The position numbers were made by a program, and so were the translations under genes. From the NCBI GenBank assembly GCA_002779605.1, contig PEWE01000007.1:1-43711 (forward strand): DNA of 43,711 bases, read 5' to 3'. The stretch comes from Zetaproteobacteria bacterium CG06_land_8_20_14_3_00_59_53. GTDB taxonomy: Bacteria; Pseudomonadota; Zetaproteobacteria; Mariprofundales; Mariprofundaceae. Positions 1 through 43,711 of this stretch are shown here, one piece after another. The notes below the pieces were generated by a model. That model was given only the letters and a program-made list of their open reading frames with translations, did not search any database and had not been told where the DNA came from. Position 1 is the stretch's first letter; each line of letters opens with the position of its first letter.

Positions 1-65
1 GGTTCCGCGATAACGAATACTTCTTCCTCAAAATCAAAGCCGCCTTTCCCGGACTTCCGCGATGA
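1..65 (+). CDS. C-terminal end of an unidentified protein (partial)
   Basis: The frame starting at base 3 is open from the window edge and ends at TGA 63-65. It encodes about 20 residues beginning FRDNEYFF and ending FPGLPR. The mix of aromatic and charged residues looks like a genuine protein end, but the piece is too short to assign a family. A convergent minus-strand gene and its terminator lie just downstream, which suits a gene ending here. A second frame is also open at this point, so the call is tentative. Confidence 0.35.
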   Translation, partial: FRDNEYFFLKIKAAFPGLPR

Positions 66-68
66 ACC

Positions 69-98
69 AAAAAAAGAGGCCGGCATCATGCCGGCCTC
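69..98 (-). terminator. Intrinsic terminator of the minus-strand membrane-protein gene
   Basis: A perfect 11-bp stem (GAGGCCGGCAT / ATGCCGGCCTC, 76-98) with a single-base loop is followed on the minus strand by a run of seven T (plus-strand A run 69-75). It lies about 20 bp past the stop of the gene ending at 118, as expected for a Rho-independent terminator. Confidence 0.85.
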
Positions 99-117
99 AG
101 ATTCGGGAAGAAAGTTT

Positions 118-732
118 TCAGGCGAGTATTTTGTCAATCAGCGGCTTGGACATAATCGCACCGACCACGCGCCAGATCAACAAACTGCCGTCCTTGGCGA
201 TATTCAGGGTCAACACCAACTCCGGGTTGGAACGGCTCGTGAGGATCACCGACAGATGGCTATACGACCAGTTGGCGGTTTTCCAGTCCAAATCGGTGTA
301 TTCGTATCCATCAGCTGTCTTGATCATGAAGCCGCCCTTGATCAACAGTTCGTTCAGGTTTTCAGGGGATACCTGCAACTTCGGGCTGTTCACCACGACA
401 TCCATCGAGGCTGCATACTTGTCGTTGGGATCTTTCTCAATGGTATCGAGAATGCCCGGCATCTGAGCCAGAATGGTACGATTGGTCTTGTCGAAATTGA
501 TGCCGTCCATCATCTCCTCGGCACTGTTTTTCAGGATGCCGTCATGCAGATGGCCCCTCTCCACAAGCAGGCCGCCGTAGGACACAAGCACAAGAACGAT
601 GGCACACGTGGAGTAGAACAGCACCATACGCAGCACATTATTCTGCTTCTTGTAGGCTGTTCCCTCGAAGACATCGTTGTGTGTCTTGATGGTCCGTACG
701 ATCTTCCCTTCCTTCTGCTTTGTGTCAGCCAT
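118..732 (-). CDS. Hypothetical single-pass membrane protein
   Basis: The product is a 204-residue protein that I do not recognise. The start at 732 (MADTKQKEGK) was chosen because GGGAG lies about 9 bases upstream; an in-frame ATG at 771 lacks a comparable site. A cytoplasmic N-terminus of about 30 residues with many lysines is followed by one hydrophobic segment (about residues 34-55) and then a soluble domain of about 145 residues. The shape suggests a membrane-anchored periplasmic domain. The gene has its own downstream terminator and is divergent from a cyclic-nucleotide-binding protein gene. No enzymatic motif is visible. Confidence 0.7.
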   Translation of the reverse strand: MADTKQKEGKIVRTIKTHNDVFEGTAYKKQNNVLRMVLFYSTCAIVLVLVSYGGLLVERGHLHDGILKNSAEEMMDGINFDKTNRTILAQMPGILDTIEKDPNDKYAASMDVVVNSPKLQVSPENLNELLIKGGFMIKTADGYEYTDLDWKTANWSYSHLSVILTSRSNPELVLTLNIAKDGSLLIWRVVGAIMSKPLIDKILA

Positions 733-895
733 GGCCTCAATCTCCCTGTTCGCTTGAAATGCAGGGTGCAAGTTAGCATAAGATGTAAGCGCAGCACAAG
801 ATTTGGCGACAACTCAATGTTGCCGGATGAACCCGGAAACAAAGGGTGCGACACAGACAACATTCACGCTAAGATGCGTGATACGGAGGGCAATT

Positions 896-1333
896 ATGCG
901 ACTGGATATCGAATGGCTTGCCAAGGAAATCGGCATCAACCCGCTGAACGAAGACAAGAGAGAAGCACTGCAAACCGCCTTCGAATTTGAATTCCTGAAC
1001 CGCAATATGCCGCTGATTCATCAGGGGACCTCTCTCCACGACCTCTATTTGCTGCGTTCCGGAAGCCTGCGCATCACGCGCCGCAACGGGAGCGGCGACA
1101 TTACGCTTGGCTTCAGCAACAAAAACCGCACCTTCGGTGAGATCAGTTTCTTCGGCGATGAACCGGCCACTGCCAGTGTTATCGCAGAAACGCCCAGCGA
1201 AGTTTATAAACTTTCCTGCGAGAAATATCACTGGCTGATGAAGAACCATGCCGATCTGGCCATGAAACTGATGGCCTACATCCTTCGCGGCATGGGCGAA
1301 GTCATTCGCGATATGAACAACTCCAGACACTAA
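896..1333 (+). CDS. Cyclic nucleotide-binding domain protein without a DNA-binding domain
   Basis: This is a 145-residue protein of the Crp/Fnr-type cNMP-binding fold. The jelly-roll core shows the pattern LYLLRSGSLRI and the phosphate-binding-cassette-like stretch FGEISFFGDEPATASVIAE. After the C-helix (about residues 120-145) the protein stops, so the helix-turn-helix domain of true CRP regulators is absent. It is therefore more likely a stand-alone sensor or an adaptor that acts through a partner. ATG 896 follows ACGGAGGG at ideal spacing; longer upstream forms have no ribosome site. The ligand is not predictable because the usual cAMP-contacting Arg-Ser pair is not obvious. The gene is divergent from the membrane protein at 118-732. 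Confidence 0.8.
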   Translation: MRLDIEWLAKEIGINPLNEDKREALQTAFEFEFLNRNMPLIHQGTSLHDLYLLRSGSLRITRRNGSGDITLGFSNKNRTFGEISFFGDEPATASVIAETPSEVYKLSCEKYHWLMKNHADLAMKLMAYILRGMGEVIRDMNNSRH

Positions 1334-1401
1334 AGAGTCGCCTGTTTTCATACGCTGACTCCGGGCACCGCGTGTAGCTGTGCCAGTGAAGGAGCGATCG
1401 G

Positions 1402-1422
1402 GCCGCGAGTCATAAACGCGGC
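1402..1422. other. GC-rich hairpin between convergent genes
   Basis: GCCGCG (1402-1407) and CGCGGC (1417-1422) form a 6-bp stem with a 9-base loop in the 122-bp gap between the cNMP-binding gene and convergent rlmE. No T run follows on either strand, so it is not a standard intrinsic terminator. It may slow transcription from both sides. Confidence 0.35.
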
Positions 1423-1455
1423 TCAGCCGCAAGTAGCCACTGAAGCCTGTTTAGA

Positions 1456-2115
1456 TTACTCCTGATTCGGTAAGGGGCGACGGAAACCGGTGCCTAACAG
1501 GTAGATTTCGCTGGATGTCTTGCGGCTGGCGGCTGGTTTCACGATTTTCACGGCGGCGAACCAGCCGTTCATTTCTCTGCGGAAAGCGTCGAAGCCTTCG
1601 CCCATGAAGGTTTTGAGCAGCAAATTACCACCCTCGCGCAGGTGGTTAACCGCAAAACTGAGGGTCTCATCGTTCAGCCCGATAGTAAGCGCCTGATCCA
1701 CCAGTTTGTTACCGCTCATTTCCGGCGCCATATCGGAAACCACCATATCCACGCGCCGCTCACCAACCGCATCCTTCACCACGGCCAGTGTTTTCGCCTC
1801 GGTGAAATCGCCCTGGATAAAGCTCACCCTGCTCACCGGCTGCATTTCAAGCAGATCCACACCGACAACCAGTCCGTCGTCGCCAACACGCTGTGCCAGC
1901 TCCATGCACCACGAGCCCGGCGCGCATCCCAGATCAACGATCACGGCATTACGCTTCACCGTCAGCTGATGCTTGTCGAGAATCTCGGTCAGTTTGAAGG
2001 CCGCGCGAGAACGCAGGCCCTCGGCCTGCGCCCGCTTCACATGCGGATCGTTGGCATGCCGCTGATACCATGCCGAAGTCTTGCGTTTTGCCTTGCTTTT
2101 CGACTGTTGTCCCAT
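1456..2115 (-). CDS. rlmE: 23S rRNA (uridine2552-2'-O)-methyltransferase RlmE (FtsJ/RrmJ)
   Basis: RlmE uses S-adenosylmethionine to 2'-O-methylate U2552 in the A-loop of 23S rRNA, a late step of 50S assembly. The 219-residue protein has the basic N-terminal stretch typical of the family, the SAM-binding motif DLGCAPGSW (residues 61-69) and the acidic motif GVDLLEM. It also has the full K-D-K-E catalytic tetrad: K41 (RAAFKL), D128 (VSDMAPEMSG), K168 (LLKTF) and E203 (SSEIYLLG). The start at 2115 gives the usual family length; a longer open frame upstream runs into the divergent HAD gene and has no family match. The 80-bp gap to the divergent gene probably holds both promoters. Confidence 0.95.
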   Translation of the reverse strand: MGQQSKSKAKRKTSAWYQRHANDPHVKRAQAEGLRSRAAFKLTEILDKHQLTVKRNAVIVDLGCAPGSWCMELAQRVGDDGLVVGVDLLEMQPVSRVSFIQGDFTEAKTLAVVKDAVGERRVDMVVSDMAPEMSGNKLVDQALTIGLNDETLSFAVNHLREGGNLLLKTFMGEGFDAFRREMNGWFAAVKIVKPAASRKTSSEIYLLGTGFRRPLPNQE

Positions 2116-2195
2116 GGCGTGAAAAATGACCGCATGCCAGAGCCTGCGCAAGAGCGGACATTCCCATGCCACAATCGGCGGATTAGGATGGAGAA

Positions 2196-2822
2196 ATGCC
2201 ATTCGACCTCGCTGTGATCGATCTCGACAACACTCTCTACGCTGCCGACACCGGGGTTTTCGCTCGCATGGACAGGCGCATGACCGCCTTTGTGGCAAAG
2301 GCTCTCGGCGTGAACGAGGTGGAGGCCAATCGCCTGCGTCTGAAATACTGGAAAGACTACGGCACCACACTCAGAGGCCTGATGCTGCATCACAGTATGG
2401 AGCCGGAAGCCTTTTTACATGATGTGCATGACGTCGGCGCCCATGAAATCCTGAGCTACGATGCCGAACTCGATGCAGCCCTCGCCCGCCTGCCCTGCCG
2501 CAAGGTGATTCACACCAACGGCATCCGCGAGCATGCCGAACGCGTATTGAATGCCCTCGGCATCGCGCATCATTTCGAACGGATTTACGACATCCGTTTC
2601 GACAACTACATCCCCAAACCGTGCAGCAAGGTGCTGCAAAAACTTCTCGCCGCCGAAGGAGTTGAACCCTCGCGCACGCTGGTGGTGGACGACATGGTCG
2701 ACAACCTGAAAGCCGCCCACGAACTCGGCTGCAAAACCATCTGGATCACCCACAACCCGGACGGGCGCTGGGATTTCCATCTTCCCTCCGTTCACCACCT
2801 CCCCACCCGCTTCGGCTACTGA
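2196..2822 (+). CDS. HAD-superfamily pyrimidine 5'-nucleotidase-like phosphatase
   Basis: This is a 208-residue haloacid dehalogenase-type phosphatase. Motif I is DLDNTL (residues 9-14; D9 is the nucleophile and D11 the acid/base). Motif II is the Thr in VIHTNG, motif III the Lys in YIPKP, and motif IV is VVDDMVDN, which holds the Mg2+-binding aspartates. A small helical cap lies between motifs I and II. The pattern and length resemble the SDT1/PHM8-type pyrimidine 5'-nucleotidases, which dephosphorylate UMP and CMP. Substrate assignment within this superfamily is uncertain, and phosphoglycolate-like substrates are possible. It is divergent from rlmE. Confidence 0.8.
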   Translation: MPFDLAVIDLDNTLYAADTGVFARMDRRMTAFVAKALGVNEVEANRLRLKYWKDYGTTLRGLMLHHSMEPEAFLHDVHDVGAHEILSYDAELDAALARLPCRKVIHTNGIREHAERVLNALGIAHHFERIYDIRFDNYIPKPCSKVLQKLLAAEGVEPSRTLVVDDMVDNLKAAHELGCKTIWITHNPDGRWDFHLPSVHHLPTRFGY

Positions 2823-2918
2823 TTACACCTCTTCATCCGGGCAAGATTCGGGCGGATACAGTTTCCCCTGTCACAATATTGTTTCTGTTCACCCCTAGAT
2901 TGCACTGACGCGGCGGGT

Positions 2919-2946
2919 TTGCCGGATAGGTAAATATACATAGACT
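2919..2946 (+). promoter_or_regulatory. Possible sigma-70 promoter for ugd
   Basis: TTGCCG (2919-2924) and TAGACT (2941-2946) are separated by 16 bp, about 55 bp upstream of the ugd start. Both boxes are imperfect matches to TTGACA and TATAAT. The 179-bp gap upstream of ugd holds no gene, so a promoter is expected somewhere here. Confidence 0.35.
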
Positions 2947-3001
2947 ACTTCGCAGACAGGTATTGCAGAATGCCGGATGGGATTCAAAGGGGAGTTGAAC
3001 G

Positions 3002-4171
3002 ATGAAGATCGCTATTGCTGGTACAGGCTATGTGGGGCTTTCTAATGCCGTGCTGCTGGCACAGCACCACGAGGTGGTTGCGCTGGATATCATTGCCGAG
3101 AAGGTGGCGATGATCAACCGCAAGCAGTCTCCCATCGAGGACAAGGAGATCGAGGAATACCTCGAAACCAAGAAACTTAATCTGCGTGCCACGCTGAATA
3201 AGCAGGAAGCTTATGAGGGCGCCGAGTTCGTAGTGATCGCCACCCCGACCGATTACGACGAGAGAACCAACTACTTCAACACCAGCTCCATCGAGGCGGT
3301 GATCGAGGATGTGAAGCGCATCAATCCGAATGCAGTAATGGTGATCAAGTCCACCGTGCCGGTCGGCTACACAGCCCACACGAGAGAGAAATTCACCTGC
3401 GACAAAATCATCTTCAGCCCGGAATTCCTGCGCGAAGGCAAGGCTCTATACGACAATCTGTATCCTTCACGTATCGTGGTCGGCGAGCGATCGGAGCGGG
3501 CGAAGGTGTTTGCGGAACTGCTCTGCGAGGGTGCCGTGAAGCAGGACATCCCCCTGTTGTTCACCGATAGCACAGAGGCGGAGGCCGTCAAACTCTTTGC
3601 CAACACTTATCTGGCCATGCGGATCTCCTACTTCAACGAGCTGGACACATATGCTGCCACGCACGGGCTGGATACTCGGCAGATCATCGACGGAGTATGT
3701 CTCGATCCGCGCATTGGCGCACACTACAACAACCCCTCATTCGGCTACGGAGGATACTGTCTGCCCAAGGATACCAAACAGTTGCTCGCCAACTACCGCG
3801 ATGTGCCACAGAACATGATCCATGCGATTGTCGAGGCTAACTTCACGCGCAAGGACTTCATTGCAGACGACATCCTGCGCCGAAACCCCAGGGTGGTCGG
3901 CGTGTATCGTCTGATCATGAAAGCAGGCTCGGATAATTTCCGCGCATCCAGTATTCAGGGCATCATGAAACGCATCAAGGCCAAGGGTATTGAGGTAGTG
4001 ATTTACGAACCTGTTCTGGAGGACAGCGAGTTCTTTCACTCGCGTGTGATCAAAGATCTCGATGCCTTCAAGCATGAAGTCGATGTGATTGTCGCCAACC
4101 GAATGTCCGATGATCTGCGTGACGTGGCTGACAAGGTTTATACCCGCGATCTGTTCGGCAGGGATTCTTAG
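3002..4171 (+). CDS. ugd: UDP-glucose 6-dehydrogenase
   Basis: This enzyme oxidises UDP-glucose twice with NAD+ to UDP-glucuronate, a precursor of capsule and exopolysaccharide sugars. The 389-residue protein starts with the Rossmann motif [10 protein letters not shown] (residues 7-16). It contains the conserved STVPVGYT and SPEFLREG motifs, K197/N201 in [12 protein letters not shown], and the catalytic cysteine C253 in [10 protein letters not shown]. The last residues (YTRDLFGRD) form the usual family end, so the gene is intact. The start follows a strong AAAGGGGAG ribosome site. It appears to be transcribed alone. The final G of its TAG stop is also the first base of dispersed repeat copy A. 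Confidence 0.95.
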
Positions 4172-4433
4172 GGCCTGTTTTCACCGAATTCGCGTGAAGT
4201 GCTGCTGCCTGAAATAGGGCCAGGCAAGGCGCGAGAAGTGAAGTTTGATGGCTCCAAATGAACGACGAGCAACGCTGCATGGCCTATTTCGGACGCATCT
4301 GCCGGGTGGGCTATTTTTCCACCCTGCGGCGTTATCTCTCACTCATGTGCAACAAGCCTATCGCATTCGCCATGGCTTGCAGATTCGAAAAAATGGTCTT
4401 GTCGCCGAACACGCGTTTAGAGAAAACAGACCC
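4171..4433. repeat. Dispersed repeat copy A with inverted ends
   Basis: This 263-bp element fills the gap between the convergent ugd and ABC permease genes. A second copy, about three quarters identical by eye, lies at 40951-41215. The ends are inverted repeats: left GGGCCTGTTTTC pairs with right GAAAACAGACCC. A core block is nearly identical in both copies (AAGTTTG, then CCAAATGAACGACGAGCAAC, 4253-4272). A central hairpin, GGGTGG / CCACCC, surrounds GCTATTTTT. There is no convincing reading frame and no obvious target duplication. It could be a miniature non-autonomous transposable element or a structured RNA. Its position also makes it the only candidate terminator for both flanking genes. 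Confidence 0.8.
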
Positions 4434-4439
4434 TTGCTA

Positions 4440-5210
4440 CTATTCCTTCAGCTTCCAGCCGATCTGCCAGAGATACCAGCAAGCACCCATGCAAATCAGG
4501 GTGCTGATCCGCACCACCCACAGCGCAGTGTAGGGATTGGTATCTCCGACTCCGATGAAGCCGAAGCGGAACCCGTCGATCAGATAGAAGAATGGATTGA
4601 AGTTGTTCACCTGCTGCCACATCGGGGGAAGCTGCTTGACCGAATAGAACACGCCGGAAAGGAAGGTCAAAGGCATGATCAGAAAATTACTGATCAGCGC
4701 CATATCGTCGAATTTCTTCGACCACATGCCACCGATAATGCCAAAGCACCCCATCAGAATGCTGCCACACACCCCGTAGAACAGAATCAGGGCGATGTGC
4801 TCGAAACCCAGCGAGGAGAACGGTGCCAACACAGCAAGCAGCACCGCAGCCACCACCAGTGCACGCAGCACGGCAGCAGCAAGGAAGGCTGCAATCGCTT
4901 CAATAGCCGAAAGCGGTGCCATCAGCAGATAGATATGCACATTCATCACTTTACCGACGATGATAGAACTGGATGTGTTGGCAAAGGCATTCTGCAACAT
5001 GCTCATCATCACCAGACCGGGGATCAGGAAATCGAAGTATGGCACATCCAGCCCCGGCACGGAGCGGTTGCCCATCGCATAGTGGAACACCATCAGATAG
5101 AGCACGGCGGTCAGGGCAGGCGCCACGATGGTCTGCATCTTCACCTTCAGGAAACGGTGCGATTCGCGCACGAACAGCGTCCAGCAGCCTCTGGGATTCA
5201 CCGGCCACAT
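4440..5210 (-). CDS. ABC-2 type transporter permease (YadH-like)
   Basis: This 256-residue inner-membrane protein belongs to the ABC-2 export permease family. It has about six hydrophobic segments, the first near residues 25-45 and the last at about 225-250. The stretch PLTFLSGVFYSVKQLP followed by NNFNPFFYLIDGFRFGF is the ABC-2 signature region seen in YadH, NodJ and DrrB-type exporters. The start overlaps the ATPase stop by one base (TGATG), so the two are translationally coupled subunits of one exporter. The substrate cannot be inferred from sequence; polysaccharide, drug and lipid exporters all use this fold. The gene ends 6 bp from dispersed repeat copy A. Confidence 0.9.
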   Translation of the reverse strand: MWPVNPRGCWTLFVRESHRFLKVKMQTIVAPALTAVLYLMVFHYAMGNRSVPGLDVPYFDFLIPGLVMMSMLQNAFANTSSSIIVGKVMNVHIYLLMAPLSAIEAIAAFLAAAVLRALVVAAVLLAVLAPFSSLGFEHIALILFYGVCGSILMGCFGIIGGMWSKKFDDMALISNFLIMPLTFLSGVFYSVKQLPPMWQQVNNFNPFFYLIDGFRFGFIGVGDTNPYTALWVVRISTLICMGACWYLWQIGWKLKE

Positions 5211-6160
5211 CAGGCATTCACCTTGTCATCGTTTTCGTGGGTCAGGCGGATGAAGACGTCTTCCAAGTCTTCCTGCCGCACACCTGCATCCTGCGGCGGA
5301 CCGAAGCGGGTCACCGCCGCCTCGTAGGCTGCATGGAAGCTGGAAGCAGCACCTTCGACGTGGCGCAGGGTGAGACTAACCCCCTTGCCATTGGTGCGCG
5401 GCTGGAATGCGGACAAGGCCACCTCATCTTCCTGTGTAAGCACGAAGTCATCTCCGTAACTGAGCCACAGATAGCGACCGGCCACATCGCGCATCAGCTC
5501 GCGCATCGGCCTGTCTGCAACCACTGTGCCCTTGTCAACAATGGTTACATGGTCGCAAAGCTCCTCGGCCTCCTCCAGATAATGCGTGGTCAGCAGGATG
5601 GTGGTGCCGGCGGCATTCAACTCGCGCATGAAATCCCACAGGCGGCGGCGCAGTTCCACATCCACACCGGCGGTCGGCTCATCGAGGATGACCAACGGCG
5701 GACGGTGCACCAGCGCCTGCGCCACCAGCAGCCTGCGCCGCATGCCGCCGGACAACTGGCGGGTGTTCTTGTTGCAATGTTCGGTGAGTTCAAGCCTGCC
5801 CAGCAGCTCATCGATCCATGTCATGTCCGGCTTCACACCGAACATGCCGCTGGTGATCTTCAGCACCTCTCGCGGATTGAAGAAAGGATCGAAGGCAACT
5901 TCCTGCGGCACCACGCCCATATGCCTCTTACACCACGCACGGTCGGCAAACAGATCGTGCCCGAACAGGGAAATCGACCCGTCGCCGGGGCGCACGATGT
6001 CGGCAAGTATATTGATCAGCGTGCTCTTGCCGGCTCCATTGGGGCCAAGCAGCGCATAGAAGGAACCGGCCGGCACATCGAGGGATACACCCTTCAATGC
6101 CTGCTTCCCGTTATTGTAGCTTTTGGTCAGTCCGTCGATGTGTAGCGCGAGTTCAGCCAT
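5210..6160 (-). CDS. ABC transporter ATP-binding protein (YadG-like)
   Basis: This is the 316-residue ATPase partner of the permease encoded just downstream. It has Walker A GPNGAGKST (residues 39-47), the Q-loop in VVPQEVAFD, the signature LSGGMRRRL, Walker B LVILDEPTAGVD and the H-loop in LLTTHYLEEAEEL. A C-terminal extension of about 90 residues ends with the DLEDVFIRLT motif common to ABC-2 exporter ATPases. It should dimerise and drive export through two copies of the permease. Only a weak ribosome site precedes the ATG. The gene follows erpA after that gene's terminator, so it probably has its own promoter in the short gap at 6161-6200. Confidence 0.92.
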   Translation of the reverse strand: MAELALHIDGLTKSYNNGKQALKGVSLDVPAGSFYALLGPNGAGKSTLINILADIVRPGDGSISLFGHDLFADRAWCKRHMGVVPQEVAFDPFFNPREVLKITSGMFGVKPDMTWIDELLGRLELTEHCNKNTRQLSGGMRRRLLVAQALVHRPPLVILDEPTAGVDVELRRRLWDFMRELNAAGTTILLTTHYLEEAEELCDHVTIVDKGTVVADRPMRELMRDVAGRYLWLSYGDDFVLTQEDEVALSAFQPRTNGKGVSLTLRHVEGAASSFHAAYEAAVTRFGPPQDAGVRQEDLEDVFIRLTHENDDKVNA

Positions 6161-6200
6161 ACCGGGATATTACGCCTTCCGGAACACAATAAAACGATAC

Positions 6201-6226
6201 AAAAAAAACGGAGCCCAAAGGCTCCG
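6201..6226 (-). terminator. Intrinsic terminator of erpA
   Basis: CGGAGCC (6209-6215) and GGCTCCG (6220-6226) form a 7-bp stem with a 4-base loop. On the minus strand it is followed by eight T (plus-strand A run 6201-6208). It lies 21 bp past the erpA stop. Confidence 0.85.
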
Positions 6227-6246
6227 CCGGATAGATATGCAGAAAA

Positions 6247-6609
6247 TCAGTAGCCGGCATTGGCGCAGCCACCACTGCTATCAGACGGTGTAAAAGACTT
6301 GCCGCAACCGCAGGTGGAGGCCGCATTCGGATTGCGGATCACAAAGGACTCGCCCTGCAGCGAGGTCTGGTAATCCACCTCGGCGTCCTTCAGAAGGTCA
6401 AGACTCATCGCATCGACCAGCAGTTTCACGCCCATGGACTCGACCACGGTATCGTCGCTCTTCACTTCCTCATCGAAGGTGAATCCGTACTGGAAGCCGG
6501 AGCAACCGCCGCCGGACACAAAAATACGCAAATGCAAGGCATCGTTGCCCTGCTGCTCAAGCAGGCTGAGGATTTTTCCCGCTGCCGGTTCTGTTAACTG
6601 AAGGCTCAT
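6247..6609 (-). CDS. erpA: Iron-sulfur cluster insertion protein of the ErpA/A-type family
   Basis: A-type carriers receive Fe-S clusters from the Isc or Suf scaffold and deliver them to apo-enzymes. The 120-residue protein has the family's three cluster cysteines: C36 in [11 protein letters not shown], and C100 and C102 in STCGCGKSF. The FQYGFTFD context is closer to ErpA than to IscA or SufA. Unusually, the usual end near GCGKSF is extended by about 14 residues rich in Ser and Gly with one extra cysteine (C115). AGGAG precedes the start. The gene stands alone with its own terminator. A general A-type carrier role is certain; the precise paralogue is less so. Confidence 0.88.
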
Positions 6610-6849
6610 GCCAGCTCCTGTGGTACGACTGATTTAAATACACTACTCTCAAACTTCTGTCTGCACGCGGCAGAAAACGCGGCAATCTTCAACCCGGAGC
6701 ATTACAAATCCGTTAAGCCCCGTTTTAATCGGACTGAATGATTCCACTTTAGACAATTCCGGGCAAGGCGGCTGACTTGCGCACACCGGCAAATGCTCCA
6801 CAATGGCTCCCTAATGCCTCCGCAAAGGCGAACCCATGATGGAGCCCCT

Positions 6850-7473
6850 ATGAAAACCCGTTCCCCGCTCAAACGCTGGTTTTTCACCGGACTGATTCTT
6901 CTGGTGCCGCTGATGGTCACCTTCTACATCTTCATGAGTGTCGTCAGCTCCATGGACAACCTGATCCGTCTGATCCCCTATGCATGGCAGCCGGACCAAC
7001 TGCTCGGCTTCCACATTCCCGGGCTCGGCGTGCTGTTCACACTGGCCATCGTGCTGCTCACCGGCATGCTGGGCACCAGCTTCATCGGCCGCTGGGTGGT
7101 GGGCACCGGCGAAAGCGTGCTGGACCGCATCCCGCTGGTGCGCTCGGTGTACGGTGCGCTGAAAAGCGTGCTGGAAACGGTGCTGCGCGACAATCAGGAT
7201 TCCTTCCGCCGCGTCGTGCTGATCGAATATCCACGTGCAGGCTCGTATGCACTGGGCTTTGTCAGCGGCACCGGCCACGGCGAGATCCAGCAGGCCACGA
7301 AAGAGAATGTGCTCACCGTATTCGTCCCCACCGCCCCGAACCCGACCTCGGGTTTCCTGCTCTATGTGCCGGAAAAGGACACCATCGCCCTGACCATGAC
7401 GGTCGAAGACGGCATGAAATGCGTCATCTCCGCCGGCGTCATCACCCCCAACTGGACGCCACCCGCTCAATAA
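6850..7473 (+). CDS. DUF502 family membrane protein
   Basis: This is a 207-residue protein with two hydrophobic segments near the N-terminus (about residues 10-32 and 57-80). The family pattern follows: the IPLVRSVYGALKSVLETV helix region, then VVLIEYPRAGSYALGFVSG and VFVPTAPNPTSGFLLYVP. These mark DUF502, a widely conserved bacterial and plant membrane family of unknown function. The start at 6850 (MKTRSPLKRW) follows GGAG; an upstream in-frame ATG at 6793 adds 19 residues with no family match. The gene is divergent from erpA and convergent with thrB, with a palindromic repeat filling the downstream gap. Confidence 0.88.
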   Translation: MKTRSPLKRWFFTGLILLVPLMVTFYIFMSVVSSMDNLIRLIPYAWQPDQLLGFHIPGLGVLFTLAIVLLTGMLGTSFIGRWVVGTGESVLDRIPLVRSVYGALKSVLETVLRDNQDSFRRVVLIEYPRAGSYALGFVSGTGHGEIQQATKENVLTVFVPTAPNPTSGFLLYVPEKDTIALTMTVEDGMKCVISAGVITPNWTPPAQ

Positions 7474-7477
7474 GACA

Positions 7478-7648
7478 TTCACCACAGAGGGCGCCTAGAA
7501 CACCGAGAAAGAAAATATCCGGACCCGGAGAGGCCAGACAGAGGGTTACCCGACAGGTCGCCTGATGCACCCGTAAAGTGCTACAACCTTTTCACAGGAA
7601 GGAAGGCACTATCTGATTCTGGTTGTCTCTGTGCCCTCTGTGATGAAA
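7478..7648. repeat. Palindromic dispersed repeat, copy 1
   Basis: The left arm (7478-7494, TTCACCACAGAGGGCGC) is matched in inverted orientation by the right arm (7630-7648, GTGCCCTCTGTGATGAAA). About 110 bp of unrelated sequence lies between them. The arm sequence resembles the palindrome between hisB and hisH at 13655-13722, so the two look like members of one family. This one lies between the convergent DUF502 and thrB genes. No gene is visible inside. Confidence 0.6.
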
Positions 7649-7658
7649 GCCTTTGTCT

Positions 7659-8585
7659 CTACCTGCGGTGGAAGAGGAGTTTCAGGCGATATTCCTCGGG
7701 GTCCTTGGTCTGCGTCATCGCGCCACCACGCGGGTACAGCGCATCGTACAGACGCGAGGTCCAGAACCTGAGCGCACCCAGCCTGAGCAGGCCCGGCAGC
7801 GCCGCCTTTTCCGCATCAGCGAGCGGGCGCGACGACTGGTAACCGTCCAGAAACGCCTGCATGCGGGCAGTATCGTCGGGCCCGAGCAGGATGGCCTGGG
7901 CATTCAAAGAAATCGCGATATCCATCGCATAAGGCGCATCATGCGCATAGTAGAAATCGATGATACCGGTGACCTCATCGCCCTCGAATAGGATGTTGTC
8001 CACGAACAGATCACCATGGATCACCCCGCGCGGCAGATCGACATCCTGTGCCTGCTGGAACACCAGCTCATCGTGCAGCAACCACGCCGCATCATCGCCA
8101 TACTGCTTCGCCATATCCGACTGCATGCAGAGGATGGTTTCTGAAAGCCAGCGGATACCGGTCGGGTTACTGCGCTTCTCGTCAAAGTTTTCTCCGGCCA
8201 GATGCAGAGTGGCCAATGCATGCCCGGAGGAGCGCAACTGCGCCATATTCAGCTCATCGAGGGTGCGTCCGCACAGACAGGAAACGATGCAGCCCTTTTT
8301 GCCGCAAACGTCGAACAGCAGCGAACCGTCATTCCGCACCATCACATCCGGACAGGACAGACCATGATGCGACAGATGCTTCATCAGGCGCATGAAATAC
8401 GGCAACTCCTGCTCTTCCATGCGCTCGAAGATGGTCAGCACGAAACGACCCTGCTCTGTATTCACAAAGAAATTGCTGTTCTCGATGCCGGCAGCGATGC
8501 CCGCAAAGGATTGCAGATCGCCGATGGCGTAGTCGCTCAGAATCGAGGCCACATCGGCTTGGTTGAGTTCGGTGTAGACAGACAT
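7659..8585 (-). CDS. thrB: Homoserine kinase, aminoglycoside phosphotransferase-like type (ThrB)
   Basis: Homoserine kinase phosphorylates L-homoserine with ATP, the committed step to threonine. This 308-residue protein is the APH/choline-kinase-like form found in many Proteobacteria, not the GHMP-kinase form of E. coli. It shows the catalytic loop [11 protein letters not shown] (H190, D192, N197) and the metal-binding D210 in GIIDFYYA. The N-terminal motif GIENSNFFV and RWLSETI are typical of ThrB in this family. The start at 8585 (MSVYTELNQ) follows GGGAG. It is divergent from the murA-his operon; no other threonine genes are nearby. Confidence 0.92.
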
Positions 8586-8737
8586 GGGACTCCCGAAAGC
8601 AGGTAATGCACGGATTGTCGTACCTGTATGCCGCATTGCAAGTGCCGGAACTGCATGAACCCGACAGGTCAGGCGTCGGCTGTGGCATGGCTGGCTTTCA
8701 TCAGCTACCTTTCGGCTCTCATAAACGGAAGGTTCCA

Positions 8738-10051
8738 ATGGACAGTATTATCATACAGGGCGGACGCCCGCTCAACGGAAGCGTGGAGGCAAGCGGCGCA
8801 AAAAATGCGGCGCTGCCGCTGCTGGCTGCCGCCATCCTGACCGATCAGCCGGTGGAATATCATCGCATGCCGCATCTGCGCGACATCACCACGATGATCA
8901 CCCTGCTGGCCAATCAGGGCGCGGATGTGTCGATGGACGATCAGGGCCGCGTACGCGTGGACACCTCGTCGAGCAACAATCCCGAAGCCCCCTACGAACT
9001 GGTGAAGACCATGCGTGCCTCCGCCCTTGTGCTCGGCCCGCTGCTGGCCCGCTTCGGCCGCGCCCGCGTCAGCCTGCCCGGCGGCTGCGCCATCGGGGCA
9101 CGCCCGATGGACATGCATCTCAAGGGCCTGGAGACCATGGGTGCGGTGATCAGGGTCGAACACGGCTATGTGGATGCGACGGTGCCTGCGGGTCGTCTGC
9201 ATGGTGCACGCATCGCTTTCGACAAGGTGACCGTGACCGGTACCGAGAACCTGATGATGGCCGCAGCTCTGGCCGACGGTGAAACGATTCTGGAAAACGC
9301 CGCGCGCGAACCGGAGGTGGTCAATCTTGCCGACTCGCTGCGCAAGATGGGCGCCGATATCAAGGGTGACGGCAGCAGCAAGATCACCATCCTCGGCGTG
9401 AGTTCGCTCGCCGGGGCCGAGCTTTCGGTGATTGCCGACCGTATCGAGGCTGCCACATATCTGGCTGCCGGCCTGATTTCCGGCGGTGATGTCACCGTTC
9501 GCAAGATCGAAGCCGATCTGCTGGATGCCTTCCTTGCCCGTCTGCGTGATGCAGGCGCGGGTGTCGAGGTCGGAGAGACCGACGGAGAAAGCTGGATCCG
9601 CTGCAAGTCCAACGGCCGGCTCAACAGTGTGAACATCGAAACCAGTCCGCATCCGGGATTCCCGACCGATCTGCAGGCGCAGTTCATGGCCCTGATGTGC
9701 ATCGCTTCCGGCAGCAGCGTGATCCGTGAGACGATCTTCGAGAACCGTTTCATGCATGTGCAGGAACTGCGTCGGCTCGGCGCGCGCATCGTACTGAACG
9801 GCAACACCGCCGTGGTCGAGGGCGTGGCCGAACTTTCCGGAGCCCCCGTGATGGCTACCGATCTGCGCGCCTCGGCAAGCCTGGTGCTGGCCGGCCTTGC
9901 CGCCCAGGGGGAAACGGTGATCTCCCGTGTGTACCACATCGATCGCGGCTATGAACGCATCGAGGAAAAGCTCGGCGCACTGGGCGCCAGCATCCGGCGC
10001 AACACACCCCACACCGATATGTTCCGGAGACCCGACATTGCCACAGACTGA
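8738..10051 (+). CDS. murA: UDP-N-acetylglucosamine 1-carboxyvinyltransferase (MurA)
   Basis: MurA transfers enolpyruvate from PEP to UDP-GlcNAc, the first committed step of peptidoglycan synthesis in the cytoplasm. The 437-residue protein has substrate residues K22-N23 in SGAKNAALP and the flexible loop [14 protein letters not shown] with the catalytic C117, the fosfomycin target. It also has the C-terminal [16 protein letters not shown] motif. The start follows CGGAAGG at good spacing. It is the first gene of the operon with hisG, whose start lies inside the murA end. The murA-hisG linkage is well known in beta- and other Proteobacteria. Confidence 0.96.
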
Positions 10052-10718
10052 TTTCCCGACCAACCGCCCGCTGACCATCGCCCTGTCCAAGGGGCGCATC
10101 CTCGACGACACCCTGCCGCTGCTGCAAAGCGCCGGCCTGATGCCGCAGGAAGACCTGCACAAAACCCGCAAGCTGATGGTGGATGCCGACGGCGGCGCCG
10201 TGCGCTTCCTGCTGATCCGTGCAGCCGATGTGGCTACCTATGTGGAACACGGCGCCGCCGATATGGGCATCGTCGGGCGCGACCTGCTGCTTGAGCACAA
10301 GCCGCATGTGTTGCAGCCGCTTGATCTGCGCATCGGCTGCTGCCGCCTGTGCGTGGCAGGCCCGCGCGAACTGATCGAAAAGGGTGCACCCGCGGCGGGA
10401 AGCCGCATCCGCGTGGCCACCAAATACGACCACCTGACCGCGCAGTATTATCTGGCGCGCGGCGTGCATGCCGAGATCATCCATCTGTACGGCTCGATGG
10501 AGCTGGCACCGCTGGTCGGCATGGCCGACCGCATCGTCGATCTGGTGGAAACCGGCAGCACACTGAAAGCCAACAACCTGATCGAGGAAACAACCCTGTA
10601 CGAGATTTCCAGCCGGCTGGTGATCAACCCGGCCAGCATGGCAACACGCAGCACGCAGATTCAGCCGATCATCGACGCCATGGCGGCGGCGGTGGATCAG
10701 GCGGGGAGGCAGACATGA
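10038..10718 (+). CDS. hisG: ATP phosphoribosyltransferase, short form (HisG)
   Basis: HisG condenses ATP with PRPP, the first and feedback-controlled step of histidine synthesis. The 226-residue protein contains [29 protein letters not shown] and the PRPP-binding [14 protein letters not shown]. It lacks the C-terminal regulatory domain of long HisG, so it should be the short type that needs HisZ as a regulatory subunit; no hisZ is in this window. TTG at 10038 is the likely start. It overlaps the end of murA by 14 bp, has CGGAGA upstream, and no ATG in the frame lies near the conserved N-terminus. The stop overlaps hisD (ATGA). Confidence 0.92.
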
Positions 10719-12028
10719 GCCCGACAACAAGCAGAATCAAGCGTCTCGACGCGACACAGGAGGATTTTTCCGCACAGCTGGATGCGCTGCTGTCACGCGA
10801 GACCGATACCGGTGCGGATGTGCAGCACATCGTGGCGGATATTCTTGAGGCCGTGAAAACACGCGGTGACGCTGCACTTTGCGAATACACCAGCCGCTTC
10901 GACGGATGGAACTGCACTGCAGAGACCATCGAGATACCGCGCTCCCGCATGGCCGAGGCCTGGACCTCGATCTCAGATGCGGATCGCGAGGCACTGGAGC
11001 TGGCCGCAGCCCGTATCCGCGCCTACCACGAGCATCAGGTGCAGGAGAACTGGGAATACACCGATGCCGCCGGCCTGACTCTAGGCCAGCGCATCACACC
11101 GCTGGATTCCGTCGGCCTTTATGTGCCCGGCGGCAAGGCCGCTTATCCTTCCTCCGTGCTGATGAACGCCATTCCGGCGCTGGTCGCTGGCGTCGGCGAG
11201 ATCGTCATGGTCGTGCCGACCCCTGAAGGCGAGGTCAATGAACTGGTGCTGGCCGCAGCGCATCTTTGTGGCGTACAGCGTGCCTTCGCTCTCGGCGGCG
11301 CACAGGCCGTGGCGGCACTGGCCTATGGCACCGGAAGCGTGCCCTCGGTGGATAAGATCGTCGGCCCCGGCAACAAATTCGTGGCCGCCGCCAAGCGTCA
11401 GGTGTTCGGCACCTGCGGTATAGACATGATTGCAGGACCGTCCGAGATCGTCGTGGTGGCCGATGGTGGGCACCCCGAATGGCTGGCCGCCGATTTCCTG
11501 TCGCAGGCCGAGCACGATGAAGCCGCGCAGAGCATCTTCATTTCCACCGATGCAGCGCTGATCGATGCTGTAGCCAACGCCGTGGAGAAACACCTGGCCG
11601 TACTGCCGCGCGCCGCGATCGCGCGCAGCTCCGTGGAGACCCACGGCGCATTGATCCTGGTGCCCGATCTGGCCACCGCCGCCGATGTGGTCAACCACAT
11701 CGCGCCCGAGCATCTGGAACTGGCGCTGGACGACCCGGATGCCCTGCTACCTTCCATCCGTCATGCCGGTGCGATCTTCGCAGGGCATTTCGTGCCGGAG
11801 GCACTGGGTGATTATGTGGCCGGCCCGAACCATGTGCTGCCGACCAACCGCACGGCGCGTTTTTCATCCGCACTCGGCGTCTATGATTTCACCAAGCGCA
11901 GCAGTCTGATCCGCGCCACGCGCGCGGCTGTCGAGGCTGTCGGCCACGCCGCCGCGCATCTGGCGCATCGTGAAGGCCTGCAGGCGCATGCATTGAGCGT
12001 CGAACTGCGATTGAAAGACAACAACTAA
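10715..12028 (+). CDS. hisD: Histidinol dehydrogenase (HisD)
   Basis: HisD carries out the last two steps of histidine synthesis, oxidising histidinol to histidine with two NAD+. The 437-residue protein shows the NAD-binding region [18 protein letters not shown], the segment [16 protein letters not shown], and [14 protein letters not shown]. The zinc and catalytic residues lie in [10 protein letters not shown] and [10 protein letters not shown]. The start ATG at 10715 overlaps the hisG stop (ATGA) and follows GGGGAGG, so translation is coupled. A longer in-frame opening upstream lies inside hisG and is not coding. It is followed by hisC after 12 bp. Confidence 0.96.
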
Positions 12029-12040
12029 GGACCCCGCTAA

Positions 12041-13072
12041 ATGATTCGTAGCGATATTCGCGCGTTAAACGCATACCACGTGCCGGACTCGTCCGGCATG
12101 CTCAAACTCGATGCGATGGAAAACCCATATTCTCTGCCGGACGAACTGCGCAGCGAATGGGCGAGGCGACTCTCGGAAAGCGATATCAACCGCTATCCGG
12201 ATGCTGACATGCTGCCGCTGCGTAGCCGCATCGCCGAACTCGAAGGTGTTCAGCCGGATCAGGTACTGATCGGCAACGGCTCGGACGAGATCATCCAGAT
12301 GCTGTTGATGGCTGCCGATGCCGGCCCGTGCGCTGTGCCGAAGCCCACCTTTGTCATGTATGAAGCTGTGTCCAAATGGTTGAGGCGCCCTGTGGCATCG
12401 ATGACCCTGAAGCCGGACTTCTCGCTGGATGCCAAAGCGTTCCTGAATATGTGCTCACGCGAGAAAGCCAGCCTCGCCTTCCTCGCCTGTCCGAACAACC
12501 CGACCGGCAATATGTGGCCGCGCGAGGATGTGCAGCATATCGCCGATAACTACCGCGGCCTGCTGGTGATCGATGAGGCCTACGGTCCGTTCGCCGAGGA
12601 ATCCTACCGCGACATGATCACCAGAAACGTGTTGCTGCTGCGTACCTTTTCCAAGCTCGGCATGGCGGGCCTGCGTCTGGGTTATGCGCTGGGCGATGCG
12701 ACGCTGATCACGGAACTGAACAAGGTTCGACTGCCTTACAACATCAATACCCTGACCCAGCTTTCGGTGGCCTTCTTCCTGGATCATTTTGCCGTGTTCG
12801 AGGAACAGGCGAAGAAGATCTGTGTGGAGCGCGAGCGGCTGCTCGCCGTCATGCAGGCTATGGACAAGGTCGAGGTATTCCCGTCGCAAACCAATTTCCT
12901 GCTGTTCCGCGTGGCTGACCCGGCGGCTGTGTTTGGAGGCCTGAAGCAGGCCGGCATCCTGATCAAGAACCTGCATGCCAAGGGCAGCTTGCTGGAAGGA
13001 TGCCTGCGCGTCACCATCGGTACACCGGAAGAAAACAACCGCTTCGCCAACGCATTGAAGGAGCTGATATGA
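12041..13072 (+). CDS. hisC: Histidinol-phosphate aminotransferase (HisC)
   Basis: HisC is a PLP-dependent class I/II aminotransferase that converts imidazole-acetol phosphate to histidinol phosphate using glutamate. The 343-residue protein has LDAMENPY near the N-terminus, GNGSDEII at the cofactor phosphate site, CPNNPTG with the conserved Asn, D178 in VIDEAY and the Schiff-base lysine K205 in [14 protein letters not shown]. The C-terminal Arg of the substrate site lies in CLRVTIGT. The length is typical. It overlaps hisB by the ATGA arrangement, so translation is coupled. Confidence 0.95.
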
Positions 13073-13656
13073 GTCGCCAAGCCTCGATCACACGCACCAC
13101 CAAGGAAACCGATATCCGTCTGAGCCTTAATCTGGACGGTACGGGCAAGGCCGAACTGAACAGCTCGATCCCATTTCTCGACCATATGCTCGAACAGATC
13201 TCGCGCCACGGCCTGATCGATCTTTCCGTGGTGGCCCGCGGCGACCGCCAGATCGACGACCACCACACGGTGGAAGACATCGGCATCTGCCTCGGTGAAG
13301 CGCTGCGCGATGCGCTGGGCGACAAGGCCGGCGTGCGGCGTTACGGGCATGCCTATGTGCCACTGGATGAGGCATTGAGCCGCGTGGTGCTCGATCTCTC
13401 CGGCCGTCCGGGGCTGGAATATCACATCGACTTTCCGAGAGAGAGGGTCGGCGATTTCGATATCGACCTGTTCAAGGAATTTTTCCAGGCCGTGAGTAAC
13501 CATGGCAAGATCACCCTGCACATCGATTCGCTGCGTGGCGGCAACAATCACCACATCATCGAAACCGTCTTCAAGGCCTTCGGTCGCGCCCTGCGCATGG
13601 CCATCGAGCCAGACGCCCGTCAGGCTGGCATCCCTTCAACAAAAGGAGCTCTTTAA
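13069..13656 (+). CDS. hisB: Imidazoleglycerol-phosphate dehydratase (HisB, monofunctional)
   Basis: HisB dehydrates imidazole-glycerol phosphate to imidazole-acetol phosphate in a 24-subunit manganese enzyme. The 195-residue protein is the stand-alone dehydratase, without the histidinol-phosphatase domain fused in enteric bacteria. The duplicated metal motifs are [10 protein letters not shown] and GGNNHHIIE. Other family hallmarks are [11 protein letters not shown] and [10 protein letters not shown]. The start at 13069 overlaps the hisC stop (ATGA) and follows AAGGAG. A separate histidinol-phosphatase must be encoded elsewhere. A palindromic repeat lies directly after the stop. Confidence 0.95.
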
Positions 13657-13722
13657 CCACATAGGCACGAGGACACAAAGTTTCATGAAATATTTTCTTT
13701 GTGTCTCTGTGATTTCGTGGTG
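13655..13722. repeat. Palindromic dispersed repeat, copy 2, in the hisB-hisH gap
   Basis: The left arm (13655-13680) contains GGACACAAAG and the right arm (13697-13722) contains CTTTGTGTCTCTGTG. The arms pair over about 20 of 26 positions around a 16-base loop. The arms resemble copy 1 at 7478-7648. Because it lies inside the operon, the mRNA should fold here. The likely hisH ribosome site GGTGAG (13719-13724) sits at the end of the right arm. Confidence 0.7.
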
Positions 13723-13733
13723 AGTATTCTCTT

Positions 13734-14363
13734 ATGATCGCACTGATTGATTACGGCATGGGCAACCTGCACTCGGTTGCCAAGGCGCTGGAGACCTCCG
13801 GCGGCAAGGTCACGCTGGTCAGCAAGCCCGAACCGCTTGCCGGGGCCTCGCGCATCGTACTTCCAGGCGTGGGTGCCTTCCGCGACTGTATCGGTGCACT
13901 CAATCAAAGCGGTATGGACGAGGCCATCGTCGGGTTCATCGCCTCCGGCAAGCCCTTTCTGGGCATCTGCCTCGGCATGCAGGTATTGATGGATGCCTCT
14001 CAGGAATTCGGCCTTTATCAGGGGCTCGGACTGATCCCCGGCGTGGTGAAAAAGTTCCCCGACACCCATCCTGCACGCGGCTTCAAGGTTCCCCACATGG
14101 GTTGGAACGATGTCGTGCTGGCAAGCTCTGCGACCCCGCACCCGGTGCTTGCACCGCTTAACGGCATGCAGGCCTATTATGTACATTCCTATTACTGCGC
14201 GCCGAGCGATCCGGCGCACATCCTCGCCGCCTGTTCCTACGGCGAATGGCCGTTCGCTGCCGCCGTCGGCCGCGACAATTTCATCGGGGTGCAGTTCCAC
14301 CCGGAAAAATCCCAGAAGGCCGGCATGGCCCTGCTTGCAGCCTTCCTGCAATGGAAACCGTAA
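13734..14363 (+). CDS. hisH: Imidazole glycerol phosphate synthase, glutaminase subunit (HisH)
   Basis: HisH is the class I glutamine amidotransferase that feeds ammonia to HisF, which forms imidazole-glycerol phosphate and AICAR. The 209-residue protein starts MIALIDYGMGNLHSV and carries the triad C79 (GKPFLGICLGMQ), H189 and E191 (GVQFHPEKS). The start is set by this conserved N-terminus; the ribosome site GGTGAG is weak and partly within a palindrome. HisF and HisA, usually next in this cluster type, are absent: the next gene is a HIT-family gene. Confidence 0.95.
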   Translation: MIALIDYGMGNLHSVAKALETSGGKVTLVSKPEPLAGASRIVLPGVGAFRDCIGALNQSGMDEAIVGFIASGKPFLGICLGMQVLMDASQEFGLYQGLGLIPGVVKKFPDTHPARGFKVPHMGWNDVVLASSATPHPVLAPLNGMQAYYVHSYYCAPSDPAHILAACSYGEWPFAAAVGRDNFIGVQFHPEKSQKAGMALLAAFLQWKP

Positions 14364-14430
14364 GCAGGACTGGATTCATCGCACGCGCTTGTTAGCCTGA
14401 AAGCCATCATCAGGACCAAGGGAGAAAACC

Positions 14431-14760
14431 ATGAGCAACTGCCTGTTTTGTAAGATCATCGCCGGGGAGATCCCTTCCGGCAAGGTCTATGAGGACGACG
14501 ATGTATATGCCTTCAAGGACATCCACCCCAAGGCACCGACGCATGTGCTTGTAATCCCCAAGGCCCATGTCGCGACCCTTTCCGACTGCGACGATCCTGC
14601 CCTGCTCGGCACGCTGATGAACCGCGTACGCACGATCGCCGATGACGTGCTGATGCTTGCCCCCGGTTACCGGGTGGTGATCAATGTGCGCGAAGGCGGC
14701 GGGCAGGAGGTCTTCCACCTGCACGTGCATATCCTCGGCGGCAAGAAGCTGCCGTTCTGA
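14431..14760 (+). CDS. HIT-domain (HinT-like) nucleotide phosphoramidase
   Basis: This is a 109-residue histidine-triad protein. Family members hydrolyse AMP-lysine and other purine nucleoside phosphoramidates. The C-terminal triad motif is HLHVHILGG, and the N-terminus CLFCKIIAGEIPS carries a CxxC pair typical of the bacterial HinT branch. GGGAG precedes the start. In many Proteobacteria a hit gene ends the his cluster after hisI/hisE, so its place directly after hisH suggests that hisA, hisF and hisI/E were lost or moved from between them. It is followed after 19 bp by the DciA-like gene. Confidence 0.92.
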   Translation: MSNCLFCKIIAGEIPSGKVYEDDDVYAFKDIHPKAPTHVLVIPKAHVATLSDCDDPALLGTLMNRVRTIADDVLMLAPGYRVVINVREGGGQEVFHLHVHILGGKKLPF

Positions 14761-14779
14761 TCCATCCTGTGCCAGGCGC

Positions 14780-15259
14780 ATGAAATTCCGTCCCCGCTCC
14801 AGACTCACCGCACTGCAATCCGGGCTTTCCGAAGTGCTTGGTGTAGACCAGCTGAAACAACTGGCCGATATCGGGCGTATCCGGCGGGACTGGGCGAAGA
14901 TCGTCGGACCGGTGCTGTCGCAGCACACCGAACCTCTGAATATCGACAAGGGAAGCCTGCATGTGGCCGTGGATCATCCGGCGATGGCGCAGCAGTTGCG
15001 ATTTCTGCATGAGGAAATACGACAGGCCTGCTTCAGGCAGTGCCGTGTCACCGGCATCAGCAACATCAGGAGCCGCCACCAGCCCGGTGCAGGCATTCCG
15101 TCACGCAACATTTCAAAGCCCGTCGCACGCAGGCTGTCACTGAGCGAGAAAAAAACGGTAGTGCAGGAGATAGGAACCGTGCGCAACAAAATGCTGCGGC
15201 GCGCCATGTTCGAGGCGCGTGTCAATCAGCTGCGCTATCTGGAATCAAGCGAATTGTAA
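14780..15259 (+). CDS. DciA-like DUF721 protein (replicative helicase loader family)
   Basis: This 159-residue protein has the DUF721 pattern near its N-terminus: a helix with LKQLADIGRIRRDWAKIVGP, then VLSQHTEPLNIDKGSLHVAVDHPAMAQ with the typical W-x-x-I-V-G and the basic-hydrophobic spacing of the KH-like domain. DUF721 includes DciA, which helps load DnaB helicase in most bacteria that lack DnaC. The C-terminal part (about residues 100-159) is basic and less conserved. ATG 14780 is preceded only by a weak CCAGG; the spacing to the HIT gene suggests co-transcription. The family assignment rests on a short pattern. Confidence 0.65.
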   Translation: MKFRPRSRLTALQSGLSEVLGVDQLKQLADIGRIRRDWAKIVGPVLSQHTEPLNIDKGSLHVAVDHPAMAQQLRFLHEEIRQACFRQCRVTGISNIRSRHQPGAGIPSRNISKPVARRLSLSEKKTVVQEIGTVRNKMLRRAMFEARVNQLRYLESSEL

Positions 15260-15337
15260 GTGGCGTTATAAGCGGATAGGGCATGGTTTCCGCCCATGAT
15301 GCGTGACCACCGCGAAGGACTGCGCAGCGGGAAAAAA

Positions 15338-15940
15338 TCAACCGGCGATAAAGATTTCGATGCGACGATTCTGATTGCGGCCCTGCTTGGAAGTATTGTC
15401 ACCCACCGGTTCGGCGGAACCACGGCCTTCGACACGGATGCGATCCTGTGTCACGCCTTCACCCCAGATTAGGACACGGGCAACCGATGCTGCACGCGCA
15501 GCAGAAAGCTCCCAGTTGTCGGTAAAATGCTTCTTCAACTCACCGCTGAGAGGCAGGGCATCGCTATGCCCGACAACGCGGATCGGCTTATCACCGCCCT
15601 TCAGAGCCACCTGTGCCACATCGGCCAGCACCTTACGGCCCTGCTCATTGATCTCGACAGAACCAGAGGCAAACAGCACCGACTGAGGAAGGGTGACACG
15701 CACCTCACCTGCCGATGCGCCATCCACGGTCACGCCCTGCTGATCGATCACCGGCCGCAGGCTGGACTGCAATTCATTCACCCGCTTCTCGAGATCGCGA
15801 ATCTTCATCTCCTGCTCGCTGTCACTGGCCTTGATTGCGTCGACATCATGCGCCGATCGCTGAATCTGCTCAAAATAGTCCGCACTCACACAACCGTTCA
15901 GAACAACCATCAGACCGAGCATCCACATCATGCGTTTCAT
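15338..15940 (-). CDS. OmpA-family peptidoglycan-binding lipoprotein
   Basis: This 200-residue lipoprotein has a lipobox at VVLNGC (C17), a heptad-like region (about residues 25-62, DLEKRVNELQSSL) likely to form a coiled coil, and a C-terminal OmpA/MotB domain (about 80-200). The domain includes SGSVEINEQG, VVGHSDALPL, NWELSAARAASVARVL and GRNQNRRIEIFI. Asp and Arg in the last two stretches bind diaminopimelate. It probably tethers an envelope layer to peptidoglycan. The NWELS motif is also typical of MotB, but no transmembrane plug is present, so it is not a stator protein. AGGAGG precedes the start. Confidence 0.88.
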   Translation of the reverse strand: MKRMMWMLGLMVVLNGCVSADYFEQIQRSAHDVDAIKASDSEQEMKIRDLEKRVNELQSSLRPVIDQQGVTVDGASAGEVRVTLPQSVLFASGSVEINEQGRKVLADVAQVALKGGDKPIRVVGHSDALPLSGELKKHFTDNWELSAARAASVARVLIWGEGVTQDRIRVEGRGSAEPVGDNTSKQGRNQNRRIEIFIAG

Positions 15941-16164
15941 ACTTTCCTCCTGATACGGGAAAGAGAAATTGTTCTATCAACAATCCCCCGACCCTGCAAA
16001 CTTCAAGTTATGCTTCTTAAAGCTGCCGCAAGTTAATGAATGAGTAAAGGTTTCTCATATGATGCAAGACACTGAACGCTCCGTGCGGCAGGCCGGGACT
16101 TGACATATCCGCCCCTTCCCCAATCATCAGCCGCTGCTAATCCGACTTGATTTGAGGTAACCCG

Positions 16165-17019
16165 ATGAAGAAATGTTTAATTCTCTCCGTGCTCGCCATC
16201 TTTGCTCTCTCCCTGATGGCTCCGGACGCTGATGCCCGCCGTTTCGGCGGTGGCTCAAGCTTCGGCAAGCAGCGCATGGCACCCGCGGCTCCGAAGAGCT
16301 TCTCTCAGCAGAAGGCGGCACCGAGCCCTGCTGCCGCCAACAGCCAACGCGGTTCCGCCCGCCCCGGTATGATGGGCATGCTCGGCGGTCTGGCACTCGG
16401 CGGCCTGCTCGGCGCGATGTTCTTCGGTGGCGCATTTGAAGGCATCAATATGATGGACATTCTGGTCATCGGCGGCCTGATCTTTCTGGCACTGTGGTTC
16501 CTGCGCCGCAAAGCGCAGTCATCGATGGCCTACGCAGGACACGCGCAGCCGTATCCCGGCGCGCAACCGACCGGCTTTGAAAGCGCCGCAGCAGACCATG
16601 CAACAGACCCGCAGGTGACCATGCTGCGACCGGAGATCAATGAAAAGCATTTCCTCAAAGCCGCGCGCGATATCTTCATGCGCATGCAGACAGCATGGGA
16701 TGCCAAAGACATGGATGATATCCGCCGTTTCTGCACTACCGATGTAGCTGAGGATATTGCAGCCAGGATGAAAGCCGACGGTCGCAATCAGACCGAGGTG
16801 ACCACACTGCATGCAAGTATCGCGGATGCATGGATCGAATCCGATCTGGAGTGGGCTGCCGTGCACTTCAATGCCATGCTCACCGAATCAGAGCTCGATG
16901 CCGATGGAAACACGCTTGAGCAGAGCAACAGCGATATGCACGAAACCTGGATTTTCCGTCATGACCCCGGGTCCGACGATCCGACCTGGTATCTCGCCGG
17001 CATCCAGCAGATGCACTGA
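16165..17019 (+). CDS. Tim44-like domain membrane protein
   Basis: The 284-residue protein has an N-terminal signal sequence ending near DADA (about residue 24). A Gly/Ser/Pro/Met-rich segment and two hydrophobic stretches follow (about 70-90 and 96-113). The soluble C-terminal domain (about 150-284) has ARDIFMRMQTAWDAKDMDDIRRFCT, the Tim44/MBA1-like fold named after the mitochondrial import protein. Bacterial members are exported or membrane-bound and of uncertain role. The gene is preceded by a 220-bp gap and has its own strong terminator, so it is monocistronic. Confidence 0.82.
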   Translation: MKKCLILSVLAIFALSLMAPDADARRFGGGSSFGKQRMAPAAPKSFSQQKAAPSPAAANSQRGSARPGMMGMLGGLALGGLLGAMFFGGAFEGINMMDILVIGGLIFLALWFLRRKAQSSMAYAGHAQPYPGAQPTGFESAAADHATDPQVTMLRPEINEKHFLKAARDIFMRMQTAWDAKDMDDIRRFCTTDVAEDIAARMKADGRNQTEVTTLHASIADAWIESDLEWAAVHFNAMLTESELDADGNTLEQSNSDMHETWIFRHDPGSDDPTWYLAGIQQMH

Positions 17020-17040
17020 ATCAAGCATTAGACACTCAAG

Positions 17041-17064
17041 GGCGCCTGCAAAGGCGCCTTTTTT
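17041..17064 (+). terminator. Intrinsic terminator of the Tim44-like gene
   Basis: GGCGCC (17041-17046) and GGCGCC (17053-17058) form a self-complementary 6-bp stem with a 6-base loop, followed by six T (17059-17064). It lies 21 bp past the stop. Confidence 0.88.
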
Positions 17065-17249
17065 ATCCGCAACATTTCCGGTCATCATCACTTCATAGGC
17101 AGGCCCGAACAGCCTCGCGGATTGTAGCCCCGAATTCGTTCAACCTTGCTAGCCCTGCCTGAATTAGCCATTCTCAAGTATGTTTGGCCAGAAGGAGTGT
17201 ACGATTCCAGCCCCTTCATCAATCGAACATACCCCTGGGGAGGGCAACC

Positions 17250-18335
17250 ATGCGAAACCGTAATCATTGCACCATAAAGCTGACACTTTTATCCCTTATT
17301 CTGGTAGCTCTGGCCGGATGCGGACCTCTATACACCTATTACGCAAGCTGGGAAATGAATGACGAGGGGAATGATGTGTCGTCACCGCAACCTCTCGGCA
17401 AGGATGAGTTTGCCGTAACGATAGCAAGGAAATTCGGCCTCATGGCTCTATTCGCCGAGGTTGCATATCGCAAAGACATAGAAGAGGAAACCCGAGATGA
17501 ACTGGCCTGCAGTTACATCCAGTCTGGCGAAAAAGAAACGTTCGGGATGCCACAACCGGATGCGTTCGGTCACTGGGAACGCTGGCATGGCACACAATCG
17601 GTCCGGGGATGCGTCAACGAATCGGGGCTGTTTTTCGAAACCTATGTTTACCGGAACAAGGACAATCAACTGGAAGAAGCTGTCATTGCGTTCCGCGGCA
17701 CCGAGAACAGGAAAGGGCAGACTCTCAAAGACTGGAAAACAAACATGGTTGCCGCATTCGGCTTCGAACCAAAGCAATATGAAATCGCAAAAAACCATAT
17801 CCCGAATCTTATTGCAGCCTTGCTTGCAGAGAGAAAGGACAAAATCATCCCGATTTATGCAGTCGGACATTCGCTTGGAGGCGGACTGGCACAACAAAGC
17901 GGCTATCAGTCAAAAAGGATTTTTCAGGTCATTACTTTCAATACCTCACCTATTACAAACTGGAGTCACTTAAGAACAGCCGGTGAAGTCAAAAACAGGT
18001 ACCCGAATATATTCAGGATTTATCACAACGGGGAGATTCTGGAGAAGCTACGATTCATCTCCACATCGTTCACCTCCACAAGGTATGGGCGTTATGACCT
18101 TGGCGTACAGTTCATGCCCAAATCAATTCTCACAGGGCACTCGATGAGCATTTTCGCATGCGTATTTGCAGCTCTGGTCGCAGGGGACGATAGCGCAGAG
18201 GCCGATCATCACTTCACCAGAGCAGCTGCAAAAGATGTTCTGGAAAATAAGTGGATCTGCAACGAAGACAGTGAAAAAGGTAAAGCGAACAAAGCGGAAT
18301 ATGACAAAATCATGAAAGCCTGGAAGCAATCATAA
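17250..18335 (+). CDS. Class 3 lipase-like lipoprotein (alpha/beta hydrolase)
   Basis: This 361-residue protein has a lipobox, ALAGC (C24), so it is likely attached to a membrane. The hydrolase part shows AVIAFRGTE (oxyanion-hole region of class 3 lipases) and the nucleophile elbow AVGHSLGGG with S208. A later His in LTGHSM could complete the triad. Substrate is unknown; lipid or phospholipid ester is most likely. The start at 17250 follows GGGGAGGG; an earlier in-frame ATG at 17184 would hide the signal peptide. By eye the base composition is more AT-rich than neighbouring genes, which may mean recent transfer. Confidence 0.85.
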   Translation: MRNRNHCTIKLTLLSLILVALAGCGPLYTYYASWEMNDEGNDVSSPQPLGKDEFAVTIARKFGLMALFAEVAYRKDIEEETRDELACSYIQSGEKETFGMPQPDAFGHWERWHGTQSVRGCVNESGLFFETYVYRNKDNQLEEAVIAFRGTENRKGQTLKDWKTNMVAAFGFEPKQYEIAKNHIPNLIAALLAERKDKIIPIYAVGHSLGGGLAQQSGYQSKRIFQVITFNTSPITNWSHLRTAGEVKNRYPNIFRIYHNGEILEKLRFISTSFTSTRYGRYDLGVQFMPKSILTGHSMSIFACVFAALVAGDDSAEADHHFTRAAAKDVLENKWICNEDSEKGKANKAEYDKIMKAWKQS

Positions 18336-18351
18336 TATCAGGACATTCAGG

Positions 18352-18753
18352 TCACACATCAGCCGGAGGGAATTCGTCGTAAGCAGGTACATCGTCACCG
18401 AATTTCAGCCATGGCAAGTCGTGCGAGACCCAGCCATGCGCAAAGGAAACCGGTTTTGCATCCTCATCGAGGGTTGCCACGCGCACGATGACATTCGGCT
18501 GGCCGTCGCGCATGGCAACCAGATGCGAACCGCATACCGAGCAGAAATAGCGGTTCTTGCCGGGCGATGACTCGTACCAAGAGAGTAGTTCCTGCCCGTG
18601 TATCCATCGGAAGTGTTCACGCGCAACAAAAGCATTCGAAGAGAATGCCGCGCCCTGAGCCTTCTGACATGTCCGGCAATGGCAGTGCACGATGCGCCCG
18701 GTATGCTGCTCCATCTCGTAGGCGATCGCCCCGCACAAACAACTTCCCCTCAT
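18352..18753 (-). CDS. GFA-family zinc-binding protein (glutathione-dependent formaldehyde-activating enzyme-like)
   Basis: This 133-residue protein has the GFA/CENP-V pattern. It begins RGSCLCGAIAYE (C5, C7), then HCHCRTCQKAQG (C24, C26, C29), then FCSVCGSHL (C71, C74), for two zinc sites. The original family member was described as joining formaldehyde to glutathione, but most members are uncharacterised. The start at 18753 overlaps the rluC stop (ATGA) and follows GGGAGG, so translation is coupled to rluC. The pairing with an rRNA pseudouridine synthase has no obvious functional logic. Confidence 0.88.
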   Translation of the reverse strand: MRGSCLCGAIAYEMEQHTGRIVHCHCRTCQKAQGAAFSSNAFVAREHFRWIHGQELLSWYESSPGKNRYFCSVCGSHLVAMRDGQPNVIVRVATLDEDAKPVSFAHGWVSHDLPWLKFGDDVPAYDEFPPADV

Positions 18754-19730
18754 CTCGACCTCCCTGAATCTTGCAGCAACCTGTACCATCCGGAGGGCAT
18801 CGGAACCCGCAACTCCATCGGTATCTCCTTGACCGGATGCACAAAGCACAAACGCCATGCGTGCAGCATCAATCCCCGGCCGCCGATCGCCCGGTATGCG
18901 GCCAGCTCCGACTTGTCCGCATACTTGTTGTCGCCGAGGATGGCATGCCCTTCACCCGCCAATTGTACCCTGAGCTGATGCGTGCGCCCGCTATGCGGTG
19001 ACAGCGCCAGCAGGGCATAGTCGAAACCGTCGCGACTGAACCGCATCATCACCTGATAATCGGTGATGGCCTCCTTGCCGTCCGCATCATCCACCACCAT
19101 GCGCTCGCCGCCCACCGTCACGCCCTTGGACAGATGCGAATGCATGCGACCCGCATGCGGGAAAGGATGCCCGGCGACCAACGCAAAATAGGTTTTCTGC
19201 ATGTCCCGTTCACGGAAATCCTCGGCCAGCCCGCGCAGTGCGGAAAGATTCCTGGCCAGTAACAACACGCCGCTGGTATCTCGATCCAGCCGGTGCGCCA
19301 GACGCAGATCGGGAAGGCCGTGCAGTTCTTTCAGGGCCTCGATCAGGCCGGCGTCATGGCCGGAGCCACCGTGCACCACCATGCCGGCAGGTTTGTTCAC
19401 CACCAGCAGCGCATCGTCTTCGAACAGCACGGGAAGAGCGGCCACCTTGTCCAGCAGGAATTTGGGGATATCACCGGTGGGGTGCTGCTGCACGATGTTC
19501 TCATCCCGCAGACTGGCCGGCAGAAATACCGTATCCCCCTCGATAAGACGGGTGTCCGGCTTGGCACGTTTGCCTCCGACACGCACATTGCCCTTGCGTA
19601 CCAGACGCATGATCAGGCCGCGATAGCCATTACCCAGCCGGCGCAGCAGAAACCGGTCCAGCCGGCTGCCGTTTTCGTCCGCGGAGACGGTCAAAAGGCC
19701 GTCGGAATGCTCTGTGCTTGCCAAATTCAC
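18750..19730 (-). CDS. rluC: RluA-family 23S rRNA pseudouridine synthase (RluC-like)
   Basis: This 326-residue enzyme isomerises uridine in 23S rRNA. An N-terminal S4 domain (about residues 20-75, SRLDRFLLRRL ... GDTVFLP) precedes the catalytic domain with the RluA-family motif HRLDRDTSG, catalytic D149. Further motifs are VVNKPAGMVVHGG and LSPHSGRTHQLRVQ. Position divergent from rne is the same as in E. coli, where the gene is rluC (955/2504/2580); that synteny plus the HRLDRDTSG variant is why RluC is favoured over RluD. The shared gap of 375 bp holds both promoters. Confidence 0.9.
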   Translation of the reverse strand: MNLASTEHSDGLLTVSADENGSRLDRFLLRRLGNGYRGLIMRLVRKGNVRVGGKRAKPDTRLIEGDTVFLPASLRDENIVQQHPTGDIPKFLLDKVAALPVLFEDDALLVVNKPAGMVVHGGSGHDAGLIEALKELHGLPDLRLAHRLDRDTSGVLLLARNLSALRGLAEDFRERDMQKTYFALVAGHPFPHAGRMHSHLSKGVTVGGERMVVDDADGKEAITDYQVMMRFSRDGFDYALLALSPHSGRTHQLRVQLAGEGHAILGDNKYADKSELAAYRAIGGRGLMLHAWRLCFVHPVKEIPMELRVPMPSGWYRLLQDSGRSR

Positions 19731-20105
19731 CTACCTTGCATTATGCTCGCGGCGGGCAGCTGCTCCGCGTTTATCCGAAGGCCGCAATTATCGCGAATCA
19801 CATACGTAACCTCCGATGACTTCGAAGGTGCGTCAGACTAACGGGTAAGGGACATGCAAACCATGCTTGCCGGTATTTCGTTGAAACATACTCACACGAA
19901 ACCCGGCAGCCATGATGAATGCAATCCGCGTTGAGCCTGCCACATAAAGCAAGGCCGCAGCAGGTTAGCATTCGCCCTTTTCCGTCCGCCAAGCCGCGTT
20001 CGAACAAGGCCGGAGCATACAAAGTTCGCAACGTTGTCCGATTCGATCACGACCGGGCGGCGTTCTTTTTGTAAGCCCTCCTGAAGCAGCCGAAAGGGAA
20101 AGGGC
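19731..20105. promoter_or_regulatory. Divergent rluC-rne intergenic region and likely long rne leader
   Basis: These 375 bp hold no convincing gene. In E. coli the same interval contains a 361-nt rne 5' leader through which RNase E controls its own mRNA. The equal size and order here suggest the same kind of leader. I could not pick a convincing -10/-35 pair. The notable structure is the hairpin at 20030-20070, listed separately. Confidence 0.55.
20030..20070 (+). terminator. Terminator-like hairpin in the rne leader (possible attenuator)
   Basis: AACGTTGTCCG (20030-20040) pairs base for base with CGGGCGGCGTT (20054-20064), with three G-U pairs in RNA and a 13-base loop. It is followed directly by CTTTTTG (20065-20071). 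It lies 35 bp upstream of the rne start, so transcription of rne must pass through it. It could be an attenuator or an RNase E target in the leader. Confidence 0.55.
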
Positions 20106-22337
20106 ATGAAAAAGAAGCTCATGCTCATCAATGCCGTACACGACGAAGAAAGCCGTGTCGCCATTGTTGAGGATCAATACCTGCAGGAACTGGACATCGA
20201 GTCCTCCCACAAGGTTCAGACCAAGAGCAACATCTACAAGGGAACCGTCACCAAGGTCGAAGCCAGTCTGCAGGCCGCCTTCGTCGAATACGGTGCCGGA
20301 AGGCAGGGCTTCCTGCCGCTGCAGGACATCCATCCGGACTACTGGAAGGATGGTGTCGCCAAGGACACCGATCCCCGCAAGATCAACATTCAGGATGTGC
20401 TGGAAGCCAAGCGCAGCATTCTGGTGCAGGTGGTCAAGGAAGAACGCGGCAACAAGGGTGCAGCCCTTACCACCTACATCTCGCTGGCCGGTCGCTATCT
20501 GGTGCTCACCCCGAATGCGGAGCGCGGCGGCATTTCCCGCAAACTCGCCGAAGACGAACGCAAAGCCATCAAGGAGATCCTGTCACAGCTGAACGTGCCG
20601 GAGCATCTGAGCCTGATCGTGCGCACCGCCGGCAAGGACCAGAAACTCGAATCCCTGCAGCGCGACTTCTCCTACCTGCAGCGCCTGTGGGACGAGATCC
20701 GTATCAAGAGTGAATCCGCCCCCTCCCCTTCGCTGATCTATCTCGAAGGCGATCTGGCCACACGCGCCATCCGTGACCATTTCACCGACGACATCCAGGA
20801 GATCTGGGTGGACCAGCAGGAAATCTACCAGCGCACCAAGCAGTTCGTGCACGCCGTACTGCCGGGCAAGGAAAAGCTGGTCAAACTGTACCGTGGCAAG
20901 AAGCCGCTGTTCCGACACTACGGCATCGAGGACCAGTGCGAGGAGATCCACGAGCGTGAGATCCGCCTGCCTTCCGGCGGCTCCATCGTGCTCGATCCGA
21001 CCGAGGCGCTGACCTCCATCGATATCAACTCCTCGCGCTCCACCGGTCAGAAACATATCGACGACACGGCGCTGGCAACCAATATGGAAGCCGCACAGGA
21101 GATCGCGCGTCAGTTGCGTATCCGTGACATCGGCGGTCTGATCGTCATTGACTTCATCGATATGGCCAACCGCAAGCATGCCCAGCAGGTCGAGGAAATG
21201 CTGCGTGACAGCTGCAAGCCGGATAAGGCTCGCATCCAGTTCGCACGCATCTCCCGATTCGGTCTGCTGGAGATGTCACGCCAGCGGCTGCGCCCGTCGA
21301 TCCGCGAATCAACCACCGAGACCTGCCCGCGCTGCTCCGGTCGCGGCCGGGTGCGCATCGTCGAATCCATGGCCCTGCAGATGCTGACGCGCATGGAAGA
21401 CCATGCCGAGAGCGGCAAGGGCCCGACCCTGCTGGTGCAGGTGCCCAAGGATACCGGCGAATATCTGATGAACAGCAAGCGCAATTATGTGGACCGCATC
21501 GAGGAAAACTACGATGTGCAGATCAGCCTGCAGATCCGCCCTGATCTGGAGATCCCGCACTACCGGATTGAAAGACAGTGGATGGATGAGGGTCAGCAGC
21601 GCATCGAAGTGCTCGAAGACACCATGAAGGGCAAGAAACCGGCACGCGGCGGACGCAAGCTCAAGCCGTCCGTCCCGATCGTCGGCATCCCGACCTTCGA
21701 GGATGAACTGCCTCCACCCGAGAAGCAGGAAAAGGGTGGCTTGCTGACCAAGATCACCGGCCTGCTGTTCGGTTCGGCACAGAAGCGCAAGGAAGAAGCC
21801 GAGCGCAAGGCCGAAGAAGAGGCAAAAGCCAAAGAGGAACAAGAGCGTGCCGAGCACAACCGCAATCGCCGCGGTCGCGGTGGGCGCCGTCGCGGCGGAC
21901 GTGGCCGTCGTCCTGATGGTTCCATCGATTCAACAGCCGAAGCAGGCGACAAGCAGCGCCCTGCAGAGACTGATGCCTCCGGCAAGCCGGAAGGTGAAAG
22001 CAAGGGTGAGGCGAAGAGCCGTCGTCCACGCAGGCGTAAAAATGCTGCCGAAAAGGCCCAGCAGGGCGATAAGCCGGCAGAGGTGACAACCCGGACAGCA
22101 GCCGGAAAACCGGATGCCAACCAGGCAGAAGGTGAAAGCGGATCGGCTGATGGCAGTACGCATGATGCAGTTGCCGGAGAAGGCAATGGCGCTACCCGCC
22201 GCCGCCGTCGCCGTCGTCCGCGCCGTCCGTCCGGAGAAAAAGGCGGCGAAGGCAACGCACAGCATGACGGCCAGAGCAGCCCGGAGAGCAGTGCGCCTTC
22301 CGCACCTGCGGTTGCGGCTGCATCCGGGGGAGAATGA
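20106..22337 (+). CDS. rne: Ribonuclease E/G family endoribonuclease with basic C-terminal tail
   Basis: RNase E cleaves single-stranded AU-rich RNA and starts mRNA decay and rRNA/tRNA processing. In the 743-residue protein an S1 RNA-binding domain (about 36-125) is followed by the DNase I-like domain with Mg2+ ligands D306 (TSIDINSS) and D349 (IVIDFIDM), matching E. coli D303 and D346. The zinc-link TETCPRCSG has C407 and C410. After about residue 515 the tail is low-complexity: Lys/Glu-rich (570-600), then Arg/Gly clusters (RRGRGGRRRGGRGRR and a later run of eight Arg) that likely bind RNA. The tail is shorter than in E. coli (1061 residues). The stop overlaps rluD (ATGA). Confidence 0.94.
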   Translation: MKKKLMLINAVHDEESRVAIVEDQYLQELDIESSHKVQTKSNIYKGTVTKVEASLQAAFVEYGAGRQGFLPLQDIHPDYWKDGVAKDTDPRKINIQDVLEAKRSILVQVVKEERGNKGAALTTYISLAGRYLVLTPNAERGGISRKLAEDERKAIKEILSQLNVPEHLSLIVRTAGKDQKLESLQRDFSYLQRLWDEIRIKSESAPSPSLIYLEGDLATRAIRDHFTDDIQEIWVDQQEIYQRTKQFVHAVLPGKEKLVKLYRGKKPLFRHYGIEDQCEEIHEREIRLPSGGSIVLDPTEALTSIDINSSRSTGQKHIDDTALATNMEAAQEIARQLRIRDIGGLIVIDFIDMANRKHAQQVEEMLRDSCKPDKARIQFARISRFGLLEMSRQRLRPSIRESTTETCPRCSGRGRVRIVESMALQMLTRMEDHAESGKGPTLLVQVPKDTGEYLMNSKRNYVDRIEENYDVQISLQIRPDLEIPHYRIERQWMDEGQQRIEVLEDTMKGKKPARGGRKLKPSVPIVGIPTFEDELPPPEKQEKGGLLTKITGLLFGSAQKRKEEAERKAEEEAKAKEEQERAEHNRNRRGRGGRRRGGRGRRPDGSIDSTAEAGDKQRPAETDASGKPEGESKGEAKSRRPRRRKNAAEKAQQGDKPAEVTTRTAAGKPDANQAEGESGSADGSTHDAVAGEGNGATRRRRRRRPRRPSGEKGGEGNAQHDGQSSPESSAPSAPAVAAASGGE

Positions 22338-23323
22338 ACCAGCAGGACAAGACCGTTGAGTGCATCAGCATCATCATTGACGATGCACTCAACGGTCAAC
22401 GCCTCGATCAAGCCCTCTCCTCGGCCTGCGATCTATCGCGCAGCCGTGTGCAGCAACTGATCGCCGACGGGCAGGTTTTCAAAACCTGCGCAAACGGCAG
22501 AGAAACCATAAGCAAACACTCGCTGCGCGTCGCCTTACGCCAGACATACGAGATCCATGTTCCCGACAACACCGCACTGGATCTGCAGGCCGAGGATATC
22601 GCCCTCGACATCCTGTTCGAGGATGAATACCTGATCGTCGTCAACAAAGCGCCCGGCATGGTGGTTCACCCGTCACACGGCCACGATAGCGGCACGCTGG
22701 TGCACGCCCTGCTGCATCACTGCGAGCAGCTTCCCGGCATCAACGGCGTGGAACGTCCGGGCATCGTGCATCGCATCGACAAGGACACTTCCGGCAGCCT
22801 GATCGTGGCCAAAACAGAACTCGCGCATCAGCGACTGGTCGAGATGTTTTCCCGCCACGATATCCGCCGTGAATACCTCGCATGGTGCCGTGGTGCCCCA
22901 CTCTGGCAGGAGCAGCGATTTGACCTGCCCATCGCCCGACATCCGCAGCACCGGCAGAAAATGAGTGTGCAGGAGCATGGTAAGCATGCCATCACCGATG
23001 CCCGCGTCGAATCACGCTACGGGCGCGATTTCTGCCGCATGCGGCTTACCCTGCATACCGGGCGCACCCACCAGATCCGCGTGCACTTGAGCCATCATCT
23101 GCTACCTATCATCGGCGATTCGGTGTATGCACGCAGCTACAATCCCGGACCGAACATACCCGCAGCCGCCCGGCCCGCATTGCTGGCGCAGAAGCGCCAG
23201 GCCCTGCATGCGGAGATTCTCGGCCTGAATCACCCGGTCAGTGGCAAGCCTCTGCTGTTCACAGCCCCCCTGCCGGATGATCTGTCACAACTCTCTGCAG
23301 CGCTTGAGGCGGCCTATGCCTGA
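22334..23323 (+). CDS. rluD: RluA-family pseudouridine synthase (RluD-like)
   Basis: This 329-residue enzyme has an N-terminal S4 domain (about 22-80), VVNKAPGMVVHPSHGHDSG, the catalytic motif HRIDKDTSG (D149) and LHTGRTHQIRVHLSHH. RluD makes the pseudouridines of helix 69 in 23S rRNA. The HPSHGH stretch and its link to pgeF and bamD favour RluD: in gamma-proteobacteria rluD-yfiH lies beside bamD. Its ATG overlaps the rne stop by four bases, so synthesis is coupled to RNase E. Together with divergent rluC, two rRNA pseudouridine synthases flank rne here. Confidence 0.9.
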   Translation: MNQQDKTVECISIIIDDALNGQRLDQALSSACDLSRSRVQQLIADGQVFKTCANGRETISKHSLRVALRQTYEIHVPDNTALDLQAEDIALDILFEDEYLIVVNKAPGMVVHPSHGHDSGTLVHALLHHCEQLPGINGVERPGIVHRIDKDTSGSLIVAKTELAHQRLVEMFSRHDIRREYLAWCRGAPLWQEQRFDLPIARHPQHRQKMSVQEHGKHAITDARVESRYGRDFCRMRLTLHTGRTHQIRVHLSHHLLPIIGDSVYARSYNPGPNIPAAARPALLAQKRQALHAEILGLNHPVSGKPLLFTAPLPDDLSQLSAALEAAYA

Positions 23324-24092
23324 TCCCTGCCACCTGCGCTCGGAGCTGTTCGCCAGCCACGGCCTGCACGGCATCGTCAGCCTGCGCACCGGAGGCGAAA
23401 GCAACGCGCCCTTCGACAGCATGAATCTGGCCGACAATACCGGCGACGATCCGGCTATCGTGGAGCGCAACCTGCGCACCCTGCTTGCCGAAAGCGGTAT
23501 CGCACTCGAGCCGCACCGCGCCCGTCAGATCCATGGCTGCGGGGTGCTGCATTGCCGTGCTGCCGGACGCATGCACGATAGCGAAGCCGATATTCTGCTC
23601 AGTGTGGATGGCAGCCCGGTTGCCGTGCGTGTGGCCGATTGCACGCCGGTACTGCTGGCCGATCCGTACTCCGGGCTTGTCGCAGCCGTACATGCCGGCT
23701 GGAGGGGCACTGAGGCAAATGTCGTCGGACATGCCGTGCGTGCCATGCTGGATGCCGGAGCACAGACGGGGAACATGCTGGCCAGCATTGGCCCGTGCAT
23801 CGGCCCCTGCTGCTTCGAGATCGGAGAGGATACAGCAGCCGAACTGCGCAATTGCTGCCCGGATGCAGCAGACTTCGTCCTGCAAAAACAGGGTCGCCCG
23901 CATGCCGACCTTACCGGCATCAACCGCTTACAGCTGCTTCAGGCCGGGCTTGCTCTGGCCAATATCGAAGTCATGCTTGCCGCACCCGCTGGCTGCACAT
24001 GCTGCAACAGCCGTGACTACTTCTCCTTCCGGCGCGACGGGGCAATGAGCGGCCGTCATCTCGCCATTGTCGCCCCCATGGCGTCTGCATAG
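23316..24092 (+). CDS. pgeF: Polyphenol oxidase / purine nucleoside phosphorylase family protein (PgeF, YfiH)
   Basis: This 258-residue protein of the LACC1/YfiH family has zinc-site residues H73 (RQIHG), C109 (VADCTPVLL) and H126 (AAVHAGWRG). It also has SIGPCIGPCCFE and the terminal CTCCNSRDYFSFRRDG. Members have purine nucleoside phosphorylase and adenosine deaminase activity, and in E. coli the protein is reported to prevent mis-incorporation of L-serine into peptidoglycan. ATG 23316 lies 8 bases inside the end of rluD, so the two are co-translated. The linkage rluD-pgeF is conserved widely. Confidence 0.92.
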   Translation: MPDPCHLRSELFASHGLHGIVSLRTGGESNAPFDSMNLADNTGDDPAIVERNLRTLLAESGIALEPHRARQIHGCGVLHCRAAGRMHDSEADILLSVDGSPVAVRVADCTPVLLADPYSGLVAAVHAGWRGTEANVVGHAVRAMLDAGAQTGNMLASIGPCIGPCCFEIGEDTAAELRNCCPDAADFVLQKQGRPHADLTGINRLQLLQAGLALANIEVMLAAPAGCTCCNSRDYFSFRRDGAMSGRHLAIVAPMASA

Positions 24093-24101
24093 AGTGCACG
24101 C

Positions 24102-24827
24102 ATGAAAAAGATCGTTTGCTTCGCCTTCATCGCCCTGCTGGCCGCCGGCTGCGCGACCGATAAACAAACCGGCAAGTCCGAGGCCGAAATCGACTACCTG
24201 AGCGCCAAGGCTGCGGTAGACCGTTCGCGATACAGTGAAGCGACCAAACTGCTCGAAAGCTTCGGCACCAAGCACCCATACAGTAAATTCACGGTGCAGG
24301 CTGAGATTCTGCGTATCTTCTCGAGTTACAAGGGTGGCGAGTACGTTCTCACCGAGGTACTCAGCAAGGAATTTGTTGATCGCCATCCTCGCCATCCGAA
24401 TGTGGATTATGCCAAGTACATGCTGGCCATGAGCCACTACAGGCAGTCATCTCCTGCGGAAAAGGATCAGGAACAGACCAACAATGCCGTGGGTACATTC
24501 AAACGTCTGCTGAGCGACCACCCCAATAGCGAATATGCCAAAGACGGAAAGCGCCGCCTGCAACTGCTGTACAACCGTTTGGCCGGTCATGAATTGAATG
24601 TCGGTAAGTACTATTTCGGAAAGTCTCGTTTTGTAGCTGCCGCCAACCGCTTCCAGTTGATTGTCGAAAAATACCAGACCACACCTTCCATTGAAGAGGG
24701 CTTGTATTACCTTGCCGCCTCCTTCGACAAGATGGGCATCAAAGACAGTGCAAAGCAGACTGCCATGCTTCTCCATCACAACTATCCGAACAGCGAGTGG
24801 AGCCGCAAGGCCGAACCGTTCCTGTAA
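24102..24827 (+). CDS. bamD: Outer membrane protein assembly factor BamD
   Basis: BamD is the essential lipoprotein of the BAM complex that, with BamA, inserts beta-barrel proteins into the outer membrane. The 241-residue protein has a lipobox LLAAGC (C17) and tetratricopeptide-like repeats. The first reads YLSAKAAVDRSRYSEATKLL, and others contain KHPYSKF and DHPNSEYAK, typical of BamD/ComL. It starts 9 bp after pgeF, so it is in the same operon. Unlike in E. coli, where bamD is divergent from rluD, here all run in one direction. Confidence 0.92.
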   Translation: MKKIVCFAFIALLAAGCATDKQTGKSEAEIDYLSAKAAVDRSRYSEATKLLESFGTKHPYSKFTVQAEILRIFSSYKGGEYVLTEVLSKEFVDRHPRHPNVDYAKYMLAMSHYRQSSPAEKDQEQTNNAVGTFKRLLSDHPNSEYAKDGKRRLQLLYNRLAGHELNVGKYYFGKSRFVAAANRFQLIVEKYQTTPSIEEGLYYLAASFDKMGIKDSAKQTAMLLHHNYPNSEWSRKAEPFL

Positions 24828-24835
24828 ACCTGTCG

Positions 24836-25252
24836 ATGCGACGAAGTTTTCATGCATCTCTAGCCATTACCATCTGCCTTGCAGTGCTACTTCCTGCTTG
24901 CGGTGATTCATCACTTGCAAGTGTGAACAGACTGCTGGACGCGCGGGATGCGGCAATCAGCGAACGTAACATTACAAACTATGCATCTCTGATTGCCGAG
25001 AATTACCACGGCCGGCAGCAGAGCAAGTCGGTCATGGTCGTCCAGATGAATCGGTTATTCGAACAGTTCAATCAACTAAAAATGGAAAGCTTTGGCCGCG
25101 ATATCTACATTGCCGATGACTCGCATGCACGCGCTGCGCAATCCTATCGGCTGAAGGTACTGATGGACGGCAACTGGCGCGAAATGCTGCAACGCGAGGA
25201 GTTGAGCCTGATACGCACTGATTCTGGCTGGCAGATCAGCAGCGGTCTGTAA
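24836..25252 (+). CDS. Small lipoprotein of unknown function
   Basis: This is a 138-residue protein with a signal sequence and lipobox LLPAC (about residue 22). The remaining stretch (SVNRLLDARDAAISERNITNYASLIAENYH, later DGNWREMLQREELSLIRTDSGWQIS) resembles the NTF2/DUF4440-type fold, in which a helix-rich start is followed by a curved sheet ending in W-x-I. No enzyme motif is visible. It begins 8 bp after bamD, so it may be made with the BAM lipoprotein. No strong ribosome site is visible; translation may be coupled. Confidence 0.7.
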   Translation: MRRSFHASLAITICLAVLLPACGDSSLASVNRLLDARDAAISERNITNYASLIAENYHGRQQSKSVMVVQMNRLFEQFNQLKMESFGRDIYIADDSHARAAQSYRLKVLMDGNWREMLQREELSLIRTDSGWQISSGL

Positions 25253-25283
25253 GAGCGGAATTCACGCATTGAGAAATAGCCAA

Positions 25284-25299
25284 GGGCTCCGATAAGCCC
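25284..25299. other. Weak hairpin between convergent genes
   Basis: GGGCT (25284-25288) and AGCCC (25295-25299) flank a 6-base loop in the 71-bp gap between the lipoprotein gene and fadL. There is no T run on either strand, so termination here would be weak. Confidence 0.3.
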
Positions 25300-25323
25300 C
25301 TGTGTATTCCGGAGATCAGACCT

Positions 25324-26601
25324 TTAAAACTTGTAGCTGATCGAAGCCGCCAGCATATGCACCTGGGACTTGTAGTCGCCGTTCTTCACCGTGTTCGGGG
25401 AGCCGGCCGGTGTAGTCGGCGAAGCAGTCTGATTTCGTTTCACAAAGTAGACATAGCCGTAAAACAGGTCGAGCGTGGTTTGCGCATTGATATCGTAGCC
25501 GTAGCCAAAGGAAACGATATGCCTGTCATTATCCGGCGTGGATGGCGAAAAATCGACATCGCTGCTCGGCGTCGGATCAAATACATATCCGAAGCGAGTG
25601 CGTGAATGGTCGGTATAATCCCATTCGGCGCCAAACCTGAACGCCGTCGTCGCTTTCCAGTTGCGAGGGTCGTTTGTCGAGCCAGTGGCCGTGGCTCCGA
25701 TCAGTGTCTGCAGTGTGGAAACTGCGGTGCGATAGCTGGCAAGGTCGTAAGTGATATTGATTGCGTCATAGGTCTTCCAATTCACCCAATCCACATCAAA
25801 ACTCAGCAACCAGTCCTGCTGCGGCTTGTAGGCAACTCCGAAATTAACCATATCCGGCAGCGTTACCTTCGATTTGGCGCCGGTGGTTGTTCCACCCAAC
25901 GTTCTCAGGGTCGACTGTGCAATCGCAGTTCCGTTGATATTCACCTTGATCTTGCTGCGATAGGACAAGCCAACGCTCAGATTATCCTGCTTGTACATCA
26001 GCGATGCATTGCCTCCCCAGCCATCGCCATTGCCGTTGAGCATCTGATTCGAACTATTCAGATCCACATTATTCAAATAGGCGTAATCCGCGCCTGCGGC
26101 AACTGCCAGATGATCGCTGATACGATAGACCAGACTCGGATTGACTTGAAACATCTGAATTCGCGAATAGGTATTTTTGGAGGCAAAGGGTCCGGTGGCC
26201 GGCCAGTTCGTCTCGAGACCGAATGGCGAATTGATGCCGATCGAACCGCCGAGACCGGACGCCTCGTTCATATAGGTATAATAGGCATGAGGCACAAGGA
26301 AGGTCTTGCTTTTGGCTTGAGTGGATGAACCGCCACCTGTGGTCGATGCATTCGGAGAATACTTGGCACCTGGCACAATCAGCCCGACTCCGCCGCCCAT
26401 GATCTGGTTACCCTGCGAAAAGCCGACACCCGCTGGATTATGCCAGGCCGCCGATGCATCGTCAGCCACGGCGGTAAAGGCGCTGCCCATACCGGATGCG
26501 CGGGTTGCCATCTCGCCGATCTGGAATCCGCCGGCCATGGCCGATGCCGCAAAACCGGTCGTCATGCCCACAGCCAGCGAAAATTTGATGAATTGCTTCA
26601 T
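25324..26601 (-). CDS. Outer membrane channel of the OmpP1/FadL/TodX family
   Basis: This 425-residue outer-membrane beta-barrel has a clear signal peptide (about residues 1-23, ending SAMAGG). The FadL-family N-terminal pattern follows: GGFQIGEMATRASGMGSA and AAWHNPAGVG, where the NPAG stretch is the plug-region hallmark. It ends with the aromatic SISYKF typical of barrel proteins recognised by BAM. FadL-type channels bring long-chain fatty acids or hydrocarbons across the outer membrane. No fatty acid oxidation genes are nearby, so the substrate is uncertain. AGGAGG precedes the start. Confidence 0.92.
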   Translation of the reverse strand: MKQFIKFSLAVGMTTGFAASAMAGGFQIGEMATRASGMGSAFTAVADDASAAWHNPAGVGFSQGNQIMGGGVGLIVPGAKYSPNASTTGGGSSTQAKSKTFLVPHAYYTYMNEASGLGGSIGINSPFGLETNWPATGPFASKNTYSRIQMFQVNPSLVYRISDHLAVAAGADYAYLNNVDLNSSNQMLNGNGDGWGGNASLMYKQDNLSVGLSYRSKIKVNINGTAIAQSTLRTLGGTTTGAKSKVTLPDMVNFGVAYKPQQDWLLSFDVDWVNWKTYDAINITYDLASYRTAVSTLQTLIGATATGSTNDPRNWKATTAFRFGAEWDYTDHSRTRFGYVFDPTPSSDVDFSPSTPDNDRHIVSFGYGYDINAQTTLDLFYGYVYFVKRNQTASPTTPAGSPNTVKNGDYKSQVHMLAASISYKF

Positions 26602-26673
26602 GGATCCTTCCCTCCTTTGTGCCCTCTTGGAATGCAGGATAGAAGCAATACCCTAGTAATGGCAAGGGGAAGG

Positions 26674-28095
26674 TCAGAGGCGCAGCAGCAAGCGGACGAT
26701 CTTCCTTACCCTTTCGCTGAAAAGGGCCGGCGTGAAAAAACTGCCGGCAATGCGCTTGTTCACCTCAGCCAGCGTCGGATAGGGCGCGATCATCCCGGTC
26801 ATGGCGCCGATCTTGAGTTTCTGGCTGATGGCCAGCACCCAGGGCTGGATCAATTCTCCGGCATGCAGCCCGACGATACTTGCCCCGAGGATGCGCCCGG
26901 ATTTATCCGTGACCACCTTGACCAGCCCCTCGGTACGCCGTTCGGCCTGCGCCCGGTCGTTCTCCTCAAAACTCCAGCGCAATACCTGAACATCCTTTCC
27001 GGCTTTCTCCGCATCGCTCCGGGTCATGCCGACATGGGCCAGTTCAGGGTCGGTATAGGTCACCCATGGCACCGCCGAGTAATCCACTTTCGCAGGCCAG
27101 CGGAACAGCATATTGCGGACCACGATACCCGCCTGATAGGCCGCCATATGCGTGAACTGATAAGGACCGGCTACATCGCCGATGGCAAAGATGCGCTTGT
27201 TCGATGTACGCAGCCGCGCATCCACCGTAATGCCCTGGGGTTTATACTGCACACCCGCCGCCTGAAGATTGAGACTGCCCGCATTCGCCCTGCGCCCGGT
27301 GGCGATCAGGACATGCGTGCCTACAATGCGCCGGCTGGCGGAATCGCTTTCGAACAACGCCACAACGCCCTGCTTCGCCCTTTCAAAGCGAAGGGAGGTC
27401 GCACCCTCATACAAGTCGATCCCCTCTTCGCTCAGTCGTTGCAGAACCACGGCGGCAAGCTCCGCATCGTCCCTGGGAAGCAGACGCGCCACCTCGATCA
27501 CCGATACCTGCGCGCCCAGCCTGCGATGCGCCTGTGCCATCTCCATACCGATGGGGCCACCCCCCACAACGATCAAATGTTCGATCGGAGAAGTGTTGGC
27601 AAAGATATTTTCATTGGTGAAATACCCGACCTCGTCCAGTCCGGGGATCGGCGGCACAAACGGGGATGAACCGCTGGCGATCACAAAATATTTCGCTCGA
27701 ATCTGCGTATCCCCGGCCCGGAGGGTGCGCTCGTCGACAAACTCACCGGCGGCCTGAATTACCTTCACGCCCAGCCCTTCGAAGCGTTCGACCGAATCAT
27801 TCGGCGCGATCGCCGCGATCACCCCGTGCACATGCCGGTACACCGCCTGCCAGTCCACCTGCGGCTCTACGCCCCGGATGCCGAAAGGCGCTGAGGAACG
27901 TACGGCATGCGCCCTTTCTGCGGCCGCCAGCAGCGCCTTGGACGGCACGCAGCCGGTATTCAGGCAATCCCCGCCCATGGCCGCCTTTTCGACCAGCACC
28001 ACACGGGCCCCCATCTGCACGGCACCCGCCGCCACGGAAAGTCCGCCGGAACCGCCCCCGATAACGCAGATATCGGTTGTCAGCATCTCACTCAT
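26674..28095 (-). CDS. FAD-dependent pyridine nucleotide-disulfide oxidoreductase (mercuric reductase-like)
   Basis: The 473-residue protein has the FAD-binding motif CVIGGGSGGLS (10-20), a redox-active disulfide in GGDCLNTGCVPSK (C44, C49), NAD(P)-binding VVGGGPIGMEMA and the FAD motif IFAIGDVAGPYQ. The C-terminal dimer interface reads APYPTLAEVNKR, so the catalytic His of lipoamide dehydrogenase (HPT) is a Tyr, as in mercuric reductases. It lacks the N-terminal HMA domain and the C-terminal Cys pair needed for mercury. It overlaps the TVP38-type gene upstream by 8 bp. The substrate is unknown; a membrane-linked disulfide or quinone role is possible. Confidence 0.88.
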   Translation of the reverse strand: MSEMLTTDICVIGGGSGGLSVAAGAVQMGARVVLVEKAAMGGDCLNTGCVPSKALLAAAERAHAVRSSAPFGIRGVEPQVDWQAVYRHVHGVIAAIAPNDSVERFEGLGVKVIQAAGEFVDERTLRAGDTQIRAKYFVIASGSSPFVPPIPGLDEVGYFTNENIFANTSPIEHLIVVGGGPIGMEMAQAHRRLGAQVSVIEVARLLPRDDAELAAVVLQRLSEEGIDLYEGATSLRFERAKQGVVALFESDSASRRIVGTHVLIATGRRANAGSLNLQAAGVQYKPQGITVDARLRTSNKRIFAIGDVAGPYQFTHMAAYQAGIVVRNMLFRWPAKVDYSAVPWVTYTDPELAHVGMTRSDAEKAGKDVQVLRWSFEENDRAQAERRTEGLVKVVTDKSGRILGASIVGLHAGELIQPWVLAISQKLKIGAMTGMIAPYPTLAEVNKRIAGSFFTPALFSERVRKIVRLLLRL

Positions 28096-28825
28096 CGCCC
28101 GGCTCCTGCTGCTTATGAAGCAGATGTTTGTAGGCCACCGGAAGCATCGAAAGCAGCGCCAATCCGATGAGCGCGGCCATGATCTCGGGCGACAACACCC
28201 CTTGAAGGTTCAGGCTCTGGCCGCTGTCAAACATGCTCCCCAGCCCGGAACCGAACAGTGAAAACACAAAGGTGGCCGGCATGATGCCGAACAACGTGGC
28301 GATCACGTAAATACGCAGCGGCAAACCGAGAAAGGCCGGAGCCAGATTGACCAGAAAGAAGGGAAACAGGGGAATCAGTCGCAGCACGAACATATAGCTC
28401 CAGGCGTTCGCGATGAACCCGGCCTGCATGCGCTGCAGCACAGGCCCAGCACGCACCAGCAGATAATCGCCCAGCGATGTTCTGGCCAGCAGAAACAGTG
28501 CGGTCGCACCGATGGTCGCGGCAAGCACGGCATACATGCCTCCGGCCAGCGCACCGAACAGAAAGCCGCCGCTGACCGTCATCACCGCCCCGCCGGGAAG
28601 TGAAAAAGCGACGACAAGGATATACACACCGATATAGGCCAGCGGAGCCATAAAGGCATGATCTGCCACCCAGCCCAGCATTATCTGCCGGTGTTCTGCC
28701 AGTGTGGCAAAGCTCAGCTGACGGTCAAGATGCAGGGCAAAAAAGGCGACCACCCCGGCAAGCAGGATGATCGGGGGAAGCAGACGCCTCCATGAAAGAC
28801 CGGATTGATGATTTGCTGCATGCAT
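28088..28825 (-). CDS. TVP38/TMEM64 (DedA-superfamily) membrane protein
   Basis: The 245-residue inner-membrane protein has about six hydrophobic segments. The VTT-domain core reads FSLPGGAVMTVSGGFLFGALAGG, then FLLARTSLGDYLL, then FVLRLIPLFPFFLVNLAPAFLG. The RLIPLFPF segment is the conserved re-entrant loop of the family, whose relatives act as lipid scramblases or flippases. The start at 28825 (MHAANHQ) follows GGAG; an in-frame ATG 24 bases upstream is less favoured. It overlaps the FAD oxidoreductase by ATGAGTGA. TVP38 proteins are often beside, or fused to, such oxidoreductases, so a joint membrane redox task is likely. Confidence 0.88.
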   Translation of the reverse strand: MHAANHQSGLSWRRLLPPIILLAGVVAFFALHLDRQLSFATLAEHRQIMLGWVADHAFMAPLAYIGVYILVVAFSLPGGAVMTVSGGFLFGALAGGMYAVLAATIGATALFLLARTSLGDYLLVRAGPVLQRMQAGFIANAWSYMFVLRLIPLFPFFLVNLAPAFLGLPLRIYVIATLFGIMPATFVFSLFGSGLGSMFDSGQSLNLQGVLSPEIMAALIGLALLSMLPVAYKHLLHKQQEPGDE

Positions 28826-28956
28826 CGCTGGGCTCCAAGGCATTATCATGCCCTGCCTGCGGAAAAACGCACAGCAGCGAACAGCTGCCGGCGCATATGC
28901 CCGCTCAGGGTGATGCTTGGTCGTTCATCAGACTCAGGGATTACAGAGGTTTATTC

Positions 28957-28976
28957 AAAACAGCCATAAACGGCTG
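28957..28976 (-). terminator. Probable terminator of the small unknown gene
   Basis: CAGCC (28961-28965) and GGCTG (28972-28976) form a 5-bp stem with a 6-base loop, followed on the minus strand by TTTTG. It lies 4 bp past the stop of the gene ending at 28981. The stem is short, so the call is moderate. Confidence 0.45.
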
Positions 28977-28980
28977 GTCA

Positions 28981-29205
28981 TCAGGCCACCAGACGGGCTT
29001 GCTCCAATCTGGATTCGATTTCAAGCACATCGGCCTGCGACGCACCGGCAGACTTGAACACAAAGGGCCAGAAACAGGATTCGCGCACAAAGTAGCTGGA
29101 GTTCCCATCATGCTGCACCAGCAGACCTCCGGACAACTCCTCCACATGCAATTCCGCCACATGGGCGAATGAATGGGCGATCCTGCGGGCACGTTCGATA
29201 TTCAT
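28981..29205 (-). CDS. Small hypothetical protein
   Basis: The product is a 74-residue protein that I do not recognise. ATG 29205 follows AAGGAG at ideal spacing, and a short terminator lies just downstream. It begins with a basic amphipathic helix (MNIERARRIAHSFAHVAE) followed by a probable small beta region (ELSGGLLVQHDGNSSYFVR) and ends with a helix (ADVLEIESRLEQARLVA). One cysteine is in ESCFWPF. No signal peptide or membrane segment is present, so it is likely cytosolic. It lies between valS and the TVP38-type gene on the same strand. Confidence 0.65.
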   Translation of the reverse strand: MNIERARRIAHSFAHVAELHVEELSGGLLVQHDGNSSYFVRESCFWPFVFKSAGASQADVLEIESRLEQARLVA

Positions 29206-29309
29206 GTCTGGCTCCTTGCTGCCTGTACTTAGCTTTTCTGTCGCATAAACGGCGCCAAAAATAAGCTTCAGCAGGAAGGAAGCACGATGCTGCACATCAC
29301 AAAGAACGT

Positions 29310-31988
29310 TTATTTCCCGGCTTGAGTCGCCTTTTTCAGGGCATGCATGCGCTGGATGGCAGCCTCGATCTCGCCCTGTCTGGTGCGCAATCCGTCCAGT
29401 TCCAACTCGGCCTTCTCGACCACCTCGGCCGGAGCATTGTCGCGGTACTTCGGATTGGACAGGCGCCCCGCCATCTTGTCGATCTCTTTGGCCAGCTTAG
29501 CCTGCGCCTTATCCAGACGGGCAAGCTCTTCCTCGACATCCACGAGGCCGGCCAGCGGCACATAAACCGTCGCGCCATCCAGCGGGGCCACGGCGGCCCC
29601 TTCCAGCTCCGTATCGCGCGGCAGCCATGCGAGGCTTTCCAGCCTTGCCAGCGCACGGATGGTGTCCTCATGCGCGGCCAGATCAGCCTGCAACACCGCA
29701 TCGCAGGCCACGCTTGCGGCCAGTTTTCTGGCCGGCGAGATGTTCATCTCGCCGCGGATCGAACGGATACCCGAAACCACCTGCATCACGTGCCGCATGC
29801 TGCCGGCTGCCGATGCGAATTCCGGCGAGTTCCAGCTTCCCGCCACCCATGTACTCGACACCAGGCGGGCTGATTCTCCATGCAGCGTCTGCCAGAGGGC
29901 CTCGGAAATGAACGGACAGATCGGATGCAGCAGGCGCAACCAGCCGTCGAGTGCGGTGAGCATGGTGATCTGCGTCTCCAGCTTCGCAGCCTCGTCCTCG
30001 CCATACAGGGCCACCTTGGCTGCTTCCACATACCAGTCGCAGTACACACCCCAGACAAAGGCATACAGACTCGATGCCGCTTCATTGAAACGATACTCCA
30101 CCAGCGCCTGATCCACCTCGCGGGCACAGGTATCGAGCTCAAACAGCACCCAGCGATTGATATCCGAGGTCGGCACAAAATCGCCGGCAGGCGATGCATC
30201 GCCCCGGTTCATGAACACGAAACGTGCCGCATTCCAGATCTTGTTCATGAAGTTGCGGTTGGAACCGATGCGTTCGACATCCAGCTTCACATCGCGGCCC
30301 GGCGTGGCCATGTGTGCCAGCGTGAAGCGCAGTGCATCGGATCCATACTGCTCGACCATCTCCAGCGGATCGACCACATTGCCCTTGGACTTGCTCATCT
30401 TCTGGCCGGATGCATCGCGGATCAGCGCATGGATATACACATCCCTGAACGGCACCTTTCCGGTGAACTTCATGCCCATCATGATCATGCGGGCCACCCA
30501 GAAGAAGATGATGTCGAAGCCGGTCACCAGCACATTGGTCGGGTAGAAGGATTCCAGTTCCTTGGTGTCATTCGGCCAGCCGAGGGTGGAGAACGGCCAC
30601 AGTCCGGAGGAAAACCAGGTATCCAGCACATCCTCGTCCTGGCGGATATGGGTACCGCCACAGCCTTCGCAGCGCTCAGGCGTGGTTCGCGATACGGTGA
30701 TGTGCTCGCAATCGCCGCAATACCACGCCGGGATGCGATGCCCCCACCACAACTGGCGCGAGATGCACCAATCCTGAATATTGCGCATCCACTCGAAATA
30801 GGTCTTTTCCCAGTGCTGCGGCACAAAGCGGATGTCACCATCCTCCACAGCCTTGATGGCCGGATCGGCCAGCGGCTGGATCTTCACATACCATTGGTCG
30901 GTCAGGTACGGCTCCAGAATGGCATGCGAGCGATCGCCGCGACCTACCTGATGCGTGTGTTCGTCAATCTTGTACAGCAGGCCTGCGGCATCCAGATCGG
31001 CCACCACGTTTTCGCGCGCCTCGTAGCGCTCCATGCCGTGGTATTTTTCCGGCACGGTCTCTTCATCCACCATATGGGCGCGCGGTGTGAGGATGTTGAT
31101 CAGCGGCAGGGCGTGGCGCTTGCCGACCTCGTAGTCGTTGAAATCGTGTGCCGGGGTGATCTTCACGCAACCGGTACCGAATGCGCGGTCCACATACTCG
31201 TCGGCGATCACCGGAATGGTGCGGTCGGTCAACGGCAATTGAACCTGTTTACCGATCAGGTCCTGATAGCGCTCGTCCTCCGGATGCACGGCCACGGCGG
31301 CATCGCCGAACATGGTCTCAGGACGGGTGGTGGCGACGATGATGTGCTTCGACGGATCATCCACCAGCGGGTAGCACATATGCCAGAGATGACCGTTTTC
31401 CTCCTCGTGCTGCACCTCGAGATCGGACACCGCTGTTTCCAGCACCGGGTCCCAGTTCACCAGCCGCTTGCCGCGATAGATCAGCCCCTCCTCGTACAGG
31501 CGCACGAACACCTCGCGCACGGCCTCCGACAAGCCCTCATCGAGGGTGAATCGCTCGCGTGACCAGTCACAGGAGCAGCCCAGCCGCTTGAGCTGGCCCA
31601 CGATGGTGCCGCCGGAGTGCTCTTTCCATTCCCACACGCGATCAAGGAAGCGCTCGCGGCCCATATCACGGCGGTGCAGGCCCTCTTTGTCCAACAGGCG
31701 CTCGACCACCATCTGGGTGGCGATGCCGGCATGATCGGTGCCCGGCTGCCAGAGAGTCGACTTGCCCTTCATGCGCTGCCAGCGGATGAGGATGTCCTGC
31801 ATGGTGTAGGAGAATGCATGGCCCATATGCAGGGTGCCGGTCACATTCGGCGGCGGAATCACGATGCAATAGGACTCGTCGCCTTCTTTCGGCTGGAATG
31901 CATCGGACTGCAGCCATTGCTCGGAGATCGCCTCCTCCATTGCATGTGGCTCAAATGCCTTGACCAGTTCCGGGGCTTGTTCGCTCAT
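29310..31988 (-). CDS. valS: Valyl-tRNA synthetase (ValS)
   Basis: ValS charges tRNA-Val. The 892-residue class I synthetase has the HIGH-type motif PNVTGTLHMGHAF (HMGH, residues 54-57) and the KMSKS motif in ASGQKMSKSKGNVVDPLE. An editing domain lies between them (GTDHAGIATQ ... TTRPETMFGDAAVAVHP, GTGCVKITPAHDFNDYEVG). A cysteine cluster (YCGDCEH, CEGCGG) may bind zinc. The C-terminal helical arm (KAQAKLAKEIDKMAGRLSNPKY) is the tRNA-binding coiled coil. AGGAAAC precedes the start. The upstream gene encodes an acidic PopZ-like protein and, before it, holC. Confidence 0.97.
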   Translation of the reverse strand: MSEQAPELVKAFEPHAMEEAISEQWLQSDAFQPKEGDESYCIVIPPPNVTGTLHMGHAFSYTMQDILIRWQRMKGKSTLWQPGTDHAGIATQMVVERLLDKEGLHRRDMGRERFLDRVWEWKEHSGGTIVGQLKRLGCSCDWSRERFTLDEGLSEAVREVFVRLYEEGLIYRGKRLVNWDPVLETAVSDLEVQHEEENGHLWHMCYPLVDDPSKHIIVATTRPETMFGDAAVAVHPEDERYQDLIGKQVQLPLTDRTIPVIADEYVDRAFGTGCVKITPAHDFNDYEVGKRHALPLINILTPRAHMVDEETVPEKYHGMERYEARENVVADLDAAGLLYKIDEHTHQVGRGDRSHAILEPYLTDQWYVKIQPLADPAIKAVEDGDIRFVPQHWEKTYFEWMRNIQDWCISRQLWWGHRIPAWYCGDCEHITVSRTTPERCEGCGGTHIRQDEDVLDTWFSSGLWPFSTLGWPNDTKELESFYPTNVLVTGFDIIFFWVARMIMMGMKFTGKVPFRDVYIHALIRDASGQKMSKSKGNVVDPLEMVEQYGSDALRFTLAHMATPGRDVKLDVERIGSNRNFMNKIWNAARFVFMNRGDASPAGDFVPTSDINRWVLFELDTCAREVDQALVEYRFNEAASSLYAFVWGVYCDWYVEAAKVALYGEDEAAKLETQITMLTALDGWLRLLHPICPFISEALWQTLHGESARLVSSTWVAGSWNSPEFASAAGSMRHVMQVVSGIRSIRGEMNISPARKLAASVACDAVLQADLAAHEDTIRALARLESLAWLPRDTELEGAAVAPLDGATVYVPLAGLVDVEEELARLDKAQAKLAKEIDKMAGRLSNPKYRDNAPAEVVEKAELELDGLRTRQGEIEAAIQRMHALKKATQAGK

Positions 31989-32024
31989 ATTGTTTCCTGA
32001 TATACCTGTATTTGCGCAAGCCGC

Positions 32025-32846
32025 TTAATCGGATTGCGTGTCGTTTTCTGATTCGCTCTGTACGATGTCTGCTGGCTGCTGCGCGGCGATATGTTTGCGC
32101 ACAACCTCCTCGACCAGCGCCGGCAGCATGTCCTGAATCCGCGCATGGATCTCGTCACTGATCTGCACGATCAGCAGATCCGCATCCAGCGTCGGAGCTG
32201 CAGGCACCTCTGATTCAGGGGCAACATCTTCCCGCTGTTCATCATCCGACTGATCGTCATCAAACAATTCTTCGTCGGGGACGGCCTGTACAGCAAGCGG
32301 CTCGTCGTCCTGCCATGCATCATCCGGGCCTTCATCCTCAACCCGCTCTTCGTCAGGGATGTCCTGTGTTTCAACAAGATACTCATCCTGCGAAGGCTCC
32401 GCATCGCTCTGTTCTGCAGCGTCATCCTGTTTGTCAGGTTCGCTCTGTTCCGCAAAGGCCAGCAGGTCGGGCGTATCCTCCACCAGCATGTCCTCGCTGA
32501 GCACGATGCGTTTGACGACCTTCTCGGGCCCTGCAACAGCTTCGTGCTCCGCAACAGGCTTCGGCTCTGACAAAACTTCTTCGGCTTCGCTTTCTACAGC
32601 CTCGACGAGCGCATCATCGGAAGCATCGGCCTCCATGCCCTCAGCATTCTCAACGATCTCTTCGATGTCCTCGAGGGCAGGTTCTGCTTTGCCATCAACA
32701 TCTGCCGGATCAACCGGCTCATCATCGTTGGTGGCTTCATGGCGTTTCCGCGCGGATCTGTGATCGCGCTCTTCCTCTCCCTCGCTCTCTTTAAGCAGGG
32801 CATCGATACTTCTCAGAATGTCGTCGATATTCGTGTCGTCGGCCAT
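32025..32846 (-). CDS. Highly acidic PopZ/DUF2497-like protein (candidate)
   Basis: This 273-residue protein has a three-part layout. A short N-terminal helix, DDTNIDDILRSIDALLKES (about 3-21), is followed by a long linker dominated by Asp and Glu, with some Pro (about 22-213). A C-terminal helical region ends SDEIHARIQDMLPALVEEVVRKHIA (about 230-255). The PopZ family (DUF2497) of alpha-proteobacteria has the same layout. There the N-terminal helix reads like MEEILASIRRII, the linker is rich in Pro, Glu and Asp, and C-terminal helices resemble LPALVERLVREEIE. PopZ self-assembles at cell poles and gathers ParB and other partners. The similarity is mine from memory. It sits between holC and valS; no ribosome site is clear. 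Confidence 0.6.
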   Translation of the reverse strand: MADDTNIDDILRSIDALLKESEGEEERDHRSARKRHEATNDDEPVDPADVDGKAEPALEDIEEIVENAEGMEADASDDALVEAVESEAEEVLSEPKPVAEHEAVAGPEKVVKRIVLSEDMLVEDTPDLLAFAEQSEPDKQDDAAEQSDAEPSQDEYLVETQDIPDEERVEDEGPDDAWQDDEPLAVQAVPDEELFDDDQSDDEQREDVAPESEVPAAPTLDADLLIVQISDEIHARIQDMLPALVEEVVRKHIAAQQPADIVQSESENDTQSD

Positions 32847-32893
32847 GCAAGCATGCTACGAATAGCAGACAGCTTGGCAAAGGTTCCTTGCTG

Positions 32894-33334
32894 CTACTTT
32901 TTCTCCGTCTGCGCGATGTATTGCGGATCCAGACCCAACTGGCGGTAGCTGCGGAAACGCTCGCGCGAGGCCTGCATCAGAGGCTCGCTCCATGCATCGA
33001 CAAAGTCCACGATACTGGAGAATCCGTCCAGTTCCGGCGGCACCTCGCAGGTGCCGTTGATCAGCACCCCGGGCTTATTGTCGCGGCACACATCCAGAGC
33101 CAGCAGGATCGGATGCTGCGCGTTCTCTGCCGCATCGCTTGCTGCAACGCCATGTGCCAGAAAGGATTCGGGATGAATCGTCCATAACCGCTCATCAAGC
33201 TTGACCATGAAGCCGGCATCCGGACACAGGATGACCACTTGCGGTGTCAGGCGACCGCGGCGCAGCAGCAGGGATGCGATGCCCTCGATACGGTCCGGAT
33301 TGTCCAGTCGCTGGAACCAGACCTTGCTATCCAC
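32894..33334 (-). CDS. holC: DNA polymerase III chi subunit (HolC)
   Basis: Chi links the clamp loader to single-strand-binding protein at the replication fork. The 146-residue protein shows IASLLLRRGRLTPQVVILCPDAGFMVKLDERLWTI and ESFLAHG, matching the HolC pattern in which a Cys-containing strand precedes LW and SF-PH. The start is GTG at 33334, with GGAGGCG 7 bases upstream. It overlaps the PAP2 gene by 8 bp, so the two are probably translated together. The holC-valS neighbourhood is common in Proteobacteria; here one gene is inserted between them. Confidence 0.85.
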   Translation of the reverse strand: MDSKVWFQRLDNPDRIEGIASLLLRRGRLTPQVVILCPDAGFMVKLDERLWTIHPESFLAHGVAASDAAENAQHPILLALDVCRDNKPGVLINGTCEVPPELDGFSSIVDFVDAWSEPLMQASRERFRSYRQLGLDPQYIAQTEKK

Positions 33335-34034
33335 GTCCGCCTCCGATGATCTCCTTCCAGCGCCGCCCCAGAATCAACAGTGCCGCAACCGGCAGCACCA
33401 CGGCCAGCGGTTGCGCGGTCAGCGGCTGCATGTGATACCCAAGGCCCAGCACCGCGGCCAGCACAGCCACCAGCAGGATGCAGAACCTCCACGACCATGC
33501 CGATGCCTGCCAGCGATCCACCGGCCAGCCTGCCGACCAGCGCCAGAAGCCATGCATGCACAGCGCGCCGAGCACAAGGCCCACGGTGACATCCAACGGG
33601 AAATGCACCCCGCCGTAGATACGTCCGATGGCGGCCAGCGCGAACAGTGCCGCCACACCCCATGCGCGCAGGTCACGGACATTCCACAACAGGAAGGCGG
33701 CAAGCAGCATCACACCGTCGGAGGCGGAATGACCGGAGGGAAAGGAATGCGAGGTCAGCGGCGCGCCGAGCACATGGACGTTCTCAAGCAGTGCCGGTGG
33801 TCTCGGCATATCGAACAGGCGCTTGAGAAACTGTGCGAGCAGACCGGAGGTGATAAAGGCCAGCATGGCGGCCAAGCCCAGACGCAGGCGGAAAAGCATG
33901 ATCAGCGCGCACAGCAGCGCAATCACCAAGCCGTCGCCGAAACCGCTGACGATACCGAAAAAACCATCCAGCACAGGGTTGTGTGCATCGTTGATCAAGC
34001 GGAAAAGCGCGATATTTAGACCTGATTCCTGCAT
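33327..34034 (-). CDS. PAP2-family membrane phosphatase
   Basis: This 235-residue inner-membrane enzyme has about six hydrophobic segments and the three PAP2 motifs: K71 and R78 in KRLFDMPRP, PSGHS (99-103, catalytic H102), and R138 with H144 and D148 in GRIYGGVHFPLD. Family members dephosphorylate undecaprenyl pyrophosphate, phosphatidylglycerophosphate or lipid A phosphate, with the active site on the periplasmic side. Which one applies here is unclear. It is the gene upstream of holC, overlapping by 8 bp. Start-site signals are weak. Confidence 0.9.
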   Translation of the reverse strand: MQESGLNIALFRLINDAHNPVLDGFFGIVSGFGDGLVIALLCALIMLFRLRLGLAAMLAFITSGLLAQFLKRLFDMPRPPALLENVHVLGAPLTSHSFPSGHSASDGVMLLAAFLLWNVRDLRAWGVAALFALAAIGRIYGGVHFPLDVTVGLVLGALCMHGFWRWSAGWPVDRWQASAWSWRFCILLVAVLAAVLGLGYHMQPLTAQPLAVVLPVAALLILGRRWKEIIGGGRG

Positions 34035-34089
34035 GGGCGGACGCTAGCGCCTGCCTGCAGGCGATGCTATGTCCCGCTTGGCGCAGGCT

Positions 34090-34446
34090 TCAGGAAAACA
34101 GCGCTGCGTAACGATCCGGGGAAAAACCGACCTCGATGCAAGCGAATGCTTCCAGCACAGGGCGCCTGATCAGTGCGGGATGCTGCAGCATCAGGGCGAT
34201 GGCACGGACCTCATCGACACCCTGTTTCAGCGCATCGTCCAGATTTCGCCAGGTGGTGCCGCGCCGGTTGAGCAGGCTCTCCCAGCCGAGACTTGTACAC
34301 CATGCTGCAAGCCTGTCCGCATCCACACCATCCTTGCGGTAATCATGAAAACGGTAAGAGACACCGGCATCGCCCAGCCAGCGCATGGCCTTCTTCATGG
34401 TGTCGCAGTTTTTGATGCCGTAGATCACGACTGTGTGCTCAGTCAT
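34090..34446 (-). CDS. ArsC/Spx-family protein (YffB-like)
   Basis: This 118-residue thioredoxin-fold protein begins VVIYGIKNCDTMKKAMRWL with a single active-site cysteine C14. It contains YRKDGV and ends with the conserved HPALIRRPVLE, which carries the Arg residues that bind the anion in ArsC. The single Cys followed by DTMKKA marks the YffB branch, whose function is unknown; arsenate reduction is not expected without ars neighbours. Its start overlaps the upstream cytochrome gene by 8 bases (ATGACTGA). Confidence 0.88.
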   Translation of the reverse strand: MTEHTVVIYGIKNCDTMKKAMRWLGDAGVSYRFHDYRKDGVDADRLAAWCTSLGWESLLNRRGTTWRNLDDALKQGVDEVRAIALMLQHPALIRRPVLEAFACIEVGFSPDRYAALFS

Positions 34447-35098
34447 GCAGGGATTTGAGGTACTCGATAACCGCCGAACGGTCCGCGGCCTCCTTGAAGC
34501 CCTCGAAGCGCATCTTGGTTCCCGGTTTGACCGAGGCCGGACTGGTCAGCCAGCGGTCCAGCGTATCCGCATCCCAGACGGTGAACGGCACCCCCTGAAT
34601 GCTCGGCGCCCGCCCGAACACACCGTACAGCGGCGGACCGACCTTGGTTTTTCCATCCGGCCGGAAATCGTGACAGGCATGGCAGCGGCGTGATTGCAGC
34701 GGCGCCTTGCTCATGCCCTCGCCTTCATGCGGAGCGGGAATGGTTTTCAGATAGGCCACTACGTCTACAACCTGTTGATCGGTCAACGGCAGGCGGATCA
34801 TCTGGGTATCGGGCTTGAGGTCACGCGGCTTGGAAATCCACTGGATCAGGCGCTTCTCATCCATGATACCGAGCCCGATAGCCGACTCGGAGCCGAAGAT
34901 ACCACGCAGATCGAGGCCGGCGCGGATGCGTATCTGTTCTTCATCCGGATGCTCGACATCCTGATGGCAGAACATGCAATCACTCTGGAAGACGTATCGC
35001 CCGGCTTCGGCATTGCCTTCAGCCTGCGCCTGCATGGCAAAACCGCCGACACAGAAAAGCAGCCCGACCAATCGAATAAAGCCCCTGCATGCACCCAT
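34439..35098 (-). CDS. Exported diheme c-type cytochrome
   Basis: This 219-residue protein has a signal peptide ending near MQAQAEG (about 27). Two heme-binding motifs follow: CMFCH (C41, C44, H45) and CHACH (C139, C142, H143). Likely axial methionines are M100 (PDTQMIRLPLT) and M196 (PGTKMRFEGF), one per domain. Each half resembles a class I cytochrome c ending in a helix such as VVAYLKTI or VIEYLKSL. It should carry electrons in the periplasm; the second half resembles mono-heme cytochrome c2/c552. ATG 35098 follows the strong site GGAGGAGGG. Translation is coupled to the ArsC-like gene downstream. Confidence 0.92.
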   Translation of the reverse strand: MGACRGFIRLVGLLFCVGGFAMQAQAEGNAEAGRYVFQSDCMFCHQDVEHPDEEQIRIRAGLDLRGIFGSESAIGLGIMDEKRLIQWISKPRDLKPDTQMIRLPLTDQQVVDVVAYLKTIPAPHEGEGMSKAPLQSRRCHACHDFRPDGKTKVGPPLYGVFGRAPSIQGVPFTVWDADTLDRWLTSPASVKPGTKMRFEGFKEAADRSAVIEYLKSLHD

Positions 35099-35188
35099 AG
35101 CTTCCCTCCTCCACACAATCAGAAAGCCAGTGTATCACCGGAACAGGGGGGAATCCAAGTCCGCGGAGATGTGGGCAACAAACGGAAC

Positions 35189-35986
35189 TTATTTAAGCCC
35201 CAGTACCTCGCGCATACCGTACCAGCCAGCCTCCTGTCCGTTCAGCCAGGCTGCGGCACGCACCGCACCGCGCGCAAACACCATACGGTCGGTGGCAATG
35301 TGATTGATCTCGATGCGCTCGGCATCGGACACGAACATCGCCTTATGCTCGCCGACGATCGCACCCGCCCGCATCACCGAAAAGCCAATATCGCCTTCCT
35401 TGCGCGCCCCTGTGATGCCTTCACGGGCATACACCGCCACATCCTCCAGCTTCACATCACGCCCTGCAGCCAGCGAACGCCCCATCGCGAGGGCTGTGCC
35501 ACTCGGCGCATCCACCTTGTGGCGATGATGCGCCTCGAAGATCTCCGCATCGTAACCGGCATCCAGCACGGCGGCGGCCTGCTCGATCAGGATCAGCGCC
35601 AGATTCACGCCGACGGAATAGTTCGCGGCCATGACGACCGGCGTATTGCCCAGTATCCGCTTCAGCTCGCTCAGCTGTTCGGCTGTATGACCTGTGGTAC
35701 CGATCACCATGGCGACCCCGTTGGCAGCCGCATAACGTGCATGCTCGAGGCTTGCCGCTGCCGCCGTGAAATCGATCAGCACATCGGCCTGCGGCAGGCC
35801 GGAAAGGCCATCCACCAGCTTGATGCCGAGCGTACCGATACCGGCCAGCTCGCCCGCATCGCGGCCCAGCCATTCGGAACCCGCACGTTCGGTTGCACCG
35901 ACAAGTTCGGCGCCCTCCATTTCGCTGACCGCCTGCACCAGCATGCGCCCCATGCGCCCGGAAGCGCCACTGATGATCACCCGCAT
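35189..35986 (-). CDS. dapB: 4-Hydroxy-tetrahydrodipicolinate reductase (DapB)
   Basis: DapB reduces hydroxy-tetrahydrodipicolinate with NAD(P)H in the lysine/diaminopimelate pathway, which feeds peptidoglycan. The 265-residue protein has MRVIISGASGRMGRML (nucleotide binding) and VIGTTGHT. It also has the signature EIFEAHHRHKVDAPSGTAL with the catalytic His-His and Lys. Two adjacent ATG codons (35989 and 35986) could start it. The second gives a better distance to the GAGGTG ribosome site and overlaps the dnaJ stop as TGATG. The dnaJ-dapB link is seen in several proteobacterial groups. Confidence 0.94.
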   Translation of the reverse strand: MRVIISGASGRMGRMLVQAVSEMEGAELVGATERAGSEWLGRDAGELAGIGTLGIKLVDGLSGLPQADVLIDFTAAAASLEHARYAAANGVAMVIGTTGHTAEQLSELKRILGNTPVVMAANYSVGVNLALILIEQAAAVLDAGYDAEIFEAHHRHKVDAPSGTALAMGRSLAAGRDVKLEDVAVYAREGITGARKEGDIGFSVMRAGAIVGEHKAMFVSDAERIEINHIATDRMVFARGAVRAAAWLNGQEAGWYGMREVLGLK

Positions 35987-37128
35987 CATTTCACCTCGCC
36001 GGAAATATCGTCCCACAGCTGTTTGGCCTTATCCAGAAAAGATTCCCGCTCCGGATACACTTCATCACCCGCCTCGCTGGCGAACTGGCGCAGCAGGTCT
36101 TCCTGCCTTTTGCTCAGCTTCTTCGGTACGGCCACATTGACGCGCACGAAAAGATCGCCGGTGCGGTTCACGCGGATATCCGGCACACCCTTGCCGCGCA
36201 GGCGGAACACCTTGCCGCTGTCGGTGCCCGCAGGTATCTTGATCTTCAGACGCCCGTCCAGTGTCGGTGCATCCACCTCGGCTCCCAGCACAGCCTGCGG
36301 GAAGGTGATCGGCATATCGCAATACAGATCGGCTCCGTCGCGTTCGAACATCGAATGCTTCTTCAGACGCACCACAATATAAAGATCGCCCGTCGCCCCG
36401 CCCTGCGGGCCGGCCTCGCCTTCGCCACCGACACGCACCTGCGCACCGTCGTACACACCGGAGGGAATCCGGACCTTGAGCTTTTTCTTGGTCTGCACAC
36501 GGCCGCTGCCGGCGCAATCGGTGCATGGCGATTCGATCTTTTTGCCGTTGCCGTGGCATTCCGGACAGGTGCGGCGCATGGCGAAAACGCCCTGCTGCAT
36601 CTGCACCTGACCATGCCCGCCACAAGTGCGGCAAGGCACCGGATTGGTACCCGGACGTGCGCCGCTGCCCTTGCAGGTGCCGCATCCGACATGCTTGGGA
36701 ATCTCCAGTTCCACCTCGCGACCATTGGCCGCATCTTCCAGTGTCATCTCGAGCTGATAGCGCAGATCCGCACCGCGATTGGAGCGGCCACCGCCACCGC
36801 CGAAGATATCGCCGAACACATCGCCGAACACGTCACCGAAATCACGGAAGGCATGCGAATCCTGGAAGCCGCCTCTGGCCCAGAAGTCATTCACCTGATC
36901 GTCCACGCCGGCATGACCGTACTGGTCGTAGCGCGCCCGCTTGTCCTTGTCGGACAGCACTTCGTAGGCTTCCGTCACCTCACGGAACCTCTCCGCGGCG
37001 TCGGCATCCTCTTTGTTGCGGTCGGGATGGTATTTCATGGCCAGCTTGCGGTAAGAACGCTTGATAGCGTTCACATCGTCACTCTTCTGCACACCCAGAA
37101 TCTCGTAATAATCGCGTTTTGTCGCCAC
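35986..37128 (-). CDS. dnaJ: Co-chaperone DnaJ
   Basis: DnaJ stimulates DnaK ATPase and presents unfolded clients. The 380-residue protein is a full type I member. It has a J domain (about 5-70) with HPD at 34-36, a Gly/Phe-rich region (about 75-115), four zinc-binding repeats (CGTCKGSG, CRTCGGHG, CPECHGNG, CTDCAGSG) and C-terminal substrate domains. The start is GTG at 37128, chosen because AAGGAGAG sits 5-6 bases upstream and the J domain begins immediately (ATKRDYYEILGV). It lies 120 bp after dnaK and is coupled to dapB. Confidence 0.95.
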   Translation of the reverse strand: MATKRDYYEILGVQKSDDVNAIKRSYRKLAMKYHPDRNKEDADAAERFREVTEAYEVLSDKDKRARYDQYGHAGVDDQVNDFWARGGFQDSHAFRDFGDVFGDVFGDIFGGGGGRSNRGADLRYQLEMTLEDAANGREVELEIPKHVGCGTCKGSGARPGTNPVPCRTCGGHGQVQMQQGVFAMRRTCPECHGNGKKIESPCTDCAGSGRVQTKKKLKVRIPSGVYDGAQVRVGGEGEAGPQGGATGDLYIVVRLKKHSMFERDGADLYCDMPITFPQAVLGAEVDAPTLDGRLKIKIPAGTDSGKVFRLRGKGVPDIRVNRTGDLFVRVNVAVPKKLSKRQEDLLRQFASEAGDEVYPERESFLDKAKQLWDDISGEVK

Positions 37129-37186
37129 GCTCTCTCCTTCCCTGTACAAATCTTCAAACACTGTTCACCGTAAACGCCAACAGCCT

Positions 37187-37222
37187 CCGCCACCCGTCCC
37201 CGAACGTACGGGAAGCAGGCGG
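37187..37222 (-). other. Hairpin in the dnaK-dnaJ spacer
   Basis: CCGCC (37187-37191) pairs with GGCGG (37218-37222), and inside it CCCGT (37193-37197) pairs with ACGGG (37208-37212). No T run follows, so it is not a clear terminator. In many bacteria a hairpin between dnaK and dnaJ lowers dnaJ relative to dnaK by partial termination or processing. Confidence 0.4.
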
Positions 37223-37248
37223 CGAAGGCCGCAGGCATTCAGAACAGC

Positions 37249-39180
<1,932 letters not shown>

Positions 39181-39291
39181 TGCTCATTCTCCATTTATTA
39201 CAAATCCGGTTATTTATAAACTAATCCGACTCCGGCGCGGCAGCGTGTTATTCATGGCATTCACCGCCTGCGCTCATCGGGCATGTCCATT

Positions 39292-39321
39292 GTATGGGGA
39301 CTGAAAAAAGCCGATTCAAGG
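39292..39321 (-). promoter_or_regulatory. Sigma-32 (RpoH) type heat-shock promoter for dnaK
   Basis: On the minus strand, CCTTGAA (39321-39315) and CCCCATAC (39299-39292) are separated by 15 bases. This matches the RpoH consensus CTTGAA and CCCCAT closely at accepted spacing. It lies between grpE and dnaK, about 110 bp upstream of dnaK, so dnaK-dnaJ can be heat-induced apart from hrcA-grpE. Confidence 0.8.
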
Positions 39322-39359
39322 GACTGCCGGAAATTATTTGCCCGGCTCCCCTTTCACAC

Positions 39360-39887
39360 TTACGCGTCGGCAGGACCTGACGACACCAGCACCTTGGCCG
39401 GGCGGATCAAGCGTCCGTGCAGGGTGTAGCCCGCCACATGCTGCGCCACCACGGTGCCTTCGGGCGCATCGGTCGGCATCTGCGAAAGGGCTTCGTGATG
39501 ATGCGGGTCGAAGGTCTCGCCCACTGCATCGATACGCTGCAACTGGAATTTCTTCATCATGTCGTGCCAGCTGTCGAGGGTCAGCTGCACACCGTCGCGC
39601 AGTCCCTTTTCATTACCCTCGGCCACATCCAGCGCGCGCTCCAGGTTATCCACCACATCCAGCAGGGCCACGGCGAATTTCTCGATGCCGAACTTGTGCG
39701 CATCGGCGACTTCCCGCTGGGTGCGCTTGCGCAGATTGTCCATCTCGGCATGCATGCGCAGCATCTTGTCCTTGATTTCGGCGACTTCCCGCTGTGCTGC
39801 TTCCAGCTCGCTTTCGCCAGCCTCTTCGCACTGCTCTTCCGGCAACATGTCCGCTTCTGCGTTCAATTCGTCTTCCCTGTCTTTCAT
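39360..39887 (-). CDS. grpE: Nucleotide exchange factor GrpE
   Basis: GrpE releases ADP from DnaK. The 175-residue protein has an acidic N-terminus, a long coiled-coil helix (about 28-75, ELEAAQREVAEIKDKMLR ... DNLRKRTQREV) and the C-terminal beta domain with ERIDAVGETFDPHHHEAL-like sequence (here QRIDAVGETFDPHHHEAL) and VVAQHVAGYTLHGRLIRPAKV. Its start lies one base after the hrcA stop, and AGGAGG sits within the hrcA end, so the two are tightly coupled. Confidence 0.96.
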   Translation of the reverse strand: MKDREDELNAEADMLPEEQCEEAGESELEAAQREVAEIKDKMLRMHAEMDNLRKRTQREVADAHKFGIEKFAVALLDVVDNLERALDVAEGNEKGLRDGVQLTLDSWHDMMKKFQLQRIDAVGETFDPHHHEALSQMPTDAPEGTVVAQHVAGYTLHGRLIRPAKVLVSSGPADA

Positions 39888-39888
39888 A

Positions 39889-40935
39889 CTAGTTCCTGCC
39901 TCCTAAAATTCTGCTGACCAGCCGGGCTGTGCAATCCACCACCTGCAGCACGCGGTCGTACTGCATGCGTCGCGGTCCGATCACACCCAGTGTACCCACG
40001 GTATTCATCGGCCCCTGATAGCGCGCCATCACCAGCGACACCTGCTCCATATCCACCAGCGCATGCTCGCTGCCGATGAACACGCGGACCCCATGCTCAT
40101 CCTTCTCCACCTGCTCCATCAGATGCAGCAGGCGTTCCTTCTCCTCGAAGGCTCCGAGAAGTGAGCGCACGGTATCGATCACCCCGAACTCGGGCATGGC
40201 AAGCAACTGCCGCTGGCCGCTGACAAACATATCGTCCTGACGGTGTGTAGGGGCCTCGGCCCAGCGTTTCAAGTCCTCAAGCAAACATCGCACATGCTGG
40301 CGGTCCTGTTCCATCTCGCGACGCAGGCGATTCTGCGCCTCGGCAAGGTCGCAATCGGCCAGTAATTCGTTCAGGCGCAGCGATACTTCATGCAGCCTCT
40401 TGTCGCTCAGCCCCTCGGGCCGATCGATCAGACGGTTCTGCACCTCGTCGCCGGAGGTCACGATCACCGCCAGCACCTTCTCGGAACTGACCCCGATCAA
40501 TTCGATGCGGCGGATGCGAGTCACCCCGCTCTCATGCACCCAGACGAGTCCGGCATATCTTGTCAGCGAGGCAAGTTCGTCGGTGGCGCGGCGCAGCAGA
40601 TCCTTCTGCATGCCTGCCTGGCTCAAATGTCCGGCAAGCGTCTGCTCCATGGTTCGTTCGATGTACGGGTCGGCGACCATCAGGGTATCAACAAAATAGC
40701 GCAGACCGCGATCGGTCGGCACGCGTCCGGCCGAGGTGTGCGGCGAGGCCAGCAAACCGCGATGCTCAAGCTCGGCCATCACATTGCGGATCGAGGCCGG
40801 ACTTAAGGATATATGTCCCTGTTCGGCCAGTGTGCGCGAGCCCACAGGCTGCCCGTTGGCCAGATAAGCGCGCACCACATCGCCCAGTATTTGCCCGTGT
40901 CGCTCGTTCAGATCTTTGCTGCCGCGTCGTTGCAT
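39889..40935 (-). CDS. hrcA: Heat-inducible transcription repressor HrcA
   Basis: HrcA represses class I heat-shock operons by binding CIRCE elements and is kept folded by GroEL. The 348-residue protein has an N-terminal winged helix: NERHGQILGDVVRAYLANGQPVGSRTL, then LSPASIRNVMAELEHRGLLASPHTSAGRVPTDRGLRYFVD, which is the family signature. The C-terminal region has EHALVDMEQVSLVMARYQ and GTLGVIGPRRMQYDRVL. ATG 40935 begins MQRRGSKDLN; no strong ribosome site precedes it. Dispersed repeat copy B begins only 16 bp upstream, which suggests the native leader was replaced or displaced. Confidence 0.95.
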   Translation of the reverse strand: MQRRGSKDLNERHGQILGDVVRAYLANGQPVGSRTLAEQGHISLSPASIRNVMAELEHRGLLASPHTSAGRVPTDRGLRYFVDTLMVADPYIERTMEQTLAGHLSQAGMQKDLLRRATDELASLTRYAGLVWVHESGVTRIRRIELIGVSSEKVLAVIVTSGDEVQNRLIDRPEGLSDKRLHEVSLRLNELLADCDLAEAQNRLRREMEQDRQHVRCLLEDLKRWAEAPTHRQDDMFVSGQRQLLAMPEFGVIDTVRSLLGAFEEKERLLHLMEQVEKDEHGVRVFIGSEHALVDMEQVSLVMARYQGPMNTVGTLGVIGPRRMQYDRVLQVVDCTARLVSRILGGRN

Positions 40936-40940
40936 AAGGG

Positions 40941-40968
40941 CTGGCACTCTAGGGCCTGTGAGCGCCAA
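40941..40968 (-). promoter_or_regulatory. Possible degenerate CIRCE operator of hrcA
   Basis: On the minus strand TTGGCGCTC (40968-40960), ten bases, then GAGTGCCAG (40949-40941). Each half matches CIRCE (TTAGCACTC - N9 - GAGTGCTAA) at 7 of 9 positions, but the spacer is 10 rather than 9. One half lies in the leader and the other inside repeat copy B. It may be chance. Confidence 0.3.
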
Positions 40969-41215
40969 ATGCGAGCGAAGCGCTGCTGCCCGAATGTGGC
41001 CAGGCAAGACGCGAGAAGAGAAGTTTGGTGAATCCAAATGAACGACGAGCAACGCCGCATGGCCGCATTTCGGGCGCAACCCCTTGGGACGGGCTATTTT
41101 CCGCCCTGCTGCGTTATGCCTCGCTGATGTGCAACAAGCACATCACGCTCCCCATGCCTTGCAGAATCGAAAAAAATGACCTCGTCGCTGCGCCCGCGTT
41201 TAGTGCTCACAGGCC
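40951..41215. repeat. Dispersed repeat copy B with inverted ends
   Basis: This 265-bp element between hrcA and the rplM promoter region is the partner of copy A at 4171-4433. Left GGGCCTGTGAGC pairs with right GCTCACAGGCCC. The core CCAAATGAACGACGAGCAAC (41033-41052) is identical to copy A. The central stem is GGG(A)CGG / CCGCCC. Where copy A has TTTC near the left end and GAAA at the right, copy B has GAGC and GCTC: both ends changed together and pairing is kept. No gene is visible. Confidence 0.8.
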
Positions 41216-41230
41216 CCGCCCCAACTGTCA

Positions 41231-41268
41231 GTGACAATCAATCAGCGTCCCCGTGACAATCCATCAGG
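41231..41268. repeat. Two 15-bp direct repeats, 22 bp apart
   Basis: GTGACAATCAATCAG (41231-41245) and GTGACAATCCATCAG (41253-41267) differ at one base and start 22 bp apart, about two turns of the helix. The first is preceded by TGTCA, giving TGTCAGTGACA. They could be a paired operator site or a decayed transposon end. They lie between repeat copy B and the rplM promoter. Confidence 0.5.
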
Positions 41269-41353
41269 ATACTCTTATCCTCCCGCTCCCCTAGGCCGCA
41301 GCACGATAAGTGCGCGATGCCAACGGGCGGACGGAAAATTCCCATAAAAGGTT

Positions 41354-41381
41354 TTGACATCCGGAACGGGCTGCCTATACT
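41354..41381 (+). promoter_or_regulatory. Strong sigma-70 promoter of rplM-rpsI
   Basis: A perfect -35 TTGACA (41354-41359), a 16-bp spacer and a -10 TATACT (41376-41381) lie about 50 bp upstream of rplM. This fits a highly expressed ribosomal protein operon. Confidence 0.85.
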
Positions 41382-41432
41382 CCGGCGCCTTGTGAAAAAC
41401 GGCCTGCAACGGTCGCAATGGAGTTGAATAAC

Positions 41433-41864
41433 ATGCGTACTTGGACCTACAGTCCCGGAAGTGTGACTCGCGAATGGTATATCATTGATGCCAATGATCT
41501 GGTGCTGGGCCGTCTGGCCACCCGTACCGCTACCATCCTGCGCGGCAAGCACCGTCCGCAATACACCCCGCACGCCGACTGCGGCGATCATGTGATCGTT
41601 ATCAATGCAGCCAAGGTTCGCGTCACCGGACGCAAAGAAGCACAGAAAACCTATTACCGCCATTCCGGTTTTGCCGGTGGCATCAAGAGCATCACGCTGG
41701 AAAAGCAGCGCGAGCGTTTCCCTGAGCGTATCATCGAGCTGGCCGTCAAGGGCATGCTGCCGAAGAACCCGCTGGGTCGCGCCATGTTCAAGAAGCTGAA
41801 GGTGTATGCTGGTGCCGAGCATCCGCATACCGCGCAGCAACCAAAAACCCTCAGCCTGGACTAA
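41433..41864 (+). CDS. rplM: 50S ribosomal protein L13
   Basis: L13 is an early assembly protein of the large subunit that binds 23S rRNA. The 143-residue protein has [16 protein letters not shown] and [22 protein letters not shown]. It also has the signature [12 protein letters not shown] and [20 protein letters not shown] near the end. ATG 41433 ([10 protein letters not shown]) is the usual family start; an in-frame ATG at 41418 lies on the ribosome site TGGAG. It is followed by rpsI after 15 bp, the standard pair. Confidence 0.97.
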
Positions 41865-41879
41865 CGGAGACCATCACCC

Positions 41880-42272
41880 ATGGCAGACACCATTTATCGC
41901 GGCACTGGCCGCCGTAAGAGCAGCACAGCACGCGTCATCATTCAGCCGGGTAGCGGCAGGATCGTGGTCAACGGCCGTGATGTTACCAACTACTTCCCGG
42001 TGGAAATCGTGCGTCAGCACGCTCTGTCCCCGCTTGCACTGACCCAGCTTGCCGGTCGTCTGGACGTTCGCGTTCTGGTGAACGGCGGCGGCACCTCCGG
42101 TCAGGCCGGCGCCATCCGTCACGGACTGGCCCGCGCCCTGATTCTTTATGATGCAGGCCTGCGCCCGCAGCTGAAGAAAGTCGGCATGCTGACCCGCGAC
42201 CCGCGCGAAGTGGAACGCAAGAAGTACGGTCTGCACAAAGCCCGCAAGGCTCCGCAGTTCTCCAAGCGCTAA
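41880..42272 (+). CDS. rpsI: 30S ribosomal protein S9
   Basis: S9 lies in the 30S head, and its C-terminal tail reaches the P-site tRNA. The 130-residue protein begins with the [14 protein letters not shown] basic motif and contains [19 protein letters not shown]. It ends [17 protein letters not shown], with the terminal SKR that contacts tRNA. It is the last gene of the rplM operon and is followed by a perfect terminator. Confidence 0.97.
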
Positions 42273-42294
42273 GCTTCGAGCACCGCACCAAATC

Positions 42295-42324
42295 AAAAGG
42301 GAAGGCTTCGGCCTTCCCTTTTTT
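42295..42324 (+). terminator. Intrinsic terminator of rplM-rpsI
   Basis: AAAAGGGAAGGC (42295-42306) and GCCTTCCCTTTT (42311-42322) form a perfect 12-bp stem closed by the TTCG tetraloop, with a T run. It lies 22 bp past the rpsI stop. Confidence 0.95.
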
Positions 42325-42386
42325 CTTTGCGTCAATCAAGGATTCAATGCCGCAGAAGATACAAATATCTGGCGCTTCACGAAGTT

Positions 42387-42551
42387 GTGTGGGTAGCGCG
42401 CGTCAAAGCTGCCTGGTTGAAGGCGCGCAGCCATGGCTTCCGCAACAGAGAACGGTTTCGCAATGCGATCTATTTCCATCTTGGCGATCTCAATCTGTAT
42501 CCGGAACCCAAAGGCGGCACTTTATGATCAGCTACCCACACAGATTCGTGA
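42387..42551 (+). pseudogene. Decayed transposase C-terminal remnant
   Basis: One frame reads VWVARVKAAWLKARS, then HGFRNRERFRNAIYFHLGDL and NLYPEPKGGTL, hits TGA at 42525-42527, then continues in frame as SATHTDS and a second stop at 42549-42551. GFRN-x-x-x-F-x-x-x-I followed by FHxGxLxLYP and a THT-x-S end is a pattern I associate from memory with the C-terminus of a DDE transposase family (possibly ISL3-like). The upstream part of the gene is missing and the frame is broken, so it is an insertion sequence remnant. The exact family is uncertain. Confidence 0.45.
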
Positions 42552-42564
42552 TGCGCCGATAAAT

Positions 42565-42588
42565 ACGGCGCTTCCGATGAAGCGCCGT
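42565..42588 (-). terminator. Probable terminator of intI
   Basis: ACGGCGCTTC (42565-42574) and GAAGCGCCGT (42579-42588) form a perfect 10-bp stem with a 4-base loop, followed on the minus strand by ATTTAT. It begins 7 bases past the intI stop. The T tract is short, but the stem is strong. Confidence 0.65.
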
Positions 42589-42594
42589 TACGGA

Positions 42595-43611
42595 TCAATC
42601 GTTTTCGAGACTGTCCAGCGGGCTTTTCACCGCGCCGAGGTTCTGTCGCAGCACATGCGTGTATATCTCCGTTGTTTTCACATCGACATGGCCGAGCAAC
42701 TTCTGCACCACCCGGATATTGGTTCCCGATTCCAGCAGATGCGTGGCGAATGAGTGGCGCAGGGTATGGGTGGTCACCCGCTTGTTGATCCCGATTTGTT
42801 TGGCGGCAGCCCGAATCGCCTTCTGTAAACCCGAATCATCCATGTGGTGGCGGCGTGTTTCGCCCGACTGGGGATCACGCGAAAGAGATTTGGATGGAAA
42901 CAGATACTGCCACTCCCATGATTGCGGCGCCTTGGGATATTTCTTCGCCAATGCGCCGGGCAGCCAGACATTGGCATTGCCCTCGGCAATGTCCTTGTCG
43001 AACAGTCGTTGCACTCTCTGTAAATGTATCCGTAAATCATCGCGAACAGATACAGGCAGCAGTGTTGTGCGGTCCTTATCTCCCTTGCCGGATCGAACAG
43101 TGAGATAGCCATTGCCAAAGTCGATGTCCTGAACGCGTAAGCGTAACACTTCCATGAGCCGCAAACCGCCACCATACATTAACCTGGCAATAAGACCGTG
43201 AACGCCCTCGACCTCCGCCAGCAGTGCCTGTATTTCATCCCGGCTCAATACAACAGGTAAGCGCACAGGCTTATTGGCGCGAACCGGAGCCAGATCATCG
43301 GCAACCGGGATGTCCAGCACATCGCGGTAAAGGAATATAATCGCATTGAGCGCCTGATTTTGAGTGGACGCCGCTACATTTCTTTCCACCGCCAAATGCG
43401 TCAGAAATGATTCAATCTCTGCCTTTCCCACTTCGCGCGGATGACGAGTGCCGTTGTATTTGATGAACCATCTGATCCAGCGTGCGTATGCCTCTTCGGT
43501 TCGCAGCCCATAATGATGATAACGAAGCACTTCATGAACCTGATCCATCAGCTTCACTGCCTTTGGGTGATACTTCGATTTTTCATTGACGCGCGGTTTG
43601 AATCGGGACAC
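42595..43611 (-). CDS. intI: Integron integrase (IntI)
   Basis: IntI is the tyrosine recombinase that joins gene cassettes at attI by attC x attI recombination. The 338-residue protein has the full catalytic set R151 (GGGLRLME), K176 (SGKGDKD), H282 and R285 ([11 protein letters not shown]), H308 (LLGHVD) and Y317 (EIYTHV). All are offset by 5 from class 1 IntI1. The integron-specific insertion between boxes is present: [23 protein letters not shown] ... [12 protein letters not shown] (about 217-257), absent from XerC/D. GTG at 43611 follows GGAG at good spacing; an upstream in-frame TTG is less likely. The gene is intact and faces away from the right edge, where attI and cassettes are expected. 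Confidence 0.93.
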
Positions 43612-43675
43612 TGTTTCTCCATTCCGTGTTTGCAAGCAATATCGAATATGGGGGAATTATGTCCGTATATATGAG

Positions 43676-43701
43676 AAAAAAACAAGGAATTATTTCCTTG
43701 T
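43676..43701 (-). terminator. AT-rich hairpin with T run upstream of intI
   Basis: ACAAGGAA (43682-43689) and TTCCTTGT (43694-43701) form a perfect 8-bp stem with a 4-base loop, followed on the minus strand by a run of seven T. It would stop transcripts that enter intI from the right, or act as a leader of intI itself. It lies in the interval where an attI site is expected, but I saw no clear GTTRRRY core site in the 100 bases available. Confidence 0.55.
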
Positions 43702-43711
43702 ATCAATACTG

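Follow-up and report, generated by a model that had tools for sequence, protein, structure and literature searches.

The window analysed here is a stretch of 43,711 nt of contig PEWE01000007.1 from Zetaproteobacteria bacterium CG06_land_8_20_14_3_00_59_53. At its end the minus strand carries the heat-shock genes hrcA-grpE-dnaK-dnaJ, and the plus strand carries rplM-rpsI. NCBIfam models confirmed hrcA, dnaK, dnaJ, rplM and rpsI, and grpE was matched by many GrpE models, none of those shown being above its own curated cut-off. Beyond rpsI, on the minus strand (42595-43635), lies the gene for a 346-aa tyrosine recombinase with Phage_integrase and Phage_int_SAM_4 domains, a pair which we take to recall integron integrases.

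The 482-bp interval between hrcA and rplM contains a 265-nt repeat (copy B) with the termini GGGCCTGTGAGC and GCTCACAGGCCC, and 16 nt (40936-40951) separate it from the ATG of hrcA, which begins at 40935 on the minus strand. The sequence-only reading had placed a repeat in front of hrcA; the repeat is real and the 16-nt gap was exact, whereas the coordinates 40951-41215 were off by one base. A second copy in the window (copy A) matched the whole 265-nt copy B query with 78 % identity (E 2.4e-53), and matches at E ≤ 0.001 were found in 13 of 41 genomes, the source genome included; the repeat match is therefore beyond chance. At most 18 candidates were scored per genome, so that high per-genome counts are lower bounds. 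The source genome contained two further short partial matches besides copies A and B. The UDP-glucose 6-dehydrogenase gene ends in a TAG stop codon that is completed by the first base of copy A; at the position of this copy (L243), G001, the closest relative, shows a small hairpin, GAAAGGGCTGAGCCCTTTC.

39889-40935, minus strand: hrcA, 348 codons plus stop (TIGR00331, 286.8 bits, cut-off 197.2)
40952-41216, no strand: element copy B, a predicted hairpin-forming mobile repeat of 265 nt
4171-4433: element copy A, 263 nt, in the interval between the UDP-glucose 6-dehydrogenase gene and an ABC permease gene

The gene hrcA was located in 21 of the 41 genomes, namely in the window, in 15 relatives of the same family and in five others. 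In most of the same-family relatives a CIRCE-like operator in front of hrcA overlaps a sigma-70-like promoter. The promoter motif TTG[TC]C[AT]-N16-TA[GT]A[GC]T preceded hrcA in 10 of the 15 same-family relatives (the other five lacked a convincing motif), but neither in the window nor in any of the five genomes outside the family. CIRCE scores in front of hrcA were 13-17 of 18 in 10 of the 15 same-family relatives, 11/18 in G001, 12/18 in G002, which belongs to the genus of the window, and 9/18 in G015, and no convincing site was seen in G003 or G012. The hrcA site of the window fell short of TTAGCACTC-N9-GAGTGCTAA or a near form of it (best 9 of 18).

Comparison with G001 revealed where these signals have gone. 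On the hrcA strand the window reads TTGTCA-CTGACAGTTGGGGCG-(265 nt)-TAGAGTGCCAG-CCCTT-ATG, and the empty site in G001 reads TTGTCA-CTGGCAGCTATGGCGC-TAGAGTGCCAG-ACCTG-ATG. Both promoter hexamers and both CIRCE arms thus flank the element, which the sequence-only reading had not recorded:

41232-41237, minus strand: orphaned hrcA -35 hexamer, TTGTCA
41223-41231, minus strand: left arm of the split CIRCE-like operator, CTGACAGTT, degenerate
40946-40951, minus strand: orphaned hrcA -10 hexamer, TAGAGT, adjoining the element
40941-40949, minus strand: right arm of the split CIRCE-like operator, GAGTGCCAG

That reading had described the space of the promoter and CIRCE operator as filled by the repeat. 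The control region is indeed disrupted, but it has been split in two and not filled. Relatives with the same leader and without the element, which the reading had named as evidence against itself should their expression be identical, do exist; this concerns the sequence half of that comparison. Full element marks in front of hrcA were found in the window only, among the 21 loci, and the single lax element matches at L065 and L072 were chance-like.

Even before the insertion the genus may have had a weak operator, because the left CIRCE arm is degenerate in G001 and G002 and five of the 15 relatives lack a convincing promoter. An explanation built on this, in which the hrcA operator and perhaps the promoter decayed earlier in the genus and the insertion was near-neutral and changed little, would also account for the genus mate G003, which has no clear CIRCE site or promoter motif, and for the weak left arms that accompany the scores of G001 and G002. 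We nevertheless hold it to be rather unlikely, as the hexamers and their 16-nt spacing have been kept in G001 and, in the form TTGTCT/TAGACT, in G002.

Nearby flanks differ between the window and G001, yet the two share TAGAGTGCCAG, the 11 nt adjoining the element, without any change, and because of this the -10 hexamer could still be in use. The unchanged 11 nt are the best argument that the element helps transcription. As in the Correia elements of Neisseria, for which strong promoters are reported in passages of PMC10969869, the repeat might give hrcA a new promoter, or upstream contacts for the remaining -10, and the unchanged TAGAGT and right operator arm would fit such a role. The sequence-only reading had likewise proposed that the element brought or contains a promoter. 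The consensus scans lent this no support: on the hrcA strand of the 482-bp interval there was no sigma-70-like site of ≥8/12 in a lenient scan and no sigma-32-like site of ≥9/12 (two poor ones scored 8/12), and 28 element copies contained four sigma-70-like sites in total, both strands together. A promoter conserved within the element was rejected on the latter count, and we regard promoter supply by the element, as far as consensus scans can tell, as improbable. One scan that called an hrcA promoter in G001 called none on the hrcA strand in the window. The opposite strand has a promoter-like site for rplM.

41354-41381, plus strand: rplM promoter-like site, TTGACA-N16-TATACT (consensus match only)

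Inspection by eye agreed with the earlier observation that the hrcA ATG lacks a strong Shine-Dalgarno site. The link then drawn to the element did not hold up, since the distance from TAGAGT to ATG is 10 nt both in the window and in the element-free G001, where again no obvious Shine-Dalgarno sequence was seen by eye. From this spacing the hrcA transcript would have hardly any leader, whether the element is present or not. In several relatives the start codons lie further downstream.

The remainder of the heat-shock circuit can be followed from dnaK outwards. A sigma-32-type promoter in front of dnaK matched the consensus at 12/12 positions, which bears out the internal promoter of the sequence-only reading and favours the second of its two options, namely that hrcA-grpE is weakly expressed and dnaK-dnaJ relies on sigma-32.

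39294-39320, minus strand: sigma-32-type promoter before dnaK, CTTGAA-N15-CCCCAT, 12/12 (consensus match only)

The source genome has one site before an rpoH-like gene and one before groESL that each differ from TGGCACTC-N9-GAGTGCCA at a single position. At ≤3 mismatches the CIRCE pattern was no commoner than its reversed control in this genome (7 versus 9 per strand), and the two sites are credible only because of their position and low mismatch number. The site before the rpoH-like sigma-32 gene was present both in the source genome (L249:1501-1525; C10:255682-255706) and in G001 (L256). The rpoH-like protein passed the cut-off of the sigma-32 subfamily (286.4, cut-off 241) and was below that of the RpoH model (282.9, cut-off 323.1), and groESL of the source genome was identified from the start of groES and from the locus in G001, in which GroEL was confirmed. 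Given its sites before these two genes, HrcA seems to keep targets, and the site before the rpoH-like gene suggests that HrcA controls sigma-32 itself.

The repeat belongs to a family present in many Gamma- and Zetaproteobacteria. The pattern used for core searches, CCAAATGAACGACGAGCAACGC, had exact matches in at least 118 stretches of named GTDB contigs, and among the matches listed were Ca. Thiodiazotropha, Pseudomonas, Azotobacter, Alcanivorax, Salinisphaera, Nitrococcus, Gilvimarinus, Sedimenticola and Zetaproteobacteria MAGs. In eight chosen genomes the core at ≤3 mismatches occurred 40 (L103), 4 (L108), 3 (L125), 17 (L102), 8 (L106), 1 (L169), 9 (L167) and 19 (L101) times, and reversed-pattern controls gave zero in all eight. 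Full-length copies were 263-308 nt long (34 copies), and a terminal inverted repeat was found in 113 of 134 distinct copies (138 core places). For seven of eight elements checked, the joined flanks aligned to an unoccupied site in a relative, with low identity for L017 and L032; the eighth, L026, gave a partial match only. TA flanked 47 of 66 left ends and 48 of 66 right ends (both sides in 34), and several empty sites were without TA. Palindromes as a rule for the insertion target were rejected, being unsupported at six empty sites. Short, multicopy and mobile, with terminal inverted repeats, the repeat is a hairpin-forming, MITE-like element, probably a non-autonomous one.

Several observations concern partial or modified forms. 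Solitary ends (about 20 nt) were common, as were end-to-end palindromes with lengths of about 60-100 bp (L194, L207, L208, L212, L211:570-632; G041), and Ca. Thiodiazotropha endoloripes had 224 end matches versus 40 core matches. Single-arm versions, in which the left-arm core lies inside a perfect stem of other sequence, were seen in L015:1501-1562, L014 and L021, the clearest case being L015 with two copies in tandem. Further short inserts within an arm were present in L011, L020, L037, L047 and L048, some of them common to several genomes. In L018, L026, L034, L037 and L043, with gene calls from a simple ORF script, the element ends 2-6 nt before a start codon or overlaps the preceding stop codon.

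No mobilizing enzyme was found for the family. A search for the ends of an autonomous transposon parent in 20 stretches with unpaired ends, several of them clipped by contig ends, yielded no distant second end; short end-to-end palindromes at L204 and L211 were the sole finding. Phage records gave no element match, plasmid records gave short core matches only, in three records (the Halomonas one without annotation at the match), and one viral contig was matched in two stretches. Of 30 Y1 (RAYT) transposase loci none had element ends and one (L281) had a core-like match, whilst the element-rich G013 had no Y1 match.

In several respects the repeat resembles known elements. Like MITEs and Correia elements, as described in passages of PMC10969869, it is short, non-coding, multicopy and intergenic, with terminal inverted repeats and stable folds, and often lies beside genes. 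Unlike them, it has two inverted arms around a near-fixed core, and its ends vary between copies and remain self-complementary. The lack of a conserved outward promoter, seen in the scan of 28 copies, sets it apart from Correia elements, which according to the same passages can carry promoters and one of which, near the mtrCDE promoter, carries an IHF site. No parent insertion sequence turned up in the 20 stretches with unpaired ends. The repeat is palindromic like the REP/BIME and TIR repeats, which go with RAYT and TIRYT transposases and are dispersed in Gammaproteobacteria (passages of PMC3733652), but REP sequences are 20-40 bp in length and the repeat is about 265 bp; identity with REP sequences mobilized by RAYT was rejected on the size of the full-length copies and the Y1 results. 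In searches of the open-access literature by topic and by sequence no description of the family was found, the single sequence match being PMC10106347.

The architecture of the family was derived from an alignment of 28 of the 34 full-length copies, six being omitted, mostly for internal inserts. The predicted structure consists of an outer stem, a left arm and a right arm (stem and arm coordinates below are from alignment columns mapped by hand):

40952-40976: outer stem, first side, helix 1, pairing with 41192-41216
41192-41216: outer stem, second side, helix 1
40982-41080: left arm, helices 2-4, with the conserved core
41005-41055, plus strand: left core, CAAGACGCGAGAAG (41005-41018) and CCAAATGAACGACGAGCAACGC (41034-41055)
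41088-41186: right arm, helices 6-9; diverged copy of the left arm in inverted orientation
41111-41162, plus strand: right core region, from GCGTTATGCCTCGC (41111-41124) to GCTCCCCATGCCTTGC (41147-41162)

The outer stem and both arms co-varied strongly across copies, and short core motifs were near-fixed. Of 85 pairs, 54 had compensatory changes; cells with both sides changed numbered 217 (shuffle mean 50.5) and 95.7 % of cells paired (shuffle mean 85.2 %), values that none of 500 shuffles reached, in a test which related copies inflate. Slid versions of the structure paired at 35-40 %, a comparison favouring the predicted structure, which came from the same alignment. The score for aligning the right arm with the inverted left arm was reached by none of 500 single-base shuffles. 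In the 66 of 113 terminal-inverted-repeat copies anchored on a GGGCCTG-like end, where conservation of the first seven bases is partly by choice of anchor, the two ends of one copy agreed at 0.88 over positions 8-28 and ends of different copies at 0.51.

Outer-stem mismatches were equally G-T (23) and A-C (22), as expected if base pairing counts in the DNA itself. In the arms G-T exceeded A-C (46:13 and 46:16), partly because of two columns with G-T as the commonest pair; the folding program accepts G-U and not A-C. RNA folds were very stable on both strands (z about -6.6), and together with the G-T excess of the arms they might speak for an element that acts as RNA, as a structured hrcA leader on a long upstream transcript. 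We consider this very unlikely: the scans found no promoter upstream on the hrcA strand, rplM runs the opposite way, the outer-stem mismatches are symmetric and Rfam gave no match at gathering score for the window, its one other match (E 0.9) being chance-like. The repeat would rather be maintained as DNA that needs to pair with itself, and not chiefly as RNA. An idea more remote still is that of a DNA-structure switch, in which cruciform extrusion or precise exit would leave a 15-bp spacing between -35 and -10 and rejoin the CIRCE arms, so that supercoiling or heat toggles hrcA; the family would, more widely, spread by hairpin-templated copying with one arm rewritten from the other, which would explain why ends differ between copies yet are self-complementary.

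The reading that we prefer, with a probability of roughly 0.6, is that a mobile repeat of about 265 bp split the hrcA promoter and CIRCE operator and probably ended hrcA's own heat-shock control. It draws on what was read from the sequence (the repeat with its family, the unoccupied site of G001, the flanking hexamers and arms, and the remaining CIRCE sites) and on consensus scans in which no replacement promoter was found. The element would have entered exactly between two blocks, one made up of the -35 hexamer and the left CIRCE arm, the other of TAGAGT, beginning with its TA, and the right CIRCE arm. This would disable the native promoter of hrcA and the autoregulation by HrcA; transcription of hrcA-grpE would be weak or would start from an unrecognized promoter; dnaK-dnaJ would be transcribed from its own sigma-32 promoter; and HrcA would continue to act at groESL and rpoH.

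Events in which a MITE-like element enters a control region are of a known kind. The operators compared here are like those of CIRCE/HrcA systems in that the arms overlap the hrcA promoter in relatives and that sites precede groESL and the rpoH-like gene; unlike an intact CIRCE, the hrcA operator of the window is divided by 265 bp. In Lactococcus lactis, a single base change in one arm of the CIRCE that precedes groESL increased the expression of groESL by more than 2-fold and improved heat tolerance (passages of PMC4585701), a case which concerns another gene and a point mutation and which shows that operator damage of this sort has effects.

The locus offers a natural case in which a mobile repeat cuts through the control region of a heat-shock repressor gene where promoter and operator overlap; the empty site, the sister operators and the sigma-32 back-up can all be read from the sequence. 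The family pairs co-varying hairpins with a near-fixed core, and its mode of movement, and why its arms have to match, are testable questions.
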